Shown one piece after another: positions 1 to 64,000 of a stretch of 64,000 nt of DNA. The notes beneath the pieces are model-generated. The model was given only the letters and a program-made list of their open reading frames with translations, searched no databases and had not been told where the DNA came from. A program made the position numbers and the translations under genes. Source of the DNA: Mesobacillus jeotgali (GTDB taxonomy: Bacteria > Bacillota > Bacilli > Bacillales > Cytobacillaceae); the NCBI RefSeq assembly GCF_900166585.1, contig NZ_FVZC01000009.1:310001-374000 (forward strand). Reading direction: 5' to 3'. Every line of letters starts with the position of its first letter. Position 1 is the stretch's first letter.

Positions 1-79
1 TTTGGTACTCCCTGTTAATTTAGAGTGATAATTTCATATAACTTAGAAAAAAATAAGGATATGAAAGGAGGGATCACAA

Positions 80-469
80 ATGTCTGCGAAAAAGTGGATT
101 ACTGGATGTATCGTTTTTCTTGCAATGTTTATGGTTGTGGCAACTATAGGCGCAGAAGGCGGTTTTGCCGTGTCTGATGTTGTAACTAAACCAATGGAGA
201 ATGTTAAGGTGATTGAAGTAGAGTTGAATGATGATTACTTTAATCCGAAAGTTATCACGATTCCAAACGGAACAACTACAACATTGAAATTAATAAACAA
301 AGGGAAGAAAGAGCACACCTTTACAGTGGAAAAGCTTGGGATTGACATCGAGCTCCAGCCCGGAAAAGAAAAAAACATTTCCGTGAAACCGGAACAGAAC
401 GGTACTTATGAACTGATATGTCGCTATCATTTCCAGGAAGGAATGGTTGGGAAAGTAATTGTTAAATAA
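80..469 (+). CDS. Secreted/membrane-anchored cupredoxin-domain protein
   Basis: A 129-residue exported copper-binding-type protein. Residues 5-29 form a hydrophobic signal/anchor. The rest is a plastocyanin-like beta domain with the full ligand set in the expected order: His79 (in EHTF), Cys114, His117 (CRYH) and Met122. This is the mononuclear blue-copper pattern, so an extracytoplasmic electron-transfer or copper-handling role is likely. AAAGGAGGG lies 7-8 nt before the ATG and fixes the start. The gene is single, with a long hairpin after it. No copper chaperone or oxidase gene is adjacent, so the partner is unknown. Confidence 0.85.
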   Translation: MSAKKWITGCIVFLAMFMVVATIGAEGGFAVSDVVTKPMENVKVIEVELNDDYFNPKVITIPNGTTTTLKLINKGKKEHTFTVEKLGIDIELQPGKEKNISVKPEQNGTYELICRYHFQEGMVGKVIVK

Positions 470-558
470 AAAGCAGGTCCAATAATGAATGAGCACCCTA
501 AAGGTTAGAGTGTATTCTGACTTTTGGGGGCACATCATTATAAGGCCTGCTTTCTTTT
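468..558 (+). terminator. Long stem-loop terminator after cupredoxin gene
   Basis: The arms AAAGCAGGTCC and GGCCTGCTTT are separated by about 60 nt and are extended inside by AATAATGA/TCATTAT. A TTCTTTT tract follows. Confidence 0.6.
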
Positions 559-647
559 GTTTAAGGTAGTAAGAATAGGTTCACTTCTAATAAATGATAA
601 ATATAATGTTTGGTAAGGATATCATTTAACATGAGGTGGAAAGGTGA

Positions 648-1205
648 ATGTTTTTTAAGCCTATTTCTGAAGAAGTGCATTTAACTCAACTAATATTCAA
701 CAAACGAAAAAAAACCATGAAGCTTATTTTGGGGGCACTTTTTGCCTGTATTGCTGCGATCCTGCAGGCTGCAGGTGGCCTTCTACCAGGTATAGGATTA
801 TTTTTTAGTCCATTCGCCACTGCACCTATTTTGTTATGTTCTATGTTATCCATTCCACTTGGACTAATGTCCTACTTTCTGACCATTATATTATTATTTA
901 TCCTGCAGCCAAGTGAATTAATTGTATTTCCATTTACAACAGGATTGTTAGGACTTGGCATAGGAGCATCATTTTACTTTTTTAGGAAGAGACTAAGCAT
1001 TATTACTTCAGGTACAATTCTTTTAAGTTCCGGAATGATGATTCTTTTATATATTTTCCACTTTCCCGTTCTAGGCCCATCCGTCCCTGATTCCTTTTCT
1101 TTACTTACAACCGCAGGGATCATTTTGCTTGCTTTTCTTTATAGCTGGATGTGGGTTGAAATTGCTTTACACATGTTTAAAAGACTAAAAATGTTTATAA
1201 GTTAG
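648..1205 (+). CDS. Hypothetical polytopic membrane protein
   Basis: A 185-residue integral membrane protein with about five or six hydrophobic segments (roughly residues 25-45, 50-72, 73-88, 92-112, 118-138 and 152-175). It has a short basic N-terminus and small-residue-rich helices. The size and Gly/Pro-rich first loop recall ECF-transporter S components or YybS-like proteins, but no diagnostic motif was seen, so no function is assigned. The ATG is preceded by GAGGTGG. An internal Met24 has no comparable ribosome site. The gene stands alone between two terminators. Confidence 0.6.
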   Translation: MFFKPISEEVHLTQLIFNKRKKTMKLILGALFACIAAILQAAGGLLPGIGLFFSPFATAPILLCSMLSIPLGLMSYFLTIILLFILQPSELIVFPFTTGLLGLGIGASFYFFRKRLSIITSGTILLSSGMMILLYIFHFPVLGPSVPDSFSLLTTAGIILLAFLYSWMWVEIALHMFKRLKMFIS

Positions 1206-1383
1206 TTTTTCCTCAAATCAACACATTATTGCCAGGTAGGTATAAGTCCAGGAACAGTCTTTGTTGATATATGATACAGGATATTTTTGATTTTTTAAAA
1301 GGTATACGGGAGTTAGCCTAGAAACTTATATGAGAGAAAATTGCGATATCAACTCATTCTATGTTCCGCACCTGGATAAACAA

Positions 1384-1422
1384 ACAACCAAGGGAGCCTA
1401 ATCGCTTCCTTGGTTTTATTTA
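1384..1422. terminator. Bidirectional terminator between convergent genes
   Basis: Arms AACCAAGGGAGC and GCTTCCTTGGTT with a 6-nt loop are followed by TTTTATTTAT. It serves the + strand membrane protein and the convergent - strand dehydrogenase-like gene. Confidence 0.7.
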
Positions 1423-1474
1423 TGCTTAATTTAATTCTTAATATCCCTGTAAGATATGTTCCTGAATTTATGAA

Positions 1475-2878
1475 TCACGGAATGATTTCAAAAACAGTAC
1501 CTTGGTTAAAGTCAGTCACTTTCATCGAGCTATAAACCCCTAAATATAATCTTGTCTGGTCTAGATTCGCTCCCAGACTTACATAATAAGCAGATTCCGA
1601 TCCGAAATTATAATCAGTTTCAATAACATTATAATCATTTAGTTTACAATCTGGCCTTACCCTCGTATAAGCTAAAACCCCTTTAACTGGAGTTCTCGAT
1701 TCTTCCCTGCGGGCTAAGTCGGTAAATACAACACTTCCATTCAAAGCGGGGATCGCTTTCCCCATATATGGATGGACTCCTGTAAGGGCAGTTCCCTCGA
1801 ACTTATCGGGCCGAGGGTCTCTATGATAATAATTAGTTAATGGCTGAATCCGCTTAACTGCTGTCTCAATTGCTTCACTGTAATAAACAACGGTTTTATC
1901 ATCCAAATTCGAATTTGCAGAGCAGACATTCATAATCGAAGTAGGAAAAGCGCCCTCCCATCCTCGCCATCCAAAGTTAATAGAGATTTCCTGTGCGGGG
2001 CTAGAGTTCATTAAAAGCTCAGTAACCGGTATCGGTTTATAATGAATGAATGAAAAAATCGATTCAACTATATCCTGTCCGACAATTCCCGCATATTTAA
2101 TATAATGATTATAATATCTTTGAAATGATATCCCTGGTATATTGCGTACTCCTTTGGCAATTACCGTAAGTATTTCCTGAATTGGTGCAGGCAGTTCATT
2201 AAAACGAGTAACTACGTGCTGATTATCGAAAGATGTATTTTTAGCTATATCGATTTCAATTATTTTACCGGCAATTTCCATATCGTCCTGACTCAAATTA
2301 AATGGATCATAGCCTAAACCGCCATCTCCTGTAGTTAAAACTAGCTTTCCTGTTTCAGGTGAAAAGTTTAAGCTATTGACACCATTATGATTAAAAAATG
2401 GCCTTCTTAAGTTGAGTAATGTACGTCGTTTTTTAGGCTGTCCATTCGCATGCAGAATCCATTCTTCTACTGTATCTATATGATCAAATTGAGTTTCTCT
2501 ATTAACCCATTTTCGATTTATAGTTTTTGGATCACAAGGGTCAGGCATTGAAGTTTCAGGAAGGGCACCGGGGCCTTGTGTTCCAGCTACTGAATAATGA
2601 AGATAGAACAAACCGTTGTAATTAAACTGTGGATGAAATGCAAGGCCTAATAATCCCCGTTCATCATAGCCACCGCCTCGAACCCCCAATTTAATAACTT
2701 GCGAGCGGATATCTAAAAAAGTTTTAATAGCTCCGTTACCTATATAAAAGATTTCTCCAATTTGGGTTGCAATAAATAATCTTTCAATCGAGTCTCCCGG
2801 TAAAATGGCAGTTTTCAAAACAGTGGGTAAGTTTATTTTACTTACAATCGGTTGTAAATTCACCTTTACTCTTTCCAT
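1475..2878 (-). CDS. PQQ-dependent sugar dehydrogenase-like beta-propeller protein
   Basis: A protein of about 467 residues of the glucose/sorbosone dehydrogenase (YliI/HHIPL-like) six-bladed propeller family. Blade 1 carries RLFIATQIGEIFYI, and the hallmark ERGLLGLAFHPQF lies near residue 85. The segment GKLVLTTGDGG is the usual Ca/PQQ-site loop. The C-terminus ends in a final blade strand (QGTVFEIIP). No signal peptide is evident, which is unusual for this mostly exported family. The chosen start is the ATG at 2878 because AGAGGTG overlaps the in-frame GTG at 2890. A Bacillus that makes no PQQ may use it as an aldose dehydrogenase with acquired cofactor, or for another role; the substrate is unknown. 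Confidence 0.75.
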   Translation of the reverse strand: MERVKVNLQPIVSKINLPTVLKTAILPGDSIERLFIATQIGEIFYIGNGAIKTFLDIRSQVIKLGVRGGGYDERGLLGLAFHPQFNYNGLFYLHYSVAGTQGPGALPETSMPDPCDPKTINRKWVNRETQFDHIDTVEEWILHANGQPKKRRTLLNLRRPFFNHNGVNSLNFSPETGKLVLTTGDGGLGYDPFNLSQDDMEIAGKIIEIDIAKNTSFDNQHVVTRFNELPAPIQEILTVIAKGVRNIPGISFQRYYNHYIKYAGIVGQDIVESIFSFIHYKPIPVTELLMNSSPAQEISINFGWRGWEGAFPTSIMNVCSANSNLDDKTVVYYSEAIETAVKRIQPLTNYYHRDPRPDKFEGTALTGVHPYMGKAIPALNGSVVFTDLARREESRTPVKGVLAYTRVRPDCKLNDYNVIETDYNFGSESAYYVSLGANLDQTRLYLGVYSSMKVTDFNQGTVFEIIP

Positions 2879-3100
2879 ATAACTTTTCACCTCTTCTTAT
2901 TGATTTTTTTATAAGAATATGGCTGGAAATTCTCTCTTAGTACCACAATAGGTCATAGAGTATGGCAAGGCCTTGCACCGTTATAGAACACAAGAACGAT
3001 ATGGGTAAGGGTATATGAGAAACTAATTAGGCATGTGTTTTACCTAAATCATTTGCGGTCTCCTTGCCTTATCCAACCGAGAAAACGTAGAAACAACTCA

Positions 3101-3160
3101 ATAGCATTTCGCTCTTTTCGCAAAGCTGTAATGAATGCTATCATACAGCTTTTTGGTTTT
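3101..3160 (+). promoter_or_regulatory. Candidate attenuator in leader of ThDP-enzyme gene
   Basis: Two mutually exclusive hairpins can be drawn. ATAGCATT (3101-3108) pairs with AATGCTAT (3134-3141). AAGCTGT (3123-3129) pairs with ACAGCTT (3145-3151), which is followed by a T-rich run. The first hairpin encloses and overlaps the arm of the second. No + strand gene ends upstream, so a terminator here suggests leader control of the gene at 3241. No T-box or known riboswitch core was recognised. Confidence 0.35.
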
Positions 3161-3240
3161 TTTGAAATTTACAAGTTCCCTTGAATGAATCACATATCAG
3201 AGGAAACCATTAAATTAGTACACATTTTTGGAGGGGAATT

Positions 3241-4836
3241 ATGAAAACTTCTGATTTGCTTGTTCAATGTTTGGAAACGGAAGGCGTAAGATGCGTTTTT
3301 GGGATATTCGGCAAGGAAGTATTAGATATTGCAGACTCATTGTCGAGATCAACATCAATCCAATATGTTCCTGTTCGCCACGAGCAGGGTGCAGCATTTA
3401 TGGCCGATGTATATGGGAGGGTATCGGGAAAACCTGGCGTTTGCCTGGCTACCCTTGGTCCTGGTGCCACAAATTTATTAACAGGTGTGGCAAGTGCCAC
3501 ATTGGATGGCTCACCTGTTGTAGCGATAACTGGGCAAGCTGGGATGGAAAGACAGCATAAACAGACTCATCAATTTATTGATGTAGTGAAAATCTTTGAA
3601 CCAGTAACGAAATGGTCAGTGCAAATTAAACAGTCAGAAACGGTTCCAGAAATTATCCATAACGCTTTTCGGAAAGCAGAAAGTGAAAAACCTGGAGCCG
3701 TGCTTGTAGAGTTACCAGAGAACCTGGCATCAGAGGCTATTTCCAGAAAAGCTATGTTTAAAAGATCTGCTCCAAGTGTCGTCCCGTCGATGAAGGAAAT
3801 CGAAGAAACAGAATTAATTCTTAAACAGTGTCAAAAACCTTTTATCCTCATTGGAAACGGCGTAATTAGGCAAGGGGCTAGCGAGGCCTTCCAAACTTTT
3901 GCTGAAAAGCTTAAAATACCAGTAGCAAACAGCTTTATGGCCAAAGGGGTCTTGCCAAAAAGTCATCCTCTTAATTACTTTACCTTTGGATTCAAAGAGA
4001 ATGATTTAGTATCAGAGGGAATAGTTGAGGCAGATCTGCTTATTGTGATTGGAATGGACATGATTGAAAGCCTTCCGAAAGACTGGAATAAAAATAAGGT
4101 TCCCGTTGTGCATATTCATTCTCGGGAGGCTGAGTGCGATGAATATTATCCTGTATGCAGTCAATTGATTGGTGATTTGGAACAAATCTTTAAGCTTCTG
4201 ATAAATAGGGATATAGTTTCTAAAGAGTGGGTTCCCGCCAACAGTCTCAAAGAAAGGATATTGCAGGACAGCCAAGCATTCTGGAATGAAGAAACGATAA
4301 GTAGACAGCCTCTAACAACCAGGAATATTCTCCATGTAATAGAAAAGCATACTGACAAAAACACCATTGTCCTATCTGATGTTGGTGAACACAAAATGAA
4401 AATAGCACGTCACTTCCATCCTGACTGGCCAGGGCAATTAATCATTTCAAATGGGCTTGCATCCATGGGAATCGCGTTGCCAGGATCGATAGGGGCAAAA
4501 TTGGCTGGGCCAGAAAAGAAAGTTATATGTATAACAGGAGATGGAGGACTCTTGATGAACGTGGGGGAAATTGAAACGGCAAAAAGATTAGGATTAGCTT
4601 TTGTGATCATTTGTTTGAATGATTCGATGCTGAAGATTGAAAAACAGATGATGGAAAAAAAGTTTGGCCACAGTTATGGTGTAAGTTTCAGCAATCCGGA
4701 TTTTGTTCAACTGGCAGAGAGCTTTGGGATAAAGGGTGTAAGGGCGAATGACCTTAAGGAACTTGACAACCTTCTTGCCCATGAAGTCTCATCACAGGAA
4801 GGAATTGTATTGATTGATGTACCAATCAGTGAGTAA
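3241..4836 (+). CDS. Acetolactate synthase-like thiamine-diphosphate enzyme
   Basis: A 531-residue ThDP-dependent enzyme with the full acetohydroxyacid-synthase architecture. The N-terminal PYR domain has the catalytic Glu in VRHEQGAAFMADVYGR (about residues 46-61). A central Rossmann-like domain spans about 190-320. The C-terminal PP domain has the Mg/ThDP motif GDGG...ND (about residues 430-460). This looks like the AlsS or 'catabolic' single-subunit type: no small regulatory subunit follows, and no alsD is adjacent. The likely reaction is pyruvate to acetolactate, but benzoylformate decarboxylase/oxalyl-type relatives cannot be excluded. GGAGGGG precedes the ATG. The 360-nt upstream region holds the candidate attenuator. 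Confidence 0.8.
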   Translation: MKTSDLLVQCLETEGVRCVFGIFGKEVLDIADSLSRSTSIQYVPVRHEQGAAFMADVYGRVSGKPGVCLATLGPGATNLLTGVASATLDGSPVVAITGQAGMERQHKQTHQFIDVVKIFEPVTKWSVQIKQSETVPEIIHNAFRKAESEKPGAVLVELPENLASEAISRKAMFKRSAPSVVPSMKEIEETELILKQCQKPFILIGNGVIRQGASEAFQTFAEKLKIPVANSFMAKGVLPKSHPLNYFTFGFKENDLVSEGIVEADLLIVIGMDMIESLPKDWNKNKVPVVHIHSREAECDEYYPVCSQLIGDLEQIFKLLINRDIVSKEWVPANSLKERILQDSQAFWNEETISRQPLTTRNILHVIEKHTDKNTIVLSDVGEHKMKIARHFHPDWPGQLIISNGLASMGIALPGSIGAKLAGPEKKVICITGDGGLLMNVGEIETAKRLGLAFVIICLNDSMLKIEKQMMEKKFGHSYGVSFSNPDFVQLAESFGIKGVRANDLKELDNLLAHEVSSQEGIVLIDVPISE

Positions 4837-5077
4837 AATATTCACATTTATCAGTATAAGGATTGAACTTATACTAATAACTTTTATGGGGCTAATAGCC
4901 AGTTGCACATGTATTGATAAGGTTTAACTGTCTCCCTTTTTTAATTGGATTTGCTTTAATAACTGTCTGATAAAACCCAAATCTGTCAGTATTTTAAATA
5001 CTTTATGGAACAATATTTTTTGCTTGATTTTGACAGGGTGAGGTGGCTGGTTTGAACTCAGCAGGATTCAAAAAGCA

Positions 5078-5117
5078 GAAAGCCTGTATCAGTTATTTGT
5101 TACAGGCTTTTCTTTTC
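5078..5117 (+). terminator. Rho-independent terminator
   Basis: AAAGCCTGTA and TACAGGCTTT form a perfect 10-bp stem, followed by TCTTTTC. It lies 240 nt downstream of the ThDP gene. A weaker AGTATAAG/CTTATACT hairpin sits closer, near 4855-4876. Confidence 0.65.
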
Positions 5118-5161
5118 TTATAAACCGCCGCTAGCTAGCTGATGCCTTAACTGGCCTGTTT

Positions 5162-5359
5162 TTAATTTAGGCTCTTTTCTCAAACTTTGTTGCTATTGAC
5201 TGCAAAATAGGATGGAATTATTTAAGTTTCTTCACAAAGTAACGCTTAATAAGAGAAAAGAGCTTGCCAACTTAGTACCGACCTGCAAAATAGCTTTTAT
5301 CACGTTAAAATCGGCTTTAGGATTTTAACAACAATCTTTACGAAAACAGCCTTAATTTA
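5162..5359. mobile_element. MITE-like element, copy 1, with 8-bp target duplication
   Basis: A 182-bp non-coding element (5170-5351) flanked by TTAATTTA on both sides (5162-5169 and 5352-5359). The ends are imperfect inverted repeats: left GGCTCTTTTCTCAAACTTTG, right (reverse complement) GGCTGTTTTCGTAAAGATTG. An internal perfect hairpin GTTAAAATC/GATTTTAAC lies near the right end. Copy 2 at 9309-9489 is nearly identical, and a partial inverted copy is at about 18390. It sits between the convergent ThDP and manganese-catalase genes. Eight-bp duplications and a GGCTCTTT-type end recall ISL3-family transposons, so it may be mobilised by one elsewhere in the genome. Confidence 0.85.
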
Positions 5360-5366
5360 ATAACCG

Positions 5367-6221
5367 CTACATCATGTTAGGCGGCATATGGCCATCCTTC
5401 ATCACTGCTGGGAGGGTGTCATGGATATAAGGAGGAGCGGGTTTAAGTTTAGGCTTTGGTCCGAACGGAACCGGGTTCTGGACATATTGGAAGGTTCCTA
5501 AGCCATCCATGCTAGGTCCGCTTGCCCATCTGCCGGAGGCACTTTCGTCTCCTTCTGAAAAGTTGAAGAGTACATAAGATACTTCCTGTTTTTCCAGATG
5601 TTTCGGGAATGTACTTGGTACCACCACATTTTCTTTTGCTTCCAATTCCTTTATAGCCGCAATCCACTGATTTTGGTGCATGGTATCCCTTGCCAGCAGC
5701 CATGCAAGCATATCCCTTACACCAGGGTCGGTCGTTTCATTATACAATCGGGCAACCTGCAGTCTTCCTTGTGATTCAGCATTCAGATTAGCCCTGAAGT
5801 CTGCAAGGAGATTGCCGCTTGCAATGATATAATCGGCTGTCCAGCGGTTTCCAACACTGTCAGCAGGCATTGCTCCAAGTCCCGATACAATGACATGCTG
5901 TGGATTCATTCCTCCCAGGATCGCCTTCATCATCGGATCCTTAGCGGCTTCCTCCTGAGCCCCAACAGGCGCTCCATCCAAAAGTCTGGCAATCATAGTC
6001 GAAAGCATTTCAATATGGGCAAGCTCTTCTGTTCCTGTATCCATTAGAAGATCGCGATATTTCCCATCACCGCGGGTGTTCCATCCCTGAAACAAATATT
6101 GAAGGGCAACTGAAATTTCCCCGAATTGTCCGCCAAGCACTTCCTGTAGTTTTTTTGCATAGACAGGATCGGGCCTTTCGGGCTTTGCTTGATATTGTAA
6201 CTCTTTTATATGATAAAACAT
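5367..6221 (-). CDS. Manganese catalase (CotJC/YdbD type)
   Basis: A 284-residue non-haem dimanganese catalase, expected to convert hydrogen peroxide to water and oxygen. A four-helix ferritin-like core carries the Glu/His ligand segments EISVALQYLFQGW and EELAHIEMLS, and a later ARDTMHQNQW helix supplies further ligands. The C-terminal tail is Pro-rich (FGPKPKLKPAPPYIHD), as in YdbD. The start at 6221 is chosen because GGGGAGG lies 7 nt before it; the in-frame ATG at 6248 lacks a ribosome site. It is probably a stress or spore-coat-associated protein. It is monocistronic, and its 3' end abuts the MITE. Confidence 0.88.
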   Translation of the reverse strand: MFYHIKELQYQAKPERPDPVYAKKLQEVLGGQFGEISVALQYLFQGWNTRGDGKYRDLLMDTGTEELAHIEMLSTMIARLLDGAPVGAQEEAAKDPMMKAILGGMNPQHVIVSGLGAMPADSVGNRWTADYIIASGNLLADFRANLNAESQGRLQVARLYNETTDPGVRDMLAWLLARDTMHQNQWIAAIKELEAKENVVVPSTFPKHLEKQEVSYVLFNFSEGDESASGRWASGPSMDGLGTFQYVQNPVPFGPKPKLKPAPPYIHDTLPAVMKDGHMPPNMM

Positions 6222-6475
6222 CAAATTCCTCCCCAAAACATATTTCACTACCTACTATCCTATGGGCTTTTGCCGGTAAGGTAACTTGAACCACAGAAGA
6301 ATTTATATTTATAACCAATTCTTCTAGAATCATTCTGCATCATTTATTAGCAAAAACAGCAATAGAATGGAAGGGGAGTATAAATTGCCTGTTCTTCAGT
6401 ACAGAGAAGGGGGAATGAAAAATTCACTTTTTTTACAGAAAAGGAACAACGCAGATTGATATTATTAAAGATCGA

Positions 6476-7546
6476 TTGATAAAAATGCAACAAAAGGGCT
6501 TTACAAAGAAACCCTCAGCGGAAGAAAGAAAAATCATTAATACAATAATGGTGAAGACGGAGGAACTGAACCAAAACAATGTTACCAGGACAAAGGCATA
6601 TCTGGATTTCTATTTAAGGCATCCAGAAATCCATTGGGCTTTCCTTGCACATATGGTCTCCCGCAATGGGGGCTGGAGCATGACCGATTTGAAGGGGGAG
6701 CTTTTATCAAGATTGCTGTCGAGAAAGGAAAAACAGTCTTATTTTTCTTTTCTGGAAAGAGGGAATTGGCTTATATTCCAGGATGCCTTTCCTCAGCTGC
6801 TTCTGTATGAAGAAAGTATCAAGAGGAAGGAACCGTTGTTTTCCCTGCTTCGTTACTTTAATGTTTCATTCTTCATGGAAACAATATGGGATTACTGCTG
6901 GAGGACTCCAGATTCCGCAATTCTGACAACAGCCCTTATTATCAATGAACAAAACTATATTGAAAAGAGAGTAATCCAGAACCAAACCTTTATCAAAGAA
7001 GTATTCAAAACACTTGAGTTTGAATTGCAGGAGTTGTTGTCATTAAATCATATTTTGTTTCCATATATAGATTATGGAATTCTAAAGCTTGCCGGACAGG
7101 CAGTGAACCAGTTTGAATCCTTGCCTGAACGGATACGGCTGGGGAAGAGGCTATACACAATTTTATTTGAAAAGGATCTATTGATTAAGGCAGTGGAATG
7201 GGCTAAAGAACACACTCACACTGGCTCAAGAATGGATTATTGGCCTCACATTTTCAGCCATGTGAATGAGGGCATTCCCAGCCTGCAATACAAAAAGAAA
7301 TTGAAGACCTGCAAGCTGCGGGCAGGAGCGAGGAGAATCTATAGCCCGAGTCTGAAGAATGCCTGGAAAAATGTTGAACATGAAGATGCCGGCCATAACG
7401 AATGGTTCAGTGACTTTCGTATTTTGGATTATTTAAAGGACAAGGAAGAACCGTTGATTGGGAATATTGAATATGATTACTGTCAGGCTTTAGAGAAACT
7501 GGAAATGGCTGCATTTACGAAAAAAGTTCTGTCGATATTGGATTAG
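6476..7546 (+). CDS. DUF2515 family protein (YppC-like), 5' end uncertain
   Basis: A roughly 356-residue cytoplasmic protein matching the DUF2515/YppC pattern, with the conserved stretch NVTRTKAYLDFYLRHPEIHW near residue 35 and HMVSRNGGWSMTDLKG after it. The function of the family is unknown. From this TTG, or the ATG at 6485, there is no good ribosome site. The frame stays open upstream to 6419 and reads plausibly. A perfectly placed AGAAGGGGGA-ATG at 6415 is out of frame by one base beside an A5 run. A one-base deletion there would give a roughly 376-residue protein starting MKIHFF, so this is either a frameshifted start or a sequence error. Confidence 0.7.
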   Translation: MIKMQQKGFTKKPSAEERKIINTIMVKTEELNQNNVTRTKAYLDFYLRHPEIHWAFLAHMVSRNGGWSMTDLKGELLSRLLSRKEKQSYFSFLERGNWLIFQDAFPQLLLYEESIKRKEPLFSLLRYFNVSFFMETIWDYCWRTPDSAILTTALIINEQNYIEKRVIQNQTFIKEVFKTLEFELQELLSLNHILFPYIDYGILKLAGQAVNQFESLPERIRLGKRLYTILFEKDLLIKAVEWAKEHTHTGSRMDYWPHIFSHVNEGIPSLQYKKKLKTCKLRAGARRIYSPSLKNAWKNVEHEDAGHNEWFSDFRILDYLKDKEEPLIGNIEYDYCQALEKLEMAAFTKKVLSILD

Positions 7547-7667
7547 GCCATGTTATCAAATAAGCGCTTGGGTAATTCCTGAGCGCACCTTCTTATATGA
7601 AAATGCTGCGAATCGTTTTTATAAAAGGTCTGTCAAACAATCTATTTTTGCACCGTATAGTTTGATT

Positions 7668-8240
7668 TTACTTATGATTCATGTGTTGCTGTGGCTCCTG
7701 TAAATGCTGAAGATCTGCAATCCATTGGGATCCTAAAAAGCTGCCTGATAAAAGATATATTGAAAGCAAAACAAAAGAGATTGCTGGCTTGATAAGGTCC
7801 CTTTTTGACTTAATCGATGAGGAATCAGATAGCAGGATTCTAAAAAGAAATAAGGCTGAAAGTGTAATCGTTAAAAAAATGTTAATCATGATGAGTGCCT
7901 TTTCAGGCAAGAGCATTTCACCCAGCATAGCCCCCATCATGCCACCCATAATACCGGACATAAGCCCCTCAATTGAGGAGAGAGTATTGAATAAAGCTCC
8001 TAATATGCTGCCACATACAGCCCCTATCAACATGGAAAGCAGGGTGGAACTAAACATGTCGCCGCGATAAACAGCTCCAAGCAGGATGCCTGTTGTTAAC
8101 CCTATATTCATTCCCAGGTACATTGAGATAATCATCCCGCTCATGCCAGACAGAGAAGGCCTGTAGTTGCGCACCAATATAATGGAAACAAGTAAGACGG
8201 TTAAAAGAGTGAAAAATACATAAGCATTGAAAATGACCAT
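7668..8240 (-). CDS. Hypothetical glycine/methionine-rich membrane protein
   Basis: A 190-residue integral membrane protein with about six hydrophobic segments. Two Gly-zipper-like regions stand out: SGMSGMIISMYLGMNIG, and MSGIMGGMMGAMLGEML near residue 95. The second resembles a pore- or helix-packing motif with many Met residues. The C-terminus is His/Gln-rich (QHLQEPQQHMNHK). Together the Met and His might bind metal, but this is speculation. AGGAGG stands 7 nt before the ATG. No family was recognised, and the neighbours give no clue. Confidence 0.6.
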   Translation of the reverse strand: MVIFNAYVFFTLLTVLLVSIILVRNYRPSLSGMSGMIISMYLGMNIGLTTGILLGAVYRGDMFSSTLLSMLIGAVCGSILGALFNTLSSIEGLMSGIMGGMMGAMLGEMLLPEKALIMINIFLTITLSALFLFRILLSDSSSIKSKRDLIKPAISFVLLSIYLLSGSFLGSQWIADLQHLQEPQQHMNHK

Positions 8241-8373
8241 GGACTGTCCTCCTTTTCACCATCATATGAAAATGGAGATAAGACCATGCTAGATTACGGG
8301 AAGTCATAAAGGAAAAACACCGCAACCGCAGCTGGGCTCTATAGCTTACTATGGTTACAGGGGATATTCTCTA

Positions 8374-8398
8374 GTTTATATCATTGTATGAAGGGTAC
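8374..8398 (+). promoter_or_regulatory. SigB-type promoter
   Basis: GTTTAT, 13 nt, GGGTAC: a close match to the general-stress SigB consensus (GTTTAA-N12-15-GGGTAT). It lies 42 nt before the small gene at 8440. Confidence 0.55.
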
Positions 8399-8439
8399 GG
8401 ACATAATGGAGACAGAACTCAATTCAATAAAAGGAGGGA

Positions 8440-8598
8440 ATGGAAATGGATAAAAACAAGGCTCCTAACAAAGGGTTGAATACTGACCAGAATAACGGAT
8501 TGTCTGATACCCAGGAAGTACTTTATGCCAAGGAATTTTCAAGGGCAGTCAAAGCGGAAAATAGGTACAGAGAAGAAAATCAAAATAAAAAGAAATAA
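8440..8598 (+). CDS. Small hydrophilic stress/spore-type protein
   Basis: A 52-residue, very charged, Asn/Lys/Glu-rich protein with no hydrophobic segment. AAAGGAGGG precedes ATG 8440; a second in-frame ATG lies two codons later. A SigB-like promoter upstream and a strong terminator downstream frame a one-gene transcript, so the short frame is likely real. The composition resembles small acid-soluble spore or YfhD-like stress proteins, but no signature was recognised. Confidence 0.6.
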   Translation: MEMDKNKAPNKGLNTDQNNGLSDTQEVLYAKEFSRAVKAENRYREENQNKKK

Positions 8599-8614
8599 TA
8601 TGAGAGATATGGAT

Positions 8615-8655
8615 GAAGAGACTTTCCTGCAGCCAGGAAAGTCTCTTATTTATAT
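8615..8655 (+). terminator. Strong rho-independent terminator
   Basis: AGAGACTTTCCTG and CAGGAAAGTCTCT form a 13-bp stem with a 4-nt loop, then TTATTTAT. Confidence 0.75.
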
Positions 8656-8659
8656 GGGT

Positions 8660-8690
8660 AAAAAAAGCCTCTGCAGTCACAGGGGCTTCT
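8660..8690 (-). terminator. Terminator of the M50-like gene
   Basis: Read on the - strand, AAGCCCCTG and CAGAGGCTT pair and run into a T6 tract. Confidence 0.6.
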
Positions 8691-8694
8691 AAAA

Positions 8695-9174
8695 TTAACC
8701 GGTCAGCTTTGGCCATTTATTATGTCGAAGGACTTTGTAAATGGATAGACCATCACTATAATTTTCGTTTCCGTAATCGACGGGTACTAATGAGAAAGTA
8801 GCAATCCAGACAGAGAAATAGGAATACCGAACAAAGAGCGTATGTGGTTCTATAATTCCTTTTGAAATAAGCAGGTTTAGCACCAGTACTGATCCAAGAT
8901 TGAATATCACTCCTCCGGCATGTACTAAGAAGTGGGTAAAGCGATTATTCCATTTCAGTTGTTCATATTCACAAAAAGCATCTAAAAAATACATGCTATT
9001 TAAAATGAAAGGTCCTTTTTGGAAAATCTTTCGACCTCGGCCTAATGAGAAAATGAATTTCCCCCCAAACAGCCATGCAAAAAAGGAATGCCCTAATTCA
9101 TGAATGAGTGATACGACAGGATAAATAAATAAAAGGGCTAAAAGAAAACCTAAAAAATCAGAAAAACCAAACAT
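8695..9174 (-). CDS. M50/site-2-protease-like membrane zinc metallopeptidase
   Basis: A roughly 159-residue membrane protein. The zinc-binding motif HELGH (in SLIHELGHSFFAWLFGG) lies in the first long hydrophobic segment. At least two further membrane segments follow, around residues 90-115 and 125-145. An HExxH in a membrane helix fits the M50 (SpoIVFB/site-2 protease) superfamily. The usual third ligand, an NPDG-type motif, is not clear; VPVDYGNEN near the C-terminus is the nearest candidate. The start at 9174 follows AGGAG; the upstream in-frame ATG at 9219 lacks a site. Its substrate is unknown. Confidence 0.65.
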   Translation of the reverse strand: MFGFSDFLGFLLALLFIYPVVSLIHELGHSFFAWLFGGKFIFSLGRGRKIFQKGPFILNSMYFLDAFCEYEQLKWNNRFTHFLVHAGGVIFNLGSVLVLNLLISKGIIEPHTLFVRYSYFSVWIATFSLVPVDYGNENYSDGLSIYKVLRHNKWPKLTG

Positions 9175-9300
9175 GAACTTCAAGTCTCCTTCAAAAAAGC
9201 TTATATTATCGATGTACAAGTTTTACCCGGGCAAAATGAAGATAAACGAACATTGAAGCTGAAAAATATTACATATCTTCCTTATTATTATCAGCGCATT

Positions 9301-9497
9301 TTTAATATGGCTCTTTTCTCAAACTTTGTTGCTATTGACTACAAAATAGGATGGAATTACTTAAGTTTCTTCACAATTAACGCTTAACAAGAGAAAAGAG
9401 CTTGCCAACTTAGTACCGACCTGCAAAATAGCTTTTATCACGTTAAAATCGGCTTTAGGATTTTAACAACAATCTTTACGAAAACAGCCTTTAATAT
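9301..9497. mobile_element. MITE-like element, copy 2, with 8-bp target duplication
   Basis: A 181-bp element (9309-9489) nearly identical to that at 5170-5351. It is flanked by an exact TTTAATAT duplication (9301-9308 and 9490-9497). Both copies share terminal inverted repeats and the internal GTTAAAATC/GATTTTAAC hairpin. It sits between the divergent M50-like gene and the small gene at 9586, so it may affect their promoters. Confidence 0.85.
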
Positions 9498-9585
9498 AAA
9501 TCTTAATAATAAATCAAAATTCGCCTATACCCTTAACCAGAGACAGAATAGGATAATACTGAACAAAAAAACAGGAGGGAAAAAT

Positions 9586-9828
9586 ATGTCCGAAAAAAAA
9601 GCAGGTAAGGTCATCCACGTTGACCACCTTACCATCCATGCTAAAGATGTGAAAATTATTAACGAACAATCTAGGGGTCATCACGAGGAAAGAAGGAATC
9701 CATGGAACTTTTTTGGTCCTCGAAGGAGACCTGGAAGAGATGTTGAGGAAGAGCATCATATGAAGTCAGAAAGCAGCTCTGAAGAGAGGGGCCATGAGGA
9801 AGGTCGCAGAGGCCCGAGATGGATGTAA
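9586..9828 (+). CDS. Hypothetical hydrophilic protein
   Basis: An 80-residue protein with an ordered N-terminal strand-like region (residues 6-27, VIHVDHLTIHAKDVKII) and a disordered, highly charged C-terminus rich in Arg, Glu, His and Ser. AGGAGGG stands 7 nt before the ATG. No homologous family is recognised. The alternating hydrophobic/His pattern could mean a beta-structured oligomerisation segment, but that is only an inference. Confidence 0.6.
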   Translation: MSEKKAGKVIHVDHLTIHAKDVKIINEQSRGHHEERRNPWNFFGPRRRPGRDVEEEHHMKSESSSEERGHEEGRRGPRWM

Positions 9829-10017
9829 CAGGTTTTTAGAAAAGCTGAAAATAGAACAATAAACACCTGAACATTTGTTAAAAAACTTTGCTTTGACTGC
9901 TGAAAACTTGCTTTGAAACGTTTTTGCTTACATGTAAACTTCTATCAGCAAGTACAAAAAGAGTTGAAAATTGTTATTGGCTAACCTGTGTGAAAAACAA
10001 AACTTTCTATATAAAAT

Positions 10018-10058
10018 AAAAACAGCTTGCGGACTTTACGGTCTGCAAGCTGCTTTTT
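10018..10058 (-). terminator. Terminator of FdhF/YdeP gene
   Basis: AGCTTGCGGAC and GTCTGCAAGCT pair around a 6-nt loop. On the - strand the stem is followed by TTTTTATTTTAT. Confidence 0.75.
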
Positions 10059-10065
10059 GGGCATT

Positions 10066-12426
10066 TTAAGCCGGTGCATCAAGTTCATCATCTTCAATTC
10101 GCTTTTCATAGTGTTCAACATCTTTCCGGGCGTTGAAGCGGTCTGCCTTTTCAAGTGTGACAGTAATATTGTAGTCCGGAATACCGGCGTACTTTTCATA
10201 GCGTCCTCTTGGCAGCAGGAAGTTTCCTTCAGGGAAGTGCACCTGCACATTACCGCGCGATATGTCCACGAATTTTGCTCTTCCCTGGAAAACACCGAAG
10301 CCGTTGTAAAGAACTATTCCTTCTCCTTCAGCTATGCTAAGGTCCTGGGCATCTTCGGCATTCATCAAGACGTCATAGCGTCCAGCTCCATTAAGAGGAT
10401 CGACCTCATTGTACACCATTGAATTAAATTGTTTTCCGCGTCTTGAGGTTACGATGAATTGGCCTTCCTTTTTGCCTAGATCCGGAATATCGACCGAAAT
10501 CAGATTTCCTCTCCCATCTGGAGTTGGACAAATTCCATCTTCGCACAACCAGGCACCGCCCCATTGGAAAACATCGCCGGCTTTTTTCAGGTGTTGGATG
10601 CCGTTATAGTTAGGGTTGGCCTTCGCAATTTCATTCCTTATTTCCTGGGCATCTTGGAAGTCCACCAAGTGTGCTGTTTCAGGTTTGACCCGCTTGGCTA
10701 GATCAACGTAGATTTTCCATTCAGCACGTGCTTCTTCAACCTGGTTTTTATTGCCTTCGATTTCAGGACTGAAATAAACCATACGCTCAGTAGATGTGGA
10801 TGTTCCTCCGCCCTCCTGCTCATAACGGGTTTTTGCAGGGAGGACAATGACAGCTTCCATCGCGTCTACCAGAGTAGAAGTATTTAAAATGATATCCTGG
10901 TGGACACGGATGTCCAATTCGGATAATGCTTTCTCGACAAAATTTGGATCTGGCATCGTTTCAAGGAAATTACCTCCAGAAAGATAGTACATTTTGATTT
11001 TTCGTTCATGATCTTCGGGGAGTAAAGTATTTTCCAGAGTAACCCCGACAATGTCGCCTTGCCATTCAGGAAGTTCAAATCCCCATAGGTCTTCAATGCG
11101 CTTAATGTTCTCTCCATAAAAATCTCCGCCAGGCAGAACGAAGGGATCCGCACCCATTTCACCGCTGCCTTGAACGGAAGAGTGTCCGCGGAATGGCATA
11201 AGGCCGGCATGCTTTCGGCCAAGGTGGCCTCGGAGCAACGCCAGGTTGGCCACTTGTGAAATGTTATCTGTTGCGAATGAGTGCATTGTTAAACCAAGGG
11301 CCCATGCATAAACGGCATTCTTGCTGTTAGCGAGCAGTTCCGCAAGTTCAATTATACGTTCTTTAGAAATGCCAGAGGAGGCTACAATCTCTTCCCAGCC
11401 TTGACTCTGAACTTTAGCTTTTAATTCTTGATATCCATTTACATGTTCCTTGACAAATTCATGGTTGATGGCAGAACCGTACATCATTTTCTCCATATCA
11501 AACCAGTGCTTCATGATTCCGTGCATAAAGGCGATATCCCCGCCAATATTGACCTGATAAAAGTCATCAGCAATCTTTGTTCCAAACAAGGCTGATTCAG
11601 GATTTGAAGGAATCCAATATTCATCCATTGCCGGCTCTTTATATGGATTGACGACGATTATTTTTGTTCCTTTTTTCTTTGCTTCAAGCATGTACTTAGA
11701 TGAAACAGGGGAGCTGTTTGAAGCTACGCTGCCCCAGAATAGCAGAACGTCGGTTCCAATCCAATCCAGATAATTTGAAGTAGAAGCGCCCACACCAATA
11801 GAGCGTTTCAAAGCGGTTTTGGAAGGTGAATGGCAAATACGGCTGGCATTGTCAATATTATTGGTCCCAAGGAAACGGGATACTTTACCTGCAACATAGT
11901 AGGATTCATTTGTAATTCCACGGCTTGTAAGATAAAAAGCATATTGTTTTGGATCCAGCTTTTTCATCTTCTCTGCAATCATGTCCATTGCTTCATCCCA
12001 AGTAATACGAGAAAAACTCCGCTCGCCTTTTCTGCGGATCAAAGGGTAGGGGATGCGTCCTAATTTACGCAGCTGGGTACTGTCATATTTTCTTAGTTCA
12101 TCAATGTCCGCATGCAGGATTTCCGGATTAATTGCCCCGGCAGTATTAAGCCTGAGGACGTTTAATCTGGTCGTACAAATATGGGGGCCGGTCAAAGTCT
12201 GGTCATGTAGTCCAGATACGCCAAGAGCGCATCCATCACATACTCCTTTGGTCAGGATGTTGGTCGCATAGCCAAAGTTATCCCGATTGTCCCAAAGTGT
12301 TTTCATGGTATCTCTTATATGTTTCGGCTTAACCTTGCCTAGTCCAAAAGGAATTGGGCTGACCCAGTGCTTGGGTGCAGGCATTGCCTCTTTTTTCTGT
12401 GGTCCTGGATGTTTTGTTTTTCCCAT
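10066..12426 (-). CDS. FdhF/YdeP family molybdopterin oxidoreductase (formate dehydrogenase-like)
   Basis: A 786-residue bis-MGD enzyme of the FdhF/YdeP family (usual length 750-790). The N-terminus carries the Cys set of GVCDGCALGVSG (Cys63, Cys66) and HICTTRLN (Cys84), a possible cluster site. Cys198 in SRICHSPSK aligns with the Mo-ligating Cys/Sec of formate dehydrogenases. The C-terminal MGD-binding domain (about residues 640-760) contains TSRRGKQFNSMVY. The start at 12426 follows AGGAG; the upstream ATG at 12447 would include that site in the coding frame. Its neighbours (OFA transporter, DUF2294 protein, FdhD) support a formate role, though acid-resistance YdeP relatives have no proven substrate. 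A leader hairpin precedes it. Confidence 0.88.
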   Translation of the reverse strand: MGKTKHPGPQKKEAMPAPKHWVSPIPFGLGKVKPKHIRDTMKTLWDNRDNFGYATNILTKGVCDGCALGVSGLHDQTLTGPHICTTRLNVLRLNTAGAINPEILHADIDELRKYDSTQLRKLGRIPYPLIRRKGERSFSRITWDEAMDMIAEKMKKLDPKQYAFYLTSRGITNESYYVAGKVSRFLGTNNIDNASRICHSPSKTALKRSIGVGASTSNYLDWIGTDVLLFWGSVASNSSPVSSKYMLEAKKKGTKIIVVNPYKEPAMDEYWIPSNPESALFGTKIADDFYQVNIGGDIAFMHGIMKHWFDMEKMMYGSAINHEFVKEHVNGYQELKAKVQSQGWEEIVASSGISKERIIELAELLANSKNAVYAWALGLTMHSFATDNISQVANLALLRGHLGRKHAGLMPFRGHSSVQGSGEMGADPFVLPGGDFYGENIKRIEDLWGFELPEWQGDIVGVTLENTLLPEDHERKIKMYYLSGGNFLETMPDPNFVEKALSELDIRVHQDIILNTSTLVDAMEAVIVLPAKTRYEQEGGGTSTSTERMVYFSPEIEGNKNQVEEARAEWKIYVDLAKRVKPETAHLVDFQDAQEIRNEIAKANPNYNGIQHLKKAGDVFQWGGAWLCEDGICPTPDGRGNLISVDIPDLGKKEGQFIVTSRRGKQFNSMVYNEVDPLNGAGRYDVLMNAEDAQDLSIAEGEGIVLYNGFGVFQGRAKFVDISRGNVQVHFPEGNFLLPRGRYEKYAGIPDYNITVTLEKADRFNARKDVEHYEKRIEDDELDAPA

Positions 12427-12460
12427 TGCAAACACTCCTATATACAATCTTTAATTCTAT

Positions 12461-12548
12461 AAAAAAACCACCGTTAATCCTGAAACAATACCTTCAGGTT
12501 TAACGGTGGTTAGTCTTTAGCAGGGTCGCTGCCAAGTGCCATACCAAA
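12461..12548 (-). ncRNA. Candidate cis-regulatory leader RNA B with terminator, upstream of FdhF gene
   Basis: On the - strand, a small hairpin GCAG-CGACC-CUGC (around 12530-12518) is followed by ACUAACC. That segment then forms the 5' arm of a strong terminator, AACCACCGUUAA...UUAACGGUGGUU (12511-12466), ending in U7. AGCGACCCUG (12530-12521) is identical to a 10-mer in leader A at 14530-14521. It lies between the DUF2294 stop and the FdhF start, so it could end transcription of the former or gate the latter. Confidence 0.6.
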
Positions 12549-12908
12549 TCAGCTGTTGAATTTTTCCTGGATATCCTCTTCAAATACAAAGATGGACATT
12601 CCGAAATCTCGGTCGATATCGATATCTACAAAAAGTTCCACGAGCTTGCAGCCGAGGAATTCTTCCATTTCAACCGGAGGGTTTTTCCGATACATTTCTT
12701 TCACCATTTCCGTTCTGGCTGCCCGCAGTGCCTGCTTGCCTTCATTAGCAGATGCGATAAACTTCTCAACTGGTGAAAGATTCCCTTCCATTTCGCAAAT
12801 TGCCCACTTCTTACAAAAGGTAGTGGTAATTTTGCTTGGGCCTTTACCCATATGTTTTTTACGGAAGGAACGTACCAAGTTACTGAATTCTGCCTCGTAT
12901 TTATTCAT
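12549..12908 (-). CDS. DUF2294 domain protein
   Basis: A 119-residue protein matching the DUF2294 (Na-translocating-decarboxylase-like) family: the GKGPSKITTTF stretch near residue 22, EMEGNLSPVEKFI near 40, and a terminal segment VELFVDIDIDRDFGMSIFVFE. Some relatives sit beside formate and bicarbonate transport genes, but no enzymatic role is established. AGGAGG stands 6 nt before the ATG. It lies 72 nt after the OFA transporter gene and before the leader hairpin of the FdhF gene, so the three are probably one transcription unit with internal attenuation. Confidence 0.7.
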   Translation of the reverse strand: MNKYEAEFSNLVRSFRKKHMGKGPSKITTTFCKKWAICEMEGNLSPVEKFIASANEGKQALRAARTEMVKEMYRKNPPVEMEEFLGCKLVELFVDIDIDRDFGMSIFVFEEDIQEKFNS

Positions 12909-12980
12909 AATATCCTCCTGTCATCCATACAGGTTATAAGATGAAGGTATTTTACCATAAGGTGAGGCAATTACAAAGGA

Positions 12981-14243
12981 TTAGCCTGCCATTCTTTCAT
13001 TCGCTTCGTTTTGCTTACGAAGTTTCTGGATGTCGCGGCGAATTAAAATGGATACTGCAAGAGCAATAACAAAAAGTCCGCTGAAGAAGGTCAAGCTAGT
13101 TGCATAGCTGCCAGTAGTGTCTTTCATCCATGCTGCGAACATTGGTCCCGCGAGACCGGCAGCTGCCCATGCAGTAAGGATATATCCGTGAATCGCTCCT
13201 AGCTGTTTTGTCCCAAAAATGTCGCCGATGAATGCAGGAATCGCTGAAAAACCGCCGCCGTACATCGTATATACTACAGCCAGCATGACTTGGAAAAGAA
13301 ATGCTTCTTTTGTATGCGGTAATAGCATGAATAAAACAATTTGTGTGGCAAAGAAAATTGTGTACGTATTTGGTCGTCCGATATAGTCTGAAATTGAAGC
13401 CCAGGCGATACGGCCAAAGCCATTAAAAAGACCCATGATCCCGACAAGTGCTGCTGCTTCTGCAGTCGTTAAGCCAATACTCTCTTCAGCTAATGGCTTA
13501 GCCGCAGATAAAATGGCGATACCGCATGTTACGTTGATAAAAAGCATTACCCATAGATAATAAAAACGGGATGTTTTGATCGCTTCATTCGCAGTAAGCT
13601 GGGAAAGATCCTTCTTTACCTTCACCTTGCCTGACGCGGCTTTTTCCCTGAACCCTTCTGGAGCCCAATCAACAGGAGGTTTTTCGAGATAAAGGGAAGA
13701 TAATGTCATAATAATAAAATACGCTGCACCCAAAATATAAAAAGTGTTAGCCGTTCCAACTGATTTAATCAAGGAATCCATGATCGGGCTGCTTATTGCT
13801 GCTGCAAAGCCAAATCCCATGATCGCAAGTCCGGTGGCAAGACCTCTTCTGTCCGGAAACCACTTCACCAAAGTAGAAACAGGCGCAATATATCCTACTC
13901 CGAGACCAATACCGCCCAACACTCCATAAGTAATATACAGTAAAGGCAATGAACCAAGGCTGACTGCAAGCCCTGAACCTAAAATGCCTGCCCCGAAAAA
14001 GCCTGCAGCGAGAAGCCCAGCTTTTCTCGGACCGTGCTTTTCAACAAAATGCCCTAGAAAAGCAGCTGATAATCCTAAAAATAAAATGGCAAGGCTGAAT
14101 GTAAATTGTACTTGCTTGGAAGTCCAGCCGAACTCCTCGATTAATGGGTTAGTAAAGTTGCTCCAGGCATACACTGACCCGATGGAAATATGGATACCGA
14201 CCGCTGATGCTGCAATAAGCCACCGATTCTTAGTCTTTTTCAT
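12981..14243 (-). CDS. OFA-family MFS transporter (oxalate/formate antiporter type)
   Basis: A 420-residue, 12-helix major-facilitator protein. The OFA signature HISIGSVYAWSNF lies at the first helix, and the loop 2-3 motif GHFVEKHGPRKAG and the GGIGLGVGY helix follow. Cationic loops and the central WAPEGF segment fit OxlT/YhjX relatives. It probably moves formate, oxalate or another small carboxylate. The start at 14243 has AAAGGGGA 6 nt upstream; the frame extends to 14393, but that extension would translate the terminator hairpin of the leader RNA. A leader of about 320 nt separates the gene from its promoter. Confidence 0.85.
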   Translation of the reverse strand: MKKTKNRWLIAASAVGIHISIGSVYAWSNFTNPLIEEFGWTSKQVQFTFSLAILFLGLSAAFLGHFVEKHGPRKAGLLAAGFFGAGILGSGLAVSLGSLPLLYITYGVLGGIGLGVGYIAPVSTLVKWFPDRRGLATGLAIMGFGFAAAISSPIMDSLIKSVGTANTFYILGAAYFIIMTLSSLYLEKPPVDWAPEGFREKAASGKVKVKKDLSQLTANEAIKTSRFYYLWVMLFINVTCGIAILSAAKPLAEESIGLTTAEAAALVGIMGLFNGFGRIAWASISDYIGRPNTYTIFFATQIVLFMLLPHTKEAFLFQVMLAVVYTMYGGGFSAIPAFIGDIFGTKQLGAIHGYILTAWAAAGLAGPMFAAWMKDTTGSYATSLTFFSGLFVIALAVSILIRRDIQKLRKQNEANERMAG

Positions 14244-14384
14244 TCTTTTTCCCCTTTGCGCTGTTAAATTTTCGATCTCCAAAAGACACGAATTGCAGTT
14301 GATGAAATCTTTCAAGCTATGAAACCCGTTTGCTATGTACCTTTTTGCTGACTCAAGCAGGATGTACCCCAAAAACAAACAGAA

Positions 14385-14540
14385 AACCGTCAATCTCTCC
14401 GGTCCCCACCCATAGAGGAAGGGACTTTGATAGAAAGATTGACGGTTAGTACCAAGCAGGTATCGCTACTTAATGACCAACTGTTAATCGCTTACATTTC
14501 CACAACATCCTAACCGAAGACAGGGTCGCTATCTCGAATC
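14385..14540 (-). ncRNA. Candidate cis-regulatory leader RNA A with terminator, upstream of OFA transporter
   Basis: On the - strand there are, in order: hairpin GAUAG-CGACC-CUGUC (14533-14519); the segment CGGUUAG (14516-14510); hairpin AAGUAG-CGAUAC-CUGCUU (about 14472-14455); CUAACCG (14449-14443); and a terminator whose 5' arm begins AACCGUCAAUCU (14446 on) and pairs with AGAUUGACGGUU ending at 14385, then a U-rich tract. CUAACCG can pair perfectly with the upstream CGGUUAG or take part in the terminator arm, which is a classical switch geometry. Stem changes GCAG/CUGC, GUAG/CUGC and GAUAG/CUGUC versus leader B keep pairing. The ligand is unknown. Confidence 0.65.
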
Positions 14541-14571
14541 AAAATGTTACAGATTTGTGAACTTCGACAAA

Positions 14572-14600
14572 ATTTTATCATTTTAGCATTATAGTTGCAA
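14572..14600 (-). promoter_or_regulatory. SigA-type promoter of OFA transporter leader
   Basis: On the - strand: TTGCAA, 17 nt, TAAAAT. It places the transcript start near 14565, just upstream of the first leader hairpin. TTGCAA is its own complement and may also serve a divergent promoter toward fdhD, with a TATTATAAT -10 region at 14617-14625. Confidence 0.5.
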
Positions 14601-14723
14601 TACCCTTTAAGACTGCTATTATAATTTTACACTGTGATGATGTTGGAAATTTTTCTTGTGAAAACTAAAAGATTGTGTTTAGATTTTAAGTATTCTCAAA
14701 ATCTTAAAATCCAGGTGACGGCT

Positions 14724-15512
14724 ATGTTAGAAAATATGAGTGATAGATATACGATTACAAAATATCAAAATGGGAAATTTTTGGATGTAGAAGATGTCAT
14801 TGTGAATGAGTTTCCACTTACCATTTATGTAAACGATATGGAGTTCGCTACTATGGTTTGCACTCCTACACATTTTGAAGAAATGGTTGTCGGTTTTCTT
14901 GCTTCTGAAGGGGTGATCCGTTCAAGCAACGACATCCACTCACTCAGCATCGACGAGAGCAGAGGATATGCTTACGTAATGACCAAAGTAAATATGACGA
15001 CTAACCAGGAATATTATTCAAAGCGATTTATTGGCTCATGCTGCGGGAAAAGTCGGCAATTTTATTTTCATAATGACGCCAGGACAGCTAAAACTTCCAT
15101 GTCCAGAACGACCATAACAGCAGCACAAAGCATTGCACTTATGAACCAGATGCAAAGCAGCTCACAGGTTTTTCTTGAAACAGGAGGAGTACATAATGCA
15201 GCTCTTTGTTCACCAACCGAAATCCTTGCAGTACGCACCGATATTGGGCGTCATAATGCATTAGATAAGTTATATGGATATAGTATCCTTAACAGGATTC
15301 CTGTACGAGATAAAGTCATTGTATTCAGCGGCAGGATTTCTTCTGAAGTATTGTTAAAAGCAGCAAAAATCGGAGTGGGTATAGTATTGTCCAAATCTGC
15401 ACCAACAGACCTGGCCATCAAATTGGCTAAGGATTTAAATATTACTGCTGTTGGTTTTATCCGGGGAAAATCTTTCAATGTATATTCTTGTCCAGAGAGA
15501 ATCGTTGATTAA
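14724..15512 (+). CDS. fdhD: Formate dehydrogenase accessory sulfurtransferase FdhD
   Basis: A 262-residue FdhD protein, which transfers sulfur from a cysteine desulfurase to the molybdenum cofactor and is needed for active formate dehydrogenases. Signatures: VNEFPLTIYVND near the N-terminus, FLASEGVIRS, the sulfur-relay Cys pair in GSCCGKSR, TGGVHNAALC, and DIGRHNALDKLYG (GDP/MGD-binding region). The start at 14724 is preceded by AGGTGA; the more upstream ATGs (14634 on) give an atypical basic extension without a ribosome site. It is divergent from the OFA-DUF2294-FdhF unit, whose enzyme is its likely client. Confidence 0.9.
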   Translation: MLENMSDRYTITKYQNGKFLDVEDVIVNEFPLTIYVNDMEFATMVCTPTHFEEMVVGFLASEGVIRSSNDIHSLSIDESRGYAYVMTKVNMTTNQEYYSKRFIGSCCGKSRQFYFHNDARTAKTSMSRTTITAAQSIALMNQMQSSSQVFLETGGVHNAALCSPTEILAVRTDIGRHNALDKLYGYSILNRIPVRDKVIVFSGRISSEVLLKAAKIGVGIVLSKSAPTDLAIKLAKDLNITAVGFIRGKSFNVYSCPERIVD

Positions 15513-15983
15513 TAACCTGGTTAATTTATAATTAAAATATAGGTAAAATTGACTGAAGTCAGGGCCGGTTTATGGGGTCCTGGCTTTTTTTAGTATAATA
15601 AAATATTTCCTTGCAGTTGGCTTAGCAAAGAAGAATCAGGAGTATTTAAGAGCATCTGGCGGCAAAAGGGAGGCTCGGTTAGCTGAGTTAACGAGGTTGG
15701 GGAATATGCTAATATTTAATGAATTATCAGACAATTTGAATTTTGTATGCATATTACGAGATTGTTAGAATTATACTTATTAATATATTTTAGAGATTCA
15801 GCGGTTTTTTAGACCCCAAGAGGATAAAAGAACTGTTTTTCAAAATAGTAGTTTACTAGTGTATTCAAGTGGGTATCAATAATTTAGGGTGAAATGTTAC
15901 GGTTTTTCATAGATTGGTTATGATAGCCGTTTAACAGAATAAATATGTAAAGAAACTAATCATTATGAGGGGGAGTTTTAGCA
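15513..15983. other. Intergenic region, fdhD to ABC transporter
   Basis: It holds the fdhD terminator and an AT-rich stretch. A start-less frame from 15592 to a TAG at 15768 reads plausibly (LAKKNQEYLRASGGKREARL) and may be a degraded gene fragment, but it has no start or ribosome site. No riboswitch was recognised before the transporter. Confidence 0.4.
15556..15591 (+). terminator. Terminator of fdhD
   Basis: GTCAGGGCC and GGTCCTGGC pair with two G-U pairs around a 9-nt loop, then T7. Confidence 0.7.
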
Positions 15984-16772
15984 GTGAAGAAATTGTTATC
16001 ATTATTCATTTTAGTGGTGACCCTTACAGGTCTCCTTGCTGCATGTGGCAGTGATGAAAAAACATCCGGTGAAGGCGGTATGGATCTCGCTGAGGAAGGA
16101 AAGTTTACATTTGCTTCTTCTGGTGAATTCAAGCCATTCAGCGTGACAAGTGGCGGAGGCAAGATGTCCGGTTTTGATATCGATGTTGCCGAAGCAGTGG
16201 CAAAAGAACTGGGTCTTGAACCAAACCAGCAGAAATTCAAGTTTGCCAGTATTGTTGAAGGAGTCAAGTCAGGACGTTTCGATGCGGCTGTTGCCAGCCA
16301 TACCATAAATGAAGAGCGTTTAAAGCATGTTGATTTTTCAACTCCGTACTACTATTCAGGACCGCAAATCTTTGTTAGGCCTGACAGCGATGTTCAAAAA
16401 CTTTCGGATTTAAAAGGAAAGGAAATCGCAGTTTCGAAAGGTTCAACCTATGCAAAATCGGCAGAAGAGGTAACAGATAACATTGTGCTTTATGATAGTG
16501 ACGTAACAGCGTTGGAAGCATTGGCCAATAAAAGGCACGACGCTGTCATAACGGACTTTGTTACAGGAAAAGAAGCAATTGGTGCCGGTCTTAAAATCGA
16601 AGGCAGAGAGCTTCTTGGCCGAAGCGAGCAGGCAATTGCTATAGCCAAAGACAATGATGAATTACTGAAAAAAGTCAACGAAGCATTGGAAACTTTGAGA
16701 GAAAATGGAACGTTGAAAAAAATCAGTGAAAAATACTTCGGTGAAGACATAACAGCCAAGCCGGAGGAATAA
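15984..16772 (+). CDS. Amino-acid (cystine-type) ABC transporter substrate-binding lipoprotein
   Basis: A 262-residue family-3 solute-binding protein. A lipoprotein signal peptide ends in the lipobox LLAAC at Cys21. The mature part has FTFASSGEFKPFSV, the hallmark MSGFDIDVAEAVAKELG, and the two-lobe closing pattern TINEERLKHVDFSTPYY. It is closest in pattern to TcyA/FliY-type proteins, so cystine or another polar amino acid is the probable ligand. The start is GTG, 15984, after GAGGGGG. The permease and ATPase genes follow in the same direction. Confidence 0.82.
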   Translation: MKKLLSLFILVVTLTGLLAACGSDEKTSGEGGMDLAEEGKFTFASSGEFKPFSVTSGGGKMSGFDIDVAEAVAKELGLEPNQQKFKFASIVEGVKSGRFDAAVASHTINEERLKHVDFSTPYYYSGPQIFVRPDSDVQKLSDLKGKEIAVSKGSTYAKSAEEVTDNIVLYDSDVTALEALANKRHDAVITDFVTGKEAIGAGLKIEGRELLGRSEQAIAIAKDNDELLKKVNEALETLRENGTLKKISEKYFGEDITAKPEE

Positions 16773-16902
16773 GTTGTCAATTTGGAGCGAATGTGCGGTT
16801 AAACTGCACATTCGTTTCTGCTTAAAATGCTATTTTCATAAAACATCAATAACTATTTATGAAACGAACGATAAAAAGAGCCCACAGGGAGTTGAATGAA
16901 TC

Positions 16903-17562
16903 TTGCCAAGTCTATCGCATGTTATAGAAGTCTTTTTTGACACGTATGATATTTTCCTCAAAGGTATGCTGCTAACATTGCAGGTAACAGCAGTGTCGAT
17001 TTTAATTGCTATTTTCATAGGTTTGTTATTCGCCTTTTTAAAAATTTCAGGAATCAAGGTACTGGAATGGATTGCCGATGCCTATATTTATCTGGTCAGG
17101 GGAACCCCGTTAATTGTACAGATCTTCATCTTCTATTTTGGAATGACGAGTTTTAATATCTCCGCGTTCTGGTCAGTAGCCCTAGGTCTTGCTTTCCATA
17201 ACGGTGCATATATCGCAGAAATCTTCAGAGGAACTATTCAATCCATTGACAAAGGCCAAATGGAAGCAGGCCGTTCTCTTGGAATGAGCAGATCCCTTAC
17301 AATGAGAAGAATCATCCTTCCACAGGCTTTCCGACGTGCCTTGCCTCCACTTGGGAATCAATTCATCATCGGCCTCAAGGATTCATCTTTAGCAGCATTC
17401 ATAGGAATGTATGAACTATTCAATGTAGCGACAACAAAAGGAGCAAATAATTTTGACAATATGACATATCTGCTCATTGTTGCTATATACTACCTATTCC
17501 TGGTTTATCTGATATCTGCTCTAGTTGGACTGCTTGAGAAAAAACTATCCGTAAGTGATTAA
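16903..17562 (+). CDS. Amino-acid ABC transporter permease
   Basis: A 219-residue HisMQ-type permease with about five membrane helices. The N-terminal half has [21 protein letters not shown], the family segment [19 protein letters not shown], and the cytoplasmic EAA loop [27 protein letters not shown] begins near residue 125. It is expected to work with the lipoprotein upstream and the ATPase downstream. TTG 16903 is the start most consistent with the family N-terminus; AGGGAG lies rather far (about 11 nt) upstream. The gap of 130 nt to the preceding gene has no clear terminator. Confidence 0.82.
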
Positions 17563-17575
17563 GGGGGAAATTATT

Positions 17576-18313
17576 TTGGACGGAAGAGATATGATCAATG
17601 TTAAGAAACTGAATAAATCATTTGGCGACCTTCACGTATTGAAGGATGTTGATATAACTGTAAAAGAAAGCGATGTGGTCTGCCTGATCGGTGCGAGCGG
17701 GTCTGGTAAAAGTACATTGCTGCGCTGTTTAAACTTTTTGGAAATAAAAGATAATGGTCAAATTATTATTGAAGGAGAAGAAATTAATGCTGATAGCCAT
17801 GATCTGAACGAAGTTCGCCAGAAGATCGGCATGGTGTTCCAGCACTTCAATTTGTTTCCTCACAAAACCGTTATTGAAAACATTATTGAAGCACCAGTTC
17901 ATGTAAAGGGTGTCAGCAAGGCACAGGCAATCCAGGAGGCTAGAGAACTTCTAGGCAAGGTTGGACTTGCAGATAAAGAAAAAGTCTATCCATCCAAGCT
18001 TTCCGGCGGACAGAAACAGAGGGTTGCAATTGCGAGAGCGTTGGCGATGAAGCCGGATATCATGCTATTCGATGAACCTACATCTGCACTGGACCCAGAA
18101 CTTGTCGGAGAAGTACTGGCAACCATGAAGGAACTGGCGGAAGAAGGCATGACAATGGTCGTCGTGACCCATGAAATGGGATTTGCCCGTGAGGTGGCGG
18201 ATTGGGTCGTTTACATGCATGGAGGACGTATTGTTGAAGTTGGGCACCCTGAAGAAATTTTTGAAAATCCAACTGAAGAACGTACACGCGAATTCTTAAG
18301 CAAGACATTTTAA
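17576..18313 (+). CDS. Amino-acid ABC transporter ATP-binding protein
   Basis: A roughly 245-residue ATPase. Walker A is [14 protein letters not shown], the Q-loop [15 protein letters not shown], the signature [15 protein letters not shown], Walker [17 protein letters not shown], and the switch His in [14 protein letters not shown]. These are textbook GlnQ/TcyC-type motifs. The start is probably TTG 17576, 7 nt after AAGGGGG; an ATG at 17591 is the alternative. The gene starts 13 nt after the permease stop, so the three genes form one operon that ends at a strong terminator. Confidence 0.88.
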
Positions 18314-18350
18314 AAGACAGACCACTTAAAAGACAAGACATCTTAATAGA

Positions 18351-18384
18351 TGGGCGCTTAGTATTTACTAAGCGCCCTTTTTTG
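18351..18384 (+). terminator. Terminator of the amino-acid ABC operon
   Basis: GGGCGCTTAGTA and TACTAAGCGCCC form a perfect 12-bp stem, then T6. Confidence 0.85.
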
Positions 18385-18389
18385 TCTTT

Positions 18390-18498
18390 GGCTGTTTTCG
18401 TAAAGATTGTTGTTAAAATCCGAAAGCCGATTTTAACTTGATAAGATGCGATTATGTAGTTCGATATTAAGTGTGCTAGCTCTTTTCTCATAATAAGC
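18390..18498 (-). repeat. Partial, diverged copy of the 182-bp MITE (inverted)
   Basis: Reads GGCTGTTTTCGTAAAGATTG at its left end, which is the reverse complement of the right end of the copies at 5170 and 9309. It keeps the GTTAAAATC/GATTTTAAC hairpin and ends with the internal AGCTCTTTTCTC block. The left half of the element is missing and the middle has many substitutions, so this is an older remnant. Confidence 0.75.
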
Positions 18499-18877
18499 TT
18501 AATTTTTTTGGTTTAAACATAGGTCATTCAATCATATTTCGTTGTTAGAGAAATGATCCTTGTCTTTAAACACGCTTTTTGCAGTGATCGGCAAGAAAAA
18601 ATGCATAGATTATATGGATACTGCATAGATTTTTTGGAAAATGCCGCCAAGTGCAGCTTATTTTATTTCAAAATCAATAGTTATCTTCATTCCAGCGGGC
18701 TAGCCCATATCCTCCCACCATCCTGTCTCTCAAACTGGACCCCTTACCTAATAATAAACTTCATAATTTGAAGTTTCTTATATTCTAAGTATGATAAAAA
18801 AGTTGATAATATAATAAAATATACTTAAGATGTTGGGGGATTAACCGATAACATTTTTATGTAAAGGAGGGAATTAA
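18499..18877. other. Intergenic region without convincing gene
   Basis: A + strand frame at 18553-18771 has no ribosome site and no family-like pattern, and was left out. The last 60 nt hold the AAAGGAGGG site of the next gene and an AT-rich probable promoter region. No repeats or structured RNA seen. Confidence 0.4.
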
Positions 18878-19567
18878 ATGGAAATGACTATATCACAAAT
18901 CAAAAAGAAAGCACTTGCTTCACTAAAAGGAAAATGGGGAATTAGCGTTGGCTTAACGATAACTATTTTTTTCATAACTACTTTCGTGCCAATGTTCATT
19001 GAAATATTTCTAAGTGGGGGATTTTCGCAGTGGGTTTCCCAGACGGAAACGCCGCTTATCGCAGAATCAGTTAATTTTGTTCTGACACTTTTCTTCATTC
19101 CCCTCACGGTAGCCAGCTATTGGTTTTATTTAGTTATTGCTAGGTGGTATGACCCGAAAATCTCTGATGTCTTTTCTGTATATAAGGAATGGGAACTGGC
19201 ATTAAAAGTAGTAGGTTCTTCTATTCTGGTCTTTTTCTTTTCCATGTTATGGACATTATTATTGATAATACCAGGTATTATCAAAGGGATTTCATATTCT
19301 CAGGTTTTTTATCTGCTCAGGGATCAACCGGAGCTTTCAGGTCTTGAAGCGATTACCGAAAGTAAAAAAAGGATGAAAGGGTATAAGTGGAAGTTTTTCC
19401 TGTTGAATTTAAGCTTTATCGGCTGGGCTTTTATTGCGATTTTTACTCTAGGAATTGGATTCCTATGGCTCGCTCCTTATATAAGTACGGCTAATGCTAC
19501 ATTTTACAATGAAGTAATCGCTCCACAAGGAAAAGATGATGCTAATTCCGAAGATTTAGCGATGTAA
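18878..19567 (+). CDS. DUF975 family membrane protein
   Basis: A 229-residue integral membrane protein with the DUF975 layout: N-terminal cytoplasmic ISQIKKKALASLKGKWG, a first helix (about 23-45), a second long helix, and the hallmark IIPGIIKGISYSQVFYLLRDQPELSGLEAI (residues 128-160) followed by ESKKRMKGYKWKFFLLNLSFIGW. The function is unknown; relatives occur singly in many Firmicutes. TAAAGGAGGG stands 7 nt before the ATG. It is monocistronic, ending at a strong terminator. Confidence 0.8.
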   Translation: MEMTISQIKKKALASLKGKWGISVGLTITIFFITTFVPMFIEIFLSGGFSQWVSQTETPLIAESVNFVLTLFFIPLTVASYWFYLVIARWYDPKISDVFSVYKEWELALKVVGSSILVFFFSMLWTLLLIIPGIIKGISYSQVFYLLRDQPELSGLEAITESKKRMKGYKWKFFLLNLSFIGWAFIAIFTLGIGFLWLAPYISTANATFYNEVIAPQGKDDANSEDLAM

Positions 19568-19572
19568 TGATG

Positions 19573-19608
19573 AACAGCTTCAGCTAAATAGCTGGGCTGT
19601 TTTTTTGG
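19573..19608 (+). terminator. Terminator of DUF975 gene
   Basis: AACAGCTTCAGCT and AGCTGGGCTGTT pair around AAAT, then T7. Confidence 0.75.
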
Positions 19609-19722
19609 TGCTCAGATAAATAAGAGAATAATTAGACGAGTGAAGATTACCAATTCTAAAGGATAATCATGGAAAATGTAGAATATTATAATTTCACATT
19701 CATATTGGAAATGAGGGGAACT

Positions 19723-20274
19723 ATGGGAGCAGACAGATCTAAACTTTATTTAATCGATCAGAAGGAAGGATTCAGTCCAACTTTCAGTCATCTGGTGTCG
19801 ATGATGAATTATGTACGTGCGACTACTCTGGAAGAAGTGGAAGGACTCTCAATAGAAGAACTGGATTTTCTTGTCCATGAAGAAGCAAACTCTATTGGTA
19901 TGCTGCTTGGCCATATGGCCGCGGTAGAAACAATCTATCAAATTGTAACCTTTGAGAAAAGGGATCCAACCGAGGAAGAAGAAGAAACGCTATCAGCGGG
20001 CCTTGAGCTTGGGGAAAAGGGACAGGCAGCGTTAAAGGGATTTGACCTAGAACATTATCTTGCCGATCTCCAGGCTGTCCGGGAAGAAACCTATAGTAAA
20101 TTCCATACACTAGCTGATGAATGGCTGTTCGAACAAACGAACTGGTGGTGGAACGAGCAGGGGAACAATTACTTCAAATGGTTTCATGTGCTTGAGGATG
20201 AACTGAACCACCGTGGTCAAATTAGGATGATAAAGAAGATTTACAGCAGGGTAAAGAGCCCTCTAGTTAAATAA
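19723..20274 (+). CDS. DinB-family protein
   Basis: A 183-residue four-helix DinB/DUF664-type protein. The pattern is SIGMLLGHMAAVE in the first helix pair, and NYFKWFHVLEDELNHRGQIRMIKK at the C-terminus, supplying the conserved His residues that bind a divalent metal in this superfamily. Many relatives are thiol-dependent transferases or hydrolases (bacillithiol-linked in Bacilli); this member's substrate is unknown. ATG 19723 follows GAGGGG; the frame extends to 19669 but without a site. Confidence 0.75.
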   Translation: MGADRSKLYLIDQKEGFSPTFSHLVSMMNYVRATTLEEVEGLSIEELDFLVHEEANSIGMLLGHMAAVETIYQIVTFEKRDPTEEEEETLSAGLELGEKGQAALKGFDLEHYLADLQAVREETYSKFHTLADEWLFEQTNWWWNEQGNNYFKWFHVLEDELNHRGQIRMIKKIYSRVKSPLVK

Positions 20275-20280
20275 GAAGAA

Positions 20281-20314
20281 GAAAATCCGTGGAGGTCTTT
20301 CACGGTTTTTTTTT
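20281..20314 (+). terminator. Terminator of DinB-family gene
   Basis: AAATCCGTG and CACGGTTT pair, then T8. Confidence 0.65.
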
Positions 20315-20360
20315 GAAGAATAAAGATGCAGTTATTTTTCTGCAAAATAATAAAAATTTT

Positions 20361-20388
20361 TGAAACTTAAAACTATGACAATCGTATT
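20361..20388 (+). promoter_or_regulatory. SigW-type ECF promoter of the NfeD2-flotillin operon
   Basis: TGAAAC (20361-20366), 16 nt, CGTATT (20383-20388): an exact match to the SigW consensus TGAAAC-N16-CGTA. The homologous yuaF operon of B. subtilis is a known SigW target, so this is envelope-stress control. Confidence 0.85.
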
Positions 20389-20453
20389 ACATATCAAGAA
20401 ATAAATGGAATAAGGGAGGGTGCATGGTTCGATTTTAGCAAGGGGTGATATAA

Positions 20454-20990
20454 ATGGAGTTGTTTGGTATTCCATTAGAAACGATTTATTTTTACGGACT
20501 AGTAATTTCAGGTGTCGTCACAATTCTTTACTTATTTTTTGGTGATGCTCTTGAAGGACTGTCAGAAGCTATTCCTTTTATGAATCCAACGTTAATTTTT
20601 GCTTTTGTCGCGATTTTTTCAGCAGGTGGATATTTAGGTGAAGTTTTTACAAAGCTGGAAAGCTTATTAATCTCTGCAGTTTCCGCAATTATTGCTCTTA
20701 TTCTCGTTACATTGCTGAATGTATTTGTGCTGATTCCACTATCCAATGCTGAGGAGTCACTCGTCTATAAAGAAAGTGACTTAAGAGGACGGATTGGAAC
20801 GGTAATCACAGGCATCCCGATCGACGGTTACGGTGAGGTCATAATCGAGAATATAAGCGGCCGAATCTCGAAGCCAGCAGTCAGTTTTACGAAATCAGAA
20901 ATACCCTATGGGAAAAAAGTGCTCATTATCGATGTCGAAAATGGAGTGCTGCAAGTTAAATTATATGAAGAATTAGAATCTTATATTTAG
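20454..20990 (+). CDS. yuaF: NfeD-like membrane protein YuaF
   Basis: A 178-residue short NfeD protein. Three membrane segments (about residues 10-28, 43-60 and 65-95) are followed by a soluble OB-fold domain (about residues 105-178, with GRIGTVITGIPIDGYGEVII). In B. subtilis YuaF works with flotillin in functional membrane microdomains and cell-envelope homeostasis. Start ATG with GGGGTGA upstream. The flotillin gene begins 11 nt after its stop. The third gene of the B. subtilis operon (yuaI) is absent here. Confidence 0.88.
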   Translation: MELFGIPLETIYFYGLVISGVVTILYLFFGDALEGLSEAIPFMNPTLIFAFVAIFSAGGYLGEVFTKLESLLISAVSAIIALILVTLLNVFVLIPLSNAEESLVYKESDLRGRIGTVITGIPIDGYGEVIIENISGRISKPAVSFTKSEIPYGKKVLIIDVENGVLQVKLYEELESYI

Positions 20991-21001
20991 GGGGAAAAGG
21001 C

Positions 21002-22549
21002 ATGGATCTAATGTTTATAGTTATTGGTTTTGTAGTATTTCTCATTATTGCGTTAATCGCTGTTTTCATCACAAAATATAAAACTGCAGGACCGGATGAA
21101 GCTTTAATTGTTACTGGAAGCTTTCTCGGAAGCCGCAATGTCCATACAGATGAGTCGAATAATAAAATAAAAATCATCAGGGGCGGAGGTACGTTCATCT
21201 TCCCGGTTTTCCAGCAATCACGTCCGCTCAGCCTGCTCTCCAGCAAGCTAGAAGTCACAACACCTGAAGTGTATACAGAACAAGGCGTTCCAGTTATGGC
21301 AGATGGAACCGCGATTATTAAAATCGGGGGATCCATCAGTGAAATTGCTACTGCTGCCGAGCAATTCCTTGGAAAATCAAAGGAAGATAGAGAGAATGAA
21401 GCCAAAGAAGTTTTAGAAGGGCATCTTCGTTCGATTCTAGGTTCAATGACCGTAGAAGAGATTTATAAGAACCGTGATAAGTTCTCTCAGGAAGTTCAGC
21501 GTGTCGCTTCACAAGACCTCGCAAAAATGGGACTCGTCATTGTGTCATTCACAATCAAAGATGTGCGGGATAAGAATGGCTACCTTGATTCCCTAGGTAA
21601 ACCTCGTATTGCCCAGGTAAAGCGTGATGCAGATATCGCGACAGCCGACGCGGAAAAAGAAACACGAATCAAGAAAGCGGAAGCAGATAAGGAAGCAAAA
21701 AAAGCAGAATTCGAGCGTGCGACTGAAATAGCTGAAGCCGAAAAAATCAATGGATTGAAAATGGCTGAATTCCGACGTGAGCAGGATATCGCCAAGGCCC
21801 GTGCTGACCAGGCTTATGATCTTGAAACAGCAAGGGCTCAGCAAGAGGTTACAGAACAAGAAATGCAGGTTAAGATCATCGAGCGCCAGAAGCAAATTGA
21901 GCTAGAGGAAAAAGAAATCCTCCGCCGCGAGCGACAGTATGATTCAGAAGTCAAAAAGAAAGCTGATGCCGACCGCTATGCAGTCGAGCAATCGGCGGCA
22001 GCGGATAAAGCGAAGCAAATTGCCGAAGCCGATGCGAATAAATACCGAATTGAAGCCATGGCACGCGCAGAAGCTGAAAAAGTCCGCATAGATGGTCTTG
22101 CAAAAGCAGAAGCAGAACGTGCGCAGGGTGAATCCGAAGCTGAAATCATCCGCCTGAAAGGTCTTGCGGAAGCAGAAGCTAAGGAGAAAATCGCTGAAGC
22201 GTTCGAACAATTTGGCCAGGCAGCAATCCTCGACATGATCTTGAAAATGCTTCCTGAATACGCGAAGCAGGTTGCTGCACCACTTGGCAATATTGACAAG
22301 ATTACCGTTGTCGATACAGGAGGCAGCGATGCCAATGGCGGAGCGAACAAGGTGACAGGTTATGCCACCAATTTGATGGCTACCCTTCAAGAATCCCTAA
22401 AAGCCTCATCAGGTATAGATGTCAAAAATCTGATTGAAAACTTTTCCGGGAAAGCAAATGTCAGGCACAGTATTGACTCATTGACAGATGAAATCCGGGT
22501 AAGCAAGACTGAAAACAGGATTGAAGCTGCTGTAAAGCAGGAAGAATAG
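21002..22549 (+). CDS. floT: Flotillin FloT (YuaG)
   Basis: A 515-residue flotillin. The N-terminal membrane hairpin/helix (residues 3-22) leads into a PHB/SPFH domain (about 25-200, with ALIVTGSFLG and SKLEVTTPEVYTEQGVPV). A long coiled coil rich in Ala-Glu repeats (EAEKINGLKMAEFRREQDIAKAR and onward, about 210-390) and a hydrophobic C-terminal QAAILDMILKMLPEYAKQVA segment follow. It scaffolds membrane microdomains. GGGGGAAAAGG precedes the ATG. It is co-transcribed with yuaF under SigW-type control. Confidence 0.93.
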   Translation: MDLMFIVIGFVVFLIIALIAVFITKYKTAGPDEALIVTGSFLGSRNVHTDESNNKIKIIRGGGTFIFPVFQQSRPLSLLSSKLEVTTPEVYTEQGVPVMADGTAIIKIGGSISEIATAAEQFLGKSKEDRENEAKEVLEGHLRSILGSMTVEEIYKNRDKFSQEVQRVASQDLAKMGLVIVSFTIKDVRDKNGYLDSLGKPRIAQVKRDADIATADAEKETRIKKAEADKEAKKAEFERATEIAEAEKINGLKMAEFRREQDIAKARADQAYDLETARAQQEVTEQEMQVKIIERQKQIELEEKEILRRERQYDSEVKKKADADRYAVEQSAAADKAKQIAEADANKYRIEAMARAEAEKVRIDGLAKAEAERAQGESEAEIIRLKGLAEAEAKEKIAEAFEQFGQAAILDMILKMLPEYAKQVAAPLGNIDKITVVDTGGSDANGGANKVTGYATNLMATLQESLKASSGIDVKNLIENFSGKANVRHSIDSLTDEIRVSKTENRIEAAVKQEE

Positions 22550-22621
22550 AAGAAAAACCCGCCTGGAATGAGGATCAAAGGGTTCCGTTTTCGGGTGCTT
22601 TCTTATTAATAGACACAGGAA

Positions 22622-22655
22622 TTGACGTATGAATTGGCATACGTCTTTTTCTTTA
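22622..22655 (+). terminator. Terminator of yuaF-floT
   Basis: GACGTATG and CATACGTC pair, then TTTTTCTTT. A weaker AAACCCG/CGGGT hairpin lies just after the floT stop. Confidence 0.7.
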
Positions 22656-22821
22656 TTTATTAAGGTTTCTACGAAATTTCATTAACGTTGACATATCAAT
22701 TGACTTCATTATTATGATGGACAATAAGTATTGTACACTTTAAAGAGGGGCAAAACTTCTGTCATTTGCAATGCCGTTTTAAGCACCAGTTTTATTGAAC
22801 CTTATAAGCTAGTCGATAATA

Positions 22822-23095
22822 AGCTGCTGATTTCCGCCTCTAGGATCAAGAGGGTCCGCACTTATCGGTTGGGAGATCAGGTTAAGCGCCAGAGCTGATA
22901 AGTAGACGGAATAATTCCGCTTAATTAGTAATTAATATTAAAAAAGACTAAAATAGACGGAGAAGTTCCGCCTATTGACTAAAAAAATTCGAAAATAGGT
23001 GATTTTGCTGTGCATAAGCGGAAAACCTTCCCTTATTTACCCCGAAACAAGCTCCATTCTGAATTTAACCGGAAAATCTCCGCTTATTTTACTTT
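22822..23095. repeat. Cluster of short imperfect hairpin repeats (TAGACGGA..TTCCGCTTA type)
   Basis: At least four related units are spaced about 45-60 bp apart: TAGACGGAATAATTCCGC (22903), TAGACGGAGAAGTTCCGCC (22954), ATAAGCGGAAAACCTTCCC (23014) and ACCGGAAAATCTCCGCTTA (about 23068). A more degenerate one lies near 22829. Each can form a short GCGGAA/TTCCGC hairpin, and units appear in both orientations. There is no gene in the surrounding 22550-23484, apart from an orphan terminator at 23205-23240. Confidence 0.6.
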
Positions 23096-23204
23096 TGCTG
23101 GGCTTCGATAAAGGACAAGACATCTTATTTAAAAGATTACCGTGAACCATATCACAAGTAAGTGAGGTTTTATTTAAATACGGTTTTGGTATGCCTAATA
23201 AAGG

Positions 23205-23240
23205 TACTCGCCAATTTTACTACGGCGAGTTTTACTTTTT
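23205..23240. terminator. Orphan terminator-like hairpin
   Basis: ACTCGCC and GGCGAGT pair around an 11-nt loop, then TTTTACTTTTTT. No gene precedes it on the + strand within 650 nt. Confidence 0.5.
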
Positions 23241-23399
23241 TACTTACCAATAATGATGCCAATACAACTGTCATTTCGGCACATATTTTAAAAAAGCACC
23301 TCAAAACGGAACGGTTTAAATGAGGTTCCAGGAGGGTTTTTTTGAGTGTGAGACATTTTTATAGCCACTTTTTTAATATTATAGCGAAAATGAAATTTT

Positions 23400-23445
23400 T
23401 ATAGCGAATTGGAAATAATCACTGTTTTTTCCAATTCGCTAATTA
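23400..23445 (-). terminator. Probable terminator of the permease-pseudopeptidase gene
   Basis: AGCGAATTGGAAA and TTTCCAATTCGCT form a long stem 40 nt after the stop codon on the - strand. The trailing T-run is weak. Confidence 0.45.
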
Positions 23446-23484
23446 ATTCTTTTCTAGCTAAACGTGCAAGGGTTAAAGTCTCCA

Positions 23485-26373
23485 TCACTCCTTCGTTTCC
23501 TGTTTCAGCCAACCTTCGAAATACCCTTTTGCCTGCGGATGGCCGGCCTTTTCAAAAAGTGTGATTAAATCATGTCCGGATGCATTTTTATTCTTATATT
23601 CGTTGACATAGTTCTTAATTGCTTTATTCACTTTTCCAGCCTTGACTAAATTGTCCAGCTCAGCATACAGATTGTAACCCTGTAAACCCATCATGATGGA
23701 ATAATCATTTATATTCTTAAAATCGCTTAATGGGCTGCTTAAATACTGTCCTTCTTTTTGAATCCTTACAATCTCTTCCTGCTGCTTTAATTGATCTTCT
23801 GCAGAACTGCTGGTCAGGTAGCCCTTTTCGCCCATATAGGTTTTTAGCGAAAAGCTGACGAGACCTTCATTAACCCATGGTTCCTTGTAACCCTGGGTTC
23901 CGACCATCCCGGATAGCCACTGGCGAATCACACCCTCTGTCATGCTAAGAGAGGAAAAATTATTATCTGTAAAATTATAACCAGGTGTAAAAATCATTCC
24001 CTGGTAAGCCATTTGCGGGTTACTTTCCCCGGTGCGAATCACATCCAGTTCCTTATAGGGCAGTGGGGTGCCGTAGATTTCCTCGAAAAAGTCGATTGAT
24101 TGCCCAGCGCCCATAGCATTCCTGTTTGCGATTTCTTGTTTGTCAATGGAAGGGCGGTACCAGACATTCACAAGTGTATCATTATTGGCCATGAATCTTT
24201 CAGCTTGATAATATTGTTTATCCAGAAGGACGATAGAAAAATCACGCAAGTTTTCCGCCTTGACGTGATATTTCTGATTTTCACCGTTGCTTTCAATAGT
24301 TGCATTGGCTTCCTCCGCATTCGAAAGGACCTGGTATTTAACGGCTGTGCCAATTGTCACGTCAAAATTAGCCGTTTCGCTGTAAAACGGATAACCAAGT
24401 GGTGAATAGGGATCTAAGTTCCAGCCATTTTTATCATACACTGCTTGTTTAGGCAGGAAGCTGCCGAGCCAAACAGCGGCATAATCATAGCTCGCATTGC
24501 TGTAATTCACAGGAAGCTGAAAATTGAATTGAATGTCCAGTTCTGCGGTCTCTTTACTCTCCCATTCCTTCATTTGAATTTCTAAAATAGTGCCTTCGAC
24601 TTTAAACTCAGCTTTCTTGTTGTTTACTTTGATGTCAGCGATATCCATCCAGCCAGGAGCAGGTGATGGACCTAGTATGAATTTCCAGTCGGGTCCATCA
24701 ATCGGCTCCTTAAACTGGTTAGGGTAAAGGTGGAAATAGATTTTTTCCTGGTTTGCACCAGTTGTATTGACTGTGGAAATATGCAGGCTTCCCTTTAAAA
24801 TTGCATCTGCATCCTGATATGTCAGTTCGGCTTTGTAATTGACTGGCACATGTTCCTTATTTGTGAAACTATAACTATATAGGTCCTGTGACTCTTTTGG
24901 TTCACTGGATGCTTCTGTACTTTTCGCCTCTTTATGTTTTGGGCTTGCCTCATCTTTTCCAAGGAATTCAGCATATGAAAATACACCGGCCCATAATACG
25001 AATGACACCATCAATAAAGCAGTGAAAATCTGGCGAGGGTATTCTGATATATGTTCCGCAGCCTTCAATGCACCCATATCGATAATTCGGAAGATCTTAT
25101 AGCGGCACATATACCCCCTGGCCATTCTCAGTTTTTCAAGAAACAAGTCACTATAATAACTCTTCTTTTCATGCTCTGCAGCAGGCTGCTCCGGCACGCC
25201 AACTAATACAAAACTTCTTGAGCAGCTTAATTTTTCTTCAACCTCTTTTTCGGCACGGCTATTAGCTCTATTTCTAACAGGAACCACACCTGCTATATGG
25301 TCCTCAATCCCTTTTTTCATCCAATTCACTACGATTGCAATAAAAGCAATCATCACTATGGGGCTGTAGGCCATCCAAGGCGCACGCCTGATCAGCCAGA
25401 AATTTTGACCGGCCATCCCCGCTAGTTCATTTGAAATTGATCGATAGATCAGGCGCGGATCATTAGTCAGCGCTGTGGGGTGCGGACCGCCCAGATACAA
25501 GGAAAAGATGCCAAGGAATGTTAAGAGCTGAAGCACGGATAACATTTGCTGTGTGAACAGTAACAGTAAATGGGACTGGATATTTGGCCAGACATGCTTG
25601 ATCAAAGTATGGAACTTGCTTGCTCCCATTAGTGTAGAACTCAATACAAACGGCTGTTTTTCAATCTCGTCTATCAAATCCAGGATAAAGGAATAGACGC
25701 CAGGGAGCCCAATGAACATCAGAACAAGAATCTGGTATTCTAATATTACTTTTGGAGATATTCCTATAGGTACCGCTGCCACCGGTATAATCAGGATAAT
25801 ACCGGCCAGCAGAGGCGGAAAGTACCGAAATGGCCAAAAGAAGGCAGTGAAATATCGTTTAAGGCCTGGATACCATAATGTGGTAAGCAACGCCAGAATG
25901 ATTCCTAAGAAGAAGCGGATAAGAGTGATGCCGATTACAGCACCAAGTGTATATTTAATACCAACAAGAATCAGGTTCACCATGCTCCTTGCACCTAAAT
26001 CTGTCCCAAGCGGGAAAGTCAGGGACGGAGGGGCTGGCGGTGCCGCGACAAAATTACCGTTTTCATCAAAAATTAATGGTTCATTACTCTCTGGTATGGG
26101 TTCAGTGAACCAACTGACCATGAACAATAAGATAAGAATCAGGGCTCCGACTTTAGCGTTCCGATATTTCAGCTTATAAATATACAGAAACAGAGCAATT
26201 AATCTATTAAATAAGTTTTGAGTCCTTGCTGCCATTCCTTTTTTTATCTTCCCCATATTCATGCTTTTTGTTTTCCTGTTTATCCCTCCAAGGCCAGCTT
26301 TACTATTCTGGTGATGGATGCTCCTATGTAGTAAGGCTAATAAAGTTGAAAATAGACTTATGAACCTTTTCAT
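23485..26373 (-). CDS. DppC-like ABC permease fused to degenerate M1-peptidase-like domain
   Basis: A 962-residue two-part protein. Residues about 75-370 form a peptide/nickel-type permease: six hydrophobic segments, the LGTDLGARSMVNLILVG entry motif, and an EAA-like loop SSTLMGASKFHTLIKHVWPN. A last helix at about 455-475 leads to an extracytoplasmic C-terminal half (about 490-962) with the M1-aminopeptidase fold pattern. The catalytic HExxH position reads EGVIR (813-817), exactly 18 residues before the conserved Glu836 of WVNEG, and the GxMEN region reads PQMAY. The peptidase is therefore almost certainly inactive. The ATG overlaps the preceding permease stop (ATGA). No ATPase or binding-protein gene lies nearby. 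Confidence 0.78.
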   Translation of the reverse strand: MKRFISLFSTLLALLHRSIHHQNSKAGLGGINRKTKSMNMGKIKKGMAARTQNLFNRLIALFLYIYKLKYRNAKVGALILILLFMVSWFTEPIPESNEPLIFDENGNFVAAPPAPPSLTFPLGTDLGARSMVNLILVGIKYTLGAVIGITLIRFFLGIILALLTTLWYPGLKRYFTAFFWPFRYFPPLLAGIILIIPVAAVPIGISPKVILEYQILVLMFIGLPGVYSFILDLIDEIEKQPFVLSSTLMGASKFHTLIKHVWPNIQSHLLLLFTQQMLSVLQLLTFLGIFSLYLGGPHPTALTNDPRLIYRSISNELAGMAGQNFWLIRRAPWMAYSPIVMIAFIAIVVNWMKKGIEDHIAGVVPVRNRANSRAEKEVEEKLSCSRSFVLVGVPEQPAAEHEKKSYYSDLFLEKLRMARGYMCRYKIFRIIDMGALKAAEHISEYPRQIFTALLMVSFVLWAGVFSYAEFLGKDEASPKHKEAKSTEASSEPKESQDLYSYSFTNKEHVPVNYKAELTYQDADAILKGSLHISTVNTTGANQEKIYFHLYPNQFKEPIDGPDWKFILGPSPAPGWMDIADIKVNNKKAEFKVEGTILEIQMKEWESKETAELDIQFNFQLPVNYSNASYDYAAVWLGSFLPKQAVYDKNGWNLDPYSPLGYPFYSETANFDVTIGTAVKYQVLSNAEEANATIESNGENQKYHVKAENLRDFSIVLLDKQYYQAERFMANNDTLVNVWYRPSIDKQEIANRNAMGAGQSIDFFEEIYGTPLPYKELDVIRTGESNPQMAYQGMIFTPGYNFTDNNFSSLSMTEGVIRQWLSGMVGTQGYKEPWVNEGLVSFSLKTYMGEKGYLTSSSAEDQLKQQEEIVRIQKEGQYLSSPLSDFKNINDYSIMMGLQGYNLYAELDNLVKAGKVNKAIKNYVNEYKNKNASGHDLITLFEKAGHPQAKGYFEGWLKQETKE

Positions 26374-27257
26374 ATATTCAACCCCCGGGCTTTTCCGACA
26401 AACTTACCGAAAAAAGTGACTAGTCTTTCCAAGAGGATGACCGGGAGCATAAAGACCCCGACATAAAATAAAATCTTAGCTGGGGAGACTCCAGGTGTCA
26501 TCATGAGATTATAAAGTTCTTGTATGTATCCATCCAGGATAAACATGTGTTCAACGAGAACAAGGTTGGTCAAAACCAGGTAGATGATTGTTTTGAAGTG
26601 AATGGAAACAACTGGTACGATATTGCGGGTTAAGTGGACAAACAGGATTTGCATTTTAGATAATCCTTTTGCCTGGCCCAAAAGTATATAATGTTTTTCG
26701 AATTCATCCTCCATAATTTTTATTAGGAATTGAGCTAAAAACAATGAGGGGAGGAACGAATTTATGATCATTGGAAAAATAAGGGGTTCTTTCCCAGCTA
26801 GCCCATACATATTTACCAGGCGGATATCAAATTCCCTGAAAAGGGTAATCAATACCAGCTGCATCAGGAAAATAATGAGTAAATCAGGCAGGCCCCCGAA
26901 GAAATTCAGGATATGTTTTACTTTGGAGCGATGGGAATAAGGAAGAGTCATAAATAAATAGGCGATAAAGCTTCCTATAAAAACAGTAAACAACAGACTT
27001 ACAGAAATGATTTCTATGGAATATGTATACCTTTCGATAACAGTTTCCTGGTACCAGCTTTCTAAAAATTGCCAGCTGGATGGCTTGAATAACTGTTCGG
27101 CAGTGGCTGACATGGTTTTTAATAGAGCTGCCAGTTCAATGTCAATGTGCTCACTTCCCGACGTCCTCAATGAAAAAAGCCTGGGAAATGCCATGAAAAA
27201 TAGCAGACCTGCAATTGTGGTCAATATAAATAATGCGTTTTGAACTAACTTCTTCAT
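26370..27257 (-). CDS. DppB-like ABC transporter permease
   Basis: A 295-residue permease with an N-terminal helix, a roughly 85-residue extracytoplasmic segment (residues 30-75) and five further helices. The EAA loop is EFEKHYILLGQAKGLSKMQILFVHLTRN (about 190-217). The pattern matches the DppB/OppB half of peptide importers, but the first periplasmic region is unlike typical DppB. It overlaps the downstream fusion gene by 4 nt, so the two permeases are translationally coupled and probably form a heterodimer. A cognate ATPase must be encoded elsewhere, or the pair may have another function. Confidence 0.75.
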   Translation of the reverse strand: MKKLVQNALFILTTIAGLLFFMAFPRLFSLRTSGSEHIDIELAALLKTMSATAEQLFKPSSWQFLESWYQETVIERYTYSIEIISVSLLFTVFIGSFIAYLFMTLPYSHRSKVKHILNFFGGLPDLLIIFLMQLVLITLFREFDIRLVNMYGLAGKEPLIFPMIINSFLPSLFLAQFLIKIMEDEFEKHYILLGQAKGLSKMQILFVHLTRNIVPVVSIHFKTIIYLVLTNLVLVEHMFILDGYIQELYNLMMTPGVSPAKILFYVGVFMLPVILLERLVTFFGKFVGKARGLNI

Positions 27258-27437
27258 ATGGCCTCCTTTGGGGAAATTTTACTTATAATATTGTCTGACG
27301 TCGTAAGGTTATGAAAGGTTGCAAAACTTTATAGAGATCTTTTAATAATTTTGTGATAATTGAAAAAATAATGCAATATAGATTATAATAAACCGACTGG
27401 ATAGTTTATTAGAATGACAGAAAAAGGGGGAGAAGAC

Positions 27438-28970
27438 ATGAAACAAAAAGTATTGAATCCAACAATACTGTCTGCACTCGAGAAATTTACGGAACTGGAT
27501 GAAAAGATTTCCCATTATAATAGTATTTCAGGTTTGCTTAGCTGGGACCAAAAAGTAATAGCTCCCAAAAAAGGCCGGCCGATTTTTGCAAAAGCTAGCA
27601 GTACATTAAGAACTGAAGCGTTCAAGCTGACCGTATCCGAGGAAATGGGGAAATTGTTAAGTATTCTCTCTTCTCCAAATGCTGACGAATATTTAGATGA
27701 TGCAGCAAAGGCAAAGGTTCGTGAACGGCTGAAATTCTATAATCGTTCAAAAAGTATTCCAGCAGAGATGATTAAGGATTTCTCGGTGCTGACATCAAAG
27801 GCGAATGATGCCTGGGAAGAGGCAAGGGAAAATAATGACTTTGAAAAATATCTGCCTTTTCTGGAGAAAATCGTTGAGTTTAAAAGAAACGCTATTGAAT
27901 TCTATGGATATGAAAATCATCCATACGATGCTCTGCTGGATGAGTATGAGCCAGGCTTGACGGTGGAAAAGCTTGATCCTTTGTTTGTTAAATTAAGACA
28001 ATCCAGCACGGACTTGCTGAAACGGATACAAAATGCTTCTTACAAGCCGAATGTAGAGATTTTTGAACAATCATATTCAGTTGAAAAGCAAAAAGAGTTC
28101 AACAGGTTTATCCTTCCGCTGATCGGCTTTGACATGAATGGAGGCAGGCTGGATGAAACTGTTCATCCATTCGCACAGACGGTCAATACCGGAGATGTCC
28201 GGATAACCACAAGGTATTTAGATGATAATGTTCGCTCGGCGATTTTCGGCACGATCCATGAAGCAGGGCATGGTATATATGAGCAGAATATTGATCCGCG
28301 GTTCGAGGATTCTGTTTTGCAGGAAGGAGCTTCTTTTGGTATCCATGAATCCCAGTCACGCTTCCTTGAAAATATGGTAGGGCGCAGTGAAGAATTCTGG
28401 AAATATTTCTACCCGAAGCTGCAAGAACATTTCCCTGAGCAGCTTGAGAATGTTGGACTGGATGATTTCTACCGGGCCATCAATGCGGTTCAGCCATCCT
28501 TCATCAGGGTCGAAGCAGATGAACTGACTTATAATCTGCACATCATGGTCCGTTACGAAATTGAAAAGGCGCTTATTGCCGGTGAAATAGAAGTGAAGGA
28601 TCTTCCAGCAACATGGAACTCGAAAATCCATGAATATTTAGGGATTACCCCTGCGAATGATAGCGAGGGAGTTCTTCAGGATATACACTGGTCGTTCGGC
28701 GGCTTTGGTTATTTTCCATCGTATTCATTGGGGAATCTCTATGCAGCCCAAATCCTCAACAAAATTAAAGTGGATGTCCCTGATTTTTACGAAAGCATAG
28801 AAAAAGGCGATTTTGCGGTCATACAAAAATGGTTGAGGGAGAATATCCATCAATACGGCATGTTATATACCCCAAACGAATTGATAGTAAGAGCTACCGG
28901 TGAAGAACTGAATGCCGATTATCTTGTACAATATCTTGAAGAGAAGTACAGCAAGGTATACCAGTTATAA
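27438..28970 (+). CDS. M32 family metallocarboxypeptidase
   Basis: A 510-residue thermostable-carboxypeptidase-1/YpwA-type enzyme that removes C-terminal residues from peptides. The zinc motif HEAGH (in GTIHEAGHGIYEQNIDP, near residue 275) and the family segments HESQSRFLENMVGRS, and IRVEADELTYNLHIMVRYEIEKALI are present, as is the C-terminal GNLYAAQI. It is cytoplasmic. ATG 27438 follows AAAGGGGG; an upstream in-frame ATG at 27414 is less likely. A TetR gene follows after 25 nt. Confidence 0.92.
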   Translation: MKQKVLNPTILSALEKFTELDEKISHYNSISGLLSWDQKVIAPKKGRPIFAKASSTLRTEAFKLTVSEEMGKLLSILSSPNADEYLDDAAKAKVRERLKFYNRSKSIPAEMIKDFSVLTSKANDAWEEARENNDFEKYLPFLEKIVEFKRNAIEFYGYENHPYDALLDEYEPGLTVEKLDPLFVKLRQSSTDLLKRIQNASYKPNVEIFEQSYSVEKQKEFNRFILPLIGFDMNGGRLDETVHPFAQTVNTGDVRITTRYLDDNVRSAIFGTIHEAGHGIYEQNIDPRFEDSVLQEGASFGIHESQSRFLENMVGRSEEFWKYFYPKLQEHFPEQLENVGLDDFYRAINAVQPSFIRVEADELTYNLHIMVRYEIEKALIAGEIEVKDLPATWNSKIHEYLGITPANDSEGVLQDIHWSFGGFGYFPSYSLGNLYAAQILNKIKVDVPDFYESIEKGDFAVIQKWLRENIHQYGMLYTPNELIVRATGEELNADYLVQYLEEKYSKVYQL

Positions 28971-28995
28971 ACCAGCTGAAATAGAGGTAACGAAA

Positions 28996-29610
28996 ATGAC
29001 GCCAATTGTTTCGGAGGAGTATAAAGAAAGGAAGCGGCAAGAAATTTTGCGAAGTGCCCATGCTTGTTTTGCAAGGAAGGGATTTGAAGCAGCAACTGTA
29101 AATGACATTGTCGCTCATTCGGGCCTAAGCAAAGGGGCGATCTACAATTACTTCAAAAGCAAGGATGAAATATACCTGGCTTTGATGGATGTCCAGACCA
29201 AAGAGTCAGGTACAAAGTTCGCTAACGCCATCTCCAAACGGCGGACGGCTTTGGAGAAGCTTGACTTTCTGATTGATGCCTATTTAAATAATGACCCGGA
29301 AGATGCAGAGAACAAGGACCAGGCTCTTGTCCATTATGAGTTCAGACTTTATTCAACAAGAAACCCAGAGTTAAAAAAGACACTGACTGAAAGATATAAA
29401 GATTTCTTTGTTTCATTGTTAACCGGAATCATTAAGGAAGGGCAGGATACAGGAGAATTTAATATTCATTTGGATCCAGTCACTTACGCGGATATTTTTT
29501 GGGCGATGGTGAATGGTGTCACACTGCAGGCGACAATCCTTGATGAATATAAATATAAAAATACGTTAAAAGAAATGCGGGAAATGTTCGTCGAAAAATT
29601 GAGAGCATAA
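28996..29610 (+). CDS. TetR/AcrR family transcriptional regulator
   Basis: A 204-residue regulator. The N-terminal helix-turn-helix has the canonical RQEILRSAHACFARKGFEAATVNDIVAHSGLSKGAIYNYFKSKDEIYLAL. The C-terminal ligand/dimer domain (about 70-200) resembles YfiR-type repressors. ATG 28996 follows AGAGGTAA; the frame continues upstream into the peptidase gene. Its position suggests co-transcription with the M32 peptidase. No efflux gene is adjacent in the same direction, so its target is unknown. Confidence 0.85.
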   Translation: MTPIVSEEYKERKRQEILRSAHACFARKGFEAATVNDIVAHSGLSKGAIYNYFKSKDEIYLALMDVQTKESGTKFANAISKRRTALEKLDFLIDAYLNNDPEDAENKDQALVHYEFRLYSTRNPELKKTLTERYKDFFVSLLTGIIKEGQDTGEFNIHLDPVTYADIFWAMVNGVTLQATILDEYKYKNTLKEMREMFVEKLRA

Positions 29611-29648
29611 TTTAAAAAACCAGTGGAGTAAATCCCACTGGTTTTTCA
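29611..29648. terminator. Bidirectional terminator
   Basis: AACCAGTGG/CCACTGGTT type stem (AAAACCAGTGG and CCCACTGGTTTTT) with T-runs on both strands, between the convergent TetR and antiporter genes. Confidence 0.8.
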
Positions 29649-29670
29649 TTTAACTCAAGAGTTTTCAGGA

Positions 29671-31146
29671 CTAATGGGATTTTTCTTTTAAAAGTTTTTT
29701 CAGCTGGGATTTATTTTTCCTGGCAGACAAAATGTAAAGAAAATCACCTGCCAAGATTGCTGTATTCCCAGTAGGAGCGGTCAGTTTGCCATCTCGGATA
29801 ATCGCATTCACCAGTGTCCCTTCTGGAAAGGGAATTTCCATCAAGGTTTTGCCGACGATGGCACTATCACTTTCCATCTCATATTCAATCATTTCAGCAT
29901 CGGCTTTTCCGAGCGAAACTAATTCGAGTGACTGCATTGGTGTAGTTTTCTTGGGTCCATTTAATCCAAGCTTATCTGCTAACTTGGGAATGGTGGCACC
30001 CTGAATAAGGGCGCTTGTCAATACGACGAAGAAAACAACATTGAACATCTGATGGCTGTCCTCAATTCCGGCTAGTAACGGGAAGGTGGCCAGAATGATA
30101 GGAACTGCTCCCTTCAGTCCAGCCCATGAAAGGAAAACTCGCTCTTTTTGCGAGAAATTCATTTTTATTGTCGAGATAAATACCGCTACAGGTCTAGCAA
30201 CAAGCATCAGGATTACTGAAATAAGAAGACCCTGTATTAAAATATCCAGAGTGAATAATTCAGTAGGAAATACAAGGAGTCCAAGGATGACAAACATTAG
30301 GATTTGCATCATCCAGGCGAACCCTTCTGAAAAACGGAAAATAGAGTGGCGGTAAGCAATCTCCGCATTTCCGACTATGATGGCGGCGATGTATACAGCC
30401 AATAGGCCGCTACCATTTAAAAACGCTGTCAGTCCATAGGTCAGCAGGGCAAAGGCTGTTGCAAAAACTGGATACAACCCGCTGGAATCAAGGTTGATGG
30501 CGTTAAGGGCTTTTACAGCGATTCTTCCAAAAATAATTCCAAGAATCAGGCCCAGTCCCATCTGCAAGAAAAAGTCCCCGATCAATTTTAAGATACTTGC
30601 ATCAGGTATGGTAATGAGTTCAATCATTGCTACTGTTAAAAACACAGCCATCGGATCATTAGACCCAGATTCGGCTTCAAGAGTTAAACCTAGTTTTGGA
30701 GAAACATTGTGATCTTTTAGGACTGCAAAAACAGCTGCGGCGTCTGTCGATCCAACGATCGCGCCAAATAATATTGCTTCCAGCCAATCAAGCCCCAAAA
30801 TCATTTTCGCAGCTATTGCCACGATTCCCGAGGTGATTAATACACCAACGGTTGCAAGTGATAAAGAAGGTGCGATTACTGGCCTAACGTCTTTCCAATT
30901 TGTTTGCAGTCCGCCTTCAAATAGTATAATGACGAGAGCAATGACACCGATTTTTTGCGTCAGTGCTGCATTATCAAAATAGATAATGCCGAGGACATCA
31001 CTTCCCATGACCATCCCTACCATGATAAAGAAAATAAGCGATGGAACACCGAGCCTGGTCGAAAATCGTGTGGTCAATACTCCGACAATGAATAAGAAAG
31101 CCAAAAATAAGATGAAGGAATCTGTATTTAGAACACTTTCATTCAA
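29671..31146 (-). CDS. K+(Na+)/H+ antiporter, NhaP2/CvrA type with TrkA-C domain
   Basis: A 491-residue CPA-type antiporter. About 12-13 membrane helices (residues 10-385) contain the ion-site motif GSTDAAAVFAVL (near 130) and ESGSNDPMAVFL (near 160). The C-terminal cytoplasmic TrkA-C/RCK domain (about 405-485, GKTLMEIPFPEGTLVNAIIRDG) binds nucleotide-type ligands. It is expected to expel K+ or Na+ in exchange for protons. Translation starts at TTG 31146, 8 nt after AAGGGGG; no in-frame ATG is near. It follows the recombinase-like gene by 12 nt, so the two are likely one transcript. Confidence 0.85.
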   Translation of the reverse strand: MNESVLNTDSFILFLAFLFIVGVLTTRFSTRLGVPSLIFFIMVGMVMGSDVLGIIYFDNAALTQKIGVIALVIILFEGGLQTNWKDVRPVIAPSLSLATVGVLITSGIVAIAAKMILGLDWLEAILFGAIVGSTDAAAVFAVLKDHNVSPKLGLTLEAESGSNDPMAVFLTVAMIELITIPDASILKLIGDFFLQMGLGLILGIIFGRIAVKALNAINLDSSGLYPVFATAFALLTYGLTAFLNGSGLLAVYIAAIIVGNAEIAYRHSIFRFSEGFAWMMQILMFVILGLLVFPTELFTLDILIQGLLISVILMLVARPVAVFISTIKMNFSQKERVFLSWAGLKGAVPIILATFPLLAGIEDSHQMFNVVFFVVLTSALIQGATIPKLADKLGLNGPKKTTPMQSLELVSLGKADAEMIEYEMESDSAIVGKTLMEIPFPEGTLVNAIIRDGKLTAPTGNTAILAGDFLYILSARKNKSQLKKLLKEKSH

Positions 31147-31158
31147 TGAAAAACCCCC

Positions 31159-31713
31159 TTATAAGTTAATATTAATTGTAACGGTTACTGGGTTCTGGTC
31201 TAACCCGATGAAATGCATCGTTTCGGATGGAGATGAATGCTGAAGTCTTTTCTGGATTAGAGAAATGGCAACACCCTGTGAATAGGCATGATAACCAAAG
31301 GTTTTCCTGAGTGTAGTCATTCCAACAGGTTCCATGACCCCGGCTTCTTTTGCAGCAGCATTGATGATTCGGTAAGCTTGTTGTCTTGTTATAGGTTCAG
31401 CTGTTTTCCTTGATCTAAAAAGATAATCTGTCCTAATCAAGGTATTTTCATTTAAGTATCTTTTAAGAACCTTCCTTATTAAGGCATTTAAATAGATAGG
31501 GGGATTGCTGTAATGAGGTATTGAAAGGAATTCTGCTATTTTTCCTTCTTCGTTGCAGACATCATGAACACGGAGGCTCAATAATTCTTGAAGCTTAATG
31601 CCAGTATTGATTCCCAGCAAAAAAAGACAATAATCCCTGGTGGAATGTGCCTCTAGATATCTCTTCATTTCTTCAATTTGATTTTTGGACTTAATGGGGC
31701 TTACCGCTTGCAT
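31159..31713 (-). CDS. Tyrosine-recombinase-like protein lacking catalytic residues (YoeC-like)
   Basis: A 184-residue protein covering only the catalytic domain fold of tyrosine recombinases. The Arg-I box reads TGIKLQELLSL (Lys for Arg), box II reads TTLRKTFGYH (Arg kept, preceding His replaced by Thr), QKRLQHSSP keeps the second His, and the nucleophile position in TMHFIGLD is Phe, not Tyr. It therefore cannot cleave DNA by the family chemistry. Such small proteins (B. subtilis YoeC type) recur in Bacilli at non-mobile loci. AAGGAGG precedes the ATG. It is followed at 12 nt by the antiporter gene, which hints at a shared or regulatory role. Confidence 0.72.
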   Translation of the reverse strand: MQAVSPIKSKNQIEEMKRYLEAHSTRDYCLFLLGINTGIKLQELLSLRVHDVCNEEGKIAEFLSIPHYSNPPIYLNALIRKVLKRYLNENTLIRTDYLFRSRKTAEPITRQQAYRIINAAAKEAGVMEPVGMTTLRKTFGYHAYSQGVAISLIQKRLQHSSPSETMHFIGLDQNPVTVTININL

Positions 31714-31861
31714 TTTTATACCTCCTTATGTGACTTAATTATACCCAATTTTAGGTTTTTGTAACATACATTAACTATAGAAAGGATATTTTTTGTGAAC
31801 CCTTTGCCGAATGTTATAATGAACAGAATCATAAAAATTTGTAATTAACCTGGAGGCAACA

Positions 31862-32332
31862 ATGCTGACTTTTGAGCAAAAACTATCGATCATTGAATCT
31901 TTTCCGGAGCTGGAGCGGAAAAATGTTTCTTTAAGCCGTATTAACTTTCATTTTGAAGGTAGCATTTATGACAAAAAAAATGTTGTATATCACTTACACC
32001 CAAATGGGAATGGGTTTGTCTATGCGGAATTTTTAGAAGGATATGACTTGGATTCGAAAGGGATGGTGAATATTCGCGATTTTACTGCGGAAGAGCTTAA
32101 GTCGATCATTAAACTTTCGATTGAGTCCCTTTCACCTAACAGTACCATTCAATCAGCCATCATAGAGGACAATGATGAAGAGCGCTGGATCAATACTGAA
32201 AACCACACATTGATCCTTGTACATGAAGATGATATGTGGAATGTGTATGCTGGCCTGAATCTGGATGGTACATTTCTTTCTTACAATGAAGCTAAACAAT
32301 ATTTGGAAGAAGAAGGATTCAGGAAGAGATAA
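31862..32332 (+). CDS. Conserved-type hypothetical cytoplasmic protein
   Basis: A 156-residue soluble protein of mixed alpha/beta character, beginning LTFEQKLSIIESFPELERKNVSLSRINFHFE, with acidic, Trp-containing repeats later (DDMWNVYAGLNLDG). No family is recognised. It reads as a well-formed gene: TGGAGG lies 8 nt before ATG and a strong terminator directly follows the stop. It is divergent from the recombinase-like gene. Confidence 0.6.
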   Translation: MLTFEQKLSIIESFPELERKNVSLSRINFHFEGSIYDKKNVVYHLHPNGNGFVYAEFLEGYDLDSKGMVNIRDFTAEELKSIIKLSIESLSPNSTIQSAIIEDNDEERWINTENHTLILVHEDDMWNVYAGLNLDGTFLSYNEAKQYLEEEGFRKR

Positions 32333-32362
32333 AAAAGGATGCCCATGGGCATCCTTTTTTAT
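32331..32362. terminator. Bidirectional terminator
   Basis: AAAGGATGCC and GGCATCCTTT form a perfect stem around CATG, with A- and T-runs on both sides, between convergent genes. Confidence 0.85.
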
Positions 32363-32378
32363 ATTAATTAATTATTTT

Positions 32379-34172
32379 TTATAATTTGAAATTGCCGGTA
32401 AGCTTCTCAAGTTCCAATGCCGTCTGCTGGAGGATCTTTGTGGTATCATTCACGTTTTCTGCGATTCGCAGCTGTTCCTGCGTTGATAGGTCTGTCTGGC
32501 TTGTCCCTGCAGCAATTTGTTGAGATGCATGTGACACTGTATCAAGTGAGTTTGTGATTTGTTCGATTGCGATGACCTGCTGTTCAATGGCAGTAGCGAT
32601 GTTACTTGAGTTATCCTCAATCTCCAATGTTGTTTCATATATCTCTGTCAGTGTATTCCTGGCATTAAGTGAGAGGTCCTTATTGTACTGTACAGCTTCT
32701 CTCGTCTTGGCAATGTAGTCTACTGCATTACGGGTATTCTGTACATTTTCATTAACAATGGAAATAATCGTTGAAGCTGATTTTGCGCTTTCCTCAGCAA
32801 GCTTCCTGACTTCATTTGCAACAACTGCAAAGCCTTTTCCATGCTCACCGGCCCTTGCCGCTTCTATGGCTGCATTTAATGCTAATAGGTTTGTCTGATC
32901 AGAAATGGTGTTTATAATGTTGACAAACTGGGTGATTTTGTCAGATTGTTTTTCCAATACTGTGATGATATTAGCTAGATGGTTCGTATTCTCATCTACT
33001 GCTTCAAGCCCAGCGAGCATTTCATCAATTCTCTCCGTTCCTTCTTTTGAAGTAACAGTTGAATTTTTTGCGATAAAGCTTGCCTGTTGTGCGGAAGCAT
33101 TGATTTCCTCAATTCCTGCATTGATTTCTTCCAATGTTGCCTGCATTTCTTCAATATTCGCGTTCTGTTCTTGTGTACTGGCTGCTGCCTGCTGATTGGC
33201 GGCTGTCAGTTCCCTGATCGCCTCAACAGAACTTGATGCTACCTTGGATAAACCAACTGTTTCACTTGATACTTCTCTAGTACTGGTCTGGACTTGAGAA
33301 ACCAAATTCCTCAATGACATGGTCATTGCATTGATGCTTTCAGCGAGTGACCCGATTTCATCTTTTGATTTTACCTTTATATCTTCTTGGGACAAATCAC
33401 CATTGGCGATGTTAGCGGTTAACTCTTGTATTTTATTCAATGGTTTAATCAATCTCGAAACTAAGTAATACATTGCCGTACCTGACAGGATTAGGATGAT
33501 CAATGACAGTATCCAAATACCTGCAACTTCAGCATTGATTTTCTTATTTACCTGCGAAACGTCAAACTCGACTCCATAAAGGGCAATTGTTTTTCCGCCC
33601 ATATCGGTGATAGGTGCAAATCCAGTCATTTTAACGCCAGTATCCGACCTATATATTTCGGTAGTGGTTCTTTTGCTTTCATTAAGGGCTTCTAAAGCTG
33701 CACGGTCAAAAGCTTTACCGCCAGAATATTGTGAACCATATGTCAGCTTATCCGTCATCATGGCAGAACTCATAGTTGGGATGATAAATTTATCTCCATC
33801 TAATGTAATTAAATAAAGATTATGTATTAATGGGTTTTCTTTAAGAATTTCATCCATCTGTTTTTGCAGTGAGGTTACACCTGGATTGTTTTTAGATGGA
33901 TTGTTAATAATGGTTTTCGCTTTTCCGACCGAAATCTGGTCAGATAATAAGCTCGAAATTGTAGTAAGTTCAGCTTCCATGGAATCAAAATTGCTGGACT
34001 TTATCGTATGCTGGGCATAAAACGATGTTGCCAGTGCAAGGACAAGGATAGAAATGATGCTCAAGGATACGATCTTCAGTTTTAAACTCATATTTGTGGT
34101 ACTTAACTTTTTTCCTGTTCTTTTCTTTGTCACTGCTTTGTCGACAGTGTTCTTTCTCTTTTTAAAACGCAT
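32379..34172 (-). CDS. Methyl-accepting chemotaxis protein
   Basis: A 597-residue chemoreceptor. A basic N-terminus precedes TM1 (about residues 32-52), then a dCache/sCache-like sensor region of about 170 residues ([32 protein letters not shown]), TM2 (about 222-242), a HAMP domain (about 243-300), and a long signalling coiled coil. Its hairpin tip [44 protein letters not shown] begins near 440. It signals to CheA/CheW; the stimulus is unknown. A SigD-like promoter (TAAC-N14-GCCGAAAA) lies upstream. Confidence 0.92.
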
Positions 34173-34219
34173 TTTTCCACTCCCTCAAATCATCGTAGAC
34201 GAAAATATCGTTATTGTTA

Positions 34220-34246
34220 TTTTCGGCAAATTTAAAAATTTGTTAA
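34220..34246 (-). promoter_or_regulatory. SigD-like promoter of chemoreceptor gene
   Basis: On the - strand, TTAAC / 14 nt / GCCGAAAA resembles the motility sigma consensus TAAA-N14-16-GCCGATAT, about 50 nt before the start codon. The -35 match is weak. Confidence 0.4.
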
Positions 34247-34447
34247 GAAAAAAGTACTATTTAGATATTCCTTTTGTTAGAAACGCCATAAAGATGAAGA
34301 GTTATTTAATGCTGATATAATATGCGCAATTTACGAATAATAAAAATGGATTGATTCGCATTTTTGACAAAAAATGCGTTAGCTGTTCATTGTACGGGTA
34401 TAACTAAAAAATGATTTAATCTGACAGTGAAGTTTTTAAGGAGGTGA

Positions 34448-35791
34448 ATGCCTTACATATGTAAGGCTTATCCATTGATCATCACCAACTTGCTTTTAGT
34501 TGTTTTATTAATCGCAATAACCGGCTTTTTCGTCGCTACTGAATTTGCAATTGTCAAGGTTAGGACATCAAGAATTGATCAGCTAATTGCTGAAGGAAGG
34601 AAAGGGGCACAATCAGCCAAACACGTGGTCACACATCTCGATGAATATCTTTCCGCCTGTCAGCTGGGCATTACCATTACAGCTCTTGGTCTAGGATGGC
34701 TGGGGGAACCGACTGTGGAAGATTTGCTCCATCCAGTATTTTCAAGCTTGCATTTAAATGAGTCATTATCTGGCATATTATCGTTCGCTATTGCATTTGC
34801 TTCCATTACTTTTTTGCATGTGGTAATTGGAGAACTTGCCCCTAAAACCGTTGCAATCCAAAAAGCAGAAGCAATAACCCTGGCATTTTCCAGGCCGATC
34901 ATCTGGTTTTATAAAATTATGTACCCCTTCATTTGGGTTTTGAATGGTTCGGCGCGATTACTGGTCGGACTGTTCGGGCTAAAATCAGCATCTGAACATG
35001 AAATCGCCCATTCAGAGGAAGAACTTCGTATCCTATTATCAGAGAGTTATGAAAGCGGAGAAATTAATCAGAATGAATTGAACTATGTGAACAATATTTT
35101 TGAATTTGATGAACGGATCGCAAAGGAAATCATGGTTCCCAGAACTGAGATTGTTACCTTCGATATTTCTGATGATATTGAAACGATTATTGATGTCATC
35201 CAGCAAGAGAAATACACAAGGTATCCGGTTATTGATGGCGAAAAAGATAATGTAGCAGGAATGATCAACATCAAGGAAATACTCACTGCTAAACTGACAC
35301 AAAAAGAACTTCAGAAGGAAGCGATTTTATCTTCATTTATAAAGCCTGTCATAAGAGTGATTGAGACGATTCCCATACATGATTTGCTCGTCAAGATGCA
35401 GAAAGAGCGCATTCATATGGCAATCCTGATTGATGAGTATGGCGGAACATCCGGCCTTGTGACGGTTGAAGATATCCTCGAGGAAATTGTCGGAGATATC
35501 CGTGACGAATTTGATATCGACGAAATCGCCGAAGTAAGGAAGGTAAAAGAGAACCACTATCTTTTCAGTTCAAGAGTATTGATCGATGAGGTAAATGACC
35601 TGCTTGGCATCCATATATCTGAGGAAGATGTTGATACTATTGGCGGCTGGGTGATGACAAAAAATATTGATGCCAAAATAGGAGATGTAATTGAAGAGGA
35701 GGGCTATCTCTTTAAAATTATTGAAATTGATGAATACCATATTGCTTATTTAGAGGTAATAAAAATTGAGGAAGGTGTAAAGCCGGTGTAA
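34448..35791 (+). CDS. CNNM/CBS-domain membrane protein (hemolysin family, UPF0053)
   Basis: A 447-residue protein. The DUF21/CNNM transmembrane domain (residues 8-195, with [21 protein letters not shown] and [14 protein letters not shown]) is followed by paired CBS domains (about 215-335, [12 protein letters not shown]...[21 protein letters not shown]) and a C-terminal CorC/HlyC domain (about 350-440). Family members export or sense Mg2+ or other divalent ions. The ATG is only 3-4 nt after AAGGAGGTG, and codons 1-7 lie in an 18-bp perfect palindrome that could fold over the start, which suggests translational control. Confidence 0.88.
34450..34467. promoter_or_regulatory. Perfect 18-bp palindrome across the start of the CNNM gene
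   Basis: GCCTTACATATGTAAGGC begins on the last base of the start codon. It can be a dimeric regulator's operator or an mRNA hairpin that shields the start site. It encodes PYICKAY, which is not conserved membrane sequence. Confidence 0.5.
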
Positions 35792-35800
35792 ATCAGCTTC

Positions 35801-35852
35801 AGACTGTAGAAAAACTCGATGAAAATCGTGTTTGTCTACAGTCCTTTTTTTG
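35801..35852 (+). terminator. Terminator of CNNM gene
   Basis: GACTGTAGA and TCTACAGTC pair, with inner AAACTCGAT/ATCGTGTTT pairing, then T7. Confidence 0.85.
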
Positions 35853-35874
35853 GTTCTTACTGGAATCCGGCTGT

Positions 35875-35952
35875 AGATCCCCTTTCAGGCACTTTCCTTT
35901 CCGCGGGGCCGGCGTTCGGCTTCATCTTCGCCGCTCGCGCATGCGGTGTCTT
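35875..35952. repeat. GC-rich Bacillaceae-type intergenic repeat fragment
   Basis: The segment containing CTTTCCTTTCCGCGGGGCC and CATCTTCGCCGCTCGCGCATG is strikingly GC-rich against its AT-rich surroundings. It resembles the 'TTTCCGCGGGGC...CTCCTCGGCGCT' interspersed repeats known in Bacillaceae intergenic regions. The match is from memory and not verified. Confidence 0.45.
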
Positions 35953-35998
35953 ATTTGTCCGTCTTTTCATGGTGGCTAATATTGGTATGCCGTGAAAA

Positions 35999-36025
35999 GT
36001 TTGAGTGGTTGTCCATTCCGGGTAT
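35999..36025 (+). promoter_or_regulatory. SigB-type promoter of ysnF
   Basis: GTTTGA, 15 nt, GGGTAT: close to the SigB general-stress consensus, 55 nt before ysnF. The B. subtilis homologue is a general stress gene. Confidence 0.65.
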
Positions 36026-36079
36026 GAATACACTACCGGTGCAGCCGGGTGAATCTTACTTGAATTGGAGGAATGTAAA

Positions 36080-36943
36080 ATGGCTAAAAAAGTAGTTGGA
36101 GTATACGATAATCAAACAGAACTAATTGAAGCGATTGAAGAGTATAAAAACAAGGGCTATGCTGTTCAGGATTTCTCGATCATTGGTGATACGAATGACA
36201 TCTCAAGTGCACTGGAAAGCAGGACAGGTGTAACGACTGAAACGATTGGAACAGATAGGGATGATCATAAAGAAGGCGGCTTCTGGCAAAGCCTGATGAC
36301 GACATTCGATGCAGACCGAAACCTTGGAGGCAATGAACCATCTATTTCCGACCGTCTTGTCAGTGTAGGACTGACTGATGACGCAGCAAGGGAATATGAA
36401 GAGGATGTAAGAGCTGGCCGTATTATTCTTCTGGCAGAAACAACAGCCTCAGGTCTTAATGTTGAAGATACAGGCTATATTACTGACACATCAGTAACAG
36501 GAAATTATACGGATACAGATGAACGAACACTTAGATTAAGAGAAGAACAACTGGATGTTTCCAAGGAACGCTTCCAGGCAGGTGAAGTTGAAATTCATAA
36601 AGAAGTAGTTGAAGACCAGCAGAAGGTCAACATTCCGGTAACCCGTGAGGAAGTGTATATTGAAAGACGGGATGTGAATGAGGCGGCTTCTGGCACTGAC
36701 GCTACAATTGATGATGGTGAAACAATCCGTGTGCCAATCATGGAAGAAAAAGTAGAGGTCACGAAGAAACCTGTTGTTTCTGAAGAAATTGTCATCGGCA
36801 AGCGAGAAGTCACCGATACTGAACAGGTCGTAGAAAGTGTCAAGCGTGAGGAGGCTTACCTTGAGGCAGATGACGACCGGGTCGTTGATGGGGATCTCGA
36901 ACGCAGAAATCTGACAGATCGTGATGGATATAAAGATCGATAA
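36080..36943 (+). CDS. ysnF: YsnF-type stress protein (17M-like domain plus DUF2382)
   Basis: A 287-residue soluble stress protein. The N-terminal general-stress-protein-17M domain (residues 1-105; KVVGVYDNQTELIEAIEEYKNKGY, AGRIILLAE) is joined to a C-terminal YsnF/AvaK DUF2382 domain (about 150-275; LREEQLDVSKERFQAGEVEIHKEVVEDQQKVNIPVTREEVYIERRDV). The molecular function is unknown; family members are induced by heat, salt and ethanol. The start at 36080 follows GGAGGA; the earlier ATG at 36065 lacks a site. A SigB-like promoter and a strong terminator define a single-gene unit. Confidence 0.85.
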   Translation: MAKKVVGVYDNQTELIEAIEEYKNKGYAVQDFSIIGDTNDISSALESRTGVTTETIGTDRDDHKEGGFWQSLMTTFDADRNLGGNEPSISDRLVSVGLTDDAAREYEEDVRAGRIILLAETTASGLNVEDTGYITDTSVTGNYTDTDERTLRLREEQLDVSKERFQAGEVEIHKEVVEDQQKVNIPVTREEVYIERRDVNEAASGTDATIDDGETIRVPIMEEKVEVTKKPVVSEEIVIGKREVTDTEQVVESVKREEAYLEADDDRVVDGDLERRNLTDRDGYKDR

Positions 36944-36952
36944 AAGGATAAA

Positions 36953-36984
36953 AAGAAAAGACGCCAGAAAGGCGTCTTTTCTGC
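36953..36984 (+). terminator. Terminator of ysnF
   Basis: AAAAGACGCC and GGCGTCTTTT pair around AGAAA. Confidence 0.8.
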
Positions 36985-37188
36985 GTATTGAGGCGACTGA
37001 CTGCACGCCACATCGTGCATTTCCATGAAGGAGTGTCTGTCGGCTTACACAATTCAGCTCATCGCTTGATTAATATAGCATTTTACAGCTTGGTTAGCAA
37101 GTGGAATTTTTATGCAGGACTCATCATGTTTCAGGAACTGTGATAAAGGGGTATGAAAAAATCAATACAAACAGAGAAGGGATACATC

Positions 37189-37896
37189 ATGAAAAAAAAT
37201 AAGATTTTTTTATCACTAGCTGCTGTAGCCGTATTGCTGGCTGTCGTCAGCATTTATGGAAATACAAAGGAAAGAGACGAAGAGAGACTTGTAATCGCAT
37301 TCGGCGATTCACTTACGTATGGGTACGGGGATGAAAAAGGTTCTGGATATATAGATACTCTCAAAACAAGACTGAACAGCCATAACAAAGAAAAATACAA
37401 TTTTGACAATGAAGCTATTTATGGTCTGGAATCATCGGGAATTCTTACCCAACTGTCAAATGTCGAAGAGAGAGTTAAAATCGATGAAGCGGATTATTTC
37501 ATTCTATTTATCGGGACGAACGATTTAATCAACAGCAATGGCGGGAATCTGAATAACCTAAAGCTTGAAAAAATCGCCAAGGGTAAAGAAGACTATTTAA
37601 AAAACTTAAATTCCATTATCAAAACACTGACAAATAAAAATAAGCAGGCTCCAATCCTTTTGCTGGGACTTTATAACCCTTATCCAGACAGCAAAGCCAT
37701 TGAGGTTGTGATTGATGAATGGAATAATGATATCAATAAGATTATTAAAGATGAAGAACGAATTGTTTACATCCCGACCAATGATTTGTTTAAAGGTAAA
37801 AATAAGAAACAATACTTCAGTGACTCGCTCCATCTTAATGATAAAGGTTACAAGCTAGTCACTGACCGCATTATAGAAAAGTACCAATTTGAATAG
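37189..37896 (+). CDS. SGNH/GDSL-type hydrolase, membrane-anchored or secreted
   Basis: A 235-residue esterase-family protein. A hydrophobic N-terminal segment (residues 5-22) is followed by the block I FGDSLTYGYG (catalytic Ser), block III GTNDLI, and block V DSLHLNDKGY (catalytic Asp/His). The closest B. subtilis-type relatives are YxiM/YpmR-like lipases/esterases of unknown substrate. ATG 37189 follows GAAGGGA; an upstream ATG at 37153 would hide the signal segment. Single gene with its own terminator. Confidence 0.82.
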   Translation: MKKNKIFLSLAAVAVLLAVVSIYGNTKERDEERLVIAFGDSLTYGYGDEKGSGYIDTLKTRLNSHNKEKYNFDNEAIYGLESSGILTQLSNVEERVKIDEADYFILFIGTNDLINSNGGNLNNLKLEKIAKGKEDYLKNLNSIIKTLTNKNKQAPILLLGLYNPYPDSKAIEVVIDEWNNDINKIIKDEERIVYIPTNDLFKGKNKKQYFSDSLHLNDKGYKLVTDRIIEKYQFE

Positions 37897-37903
37897 GACA
37901 GGC

Positions 37904-37936
37904 TGCCTGGCAGAGTAACTAGCCAGGTTTTTGTTT
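37904..37936 (+). terminator. Terminator of GDSL hydrolase gene
   Basis: CCTGGC and GCCAGG pair around a 10-nt loop, then TTTTTGTTTTT. Confidence 0.55.
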
Positions 37937-38008
37937 TTCACCTAACATGAAACCTATAGAGGAGTTCATTCGTAATATAATAGATTAAAAACTGAAAGGA
38001 TTTTTACC

Positions 38009-38575
38009 GTGAAAAAAAGGCTTGTTGGGAATGCATTCGTCACTTTTTTGCTGGTTATGGCGGCGCTCCTGTTATACTATCAGTTCCTTACCAGGCCTGA
38101 GATCAATGAAGAGGTTCCCTTGCCAGCAGACCTCCATCCGGTTGTTAGGCAGAATCAGGAAGTATTAATTCAAAAAGCTGCTGATAAAGGGATCAGAGTG
38201 ATAGTAACAGATGGTTTCAGAAGTTTTCAGGAACAGAATTCATTATATGAAAAGGGAAGGTCTGCAGAAGGCCAAATTGTGACCCACGCAAAAGGCGGGG
38301 ATTCGTATCATAACTTTGGCCTGGCAATAGATTTTGCTTTATTGGATAATCAAGGGAACGCCTTATGGGATACCGGCTATGATGGTAATGGGAATGGTAA
38401 ATCCGATTGGATGGAGGTGGTTTCCATTGCAAAGGACCTTGGGTTTCAATGGGGCGGAGACTGGAAACACTTTAAGGATTATCCGCATTTAGAAATGCGA
38501 TTTGGATTGTCGATTGATGATCTGAAACGGGGAAAACGTCCTTCGGAAGACTCACTGTCGGCCTCAAGAAATTAA
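38009..38575 (+). CDS. cwlK: M15 peptidoglycan L-Ala-D-Glu endopeptidase (CwlK-like)
   Basis: A 188-residue membrane-anchored cell-wall hydrolase. A hydrophobic segment (residues 8-27) anchors an M15C VanY/CwlK domain. TDGFRSFQEQNSLYEKGR leads to the zinc ligands in SYHNFGLAIDFAL (His, Asp) and DYPHLEM (His), with the usual DWMEVVSIAKDLGFQWGGDW between. It is expected to cut the L-Ala-gamma-D-Glu bond of peptidoglycan stems. Start GTG, 38009, 8 nt after AAAGGA. Confidence 0.85.
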   Translation: MKKRLVGNAFVTFLLVMAALLLYYQFLTRPEINEEVPLPADLHPVVRQNQEVLIQKAADKGIRVIVTDGFRSFQEQNSLYEKGRSAEGQIVTHAKGGDSYHNFGLAIDFALLDNQGNALWDTGYDGNGNGKSDWMEVVSIAKDLGFQWGGDWKHFKDYPHLEMRFGLSIDDLKRGKRPSEDSLSASRN

Positions 38576-38578
38576 CAA

Positions 38579-38612
38579 AAGCATCGGATGCAGCAGGCTC
38601 CGATGCTTTGTT
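38579..38612. terminator. Bidirectional terminator
   Basis: AGCATCGGA and TCCGATGCT pair around a 10-nt loop, then TTTGTTTAT. It lies between the convergent cwlK and NADH dehydrogenase genes. Confidence 0.65.
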
Positions 38613-38633
38613 TATGTTTCGTATGCAAACCTT

Positions 38634-39866
38634 TTATTTCTGATTTGAAAAAACGGAAACCTCCGAAGAAGGTTTGCTGATTTTAAGGAACTGCTTCATA
38701 ACTAGTCCAGGTCCACCGAGCACAAAGAGATAGCGAGCTTCAATTACCTGTTTCATTAAGGCAGCAAAGGAACCGCTGATTTTCATGCCGAAAACTTTTC
38801 CGACGGCAGCCTTGTTCCCTATGGAAGCCACAGTACCTTTATGGTGGTACACAAAGGATTTAAGCTTTTCATTTCTCAGAGTGGCAATAATATTTGGTCC
38901 GCACAGCTCTGCCTGCTGTATGGCGACCTGCGCAGTCGGAGGAAGGGGGTTTTTATCATCCTTCATGAATAGCGCTGCATCCCCGATACAGAAAACATTT
39001 TCAACACCTTTAACCCGCAAATATTCATCAACCTCAATGCGGCCTCTTGTCATAGGCAAGTCCAGTTTTTCAAGGAGGGTATTCCCACGGACACCGCCTG
39101 ACCAAATCAATGTTCTTGACGGAAGCACCTCACCACTTTCCAATTCAATGGATGTTGGAGAACATTCAAGGATCTTAGCAGAGGTCATTAACTCAACACC
39201 ACTCTCCTTTAAATAATTCGTTGTGAAATCAATCGCTTCCTGGTCAAAGCCTGGAAGCACGGTGGGTGAGGCTTCAATGTTGATAATTCTGGTTTCAGAA
39301 ACAGGAATATCATATTTTCGGCAAAGTTTTGGCAATGCTTCAACAAGTTCGCCAATCATTTCAATACCTGTAAATCCTGCTCCAGCAACAGCAAAGGTAA
39401 GCCTGGAAGGATCAGAGTCTTCCTTGTAAGCAGCCATTTGTCTAAGAATATGATTGAAGATGGACTTGGTGCTTCGGAAACTTCGGATTTTAAAAGCATT
39501 CTCTTCTATTCCCGGGATTCCAAAAGTAGCAACGTCAAATCCCAGTGAGATCAATAAGTAGTCATAATCAATTTTATCGCCGGAATCCAGAAGGACTCTC
39601 TTTTCATTGAAATCAACATCTTGTACAGTAGCTTTTTTAAACTGTATTTTATTTGTTTTAAGCAAGTCTGGGATGTGTAAGGTGATTTTATCATCTGATG
39701 CAGTTCCTGCGCCTGTTTTATGCAATTGGGTAGATATATAATGATAATCGTGTTTATTGATTAAAGTTACTTCAGCTTCGCCGTTCTTTAATGTTTTTTC
39801 AAGTTGTCGGCTTGTAATGAGGCCGCCGTATCCAGCACCTAAAATGACTATTTTTGGGGTATGCAT
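38634..39866 (-). CDS. Type II NADH dehydrogenase (Ndh/YumB-like)
   Basis: A 410-residue FAD-dependent NADH:menaquinone oxidoreductase that does not pump protons. The FAD-binding dinucleotide motif is IVILGAGYGGLITSRQL, the NAD-binding one FAVAGAGFTGIEMIGEL (about residues 163-180), the C-terminal FAD site NVFCIGDAALF (near 295), and AQVAIQQAELCGPNI follows. The amphipathic C-terminus probably docks on the membrane. The start at 39866 has GAAGGAA upstream; the open frame runs on to 39974 through the regulatory region. Two Rex boxes lie just upstream, so it should respond to the NADH/NAD ratio. Confidence 0.92.
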   Translation of the reverse strand: MHTPKIVILGAGYGGLITSRQLEKTLKNGEAEVTLINKHDYHYISTQLHKTGAGTASDDKITLHIPDLLKTNKIQFKKATVQDVDFNEKRVLLDSGDKIDYDYLLISLGFDVATFGIPGIEENAFKIRSFRSTKSIFNHILRQMAAYKEDSDPSRLTFAVAGAGFTGIEMIGELVEALPKLCRKYDIPVSETRIINIEASPTVLPGFDQEAIDFTTNYLKESGVELMTSAKILECSPTSIELESGEVLPSRTLIWSGGVRGNTLLEKLDLPMTRGRIEVDEYLRVKGVENVFCIGDAALFMKDDKNPLPPTAQVAIQQAELCGPNIIATLRNEKLKSFVYHHKGTVASIGNKAAVGKVFGMKISGSFAALMKQVIEARYLFVLGGPGLVMKQFLKISKPSSEVSVFSNQK

Positions 39867-39891
39867 GTTATTTCCTTCTTTCTGGCTGTTA

Positions 39892-39909
39892 TTGTGAAAA
39901 AATTCACAT
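39892..39909. promoter_or_regulatory. Rex operator 1 upstream of NADH dehydrogenase
   Basis: TTGTGAAAAAATTCACAT matches the Rex consensus TTGTGAA-N4-TTCACAA at 17 of 18 positions counting N as free. It sits 26-43 nt before the start codon. Confidence 0.85.
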
Positions 39910-39958
39910 GTGACATTAAAAAAATAAAAACCTGAATAAGTTTCATGTATGAAAAGAT

Positions 39959-39976
39959 TTGTGAATAATTTCACAT
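39959..39976. promoter_or_regulatory. Rex operator 2 upstream of NADH dehydrogenase
   Basis: TTGTGAATAATTTCACAT matches TTGTGAA-N4-TTCACAA with one mismatch at the end. The two sites are 67 bp apart centre to centre, close to an integral number of helical turns (6.4). Confidence 0.85.
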
Positions 39977-40087
39977 AATTTATATTAATAGATTACAATA
40001 TTACTATGTTTGTATCAAGGCATAAAAGCGTTTATTTTCAACAAAAGATTGACAAAAATGTAACAGGCTTACGTAGTTATCTTATGC

Positions 40088-40124
40088 AAAAAAGGCGGAG
40101 AGGGGATATCAACCCTCTCCGCCA
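40088..40124 (-). terminator. Terminator of YdaG-like gene
   Basis: GGCGGAGAGGG and CCCTCTCCGCC form a perfect 11-bp stem. On the - strand it ends in TTTTTT. Confidence 0.85.
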
Positions 40125-40128
40125 GATT

Positions 40129-40548
40129 CTATAAATTCAATATTTCAGGCTCGCCATTATCATTCATCAATCTGATTGTATCGGGCTTTATCTCTAATAT
40201 AATGAAATCAGGATCACTTGGACTGTCAATCCATTTTTTCATTCGTTCGTTCCAAAACTTATCCTTTAAGCTTTGCTCTTCATGAATCGATGCCTTGCCC
40301 TGAACTTCAATATAAGCATCACCGAATCCATCACCTTCATACCCAAGCAGAATATGGACATTAGGATTCTTTTCAATTTCTTCAGCTTTATACGTTTCTT
40401 TGCTTGTCGGGGTATACATTGTCAAATCCTCATGAAAAAAAGTCATATAACGGGTGTGTGGTTTGTTATCGACTACTGTGGCTAGTGTTCCTACCTTTGA
40501 TTCACTTAAAACCTGGGTGATTTTTTTCGTTAAACCATGCTTGTCCAT
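40129..40548 (-). CDS. ydaG: Pyridoxamine-5'-phosphate-oxidase-fold general stress protein (YdaG-like)
   Basis: A 139-residue split-barrel flavin-type protein of the general-stress-protein-26 family: SKVGTLATVVDNKPHTRYMTFF, LTMYTPTSKETYKAEEIEKNPNVHILLGYEGDG and VQGKASIHEE are the usual strand motifs. It probably binds FMN or a related cofactor; no reaction is established. AGGAGG precedes ATG. A weak SigB-like pattern can be drawn upstream, and the B. subtilis homologue belongs to the SigB regulon. It has its own terminator. Confidence 0.82.
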   Translation of the reverse strand: MDKHGLTKKITQVLSESKVGTLATVVDNKPHTRYMTFFHEDLTMYTPTSKETYKAEEIEKNPNVHILLGYEGDGFGDAYIEVQGKASIHEEQSLKDKFWNERMKKWIDSPSDPDFIILEIKPDTIRLMNDNGEPEILNL

Positions 40549-40603
40549 TTTGTTTCCTCCTTTTTGTTCCTGTATTTACTATTCTCTTTAATAGACGAGA
40601 TAA

Positions 40604-40637
40604 ACCAAAAAACCCTGGATATCCAGGGCTTTTTTTA
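40604..40637. terminator. Terminator hairpin between tandem - strand genes
   Basis: AACCCTGGAT and ATCCAGGGCTT pair with no loop spacer, then T7. It can end - strand transcripts from the two small hydrophilic-protein genes. Confidence 0.7.
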
Positions 40638-40743
40638 AAGGATTAAAAGTTTGAATTTTTACTTATGACTACATTCCGCAGAATGAAGTCAGGCACGACT
40701 TCGCCGGTCTGCATTTGAGGCTTACTAATGCGCTGCACTTTTC

Positions 40744-40977
40744 TTATAATTCATTATCAATGTCAACATTGTATTTCTTTTCACTAGAGGAAGAATCCTT
40801 TGAATGATGTCCATCCTTTTCCTCTTTTTTTTCCTGGTTAAGATCTTCCATCGGAATGGTATCTACTGTCAATTCACTTTTGAATTTATCATGAAGACTT
40901 TTCGTCCGGGTTTCATACTGTTCTGGATTGTCCATGTTTTGAGTATTATCAACTGGAATGGGTTTTTTATCTTCCAT
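40744..40977 (-). CDS. Small hydrophilic stress-type protein
   Basis: A 77-residue, highly charged, probably disordered protein (Lys/Glu/Asp/Ser-rich, with DKKPIPVDNTQNMDNPEQYE at the N-terminus). GGGAGGTGA stands before ATG 40977; a GTG three codons upstream overlaps that site. It follows the 40-residue gene by 30 nt and probably shares its SigB-type promoter. No family recognised; composition is typical of desiccation/stress hydrophilins. Confidence 0.6.
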   Translation of the reverse strand: MEDKKPIPVDNTQNMDNPEQYETRTKSLHDKFKSELTVDTIPMEDLNQEKKEEKDGHHSKDSSSSEKKYNVDIDNEL

Positions 40978-41007
40978 AGTGTTCACCTCCCGATCATTTA
41001 AAATTGC

Positions 41008-41130
41008 TTATTTTTTAGTCTCCGACTCTTCCTGAGGCTTCACAGGATCCCGTTGAGGCTCAATATCCTTATTATGAGCTTGTTTATTCTCCTGTTCTGG
41101 TGAACCATCATTATGCTTTTTTTCTGTCAT
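41008..41130 (-). CDS. Very small hydrophilic protein
   Basis: A 40-residue protein, all polar (MTEKKHNDGSPEQENKQAHN...), ending ESETKK. AAGGAGG stands 7 nt before the ATG, and a strong SigB-like promoter lies 35 nt further upstream, so it is very probably expressed. Together with the next gene it forms a two-gene stress unit of unknown function. Confidence 0.6.
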   Translation of the reverse strand: MTEKKHNDGSPEQENKQAHNKDIEPQRDPVKPQEESETKK

Positions 41131-41165
41131 GTTAAAACCTCCTTATCTTTGTCGTTACAATAAAA

Positions 41166-41190
41166 ATACCCTCTTACATGAAATTAAAAC
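41166..41190 (-). promoter_or_regulatory. SigB-type promoter of the two small hydrophilin genes
   Basis: On the - strand GTTTTA, 13 nt, GGGTAT: five of six and six of six against the SigB consensus with ideal spacing. Confidence 0.7.
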
Positions 41191-41453
41191 AAACCCCCAA
41201 AGCGCTATAATACTGAGTCGCTTTGAAAAAATCATAGGTGTAAAGGCTGCACCCCTGCATTGTCTGAATAGAAGTCGTAAGTTGTCTCGGGTAAAAGCAG
41301 TGCTCAGATCAGATCACCCAATATTTTATAGCTTTTACACTCAAACTTTATTTCCATATTTCTAATTAACAATCTGTCCAATGTCTTTTGTTCCAAAGAC
41401 CTTCATATAGATACAATATATGTTTAATAATCGGAATATGGAGGGGGAACGTG

Positions 41454-42185
41454 ATGATTATCATCCGGTTTCCGGAAGCTGCCAGCGGTCAGAAGCTGCA
41501 GAAACTGTCTGGAAAACAGAGGGAAATATACAACCACTTAGACAATAGCCTCACGATGTTTGAGTATGATTCAACCTTTCAGCTCCTGTTTGAAATCAGG
41601 CTTCGGGAAAAAATCATTGCAGCAGCCCTGAAACTTAAGGATGCTTCAGTGGCGTTTACTTCCTTTAAATACTCAAAGTTCAATCCTGTTTATTGGACGA
41701 AAGGGCCAGTGGGGTATCTTTTGAATCCAAATGTCCGCCCATCCGATGCAATATCCGATATTTATGAAAATGGACAGGAATATGCTTTTGAATGTTCAAC
41801 CGCAATGGTAATCATTTTTTATAAAGCAGTGCTTGATTCCATTAGGGTTTCGGATTTCAACTATTTGTTCAGGGGATTGCTTGTGTGGAACTGGAACTAT
41901 GACCCTGATTTAGCCATCATTACTTTGGAAGGGAATGAATTTATCCCGGGTGATGTGGTCTATTTCATGAATCCGGATTTTGAAAAACCAATCTGGCGGG
42001 GTGAAAATGCTGTAGTTTTGGGGAAAGGACTATATTATGGCCATGGCATAGGAATTGGAACGGCTGAAGAAATGATTGAAGCTCTTAATACACTCCGAAA
42101 GAAAGGGTCGACCACATCTGCTTTTATGCTTCAGCAGCACAGTCGGCTGAATTTCAAGTATCTATCCCAGTTTTCAGACAGATAA
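41454..42185 (+). CDS. tgl: Spore-coat protein-glutamine gamma-glutamyltransferase Tgl
   Basis: A 243-residue bacillus-type transglutaminase that cross-links spore-coat proteins through epsilon-(gamma-glutamyl)lysine bonds. Length matches B. subtilis Tgl (245). The catalytic Cys114 with preceding Glu113 sits in QEYAFECSTAMVIIFYKA, and the C-terminal SAFMLQQHSRLNFKYL is characteristic. ATG 41454 follows GGAGGGGG; the frame extends upstream to 41388 without a site. Confirms an endospore former. No coat gene is adjacent. Confidence 0.93.
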   Translation: MIIIRFPEAASGQKLQKLSGKQREIYNHLDNSLTMFEYDSTFQLLFEIRLREKIIAAALKLKDASVAFTSFKYSKFNPVYWTKGPVGYLLNPNVRPSDAISDIYENGQEYAFECSTAMVIIFYKAVLDSIRVSDFNYLFRGLLVWNWNYDPDLAIITLEGNEFIPGDVVYFMNPDFEKPIWRGENAVVLGKGLYYGHGIGIGTAEEMIEALNTLRKKGSTTSAFMLQQHSRLNFKYLSQFSDR

Positions 42186-42198
42186 TCCCATAAAAAAG

Positions 42199-42230
42199 TA
42201 AAAGGCTGGCTTTATTGCCGGTCTTTTTTT
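42199..42230 (+). terminator. Terminator of tgl
   Basis: AAAGGCTGGC and GCCGGTCTTT pair around TTTATT, then T4. Confidence 0.7.
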
Positions 42231-42382
42231 CTGCTTCTTTCTCCTCATTTTTTTTAAAAGTATTTCTTATAGAATTTACGAGGCATAGTTTAAAAAAATA
42301 GGGGAATATAAAAAGAGACAAATTCTATACGTTAGGTTCCGGATATGGAACTTATAGGCAGTTAAAAAAGGGAGTTTTGGAA

Positions 42383-43855
42383 ATGAGATTATCAAAGGTG
42401 CTTGAAGCCCTCGGCGGAAGTCTGAAAAAATACATAGATGAAGCGGATCCTGAATTGACGGGAATCCAAATGGATTCACGTAAAGTGAATCCTGGGGATT
42501 TATTTGTTGCCATTTCTGGCTTTCAAATTGATGGTCACCGGTTTATCCAAGAAGCAATAGACAAAGGTGCCGCTGCTGTAATAGGGGAAAATGAGCTTGA
42601 ACTTAACGTCCCATATATACAGGTATTTGACAGCAGGCTTGCTCTGGGTAGGGCAGCAAGCGCTTTTTATCACCATCCGTCGCGAAGGCATACAGTCATT
42701 GGAATTACTGGAACAAATGGAAAAACCACGGTATCTTACATTTTAAAACATATTCTTGAACATGCCGGCCGAAGCTGCTCTTTGCTCGGTACTGTGTCTT
42801 ATATAATAAATAATGAAGTGTACAAGCCTTCGAATACCACCCCGGATGCTTTGCAAATACAAGAATTGATGGCCAAGAGCAATGATGAGTTTGTTGTTCT
42901 GGAGGTATCTTCTCATGCCTTGAAGCAATACAGGATAGAAGGATTAGAACTGGATTATGGGCTGTTCACCAATTTAGCCCATGATCACCTTGATTATCAT
43001 CCCACAATTGAAGACTATTTTGAGGCAAAAACATTGATGTACAATTATATGAAACCAGATGGTTCGGCGATTGTTAGCAGATTGAGCGAATGGGGAGACA
43101 TGCTGGCCGATATATTGAAGGCTAAGGAGATACCTGTTTACTCAATGGGCAGTGATGGCAACTATGATCTGAATATTGAGGATATCCGACTGAACGGAGA
43201 AACCAGGTTCGAAGTCCAAATGGGAGGGGTCGTCTATCCTTTGACATTCCCTTCCCCTGGTCAGCACAATGTCTATAACGCCGCAATGGCCTTTTTGACT
43301 GCAATTAAAATTGGTATTAGCCCTGAAGTAATTACAGATGCTTTAAAAACATTTCCCGGTGTGCCTGGAAGATTCGAAATGATTTCACATCCGGAGGGTG
43401 CTACATTCATTGTTGATTATGCCCATACGGAGGACGCCTTAGAATACTGCCTGCATGCTGCACAGGAGCATGATGCAGTGAAGATAAAGCATATATTCGG
43501 ATTCCGGGGAGAACGGGACAAAACAAAAAGGGAGCATATGGTTAAAACCTCTGCAGCAATGAGTGATGAATTCATATTGACATTCGATGATTTGAACGGT
43601 GTATCCGAGGTAGATATGGAAAATGAGTTAAAGGAATTGAACGAGCGTTTTGGGATGAATAAAGGAAGTGTGATCACCGACAGAACACTGGCAATCCAGT
43701 ATGCATGGGAAAACGCAAATATGGGAGAGTGGATCCTCATCACCGGAAAGGGTCCTGAAGAATACCAGTCTTTGTATGAACTCCCTGCATCATCCGATAA
43801 AGATACGCTATTATATCTGCAAAAACAGCATGGTAAAGAAAAGATAATCGGTTGA
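42383..43855 (+). CDS. MurE-like Mur ligase lacking the DNPR diaminopimelate motif
   Basis: A 490-residue Mur-ligase. Domain 1 binds the UDP-MurNAc part (GIQMDSRKVNPGDLFVAISGFQIDGHRFI). Domain 2 has the ATP site GITGTNGKTT and the carbamylated-Lys region EDYFEAKTLMYN. Domain 3 has VDYAHTEDALE and GFRGERDKTKR. In true meso-DAP MurE, a DNPR motif follows the TSD segment; here that position reads LTFDDLNGVSEVDM, so the acceptor specificity is different or unknown. ATG 42383 is chosen; the TTG at 42377 is too close to GGGAG. Likely a paralogue of the division-cluster murE, downstream of tgl. Confidence 0.82.
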   Translation: MRLSKVLEALGGSLKKYIDEADPELTGIQMDSRKVNPGDLFVAISGFQIDGHRFIQEAIDKGAAAVIGENELELNVPYIQVFDSRLALGRAASAFYHHPSRRHTVIGITGTNGKTTVSYILKHILEHAGRSCSLLGTVSYIINNEVYKPSNTTPDALQIQELMAKSNDEFVVLEVSSHALKQYRIEGLELDYGLFTNLAHDHLDYHPTIEDYFEAKTLMYNYMKPDGSAIVSRLSEWGDMLADILKAKEIPVYSMGSDGNYDLNIEDIRLNGETRFEVQMGGVVYPLTFPSPGQHNVYNAAMAFLTAIKIGISPEVITDALKTFPGVPGRFEMISHPEGATFIVDYAHTEDALEYCLHAAQEHDAVKIKHIFGFRGERDKTKREHMVKTSAAMSDEFILTFDDLNGVSEVDMENELKELNERFGMNKGSVITDRTLAIQYAWENANMGEWILITGKGPEEYQSLYELPASSDKDTLLYLQKQHGKEKIIG

Positions 43856-43859
43856 ATGA

Positions 43860-43898
43860 CCGGCAGGCTGAAAGTTTTCCAGCCTGTCGCTTTTTTAA
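43860..43898 (+). terminator. Terminator of the MurE-like gene
   Basis: CGGCAGGCTG and CAGCCTGTCG pair around AAAGTTTTC, then T6. Confidence 0.75.
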
Positions 43899-44054
43899 GT
43901 AATAAGTTGCTTGTCTTATAATGACACAATTTCGCCTTCTAAAATTGACAATAATTTGAAAGGTGACGCACTGCACTCCAAATTTTTTCCATTATCTCTT
44001 ATGATATAAATAAGAAAAACTTGAGACATGAAATCTCGGGAGGGGGTACTCAAT

Positions 44055-44354
44055 ATGGATAAAACAGACATTTATAAAATGCTTGAAGAGGTAAAAGAGC
44101 CTCTGCTGGGAATCGATATTGTGAACCTTGGCCTTGTGTATGAAGTAAGTTTTAAAGATGAGTATGATGTGGAAATTGTGATGACGACAAGGAATGAGGA
44201 TAGCATGCTGGCGGAGTACATTGCCCTTTCTGCCCGTGAACAGTTGACGGGAAAGATAAAAAACCTTGAGCATGTCGACATTAAATTCGTTTCAGCCCCT
44301 AAATGGAATAAGGATTGCATGTCCAGATACGCAAAATATCTTCTGGATCTTTAA
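44055..44354 (+). CDS. MIP18/DUF59 family protein (Fe-S assembly type)
   Basis: A 99-residue SufT/PaaD-like protein: IYKMLEEVKEPLLGIDIVNLGLVYEVSF is the standard N-terminal pattern, and VEIVMTTRNEDSMLAEYI is the place where a Cys (GCP) is usual in metal-carrying members but is absent here. So a role as scaffold or regulator rather than cluster donor is possible. ATG 44055 follows GGGAGGGGG. It is single, with a terminator. Confidence 0.75.
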   Translation: MDKTDIYKMLEEVKEPLLGIDIVNLGLVYEVSFKDEYDVEIVMTTRNEDSMLAEYIALSAREQLTGKIKNLEHVDIKFVSAPKWNKDCMSRYAKYLLDL

Positions 44355-44370
44355 AATAGACATAAAAGGA

Positions 44371-44402
44371 AAAGATTGCACTTTATTTGCAATCTTTTTT
44401 TG
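44371..44402 (+). terminator. Terminator of MIP18-family gene
   Basis: AAAGATTGCA and TGCAATCTTT pair around CTTTATT, then T4G. Confidence 0.75.
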
Positions 44403-44429
44403 TAATATAGGAAGGTATAAGTTCACTTC

Positions 44430-44510
44430 GAGAATTGTCCAGCTACAGCGCCTAGCCAGTTTTCAACCCTGCAAGGGCGCTTCCGCTTTTCTTACATAAG
44501 CCGTCCCGAA
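44430..44510. repeat. Bacillaceae interspersed repeat fragment (TTGTCCAGCT...GCGCCT type)
   Basis: The string GAATTGTCCAGCTACAGCG, followed by CCTAGCC, GGGCGCTTCCGCTTTTC and AAGCCGTCCC, matches a dispersed intergenic repeat found across Bacillus-type genomes, recalled from general knowledge. It is GC-rich relative to its surroundings and non-coding. Confidence 0.55.
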
Positions 44511-44621
44511 TTCCACAATAACAAAAGAACACTTGGAATTTCTTCCATACCCCAATATAAGTTTACTTTTAAACGAATTGTCTTTTAGAATGTGAGTTGG
44601 GGGAAAAATGGAGGCATATAT

Positions 44622-44987
44622 ATGATTTATAGAAAAATATCGGGAATCAGCATGTGGAAATTGAACAGGACACTAAAAAAGTTGGCTTTTGCCAGGATGG
44701 AACTGGAGAAACAAATGCGTAAGGAATTAATTGTTGTCCTGCTTGAGCCCAAAAAAGATAAAGTACTGGCCAGCCTGGAAGAGAGAACAAAAATTGAAAA
44801 GACTGTCCAGGAATTAAGCGGATTCGAGACATTAAAGATTTGTTTGCTTGAAGATTGCAAGCCGGTTTATAGAGAGAAACTCACAAGCCATGGAGTATCA
44901 AGATGGCTGGAAATTCCGGTAAATCCTTTGATTACATATGAATTCATGACTGAAAATCAAGACAAACAAGTGCAAAAAATTGGATAG
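44622..44987 (+). CDS. Hypothetical cytoplasmic protein
   Basis: A 121-residue basic protein. A helical, charged N-terminal region (MIYRKISGISMWKLNRTLKK, then a long amphipathic helix) is followed by strand-like segments. No family is recognised. GGAGG lies 7 nt before ATG 44622; a possible earlier start at 44592 lacks a site. A terminator follows the stop at a short distance. Confidence 0.55.
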   Translation: MIYRKISGISMWKLNRTLKKLAFARMELEKQMRKELIVVLLEPKKDKVLASLEERTKIEKTVQELSGFETLKICLLEDCKPVYREKLTSHGVSRWLEIPVNPLITYEFMTENQDKQVQKIG

Positions 44988-44997
44988 CTGCAACTGA

Positions 44998-45027
44998 AAG
45001 AGGACCAACTAAGGTTCTCTTTTTTAT
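44998..45027 (+). terminator. Terminator
   Basis: AGAGGACC and GGTTCTCT pair around AACTAA, then T5. Confidence 0.7.
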
Positions 45028-45137
45028 GTTCTTGTCAGCAGTATTTTGAAATGGGCTTGTATTTTTTTTGCTGTTTGATTGCACAAATGTCCCGGGTTGA
45101 ATAGGATGTAGGGACATAAAAAAAGGAGGTTGTTACG

Positions 45138-45236
45138 ATGTCAGATGGATGCGGATACGGCGGAGGTTTCGCTTTGCTTGTTGTATTGTTCATTCTTTTA
45201 ATCATTATCGGAGCGTCTTGGGGTTTCGGTTACTAA
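45138..45236 (+). CDS. YjcZ-family sporulation peptide 1
   Basis: A 32-residue peptide: a short GCGYGGGF head, then one hydrophobic helix [18 protein letters not shown] and a GFGY tail. This is the YjcZ/YtzC-like small sporulation-protein pattern, membrane-associated in the forespore or coat. AAAAGGAGG precedes the ATG by about 8 nt. The next gene encodes a paralogue, so this is a tandem duplicate pair. Confidence 0.85.
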   Translation: MSDGCGYGGGFALLVVLFILLIIIGASWGFGY

Positions 45237-45262
45237 AGTAGACTTCGTTAGGAGGTTTTAAA

Positions 45263-45394
45263 ATGTACGGATATGGCGGATGCGGTGGTTATGGCGGCTA
45301 CGGTGTAGGAGGAGTGGGTTACGGCAGCGGTTTTGTTTTAATCGTTGTCTTGTTTATCCTCTTGATCATCGTCGGCTGCGCATGCTATTTCTAA
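45263..45394 (+). CDS. YjcZ-family sporulation peptide 2
   Basis: A 43-residue Gly/Tyr-rich peptide: [20 protein letters not shown], then a hydrophobic helix [18 protein letters not shown] and YF. Same helix as the preceding paralogue with a longer glycine head. AGGAGG precedes the ATG. The 26-nt gap to the first gene suggests one transcript ending at a strong terminator. Confidence 0.85.
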
Positions 45395-45401
45395 TTTTAA
45401 A

Positions 45402-45446
45402 ATAAAATGGTGCTTGGGCCGCTGGTTCAAGCACTTTTTTATTTTA
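45402..45446 (+). terminator. Terminator of YjcZ pair
   Basis: AAATGGTGCTTG and CAAGCAC...TTT pair around a 15-nt loop, then T6. Confidence 0.75.
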
Positions 45447-45535
45447 AAGGTTCTAATTCTTTTGGTTACAAAGCATGATGAAAAAAATGTGAATACCTGT
45501 TATTTTTATATAAATTAAAAATATTCCGAAAACGG

Positions 45536-45563
45536 TGTTTCTTTTTTCGTGCTCGTTCGTCTA
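45536..45563 (+). promoter_or_regulatory. ECF-type autoregulatory promoter
   Basis: TGTTTC (45536-45541), 16 nt, CGTCTA (45558-45563). The -10 element is that of ECF sigma factors (CGTC/CGTA) and sits just before the sigma gene, so autoregulation is likely. Confidence 0.55.
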
Positions 45564-45588
45564 ACTGTTTGTAAAAGGGGGGAGAAAT

Positions 45589-46116
45589 TTGAGCGATTAT
45601 TACAGCATTCATTTCCAAAAGGTATATGAGGAATACAGTGATAAGGTTTACGGCTATTTGCTGTTATTAACCGGTAAAAAGGAAGTCGCAGAGGATTTAA
45701 CCCAGGAAACTTTTTTAAGAGTATACAAGAATATCCATCAATTTAATGGTGATTCACAAATTTTCACTTGGTTGGTGAAAATAGCTCGAAATGTGGCAAT
45801 TGATCATTTAAGAAGAGGGAGAAGGCTGCGCTTTTTTTCATTGGACAGGTATGCAATCCAATCGAGCCAGCCTTCTCCTGTAGAGATCATCGTAAAGGGA
45901 GAAAAAACATCTCTTCTGTATAAAGCGATTAAAGCATTGAAACTTAACTATCAGGAAGTATTGATTTTAAGGAAAATCAAAGAATTTTCGATTAAGGAGA
46001 CCGCCCTGATTCTTGGCTGGAGCGAAAGTAAGGTGAAAATAACCACATCAAGGGCAATGGCAGCCTTAAAAAAAGAGTTGAAGAGAAGAGGGGAACTCAT
46101 TGAGGAAATCATTTGA
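45589..46116 (+). CDS. ECF-type RNA polymerase sigma factor
   Basis: A 175-residue sigma-70 family group 4 protein. Region 2 (about residues 12-80) has DKVYGYLLLLTGKKEVAEDLTQETFLRVYKNIHQF and WLVKIARNVAIDHLRR. Region 4 (about 115-165) has LNYQEVLILRKIKEFSIKETALILGWSESKVKITTSRAMAALKK. No region 1 or 3. TTG 45589 follows GGGGGGAG. The downstream gene, overlapping at its end, encodes a membrane anti-sigma-like protein that is broken. Target genes unknown. Confidence 0.9.
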   Translation: MSDYYSIHFQKVYEEYSDKVYGYLLLLTGKKEVAEDLTQETFLRVYKNIHQFNGDSQIFTWLVKIARNVAIDHLRRGRRLRFFSLDRYAIQSSQPSPVEIIVKGEKTSLLYKAIKALKLNYQEVLILRKIKEFSIKETALILGWSESKVKITTSRAMAALKKELKRRGELIEEII

Positions 46117-46817
46117 ACTAGAAGATGGCTTCAGGCACCTAAACAAAATTCCTAGATCGGAAATACAAAAGAGGAAAACGTATAATACCATCATCCAAAC
46201 CCCGAGTACGGATAGACATATATTCTCCATGGTCAAGAATTGGACAGGCGGGTTCCTCACTTTGGTGTTGATTTTGGCTTGTACAGCCTTCCTCTTTAAT
46301 GAAATTAAAGCTCCTGCGCAAGATAGGCAAACCGCTCTTGAACACAGGCGGTTTCCTCACTTTGGTGTTGATTTTGGCTTGTACAGCCTTCCTCTTTAAT
46401 GAAATTAAAGCTCCTGCGCAAGATAGGCAAACCGCTCTTGAACCGCCACAGGTATTGGAAGCAAGCGTTCCTGTCATTACATATCTCGCCAAGTCGGATT
46501 CAGCAGAGCATTTTAGCCTTCACTCGAACCTTACCAGAAAGGGAGTTTCCATTATTGATGAGCCTAACTGGATGGAGTCGCTGAATAGGACTGTTAACGG
46601 ACGAAATAGGGTCGAGGATCAACCGGCAATCGAAAAAGGATATGATTTATTATTGATATATGAGAACCGGAAGCCTGTGAAATGCAAGTTATGGATACAT
46701 GAAGACAATGTATATATGAAAAGCTTAAAAGATAAACAGGTATTTAAAATGGAAGAAGAAAAAGCTCAAATGATCATCTCGATGATATTGGATATGGAAA
46801 AACAGGTTCAATTTTGA
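46100..46817 (+). pseudogene. Anti-sigma-factor-like membrane protein split by an exact 100-bp tandem duplication
   Basis: The gene starts at TTG 46100 inside the sigma gene (AGAGGGGAACTCA upstream), so it is translationally coupled. It encodes a roughly 48-residue cytoplasmic part, one membrane helix (GGFLTLVLILACTAFLF) and a long extracytoplasmic domain. Positions 46244-46343 are repeated at 46344-46443 with one mismatch (G46252/T46352). As 100 is not a multiple of 3, the frame is lost after ...TALE, leaving a 99-residue product ending at 46399. The rest of the original frame continues at 46299-46817. Removing one copy restores a 205-residue protein. The extracytoplasmic half keeps its reading frame intact. 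Confidence 0.82.
46244..46443. repeat. Two-unit, 100-bp direct tandem repeat in the anti-sigma gene
   Basis: Unit 1 46244-46343, unit 2 46344-46443, 99 of 100 identical, no spacer. It spans the end of the cytoplasmic region, the membrane helix and the first extracellular residues. Confidence 0.9.
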
Positions 46818-46832
46818 GCCTGTTTTTCTTAT
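46799..46832 (+). terminator. Terminator of the sigma/anti-sigma operon
   Basis: AAACAGGTTCA and TGAGCCTGTTT pair around ATTT, then TTCTTATAT. It overlaps the stop codon of the anti-sigma gene. Confidence 0.7.
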
Positions 46833-46955
46833 ATGTAAATTGTATCTTAAGAACTATTTTAAAAAATAATGACGAAAAATGTTTAGAGTGTCGAAGAACG
46901 TGGTAAAAGCAGGGTTGTACTTATAAATCAACTTGAATATACAGGAGGATTAGAG

Positions 46956-48248
46956 ATGAAAAGGGGTCTAGCATTCATTTTAGCAGCATCGCTGCTCATC
47001 GGCTTACTTGCTGGTTGCTCAGGGGGGCAAAACGCAGAAGCTGAAAAAACGAAAGATGGTAAAGTGGTCGTGGATTTCTGGACATTCTGGGGATCAGAGA
47101 CACGCCGGCCAATCATTGAAAAAATCATTGATGACTATAATAATTCCCAGGACAAGGTTTTTGTAAAACACACATTCCTGCCTTGGGGTGATATCTGGAC
47201 TAAGAACCTTGCATCAGTTGCAGCCGGTAATCCAGCGGATGTCATCGTCAATGATATCAACACTGTTGCTCAGCGTGCTGAAAACAAACAGGTTGAAGAT
47301 TTGAGCAAGTATGTTGATGATTCATTCAAGCAGAAGTTCTATCCGCATCTTTGGGATACGGTTGAACACGATGGAAAGACATACGCGGTACCTTTCAATA
47401 CTGATACGCGCCTTCTTTTTTATAACAAAAAGGCCTTCGAGGAAGCTGGGCTCGATCCGAACAAGCCGCCAGCAACTTGGGCTGAATTAGAAGAATATGC
47501 AAAAAAATTAGATGTGAAGACTGGCGATAAATATGATCGAATTGGTTTCTATCCACTATGGGGAAGTATGGGTGCATCAAGCTGGATGACGAATGCAGAT
47601 GGTGGAAAAGGATTTATCGAGAATGGAGAGTTGGCAATCAACACTCCAAAAAAAGCTGAGGCGCTGAATTGGATTCTTGGTTGGAAAGATCGTCTTGGCG
47701 AAAATACTGTGCAGGCTTTCCAGGCGGAATTTGGCAGTGAGCAATCCAATCCATTTATTGCAGGAAAAGTAGCAATGTGGGTTGATGTGGGTACATTCTA
47801 CACCCAATTGAGAGATTACGGACAGGATGTCGAATTTGGTGTAGCTCCGATTCCCGCTTATGAAGAAGGTTCAGGAAACTGGGCAGAAGGCGGCGGGTTT
47901 GTTGTTGAAGTTCCTAAAGGGTCCAAGCATCCAAAAGAAGCGATGGATTTCATTAAGTATTTGACAGATATGGAAGCCCAGAAATATTGGGCAGTCAAAA
48001 ACTATGACAATGTAGCGAACAGTGAAGCGGCAGAGGCAGCCCTTAATGATCTTAAAGGACCGGATAAGATGGTTTATGAAGCTACTGTCAAAAATCTGGA
48101 GCAAACCAAAATGTTCCCGGTACCAGTTGAATATCCAGATTATCATAGCAGGCTGAATCCGCATATCGATAACGCTTTGTTAGGAAAGACAACTCCTGAA
48201 AAAGCATTGAAGCAAGCGGAAGAAGATATCGAAAAAATGAAGAAGTAG
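46956..48248 (+). CDS. Sugar ABC transporter substrate-binding lipoprotein
   Basis: A 430-residue family-1 solute-binding protein (MsmE/maltose type). A lipoprotein signal peptide ends LLAGC at Cys21. The mature N-terminus has VVDFWTFWGSETRRPIIEKIIDDYNNSQ, the hinge NPADVIVND, YAVPFNTDTRLLFYNKKAFEEAGLDPNKPP (domain closing region), and a C-terminal YHSRLNPHIDNALLGKTTPEKAL. Likely binds an oligosaccharide or disaccharide. TACAGGAGG precedes the ATG. The two permease genes follow after a terminator hairpin that may balance lipoprotein and permease amounts. Confidence 0.88.
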   Translation: MKRGLAFILAASLLIGLLAGCSGGQNAEAEKTKDGKVVVDFWTFWGSETRRPIIEKIIDDYNNSQDKVFVKHTFLPWGDIWTKNLASVAAGNPADVIVNDINTVAQRAENKQVEDLSKYVDDSFKQKFYPHLWDTVEHDGKTYAVPFNTDTRLLFYNKKAFEEAGLDPNKPPATWAELEEYAKKLDVKTGDKYDRIGFYPLWGSMGASSWMTNADGGKGFIENGELAINTPKKAEALNWILGWKDRLGENTVQAFQAEFGSEQSNPFIAGKVAMWVDVGTFYTQLRDYGQDVEFGVAPIPAYEEGSGNWAEGGGFVVEVPKGSKHPKEAMDFIKYLTDMEAQKYWAVKNYDNVANSEAAEAALNDLKGPDKMVYEATVKNLEQTKMFPVPVEYPDYHSRLNPHIDNALLGKTTPEKALKQAEEDIEKMKK

Positions 48249-48253
48249 TGAAT

Positions 48254-48288
48254 CAAAAGAGAAGGCGCATAACGCCCTTCTCTTTTTG
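48254..48288 (+). terminator. Hairpin between binding-protein and permease genes
   Basis: AAGAGAAGG and CCTTCTCTTT pair around CGCATAACGC, then TTTTTG. Typical partial terminator giving more binding protein than permease. Confidence 0.7.
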
Positions 48289-48385
48289 AAAAGCTTTTAG
48301 GGCGCATTTGAGACTAATTAATGGATAGCTGATTCCAATAGTCATGGCATTCTAAGTTAAACGCAACAAGGGGGTTTAGGAAAGT

Positions 48386-49378
48386 ATGAAGTCATCAGAA
48401 AGCACACTAGTGCACACAGAAGCTGGGCCTAAAGTCATAAGAGAGCGTAAAACTGCAGAAGCATCCCGACCAAAGGGTCTCAGCAGAAAAGCTAAGGACA
48501 ATCTGGCTGGCTATTTATTCATTTCTCCATGGATCATTGGGTTTCTCGGTCTGACCTTAGGGCCATTGTTATTTAGTCTGGCGGCTAGTTTTACAGATTA
48601 TAATATTACTTCAAAAATGAATTTTACTGGTTTGGATAACTATAAACGCATGTTTACGATGGACGATTTATTCCGCACTTCTCTTTTCAATACTCTATAT
48701 TATGTGATCTTCTCGGTTCCATTGACAACTGCAGGAGCTATCATTCTGGCTGTCTTGTTGAATCAGAAGATCAAGGGGATGAAGTTTTTCCGGACAATCT
48801 ATTATCTGCCGGCCGTGTTATCCGGTGTTGCGGTCTATTTTCTTTGGATGCAGCTTTTAAGTCCATCGACAGGTCTTGTGAACACCATGCTTGCCTGGTT
48901 CGGAATAGATGGTCCTGCCTGGCTGTTCGATCCAGAATGGACAAAGCCGGCATTGCTATTAATGAAAATGTGGAGTGTAGGCGGGGGAATGCTTTTGTAC
49001 CTGGCAATTATGCAAGGGGTATCTCCTCAAATGTATGAAGCAGCAGATATTGAGGGTGCATCACCATGGCAAAAGTTTTACCATATCACCCTTCCAATGA
49101 TATCTCCTATCATTTTCTTTGATGTGATCACGAGTACAATTGGTGCCTTCCAAATCTTCCAGGAAGCATATGTCATGACGGAAAACGGAAGCGGCGGTCC
49201 TGGAAATTCACTGCTATTCTATAATCTGCATATGTGGAATAACGCATTTGAAGTCTTTAACATGGGATATGCATCTGCAATGGCATGGCTATTGTTCATT
49301 ATTGTCATGATCTTGACAGCAGTAAATATGAAACTTGGCAAGAGATGGGTGCATTATGAAGGGGGAGATGGCAAGTGA
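48386..49378 (+). CDS. Sugar ABC transporter permease, MalF/LacF type
   Basis: A 330-residue permease with a roughly 45-residue basic cytoplasmic head and six helices. It has GYLFISPWIIGFLGLTLGPLL, the MalF-type FTGLDNYKRMF, and the EAA loop MYEAADIEGASPWQKFYHITLPMISP (about residues 215-240). It pairs with the MalG-type subunit downstream. No ATPase gene is nearby, so a shared MsmX-like ATPase is probable. The stop overlaps the next start by 4 nt (GTGA). Confidence 0.9.
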   Translation: MKSSESTLVHTEAGPKVIRERKTAEASRPKGLSRKAKDNLAGYLFISPWIIGFLGLTLGPLLFSLAASFTDYNITSKMNFTGLDNYKRMFTMDDLFRTSLFNTLYYVIFSVPLTTAGAIILAVLLNQKIKGMKFFRTIYYLPAVLSGVAVYFLWMQLLSPSTGLVNTMLAWFGIDGPAWLFDPEWTKPALLLMKMWSVGGGMLLYLAIMQGVSPQMYEAADIEGASPWQKFYHITLPMISPIIFFDVITSTIGAFQIFQEAYVMTENGSGGPGNSLLFYNLHMWNNAFEVFNMGYASAMAWLLFIIVMILTAVNMKLGKRWVHYEGGDGK

Positions 49379-50244
49379 GTTCGATGACTGCGCCAAAATT
49401 TTACGAGACTAAAAAGTTCAAGGACAGGGTTAGACTTTCATTCGTTACGCTGCTTCTCCTTGCCGGCAGCACGCTAATCCTTATGCCGTTATGGTGGATG
49501 ATTTCAACTTCGCTAAAATCACCAGCAGAAATTGCACAATATCCGCCTACGTTTATCCCGAAAGAGTTCCATTTCAATAATTATATCGAGGCCTGGCAGA
49601 CTGCTCCATTCACTCGATGGGCTTTAAATACGCTCTTCCTTGCTACAGTCGGGACGATCGGCAGCGTACTTGTTAATTCTCTTGTCGCTTATGCTTTTGC
49701 AAAGATAAAATTCAAGGGAAGAAATGCACTTTTTGTATTGGTTCTATCCACCATGCTGATTCCAGGATTTGTAACTATGGTTCCGCAATATATCCTGTTT
49801 TCAAAGCTTGGCTGGGTGAACACATACCTTCCATTACTGGTGCCCGCATTCCTTGGCAGTGCCTTTTTCATTTTCCTGCTGCGTCAGTTCATGATGGGAA
49901 TTCCGAATGAATTGATCGAGGCGGCGGTATTGGATGGAGCCGGCCATTTACAAATCTGGTGGAATATCATGCTCCCGTTGACTAAGCCGGCTTTGATTAC
50001 GGTAGCAATTTTCTCTTTTAATGGTGCCTGGAATGATTTATTGGGACCATTGTTATACATCAATGATGAAAGTATGTACACCTTGCAGATTGGACTTCAA
50101 ACCTTTAAGGGAACTGTCCAGACTCAGTGGCATTATTTAATGGCTATGTCTGTCACAGTCTTGCTTCCTGTCATTCTGCTATTTTTCTTTTTCCAAAAAT
50201 ACTTCATTGAAGGTTCTAATATCTCCTCGGGCACAAAAGGATGA
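49375..50244 (+). CDS. Sugar ABC transporter permease, MalG/LacG type
   Basis: A 289-residue permease with six helices, starting GTG. TLILMPLWWMISTSLKSPAEI is followed by the EAA loop IPNELIEAAVLDGAGHLQIWWNIMLPLTKPAL (about 175-205), with a C-terminal FQKYFIEGSNISSGTKG typical of MalG/MsmG. It overlaps the MalF-type gene by 4 nt. A strong terminator follows immediately. Confidence 0.9.
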   Translation: MSSMTAPKFYETKKFKDRVRLSFVTLLLLAGSTLILMPLWWMISTSLKSPAEIAQYPPTFIPKEFHFNNYIEAWQTAPFTRWALNTLFLATVGTIGSVLVNSLVAYAFAKIKFKGRNALFVLVLSTMLIPGFVTMVPQYILFSKLGWVNTYLPLLVPAFLGSAFFIFLLRQFMMGIPNELIEAAVLDGAGHLQIWWNIMLPLTKPALITVAIFSFNGAWNDLLGPLLYINDESMYTLQIGLQTFKGTVQTQWHYLMAMSVTVLLPVILLFFFFQKYFIEGSNISSGTKG

Positions 50245-50281
50245 CAAAAAGGATGCTGAAAACTTTCAGCATCCTTTTTTC
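50245..50281 (+). terminator. Terminator of the sugar ABC operon
   Basis: AAAAAGGATGCTGAAA and TTTCAGCATCCTTTTTT pair around ACT. Confidence 0.9.
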
Positions 50282-50287
50282 GGTAGA

Positions 50288-50524
50288 TTAATTAGTGACA
50301 GGGCAGGTTGTAAGCCATACGCCGGAGACACATGTTCTGTAACCATTATAGTAGGCGTATTTAGTGCATTGCCAGCATGAGTAGCCTTCAGCATTTACTC
50401 CAGTCTTACTTTGGTAACCCCCGGCAGGATTGTTATTTCTGTTTAAATCTTGAGCAGAAGAGGCAATGACAGAACCAAAGAACACAAGTATTAAAACAAA
50501 TGTCAACATGAACAACTTTTGCAT
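50288..50524 (-). CDS. Small secreted Cys-rich protein
   Basis: A 78-residue preprotein. The N-terminus (MQKLFMLTFVLILVFFGSVIASSAQ) is a clear Sec signal peptide, probably cleaved near residue 24. The mature domain of about 50 residues ends with four Cys: CWQC, then RTC and TTC, spaced C-x2-C-x12-C-x8-C, and is rich in aromatic residues (WQCTKYAYYNGY, GVWL). This looks like a secreted two-disulfide peptide. No known bacteriocin or toxin signature and no immunity or export gene next to it. AAGGGGG lies before the ATG. It faces the sugar-permease terminator. Confidence 0.65.
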   Translation of the reverse strand: MQKLFMLTFVLILVFFGSVIASSAQDLNRNNNPAGGYQSKTGVNAEGYSCWQCTKYAYYNGYRTCVSGVWLTTCPVTN

Positions 50525-50687
50525 GATTCTTCCCCCTTATTTCTATTATGGTTAAAGCCTATAGTAAACTCTGTAAAAAATTTACTATTATTCTAAGGTA
50601 CGGAATAGTACCAGGAATTAGAATAGGACCAAATATTTATTCGCTGCTATCCCACTTTTATACTAGGGGGATAAAAGTGATTTTCCC

Positions 50688-50716
50688 AAGAAAAAAGCCC
50701 TTATCTCAAGGGCTAG
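50688..50716 (-). terminator. Terminator of DUF1232 gene
   Basis: AGCCCTT and AAGGGCT pair around ATCTC; on the - strand it ends in TTTTTT. It overlaps the stop codon of the DUF1232 gene. Confidence 0.65.
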
Positions 50717-51165
50717 TTCAGGCTCGGTCTATTATTTCCGGGTACAGACTCATCTATCACCATATTTGTTGCCTCATGGGTTTCCTTCCAGAGACGGAAT
50801 TTTTCCAAATCAGAAGTAATTTGTTTTAAAACGAACCCTATCACAGCTGCATCATCAACTATTCCCAGACCAATGAGAAAATCAGGCATTAAATCAATGG
50901 GAGAGACAAAGTATATGATCGAAGCGATAATGGTTACGATTGAACCGGTTGGAATTTTTCGATATTCTCCTCGGCGCCAGGCACCGACTAAATCGAAAAG
51001 CAGCTGAAGGTTGTCCCAGATTCCTTCAAGTGATCCTTTGTGTTCATCAGCCTTTTTATTCGCATCTTTTAATAGAATATCTGTTTTTTCGGGGCGTCCA
51101 ATATATTCTTTTGCTTTAGATTCAAATCTCTTATAGCCTTCTCCAAGTTTTTTAGTGCCTAACAT
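50713..51165 (-). CDS. DUF1232 (YkvA-like) membrane protein
   Basis: A 150-residue protein. A charged cytoplasmic region (residues 1-80) is followed by the DUF1232 motif: YRKIPTGSIVTIIASIIYFVSPIDLMPDFLIGLGIVDDAAVIGFVLKQI (about 82-128), with SPIDLMPDF the family signature. Function unknown. ATG 51165 follows GGAGGG. An upstream GTTTTG-N15-GGGTAA is a weak SigB-like pattern. It is divergent from treP. Confidence 0.82.
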   Translation of the reverse strand: MLGTKKLGEGYKRFESKAKEYIGRPEKTDILLKDANKKADEHKGSLEGIWDNLQLLFDLVGAWRRGEYRKIPTGSIVTIIASIIYFVSPIDLMPDFLIGLGIVDDAAVIGFVLKQITSDLEKFRLWKETHEATNMVIDESVPGNNRPSLN

Positions 51166-51330
51166 CTTAACACCCTCCATCTCGTAATCCTTATCTCTTA
51201 TTTTTACCCTTAAATCTCTTTAATCAAAACTACCTTGTTTTTTTGGTAATTTTTTGTGCAAGTTTCACACAAAGCAGATTTGGCGGTTTTTATTCATGGT
51301 TTTGGGGAATTTAAAGGATGATTAAAATGA

Positions 51331-51359
51331 TTGACTTATCTTGTATATACAAGTAAAAT
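51331..51359 (+). promoter_or_regulatory. treP promoter with embedded TreR operator
   Basis: TTGACT (51331-51336), 17 nt, TAAAAT (51354-51359). The spacer carries the TreR-type palindrome CTTGTATATACAAG (51340-51353). Confidence 0.8.
51340..51353. promoter_or_regulatory. TreR operator 1
   Basis: CTTGTATATACAAG, a perfect 14-bp palindrome of the TreR type lying between the -35 and -10 boxes. Confidence 0.85.
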
Positions 51360-51376
51360 GAAACCGTAAACATCAT

Positions 51377-51390
51377 CATGTATATACAAG
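51377..51390. promoter_or_regulatory. TreR operator 2
   Basis: CATGTATATACAAG, 13 of 14 positions match operator 1. It lies 37 bp downstream, in the transcribed leader. Confidence 0.8.
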
Positions 51391-51423
51391 TTTTTTGTAA
51401 AAGCAATATTTTTTAAAATTTAA

Positions 51424-51437
51424 TGAAAACGGTAACA
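51424..51437 (+). promoter_or_regulatory. cre site (CcpA)
   Basis: TGAAAACGGTAACA fits the cre consensus TGWNANCGNTNWCA fully. It is in the 5' leader of treP, where bound CcpA would block elongation when preferred sugars are present. Confidence 0.8.
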
Positions 51438-51451
51438 GGAGGAGAGCGAAT

Positions 51452-52858
51452 ATGGATCGTAAAGCAGTTGAACAAATTGTTGATGCTGTAGGCGGCAAAG
51501 AGAATATAGCCGCTGCTACTCATTGTGTAACAAGGCTTCGTTTTGCTTTGAAGGATGAGGCAAAAGTCAATAAGGATAGTTTAGAGAATATCGATCTTGT
51601 AAAAGGATCGTTTTCTGCAAACGGTCAATACCAGGTAGTCATTGGCCAGGGGCTTGTCGATAAGGTATATGCTGAAATGGTGGCGATTACAAGAATCGGC
51701 GAAGCATCAAAAGAAGAGATCAAAGATGCTGCAGCGCAAAACTTGAATCCTCTTCAAAGGGCAATTAAGACATTGGCGGATATTTTCATTCCAATTCTTC
51801 CTGCGATTGTTACTGCCGGTTTGCTGATGGGTATCAACAATATCCTGACTGGCAAGGACATTTTCTTTGAAGGCAAGGCTTTGATCGATGTTTACACTGG
51901 ATGGGCTGATTTTGCGAGCATCATTAATCTAATTGCCAATACTGCTTTTGTATTCCTTCCTGGTTTGATTGGATGGAGTGCGGTTAATAAATTTGGCGGA
52001 AGTCCGCTTCTCGGTATTGTGTTGGGACTAATGCTTGTCCACCCAGACCTGCTGAATGCATGGGGATACGGGGCAGCAAAAGAGGTTCCTACATGGAATT
52101 TATTTGGATTGACTGTTGAGAAAGTTGGCTATCAAGGACAAGTATTACCGGTATTATTAGCTTCATATGTACTTGCGAAAATGGAAATTTTCTTGCGTAA
52201 ACGTATCCCTGATGCGTTTCAGCTGTTGACGGTCGCTCCGATTGCTTTATTGGTAACAGGTTTCCTATCCTTCATCGTGATTGGGCCGATTACTTTTGCC
52301 ATCGGAAACGTGATTACAGACGGTGTTGTCGGAATTTTTGATGCTGCACCTGCCATTGGCGGATTGATTTACGGCGGACTATATGCACCGCTCGTTATCA
52401 CTGGTATGCACCATACCTTCCTTGCGGTTGATTTGCAGCTGATCGGATCAATTGGAGGAACATTCCTCTGGCCGATGGTTGCACTTTCCAATATTGCACA
52501 GGGATCTGCGGCTTTTGCGATGATGTTTGCCGATAAAAACAATGAAAAATTAAAAGGCCTTTCTATGACCTCAGCAATATCTGCATGGCTTGGTATAACA
52601 GAGCCTGCCATGTTCGGGGTGAACCTTCGCTACAGATATCCATTCATTGCCGCAATCATCGGTTCTGCAATTGCGGGAATTGTCATCACGCTCCGAGGTG
52701 TAATGGCACCATCAATCGGTGTAGGAGGCCTGCCGGCATTCCTTTCAATCTTCACTGAATTCTGGGGTGTGTTCTTTATCGGAATGGGCATTGCCCTCGT
52801 TGTACCATTTGTACTGACATTCATTATGGCAAAGACTAGAAAGAAACAAGAAGCATAA
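51452..52858 (+). CDS. treP: PTS trehalose transporter subunit EIIBC TreP
   Basis: A 468-residue PTS EIIB-EIIC protein. The N-terminal EIIB domain has the phosphorylated Cys in ATHCVTRLRFAL; EIIC (about 105-465) has about ten membrane segments with LTPVAPIALL-type LLTVAPIALLVTGF and GMHHTFLAVDLQLIGSIGG. There is no EIIA domain, as in B. subtilis TreP (470 residues), so the shared glucose EIIA is needed. It forms trehalose-6-phosphate in the cytoplasm, the substrate of the next gene. AGGAGG before ATG. Confidence 0.93.
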   Translation: MDRKAVEQIVDAVGGKENIAAATHCVTRLRFALKDEAKVNKDSLENIDLVKGSFSANGQYQVVIGQGLVDKVYAEMVAITRIGEASKEEIKDAAAQNLNPLQRAIKTLADIFIPILPAIVTAGLLMGINNILTGKDIFFEGKALIDVYTGWADFASIINLIANTAFVFLPGLIGWSAVNKFGGSPLLGIVLGLMLVHPDLLNAWGYGAAKEVPTWNLFGLTVEKVGYQGQVLPVLLASYVLAKMEIFLRKRIPDAFQLLTVAPIALLVTGFLSFIVIGPITFAIGNVITDGVVGIFDAAPAIGGLIYGGLYAPLVITGMHHTFLAVDLQLIGSIGGTFLWPMVALSNIAQGSAAFAMMFADKNNEKLKGLSMTSAISAWLGITEPAMFGVNLRYRYPFIAAIIGSAIAGIVITLRGVMAPSIGVGGLPAFLSIFTEFWGVFFIGMGIALVVPFVLTFIMAKTRKKQEA

Positions 52859-52896
52859 ACAGCTAGATTAATCCTGATGGAGGTGGATGTTATATC

Positions 52897-54582
52897 ATGA
52901 CTGAACCATGGTGGAAAAAATCGGTTGTCTATCAAATCTATCCAAAGAGTTTTTATGATACAACCGGCAATGGAACAGGCGACCTTCCGGGGATTATCGC
53001 CAAACTGGATTATTTGAAGGAATTGGGTGTGGATGTAATATGGCTGACGCCAATTTATGATTCACCACAACGGGATAATGGTTACGATATTAAGGATTAT
53101 TTCAAGATATATGAGGAATACGGCACGATGGAAGATTTTGATCGTCTTCTTGAAGAGGCTCATCGACGCGGCATAAAGCTGATCATGGATATCGTGGTGA
53201 ACCATTCTTCAACTGAGCATGAATGGTTCCAGGATGCACGGAAATCCAAGGACAGCCCGTATCGCAACTATTATATCTGGAAGGATCCAAAGGAAGACGG
53301 AAGCGCCCCGACTAATTGGGAATCCAAATTTGGCGGGAATGCCTGGGAGTACGATGATGCCACAGGACAATACTATCTGCACCTATTCGATGTGACCCAG
53401 GCTGACTTGAATTGGGAAAACGAACAGCTGCGAAATGATGTGTATGACATGATGCACTTCTGGTTTCAAAAAGGAGTGGATGGTTTCAGGCTTGATGTCA
53501 TCAACCTGATTTCTAAGGACCAGGACTTCCCGGATGATGATGGCTCTGTACCTCCGGGTGACGGCCGCAAGTTTTACACCGATGGTCCTAGGGTCCATGA
53601 GTTTTTGCAGGAAATGAATCATGAGGTATTCTCAAAATATGACAGCATGACTGTAGGCGAGATGTCTTCCACAACAATCGAGAACTGCATAAAATACTCG
53701 AATCCTGAGCGAAATGAATTGAGCATGACCTTCAACTTCCACCATTTAAAGGTAGATTATGAAAATGGGGATAAATGGACACTTGCTGATTTCGACTTTA
53801 TGGCACTTAAACGAATTTTATCTCTATGGCAGGAAGAAATGCATAAAGGCGGCGGATGGAATGCGCTTTTCTGGTGCAACCATGACCAGCCGAGGGTCGT
53901 TTCCCGTTATGGGAATGACGGTGAATACCACCCGGAATCTGCCAAAATGCTGGCGACTGCAATCCATATGATGCAGGGAACACCTTATATTTATCAAGGT
54001 GAAGAAATTGGGATGACCAATCCTTATTTTGAAAAAATCGAGGATTATCGCGATGTGGAATCCTTGAATATGTATAAAATAAAATTGGAAGAAGGCATGC
54101 CTGAGGAGGAAATCCTTAACATTCTGCAGAGTAAATCACGAGATAACTCAAGGACACCTGTTCAGTGGAATTCAAAGGAACATGCCGGATTTACAAAAGG
54201 CACCCCATGGATCAATGCAGCGAAAAATTATCAGACAGTCAATGTTGAAAACGCGCTCGCTGATCAGAATTCAGTTTTCTACCATTATAAAAAGCTGATT
54301 CAATTGCGAAAACAATACGACATTATCACAATTGGTGATTATCAGCTGATTCTTGAAGAACATCCTGACCTATTTGCGTATGTCAGGAATGGACAGGATG
54401 AAAAGCTTCTAGTTGTAAATAATTTTTATGGCAAGGAATCAGTATTTGAATTGCCTGGTACAGTTGAAGCAGAGGGCTATAAAGTACAAATTCTGCTCTC
54501 TAACTACCCTGACTCCAGCAATGATGTGTCTCAAGTAAATCTTCGTCCGTATGAATCTGTTGTATATCATCTAACTAAATAA
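52897..54582 (+). CDS. treA: Trehalose-6-phosphate hydrolase TreA (TreC)
   Basis: A 561-residue GH13 enzyme that splits trehalose-6-phosphate to glucose and glucose-6-phosphate. Catalytic signatures: VVNHSSTEHEWFQ, DGFRLDVINLISK (nucleophile Asp), VGEMSS (acid/base Glu), and FWCNHDQPR (transition-state Asp). The segment between strand 3 and helix 3 and the MQGTPYIYQGEEIGMTN region match TreA. GGAGG precedes the ATG. It follows treP by 38 nt. The usual third gene treR is not in this window. Confidence 0.95.
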   Translation: MTEPWWKKSVVYQIYPKSFYDTTGNGTGDLPGIIAKLDYLKELGVDVIWLTPIYDSPQRDNGYDIKDYFKIYEEYGTMEDFDRLLEEAHRRGIKLIMDIVVNHSSTEHEWFQDARKSKDSPYRNYYIWKDPKEDGSAPTNWESKFGGNAWEYDDATGQYYLHLFDVTQADLNWENEQLRNDVYDMMHFWFQKGVDGFRLDVINLISKDQDFPDDDGSVPPGDGRKFYTDGPRVHEFLQEMNHEVFSKYDSMTVGEMSSTTIENCIKYSNPERNELSMTFNFHHLKVDYENGDKWTLADFDFMALKRILSLWQEEMHKGGGWNALFWCNHDQPRVVSRYGNDGEYHPESAKMLATAIHMMQGTPYIYQGEEIGMTNPYFEKIEDYRDVESLNMYKIKLEEGMPEEEILNILQSKSRDNSRTPVQWNSKEHAGFTKGTPWINAAKNYQTVNVENALADQNSVFYHYKKLIQLRKQYDIITIGDYQLILEEHPDLFAYVRNGQDEKLLVVNNFYGKESVFELPGTVEAEGYKVQILLSNYPDSSNDVSQVNLRPYESVVYHLTK

Positions 54583-54590
54583 ATAAATGA

Positions 54591-54626
54591 TTGGTGGAGG
54601 CCCTGGATAGTGCCTCCACTTTTTCT
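54591..54626 (+). terminator. Terminator of treP-treA
   Basis: GGTGGAGGC and GCCTCCACT pair around CCTGGATAGT, then TTTTTCTG. Confidence 0.8.
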
Positions 54627-54642
54627 GTTATTTGGAAAAAGT

Positions 54643-54767
54643 AGAGATTATTGTCCATTCTGTAGAAATTACGCGGATTTCTGAGAGATTAGGGCAGGAA
54701 CCTTAGAGATTATCTATGAAACCAGAGAGATTATATGCAAACTCCGAGAGATTTAACCGATTTCATA
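54643..54767. repeat. Six-unit tandem repeat, 21-bp period (AGAGATTA...)
   Basis: AGAGATTA recurs at 54643, 54684, 54705 and 54726, with variants AGAAATTA at 54664 and AGAGATTT at 54747. Period 21 bp (one 20). The rest of each unit is loosely similar (AAxxCC/G). It lies in the treA-yugN gap and is non-coding. Confidence 0.7.
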
Positions 54768-54909
54768 GTAGTTTCAATATCTTATTAAGATTAAAAGTGT
54801 CCTGTTAGATGGAAATATACCTTTTATCAGTGTGTTCCTGCATGTTTGATAACCTTATCTTGGTGGAAAAAGCTAATATACTAATCCATTACGAAATGAG
54901 GTTTGCATA

Positions 54910-55320
54910 ATGATCCCAATTCAATCAAATATAGACGGTAAAGAGGTTCCAGTCGGCGAATTAAAGCAAAAGCTTGGACCGCTTGGCTTCAATGTAAATG
55001 GCCAGTGGGAATATGACCACGCATATATTGATTACAAGTTGAACGATGACCATGGTGATCGACAGTACGTGAGGATTCCCTTCAAGTCCACGGGAGGGCC
55101 GCTGGACGATGATAGCACCTTTGTCCAAATCGGGACTCCATTCCTACTGGATCACCAATTTGAAACAGATGTCGATGATGAAGGGAATATTGGCGCCCTG
55201 ACTGGTTCATTCGACCAATTTAAATCTCCTGCCGACAAGGACGCTCCATTTCCGGAGGAACTTGTAGATCGAGGCAGGGTATTGATCAATAAGGCAGAGC
55301 AGGCATTGAGAACTTCATAA
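54910..55320 (+). CDS. yugN: YugN-like family protein
   Basis: A 136-residue soluble protein with the YugN pattern: MIPIQSNIDGKEVPVGELKQKLGPLGFNVNGQWEYDHAYIDYKL, then RIPFKSTGGPLDDDSTFVQIGTPFLLDH. The function of the family is unknown. It is acidic and monomeric-looking. The ATG is preceded by AATGAGGTTTGCATA, with GAGGT about 7 nt away. No partner genes. Confidence 0.78.
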   Translation: MIPIQSNIDGKEVPVGELKQKLGPLGFNVNGQWEYDHAYIDYKLNDDHGDRQYVRIPFKSTGGPLDDDSTFVQIGTPFLLDHQFETDVDDEGNIGALTGSFDQFKSPADKDAPFPEELVDRGRVLINKAEQALRTS

Positions 55321-55327
55321 ATTATGC

Positions 55328-55354
55328 AGACAGCTTTCGGGTATGGAAGCTGTC
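55328..55354 (+). terminator. Weak hairpin after yugN
   Basis: GACAGCTT and AAGCTGTC pair around an 11-nt loop, followed by ATTTATTTT. Confidence 0.45.
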
Positions 55355-55424
55355 ATTTATTTTGACATAGAGAAAAATGGTATACTGAAAAATATAAGTT
55401 GCAATCTGGAGCGTGAAATTAGCC

Positions 55425-56603
55425 ATGGAGAATAAGTTATATTATCAAGATGCATACCTTAAGAAATTTACCGCAGAGCTGGTCAGGCAGGGAGCAGATG
55501 AGTCAGGAAGGCAGTATGCTGTATTGTCCAAGACAGCTTTTTACCCTACAGGGGGCGGGCAGCCCTTTGATACTGGCATACTTAACGGAGTTGAAGTTGT
55601 GGATGTTGAGGAAGTTTCCGGAGAAATACGCCATTACATAAACAGAGCGCTGGCAGAGGTTTCCGTCCAAGGGGAGATAGATTGGGACCGCAGATTCGAC
55701 CATATGCAGCAGCATGCAGGACAGCATATTCTTTCGGCTGCTTTCGAAGATATATATGGATATAAAACCCTTAGTTTCCATTTAGGGAAAGATACACTGA
55801 CAATCGACCTTGATACCGAAAATCTTTCAGCGGCGGAAGCGGAAAAGGTTGAGGCTCTGGCTAACCAGGTGATCCTTGAGAGTCGCCCAATCATCACTAA
55901 ATGGGTCGATGAGGAGGAATTAAATCAATACAAACTAAGGAAAGCACTATCTGTATCTGATAATATCAGGCTCGTCATTATCCCGGACTTCGATTATAAT
56001 GGCTGCGGAGGAACACATCCACGAAATACCGCTGAGGTCGGCTCACTGAAAATCCTCGGGTGGGAAAGACAAAAGAAAATAGTACGGGTCGAGTTTATCT
56101 GTGGAAATCGGGTATTGAGCAAGCTTGGGCAGAAGCATGAAGTTATCAAGGAGCTGGGAGCTTTGCTGAATGCACCTGAACAGGATATGGTCTCCTCAGC
56201 CAATAGACTTCTTGACCAGAAAAAAGCATTGGAGAAATCAATCGAGGAACTGAAGACCAAGCTGTTGCAATATGAAGCAGCTGATTTGGCTGCGGCATAT
56301 GGGGGTAAAATCGTGAGCCGTGTTTATCAGAACAGAAGTATTCAGGAGCTTCAGAAGCTAGCCAGGCTGCTGGTTGAACTAGCAGAAAATAAAGTGTTTT
56401 TACTAGTCGCTGAAAACGGGGACAAACTGCAATTTGTTTTTGCCCGGGGAAAGGAATCACAAGGGAACTTAAAGGAATGGACAAAAAAAGCTCTGGCCTT
56501 GATTGACGGTAAAGGCGGAGGAAACGACTTTCTTGTTCAGGGCGGAGGCCGATTGGTTTCTGGTGAGGAATTCATCAATCAAATGTTTTTGTTCATCGAG
56601 TAA
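55425..56603 (+). CDS. AlaX-type alanyl-tRNA editing protein with DHHA1 domain
   Basis: A 392-residue protein that hydrolyses mischarged Ser/Gly-tRNA(Ala). The N-terminal part has KTAFYPTGGGQPFDTG. The editing domain has the zinc ligands in QHAGQHILSAAF (HxxxH) and CGGTHPRNTAEVG (Cys, His). A coiled coil (about 235-275) and a C-terminal DHHA1-like region ending GGGNDFLVQGGG follow, as in AlaX-L. The start is uncertain: ATG 55425 sits 13 nt from GGAG, while GTG 55413 is too close to it; ATG is preferred from family length. Confidence 0.87.
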   Translation: MENKLYYQDAYLKKFTAELVRQGADESGRQYAVLSKTAFYPTGGGQPFDTGILNGVEVVDVEEVSGEIRHYINRALAEVSVQGEIDWDRRFDHMQQHAGQHILSAAFEDIYGYKTLSFHLGKDTLTIDLDTENLSAAEAEKVEALANQVILESRPIITKWVDEEELNQYKLRKALSVSDNIRLVIIPDFDYNGCGGTHPRNTAEVGSLKILGWERQKKIVRVEFICGNRVLSKLGQKHEVIKELGALLNAPEQDMVSSANRLLDQKKALEKSIEELKTKLLQYEAADLAAAYGGKIVSRVYQNRSIQELQKLARLLVELAENKVFLLVAENGDKLQFVFARGKESQGNLKEWTKKALALIDGKGGGNDFLVQGGGRLVSGEEFINQMFLFIE

Positions 56604-56837
56604 TTTAAACAAATAACGAAAAATAAAGCGGATTACAGGTTGATGGTCATGGTTCTTAAGTAGTGATTTTCACAGAAAAGGTTATTACAAAATAATTCCC
56701 TTCCAAATATATTGAAAAAAAGAGACTTATAACCTATTTTTTGCAATGTTATTGGATACAGATGAAAGTTTTACCATTTAAAAATAGGTTTAACTCCCTC
56801 ATAATGGAATTCAACCAGAGAAATAGGGGGAATCAGA

Positions 56838-57053
56838 ATGTTTGAAATTGAGAGAGGATCTGTAGAAGAGGCAATCATGATCCTGCAAAATCTCGGTCTT
56901 AAAGTGAATGAATACGAGAAGACGAATTCAATGATTCCGGTAGATAAATATAAAGAGTTATTGGAATTCACCATTGCGGTAGCCAGGAAAACAAATGAAA
57001 TCACTGTCACAATAGATGAACTTATGGACGATATAGAAGCGAGAATGGAATAA
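56838..57053 (+). CDS. Hypothetical small acidic protein
   Basis: A 71-residue, almost entirely helical acidic protein (EEAIMILQNLGLKVNEYEKT, then a coiled-coil-like FTIAVARKTNEITVTIDELMDDIEARME). No known family. It has ATAGGGGG before ATG and a strong terminator after it, so the gene is probably real. Preceding 230 nt hold only AT-rich sequence. Confidence 0.6.
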   Translation: MFEIERGSVEEAIMILQNLGLKVNEYEKTNSMIPVDKYKELLEFTIAVARKTNEITVTIDELMDDIEARME

Positions 57054-57056
57054 TGA

Positions 57057-57086
57057 GAAGAGCAGCCGCATTGGGCTGCTCTTTTA
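57057..57086. terminator. Bidirectional terminator
   Basis: AGAGCAGCC and GGCTGCTCT pair around GCATTG, with T-runs on both strands, between convergent genes. Confidence 0.85.
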
Positions 57087-57959
57087 TTTGATTTGGGTTT
57101 CATCAATATATTCAAACAAGAATGACTGTCCATTCCGGTAAAAGCGCGGGTCGTAGACGCCCAATCTCTTACCATCATCAACGATGACAACAAATGGAGA
57201 CCATTCGGTAAGAGTCTTTGCTTCAGGCTTCTTCGAAAACAGCATATCCAGGTCTGCCTCCTCATCAGAAGTGAGCTCGTATTGCAGTTCTCTTTCAGTG
57301 AACAGGCTGTCCTGGAAAATTGCTATATCGCGATCATTCTTGGTAATAACCGTGTATGTCCAAGGGATGAAACCCGCAGAAAGGGCGATCTGTTTATAAT
57401 CATTTTCGTATTGATTATAGATCAACCAGCCCTGGACACTCTGGATAACAATATGCAGAGCAATGAATGCCCATGCAAATTTAAAATAAAAAGAGCTTTT
57501 TGCTTTATTTTTCCGGGAAGCAATAAAGGCCGTGCCGATAATGATCCAGAATACAAAATCAATAATGGGTATTGTGCCAAATGTGATTCGGATGTTTGAA
57601 AAAGGTTCAAGATAGCCTGTCCCCCATGCATTGAAGAGATCACTGGTATTGTGAATGAAGACGGCCAGCCAGCCTAGGAAAAATAATTTAAGATCTTTCA
57701 CTTTAAATAACAGAAAAGACAGCAATACAAATAACAATGCCCAAACTGGTGTCAAAAACACGGAATGGGTGATGCCCCGGTGCCACATCTGGTAAAGACC
57801 TTCACTATCCCATAATTGGGATATGACATCAATATCCGGAATCTGGCTTGCGCCCACAGCTGTTAGCAAATAGGCACGTTTTTGACTTTTCTCCATATCT
57901 TTTTTATCAACTGCCCCATAAAGGGCTAACCCGAATAAAGTATGAGTAATCGAATCCAC
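57084..57959 (-). CDS. YdjM/YfhP-type membrane-bound metal-dependent hydrolase
   Basis: A 291-residue protein with about five membrane segments. It begins MDSITHTLFGLALYGAV (family start DxxTH), has DIDVISQLWDSEGLYQMWHRGITHSVFL (second metal motif HRGxTH) and FLGWLAVFIHNTSDLFNAWGTG (third metal motif HxxxD). This is the DUF457 zinc-metallohydrolase family of unknown substrate (B. subtilis YfhP/YvsG relatives, one of which is thought to act with a LexA-like repressor). Starts at GTG 57959 after AGGGGGTG. Confidence 0.82.
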   Translation of the reverse strand: MDSITHTLFGLALYGAVDKKDMEKSQKRAYLLTAVGASQIPDIDVISQLWDSEGLYQMWHRGITHSVFLTPVWALLFVLLSFLLFKVKDLKLFFLGWLAVFIHNTSDLFNAWGTGYLEPFSNIRITFGTIPIIDFVFWIIIGTAFIASRKNKAKSSFYFKFAWAFIALHIVIQSVQGWLIYNQYENDYKQIALSAGFIPWTYTVITKNDRDIAIFQDSLFTERELQYELTSDEEADLDMLFSKKPEAKTLTEWSPFVVIVDDGKRLGVYDPRFYRNGQSFLFEYIDETQIK

Positions 57960-58105
57960 TTCTGCACCCCCTGAAATTACATTATAATCCTTGCAGGAAG
58001 ATTTTTAAAAGTTCTGATATACAAATGCAGGATTGCAAACTTTCCTCCAGAAAGATAAGATTAATTTTATGAGGAATTTGCCTTTAAACAGAAAGGAAAC
58101 ATTTA

Positions 58106-59683
58106 ATGATGAAAAAATTACAAGATGAAGTATTATCTCGCAGAACTTTTGCGATTATATCCCACCCGGATGCGGGTAAAACGACGCTCACGGAAAAATT
58201 GCTGCTATTTGGCGGTGCCATTCGTGATGCTGGTACAGTCAAAGCAAAGAAGACCGGGAAGTTTGCAACGAGTGACTGGATGGAAATCGAGAAGCAGCGT
58301 GGCATTTCGGTAACGTCCAGTGTCATGCAATTCGATTATGATGGGTTCAAGGTAAATATCCTTGACACACCAGGCCACCAGGATTTCTCTGAGGATACTT
58401 ACAGAACCCTGACGGCTGTCGATAGCGCTGTAATGATCATCGATTCAGCAAAAGGAATTGAGGATCAGACATTAAAACTTTTCAAGGTTTGCCGCATGAG
58501 AGGGATACCGATCTTTACTTTCATTAATAAGCTGGATCGGGTGGGTAAAGCACCTTTGGAATTATTGGCAGAACTTGAAGAGGTTCTTGGTATTGAATCG
58601 TACCCAATGAACTGGCCGATCGGAATGGGCAAAGAGTTCCTTGGAATCTATGACCGTTATAATAATCGTATTGAGCAATTCCGTGTGGATGAAGACAAAC
58701 GATTTATTGCCCTTAATGAAGAAGGCGAAATAGATGGAGACCATTCCATTAAAGATTCTTCACTGTATGACCAGACATTAGAGGAAATCATGCTTTTGGA
58801 TGAAGCAGGGAATGAATTTTCAAAAGAACGGATTGCCGATGGGACATTGACACCGGTATTCTTTGGCAGTGCCTTGACGACATTCGGTGTCCAGACATTC
58901 CTGGATTCCTACTTGCAGTTTGCGCCGCCGCCGCAGCCAAGGAACTCCACTGCAGGAGAAATCGATCCATTATCAGAGGAATTCTCCGGTTTTATCTTTA
59001 AGATCCAGGCTAACATGAATCCGGCCCACCGTGACAGAATTGCCTTCTTGCGCATTTGCTCGGGCAAATTTGAGCGCGGAATGACTGTCCAGCTTAGCAG
59101 GACAGGGAAACCGATGAAGCTTGCACAATCCACGCAGTTCATGGCAGATGACCGAAGTACCGTCGAAGAAGCTGTAGCTGGTGACATCATCGGGCTATAT
59201 GATCCGGGCACATACCAGATTGGCGACACGATTGTTTCCGGAAAGGAAGGATACCTGTATGAAAAGCTTCCTCAATTCACTCCAGAACTTTTTGTCAGGG
59301 TTTCAGCAAAGAACGTCATGAAGCAAAAGCACTTCCACAAAGGTATCCAGCAGCTGGTACAGGAAGGAGCCATCCAGTTGTTCAAGACTTTGAAGACGGA
59401 AGAGTACCTCCTTGGGGCTGTCGGTCAGCTGCAGTTTGAAGTATTTGAAGCAAGAATGCGAAACGAATATAATGTAGAAGTCATCATGGAGAGACAGGGC
59501 TCCAAAATCACCCGCTGGATTGAAGGCGACGAAGTAAATGAGAACCTGTCAAGTTCAAGAAGCCTCCTGGTAACTGACCGCTTTGACAAAAAAGTATTCT
59601 TATTCGAGAATGAATTTGCGTTAAGATGGTTCCAGGACAAGAATCCTGATGTGAAACTTTATAATCCTATGGATGCATCATAA
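58106..59683 (+). CDS. prfC: Peptide chain release factor 3
   Basis: A 525-residue translational GTPase that recycles RF1/RF2. G1 is [10 protein letters not shown]2 region [15 protein letters not shown]3 [13 protein letters not shown]4 INKLDR, and the RF3-specific [17 protein letters not shown]. Domain 2 (about 305-385) and the C-terminal domain ([25 protein letters not shown]) complete the family. RF3 is absent from B. subtilis itself but present in many other Bacilli. ATGATG start; either Met is possible. Confidence 0.96.
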
Positions 59684-59687
59684 TAAA

Positions 59688-59719
59688 TTGAGTCGGCATA
59701 TTATGCCGGCTCTTTTTTG
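59688..59719 (+). terminator. Terminator of prfC
   Basis: GAGTCGGCATA and TATGCCGGCTC pair around T, then T6. Confidence 0.8.
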
Positions 59720-59783
59720 TGGAAATGAAAACCCCGGGCTATGCCTGGGGTTCCAAAAAGCTTTCAGCGTGGTATTAAAAAAA

Positions 59784-59844
59784 CTTCCCCACGGTGCTAA
59801 AATATTTTTTGGTTCGCCAACCAAAAATATCAGCACGGAGGAAG
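59784..59844 (+). promoter_or_regulatory. RNA stem-loop sequestering the tnpA ribosome site
   Basis: CTTCCCCACGGTGCT (59784-59798) can pair imperfectly with AGCACGGAGGAAG (59832-59844), which contains the GGAGG of tnpA. The inner hairpin ATATTTTTTGG-TTCG-CCAACCAAAAATAT continues the stem. This matches the known repression device of IS200. Confidence 0.7.
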
Positions 59845-59848
59845 TCCC

Positions 59849-60331
59849 ATGTCTAAAGACAATAACAGTTTAGCACACACTACCTGGAATTGTAAGTATC
59901 ACATCGTATTCGCCCCAAAGTATAGGAGACAAATCATTTATGGGAAAATCAAAAAAGATATTGGGGAAATACTGCGTACATTATGTGAAAGAAAAGGTGT
60001 AGAAATAATTGAAGCAACCGCCTGTAAGGACCACGTACATATGTTAGTGAGTATACCGCCCAAAATAAGTGTGTCCTCTTTTGTCGGTTACTTAAAAGGG
60101 AAAAGCAGTTTAATGATATTTGATCGTCACGCAAACCTGAAATACAGATATGGAAACCGTAAATTCTGGTGTACAGGATATTATGTCGATACAGTAGGTA
60201 GAAATAAAAAGGTAATAGAAGAATACATTCGAAATCAAATACAGGATGATATAGTCGCAGAGCAGTTAACGATGATGGAGTACATTGATCCATTCACAGG
60301 AGAAGAAGTGAAGAAAAAGAAAAGAAGTTAA
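59849..60331 (+). CDS. tnpA: IS200/IS605-type Y1 transposase TnpA
   Basis: A 160-residue single-strand transposase of the HUH/Y1 class. HUH is CKDHVHMLVSIPP (His-Val-His, near residues 64-70). The nucleophile is a Tyr in WCTGYYVDTVGRN (about residues 110-125). The N-terminus has WNCKYHIVFAPKYRR, typical of IS200. Starts ATG after GGAGG within the hairpin. Likely active because frame and motifs are intact. Confidence 0.93.
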   Translation: MSKDNNSLAHTTWNCKYHIVFAPKYRRQIIYGKIKKDIGEILRTLCERKGVEIIEATACKDHVHMLVSIPPKISVSSFVGYLKGKSSLMIFDRHANLKYRYGNRKFWCTGYYVDTVGRNKKVIEEYIRNQIQDDIVAEQLTMMEYIDPFTGEEVKKKKRS

Positions 60332-60478
60332 AAGGGGAGAAGGCCTTTGAGGTCTGGCCAGTAGAAGTAGTACAATTGGCGAACCTTTCAGTAGCCCTTT
60401 AGGGTCTGGTCAGTAACAAAGGCTTTCAGCCGCAGAGAAAACCACCCGTTCTCACGGGTGGTTTTTATTTTTATGGTC

Positions 60479-60699
60479 CCTTTGGGCGAATTATTTTGGG
60501 ACCGGCATTATTGAGCCAGAGATTCAGATGAGTTGATATTTTCTGTCTAAGTTCTGTCTGGTTTAAGCAAAAATGACGTTTCCGCAACATACTAGAGTTT
60601 TCCGCCCAAAATTTCCTGCATTTATTTCGTCAGGAATCTCTCGTAGACTAGTGACTTTTCTGTTAAATCATAACTCAGGGCAAACTCCCCGTGTTTTAC
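60479..60699. other. Intergenic region between IS element and T-box promoter
   Basis: AT-rich; no gene with a ribosome site seen, no repeat beyond scattered short ones. It may contain the flank of the IS insertion. Confidence 0.4.
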
Positions 60700-60728
60700 T
60701 TGACGAACTAGATTTTTCATACTATATT
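60700..60728 (+). promoter_or_regulatory. SigA-type promoter of the T-box leader
   Basis: TTGACG (60700-60705), 17 nt, TATATT (60723-60728). A 20-bp perfect palindrome (CGCTTTTATG/CATAAAAGCG) lies at 60744-60763, at the beginning of the predicted transcript. Confidence 0.6.
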
Positions 60729-60763
60729 AGTAATGTTCTATATCGCTTTTATGCATAAAAGCG

Positions 60764-60998
60764 TTTAAGTGAAAAAGAGATGATTGGTGCTGACAGAACT
60801 CACTAGAATCCCCATGAGCAGCAAAAAGAAACTGGATGGTTGCTGAAAATCCAGGCAATGGCGGATTTGAATTACACCTGTCACAATAGGCACTGTTAAT
60901 GAAGTGGGTAGACAAAGCTGTTTGCCAATTAGGGTGGTACCGCGGAGATTCTTCGTCCCTACAGATTGAGGAGCTTTTTGCGATTTATGACTAATTGG
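60764..60998 (+). ncRNA. T-box riboswitch, tyrosine-type specifier
   Basis: A T-box leader. Stem I base pairs TGACAG (60791-60796) with CTGTCA (60878-60883), outer GTGC with GCAC; the specifier-loop side reads GAATTACACC, so the specifier is TAC (60873-60875, Tyr). The conserved AGGGTGGTACCGCG is at 60931-60944, with partner CGTCCCT at 60954-60960. A stable terminator is not obvious. Instead CCAATTAG (60925-60932) is complementary to CTAATTGG (60991-60998), beside the ribosome site of the downstream gene, so control may act at translation initiation. Confidence 0.85.
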
Positions 60999-61008
60999 GG
61001 GAATCAGC

Positions 61009-62406
61009 ATGATACATCAAAACGAAATCGTTTCATTAAAAACTTCTGAAGCAGCTGCGGTAATTTTTCTGCTTTTGACCGGTATTAGCTTTGGCATGAT
61101 AAAGCTTGAACTGATGCCGCACATTCCTGTCATCATGGGAATCATGGCGTTAATTATTTATGGTTTACTGAAAAAAATCAAGATGGGCGACCTGGAAAGA
61201 AGTATGGTTGACGGAGCTAGGGCCGGTCTTGGGGCTGTAATGATTTTTTTCTTTATTGGAATGCTGGTCAGCAGCTGGATTGCCGCAGGGACTATACCGA
61301 CCTTGATATTTTTATCATTTGATTTGGTAACTGGCAAATGGTTTTACGCAGTTGTTTTTATCATCACTTCTGTGGTGGGATTAAGCATAGGAAGTTCCTT
61401 GACTACTTCAGCCGTGATTGGGGTTGCTTTCATCACTGTCAGTGAAACACTAGGCTTTTCCCTAGCTATTACTGCTGGGGCAGTAATTTCGGGCGCCTTC
61501 CTTGGGGATAAGATGTCGCCCCTCTCAGATACGACGGTGCTAGCTTCATCTACAGTCAAGGTAGATCTATTTGAACACATTAAAAATATGTCCTGGACAA
61601 CGATACCTGCATTCTTCATTTCTCTTTTCTTGTTTGGGATTTTATCGCCGGAACTTAATTCTGCTGACTTTACCCAACTGGCAAACTTGCAAAGTACCCT
61701 AATGAAGATGAATCTGGTGCACTGGTACTCTTTGATTCCACTTGCAGCAATAGCGGTTCTGGCCGTAAAAAAAGTGTCATCAATATTAACCCTTGCAGCA
61801 GGGACGATCACTGCCATGGCGGTCAGCATGATCATTACCCCAATGCAAGAATGGGGTAAGCTTACAGGGATATTGTATTCTGGCTATGTATCTGAAAGTG
61901 GAAGTGCTCAGCTGGATTCCCTGTTGTCACGAGGCGGAATTGAGAGCATGTTTTTCTCGATAACTCTTGTTGTCCTTGCGTTGAGCATGGGGGGGCTGCT
62001 ATTCAAGCTTGGTGTCCTTCCAGCTTTACTGAAAGGTCTTGCAGGAAGTCTAGAAAAAGGGCCAATCCTTATTGGTTCGGCCACAATTTCTGCTCTAGGA
62101 ATTAACTTACTGATCGGAGAACAGTATTTGTCAATTCTTTTGACTGGGAATACATTTGCAGGTCATTTTGAAAAGGCTGGTCTGCACCCGAAGAACCTGT
62201 CCCGTGTCCTCGAGGATGCTGGGACGGTAACGAATCCCCTTGTTCCCTGGAGTGTGTGCGGTGTCTTCCTCACCAGCGTCCTGGGAGTAAGCACAATGGA
62301 ATATGTTCCGTTTGCATTCTTTTGTCTGCTGTCACCTATATTGACACTGGCTGCAGGGTTTACCGGAATATCACTGTCAAAAATCAGCAAAAACGCGGTA
62401 GCTTAG
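61009..62406 (+). CDS. NhaC-family transporter, probable tyrosine permease (T-box controlled)
   Basis: A 465-residue protein of the NhaC Na+/H+ antiporter family, with about 11-12 helices. GLSIGSSLTTSAVIGVAFITVSETLG and SGAFLGDKMSPLSDTTVLASS (the family's ion/substrate motif) are intact, and the C-terminal half has RVLEDAGTVTNPLVPWSVCG. In Bacilli, NhaC relatives under tyrosine-specific T-boxes (YheL type) are predicted tyrosine transporters, so amino-acid import is more likely than plain Na+ exchange. GGGGGAATC is the ribosome site. Confidence 0.85.
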   Translation: MIHQNEIVSLKTSEAAAVIFLLLTGISFGMIKLELMPHIPVIMGIMALIIYGLLKKIKMGDLERSMVDGARAGLGAVMIFFFIGMLVSSWIAAGTIPTLIFLSFDLVTGKWFYAVVFIITSVVGLSIGSSLTTSAVIGVAFITVSETLGFSLAITAGAVISGAFLGDKMSPLSDTTVLASSTVKVDLFEHIKNMSWTTIPAFFISLFLFGILSPELNSADFTQLANLQSTLMKMNLVHWYSLIPLAAIAVLAVKKVSSILTLAAGTITAMAVSMIITPMQEWGKLTGILYSGYVSESGSAQLDSLLSRGGIESMFFSITLVVLALSMGGLLFKLGVLPALLKGLAGSLEKGPILIGSATISALGINLLIGEQYLSILLTGNTFAGHFEKAGLHPKNLSRVLEDAGTVTNPLVPWSVCGVFLTSVLGVSTMEYVPFAFFCLLSPILTLAAGFTGISLSKISKNAVA

Positions 62407-62423
62407 GCTTCCGCGTTTTTTTT
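62394..62423 (+). terminator. Terminator of NhaC-family gene
   Basis: AACGCGG and CCGCGTT pair around TAGCTTAGGCTT, then T7. The stop codon is inside the loop. Confidence 0.75.
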
Positions 62424-62429
62424 ATGCTG

Positions 62430-62924
62430 AATATGTGCCCGAACTCAGTGAGAATTGAAGAGACGGGGAACATAATATCGGAAAATGTGCCCGAACCCCG
62501 TGAGAACCAGAGAGATGGGGAACATAATACGCGGATATGTGCCCGAACCCAGTTCGAACCGGAGAGATGGGGAACATAATATCGGAAAATGTGCCCGAAC
62601 CCAGTGCGAACCGGAGAGATGGGGAACATAATATCGGAATATGTGCCCGAACCCAGTTCGAACCGGAGAGATGGGGAACATAATACGCGGATATGTGCCC
62701 GAACCCGGTGAGAATTGAAGAGATGGGGAACATAATACGCGGATATGTGCCCGAACCCCAGTGAGAACTTCAGAGATGGGGAACATAATATCGGAATATG
62801 TGCCCGAACCCTGTGAGAAGTGAAGAGATGGGGAACATAATACACGGATATGTGCCCGAACCCTGTGCGAACCGGAGAGATGGGGAACATAATACGAGGA
62901 TATGTGCCCGAACCCCGTGCGGAC
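62430..62924. repeat. Ten-unit tandem array, 52-bp period
   Basis: GTGCCCGAAC starts each unit at 62435, 62487, 62539, 62591, 62643, 62695, 62747, 62800, 62852 and 62904: intervals 52 bp, one 53. Nine full units plus a partial tenth. The core GAGATGGGGAACATAATA is nearly constant. Two blocks vary: CCCAGT(T/G)CGAACCGG versus GTGAGAATTGAAG-like, and ATATCGGAA(A/T)AT versus ATACGCGGATAT. The array is fully contiguous without unique spacers. It lies between the NhaC-gene terminator and the RND gene. Confidence 0.92.
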
Positions 62925-63199
62925 TTAAGATTTTGGGTAAGCTTTAAGTCAGTAAATGCGTCGTTTTTTCAAAAACTATTATGTTTGGGCACGATAAATA
63001 AAACTGGTGGCAGTGGGCGCCTAAAAGTTTCATTAATCCTTCGATTCATTTAAAATGAAGGGTATGCTTCTGCGTTTAAAATCTTGAAAGTTGCATCTAG
63101 ATATTTGAATTGCCCTGGATGCTTATCTATATTAAAGGATGGTAATCTTAATAATCGTCCAGTCAGTCATTGTGTTTTACCGCCGAAAGGAGTTAGCGT
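62925..63199. other. Intergenic leader of the RND gene
   Basis: AT-rich, with a CCTTCGATTCATTTAAAATGAAGG-like imperfect hairpin near 63038-63062. AAAGGAG at the 3' end is the ribosome site of the next gene. No other gene seen. Confidence 0.4.
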
Positions 63200-64000
63200 A
63201 TGAAAATCAGCAATTTTTCGATCAGAAGGCCTGTTTTTACATTAGTGACCATGTTTTTGGTCTTGATACTCGGTGTGGTTTCATTGATGAGGATTCCTTT
63301 GAAGCTGATTCCCGATATAAATCCACCCGTCGGAGTGGTAGTGACCAATTATCAGGGAGCAAGTCCAGAGGAAGTCATGGAGAAGGTGACGAAGCCGCTA
63401 GAAGCGAATCTGGCAACTCTGCCGGGGATCAAGACGATGACATCGACTTCACAGGAAGGTGCAAACCTGATCCTGATGCAGTTTTCCTGGACAACCAATC
63501 TTGACGATATCCAGGATGAAGTCATCCAGAGGCTGGATATGACTCCAATGCCGGATGATGCTAACAAGCCAAGATTCATAAAGTTTGATCCATCACAATT
63601 CCCGATTATCCAGCTTTCGTTAAGCTCGGATAAGGATGAAACAGCTTTAAGGGAACTCGCGGAAGAACTGGAGCTGGAGCTCACGAAGGTAGAAGGTGTT
63701 GCCAGCGTAAACCTCTCTGGTACATCTATACGTGAAGTGAGGATTGAACTGGATCAACAAAAGTTAAGAGATTATAAACTGAGCCAATCTGATATTGTTG
63801 ACCTCATCAGAGCAAATGATGTTTCAATGCCAGGCGATACGATATTGACTGATGGCAAAGAATTGACTACGAGGATCATAAGTACTTTGGATTCACTTGA
63901 TACATTGAAGAATCTGACAGTGTTCACCAATCCGGTATCCAAGCAAAAGGTAACGCTGGCAGATGTAGGAAAGGTTGAACTGCAAAAGCAGGATGACCGG
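63200..64000 (+). CDS. RND-family efflux permease, SwrC/YerP-like (5' portion; 3' end outside window)
   Basis: The first 267 codons of an AcrB/SwrC-type multidrug or surfactant exporter. The start MKISNFSIRRPVFTLVTMFLVLILGVVSLMRIPLKLIPDINPP is the family N-terminus (first helix at about residues 10-30). The PN1 and PN2 porter parts follow (GASPEEVMEKVTKPLEANLATLPGIK, QLDDTALRELAEELE and VASVNLSGTSIREVRIELD). Full proteins are about 1,050 residues. ATG 63200 follows AAAGGAG. In B. subtilis SwrC gives surfactin resistance; whether this copy does is unknown. Confidence 0.9.
   Translation, partial: MKISNFSIRRPVFTLVTMFLVLILGVVSLMRIPLKLIPDINPPVGVVVTNYQGASPEEVMEKVTKPLEANLATLPGIKTMTSTSQEGANLILMQFSWTTNLDDIQDEVIQRLDMTPMPDDANKPRFIKFDPSQFPIIQLSLSSDKDETALRELAEELELELTKVEGVASVNLSGTSIREVRIELDQQKLRDYKLSQSDIVDLIRANDVSMPGDTILTDGKELTTRIISTLDSLDTLKNLTVFTNPVSKQKVTLADVGKVELQKQDDR

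Follow-up and report, generated by a model that had tools for sequence, protein, structure and literature searches.

An undescribed attenuator RNA class at formate-metabolism loci of Bacillales and its strict co-occurrence with the DUF2294 protein MpsC

Several described systems resemble the leaders reported here. In the RAT elements (LicT/SacY/BglG), a protein holds a short hairpin with internal loops, one strand of which also belongs to the terminator. The Moco RNA motif, like one of our leaders, sits before molybdoenzyme genes. For the ANTAR RNAs (EutV, NasR, AmiR), the sections of the published account that describe their structure report two tandem small hairpins with conserved terminal loops, the second of which overlaps the terminator, and hexanucleotide loops with A at position 1 and G at position 4 (PMC3369931). 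We analyzed a 64,000-nt stretch of the Mesobacillus jeotgali genome (hereafter, the window), in which two leaders follow a logic of protein-held antitermination that is already known, with an RNA and a candidate protein that are new. This candidate protein, MpsC, belongs to the DUF2294 family (PF10057), which also contains S. aureus MpsC and presumably the product of B. subtilis yrhF. In the passages of the published accounts that deal with these two proteins, deletion of S. aureus mpsC gave no growth phenotype, making the gene dispensable (PMC6689103), YrhF is listed as of unknown function (PMC8216469), and an RNA role is not mentioned.

The locus reads, on the minus strand, leader A, a transporter gene of the OFA superfamily, mpsC, leader B, and fdhF. 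The transporter (12981..14243, minus strand; Pfam MFS_1) has the L-lactate MFS transporter family NF049980 as its best NCBIfam match, above cut-off, and scores under the cut-off of the oxalate/formate family TIGR00890; judging from these matches, its cargo may be lactate or another monocarboxylate rather than formate. The candidate RNA-binding antiterminator is encoded by mpsC (12549..12908, minus strand; PF10057 at 114 bits, cut-off 23), and fdhF (10066..12426, minus strand) encodes a molybdopterin oxidoreductase of the FdhF/YdeP family (TIGR01701 at 805 bits, above cut-off, as well as Pfam). The divergent fdhD (14724..15512, plus strand; PF02634) carries no element of the type described below (R1) on its side, the R1 model giving just two matches in the whole genome. 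Upstream of leader A lies a promoter-like site, TTGCAA-17-TAAAAT (14572..14600, minus strand; 9/12 consensus match), which is weak because the 521-bp region contains four such sites vs 1.8 expected.

Leader A consists of two hairpins and an intrinsic terminator. Hairpin H1 (14504..14548, minus strand; −15.8 kcal/mol) is a long stem around GAUAG-CGACC-CUGUC, and H2 (14445..14481, minus strand; R1 match of 52.3 bits), the putative antiterminator, is built from stems P1 (GUUGG/CUAAC) and P2 (AAGUAG-CGAUAC-CUGCUU). The terminator (14385..14447, minus strand; −34.7 kcal/mol over an 88-nt segment) has AAC in common with P1 and ends in a U-rich tract. Leader B has a single hairpin, likewise a putative antiterminator (12508..12545, minus strand; R1 match of 53.1 bits), with P1 GGU(A)UGG/CUAACC and P2 UUGGCAG-CGACC-CUGCUAA; its terminator (12461..12511, minus strand; stem 12511-12466, U-run to 12461; −27.2 kcal/mol) has AACC in common with P1. 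All three hairpins are of the P2 form NYAG-CGAN(N)C-CUGN. The element measures ~40 nt, and its 5-6 nt apical loops (CGANC or CGANNC) and short stems are kept, with variable internal loops. The analysis confirmed the original prediction that related leaders precede the OFA transporter and the FdhF/YdeP gene, that the 10-mer AGCGACCCTG is common to leader A (in H1) and leader B, and that ACUAACC feeds into a terminator, since ACTAACC runs into both.

In H2 and in the leader B hairpin, the 3′ strand CUAAC(C) also opens the terminator, and because this strand is common to P1 and the terminator, the hairpin and terminator states are mutually exclusive. Its conserved alternative partner is the 5′ strand of P1, namely GUUGG (14481-14477) in leader A and GGU(A)UGG (12545-12539) in leader B. 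A pairing of CUAACCG with CGGUUAG in H1, proposed earlier for leader A, was not conserved: of 21 listed leaders A, 19 retain CGGUUA, and wider loci (e.g., L143, L145, L149, L152, L167, L168, L178, and L180) lack it, whereas the strand stays paired within H1. Compared to 200 dinucleotide shuffles, both leaders folded more stably than every shuffled sequence (z of −3.85 for A and −5.42 for B). A permissive pattern that combines the hairpin core with TAACC matched two sites in the 4.63-Mb genome, both at this locus, and none with the reversed control. The same pattern matched in 67 of 193 genomes of the family, many of them by chance, and the longer string AGCGAYCCTGCTAAAGACTAACC was found again in several genera of that set.

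Leader A resembles the ANTAR RNAs in its two tandem hairpins, conserved terminal loops, and terminator-overlapping second hairpin. The ANTAR loop rule nevertheless does not describe leaders A and B, whose loops are CGANC or CGANNC, and leader B has one hairpin instead of two. The strand-sharing of hairpin and terminator is similar to that of the RAT antiterminators. Among the five operon proteins scanned, no ANTAR, CAT-RBD, or PRD domain was found. Unlike the Moco RNA motif and the other Rfam riboswitches, the leaders belong to no family above its gathering threshold: a scan of the window and of eight loci with related leaders gave matches elsewhere and none on the leaders, in keeping with the original prediction, in which no known riboswitch class had been recognized. 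The Rfam matches in the window were BsrF (36957-37065, minus strand; 96.5 bits) and STnc490 (59730-59841, plus strand; 56.1 bits, barely above the threshold of 56).

To describe the element beyond the window, we used the R1 covariance model, which yielded 146 matches (117 distinct) in 90 of the loci examined. In a 30-row alignment, 12 cells were changed on both sides of a pair vs 4.9 in shuffles, and RNAalifold, applied to 19 leaders A with no input structure, recovered H1 and H2 with compensatory pairs. In the 117 distinct rows, which are related to each other and were fitted to the structure, 91.2% of cells were paired and 38 cells were changed on both sides vs 11.2 in shuffles (reached by 0/500; slid controls, 0 to 25); counted by pairs, 5 of 11 were changed on both sides, a value reached by 45/500 shuffles. 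The pairing-preserving stem changes pointed out in the original prediction are real and extend to many genomes. A terminator beginning in P1 (stem of at least 8 bp starting there, plus a U-run) followed 124 of the 132 distinct matches vs 23 of 2640 shuffled tails, and the hairpin-plus-terminator arrangement with a common strand that defines an attenuator was found in the folds of the window as well as in these 124 homologues. The leaders represent an undescribed attenuator RNA class.

Across the order, R1 (E ≤0.05) was present in 68 of 348 genomes and 32 of 126 genera, so that the covariance search, proposed as a check in the original prediction, led beyond the locus to copies with compensatory changes and terminators at formate genes. 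Relatives of the window MpsC with at least 72% identity were encoded in 72 genomes, the rest having at most 52% at the threshold applied. All 68 R1 genomes carried such a close MpsC; four genomes had the protein and no R1 (G217, G348, G398, and G462). FdhF (E ≤1e-100) occurred in 98 genomes, and R1 was found in 66 of the 68 with a close MpsC vs 0 of the 30 without (Fisher 3e-23, phylogeny ignored; one of the 30, G109, is truncated at fdhF by a contig end that adjoins a terminator). Both states were found within genera g44, g84, g100, and g123. Physical linkage of mpsC to the leaders varied: ten g11 genomes have the leaders and encode mpsC elsewhere, beside an fdhD-like gene, in G509 mpsC is on a different contig, and in L157 a second copy of the operon retains the leaders but lacks mpsC. 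In G501, leader B stands upstream of a different formate dehydrogenase. The protein partnership of this attenuator RNA is unusually strict.

The 80 named MpsC relatives come from Mesobacillus, Metabacillus, Cytobacillus, Halalkalibacter, Pseudalkalibacillus, Aquibacillus, and others. Two records with a Bacillales-type locus, Chryseobacterium sp. ISL-80 and Pseudomonas sp. ISL-84 (L225, L296), are probably mislabelled. In 16 fdhF loci lacking a close MpsC, R1 gave no match at E 0.01, and terminator-like structures, most of them weak, preceded fdhF in seven (L208, which has a distant MpsC, L215, and L219; weakly L209, L214, L217, and L220). By eye, the region upstream of fdhF in L217 resembles a decayed H1 (GUAACAUUUUUAAGGGGAGUUAGCGAGCC), as if the RNA had decayed once mpsC was lost. 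A weak R1 match (29 bits; L144, ~5123, minus strand, in G241) lies before a membrane-protein gene outside the formate locus and is either a chance match or a further target.

A second subclass, R2, came from the loci of MpsC paralogues (40-52% identity), in which a hairpin-plus-terminator precedes a ForC/YrhE-type formate dehydrogenase; the element is GGAUUGG/CUAUUCC around UAGUA-AGAUC-UGCUA. With a model built from nine rows, R2 (E ≤0.05) was found in 60 of 348 genomes, 55 of which encode MpsC (the exceptions being G338, G364, G405, G460, and G500). At E ≤1e-5, a cut chosen after the list was seen, it was present in 54 genomes beyond the R1 set, all 54 with MpsC, and among the six weaker genomes MpsC occurred in G401 alone. 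Where a ForC-type enzyme of at least 74% identity was encoded, strong R2 matches accompanied it in 53 of 57 genomes with MpsC vs 0 of 3 without. Taken together, R1 or strong R2 occurred in 122 genomes, every one with MpsC, out of 136 MpsC genomes in total; of the 14 others, at least five have diverged-looking leaders by eye (L182, L183, L200, L203-L205, and L208). By eye, 14 of 18 R2 leaders inspected have a further hairpin upstream, similar to the arrangement of leader A. R1 and R2 are weakly linked by score: R2 gives 14.3 bits (E 0.76) on leader B, less than on two unrelated matches in the window.

The class of NAD-type formate dehydrogenases needs no Moco. In L182, an MpsC of 52% identity is followed by a diverged element, recognized by eye, and then by an enzyme of this type (NF005750). 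The elements precede three unrelated formate dehydrogenase families. Of the compounds suggested in the original prediction, formate is the one that the controlled genes point to, and the molybdenum cofactor is weakened by the L182 copy, which precedes a Moco-free enzyme. Formate/nitrite (FNT) transporter genes adjoining DUF2294 genes (L196, L198, and L199) have hairpin-plus-terminator leaders by eye, and R2 matched weakly upstream of one of them (L196:10097-10129, minus strand; 18.2 bits, E 0.064).

These data bear on what the hairpin binds. A true riboswitch, as first suspected, would have the P1-P2 hairpin bind formate or another metabolite and antiterminate, with MpsC merely a member of the cassette. 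Riboswitches, too, sit in leaders, overlap terminators, and show covariation, the downstream genes have one metabolite, formate, in common, and the co-occurrence of MpsC and the element could stem from cassette inheritance. However, the element tracks MpsC across three enzyme types, even with mpsC unlinked, R1 is absent from the 30 fdhF genomes without a close MpsC, and an RNA of this small size with variable internal loops keeps just its apical loop and short stems. Because the element follows MpsC rather than the enzymes and conserves so little, a protein partner is favored, and we consider a riboswitch unlikely. MpsC is the best candidate for this partner because it accompanies the RNA whether or not its gene is linked to the leaders, and whatever the enzyme.

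Our preferred reading, to which we assign a probability of roughly 0.6, is that MpsC acts in trans as an RNA-binding antiterminator of formate genes, most likely in response to formate or a formate-coupled state. By default, the nascent RNA would fold the terminator, halting transcription into the transporter-mpsC genes and fdhF. When the genes are needed, MpsC would bind the hairpins with CGAN(N)C loops (H1 and H2 in leader A, the single one in leader B) and hold P1 closed, so that CUAACC could not open the terminator and RNA polymerase would read through. MpsC would work on its own operon as well as in trans on unlinked copies. Formate is the putative signal because the genes under control comprise three formate dehydrogenase families and, by eye plus the weak R2 match in L196, FNT transporters. 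The direction of control would follow from the strand common to P1 and the terminator, since whatever closes P1 permits transcription. A terminator-promoting MpsC repressor that binds the hairpin region is, by contrast, very improbable: with that strand shared, a protein holding the hairpin must disfavor the terminator.

Another trans-acting protein might bind the hairpin instead, or MpsC might be a formate dehydrogenase accessory co-inherited with the true regulator. The AF2 model of MpsC (pLDDT 92.5), compared with known folds, had no clear match, and no RNA-binding fold was assignable to it, as this alternative would allow; nonetheless, among the genes examined MpsC alone tracks the element, FdhF does not, and fdhD adjoins fdhF also in loci without MpsC (e.g., L207, L209, and L210). 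We give this explanation little weight. Residues invariant in 12 diverse MpsC proteins include R13, R16, K17, G21, G23, P24, R65, and T66, and could form a binding surface. In the B. subtilis RNA-seq results reported for RoxS induction, yrhF decreased to 0.42 and yrhE/yrhD to 0.69 (PMC10433868), which fits activation by YrhF but may be a direct effect. Pointing the other way are forCE2 of B. subtilis, described as seemingly unexpressed under formate-induction conditions and lowered by ResED (PMC8808070), the dispensable mpsC of S. aureus, the terminator-like structures before fdhF in loci lacking a close MpsC, and the 14 MpsC genomes with neither an R1 nor a strong R2 match.

If the antiterminator reading is true, a class of RNA elements that Rfam lacks would be added, the MpsC/DUF2294 family, also represented in S. 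aureus and B. subtilis, would gain a testable function, and the switching of formate oxidation and monocarboxylate transport in many Bacillales would be explained; its interest hinges on DUF2294 proving to be an antiterminator. More tentatively, and with some way to go before we would call it probable, the DUF2294 proteins, MpsC among them, may form a new family of transcription antiterminators that bind RNA, each subfamily with a hairpin of its own and with a one-carbon or related small anion as its signal. For R1 and R2, which stand upstream of genes for OFA-type carriers, FNT channels, and three unrelated formate dehydrogenase families, that signal would be formate; bicarbonate (sbtA) and xanthine (permease) may be further cases.

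Other DUF2294 contexts were also observed. Tandem-domain proteins of ~228 aa occur in G000 and relatives (L072-L074) in unrelated contexts. A different hairpin and terminator lie between DUF2294 and the bicarbonate transporter gene sbtA in L053/L332, L334, and L335, of the form GGGAGA-UCUUUAA...UUAAAGAU-AAACCG, or with ACCCU/AGGGU; L332, L334, and L335 have an additional terminator upstream of DUF2294, and in L348 an sbtA-type hairpin and terminator sit after it. Remote DUF2294 genes (about 25-35 bits; L075, L076, and L078-L081) precede a xanthine/uracil permease gene, the leader of which can form either GCGGUU/GACCGC around a CUUUUGU-ACGGAAG hairpin or, alternatively, a strong terminator.
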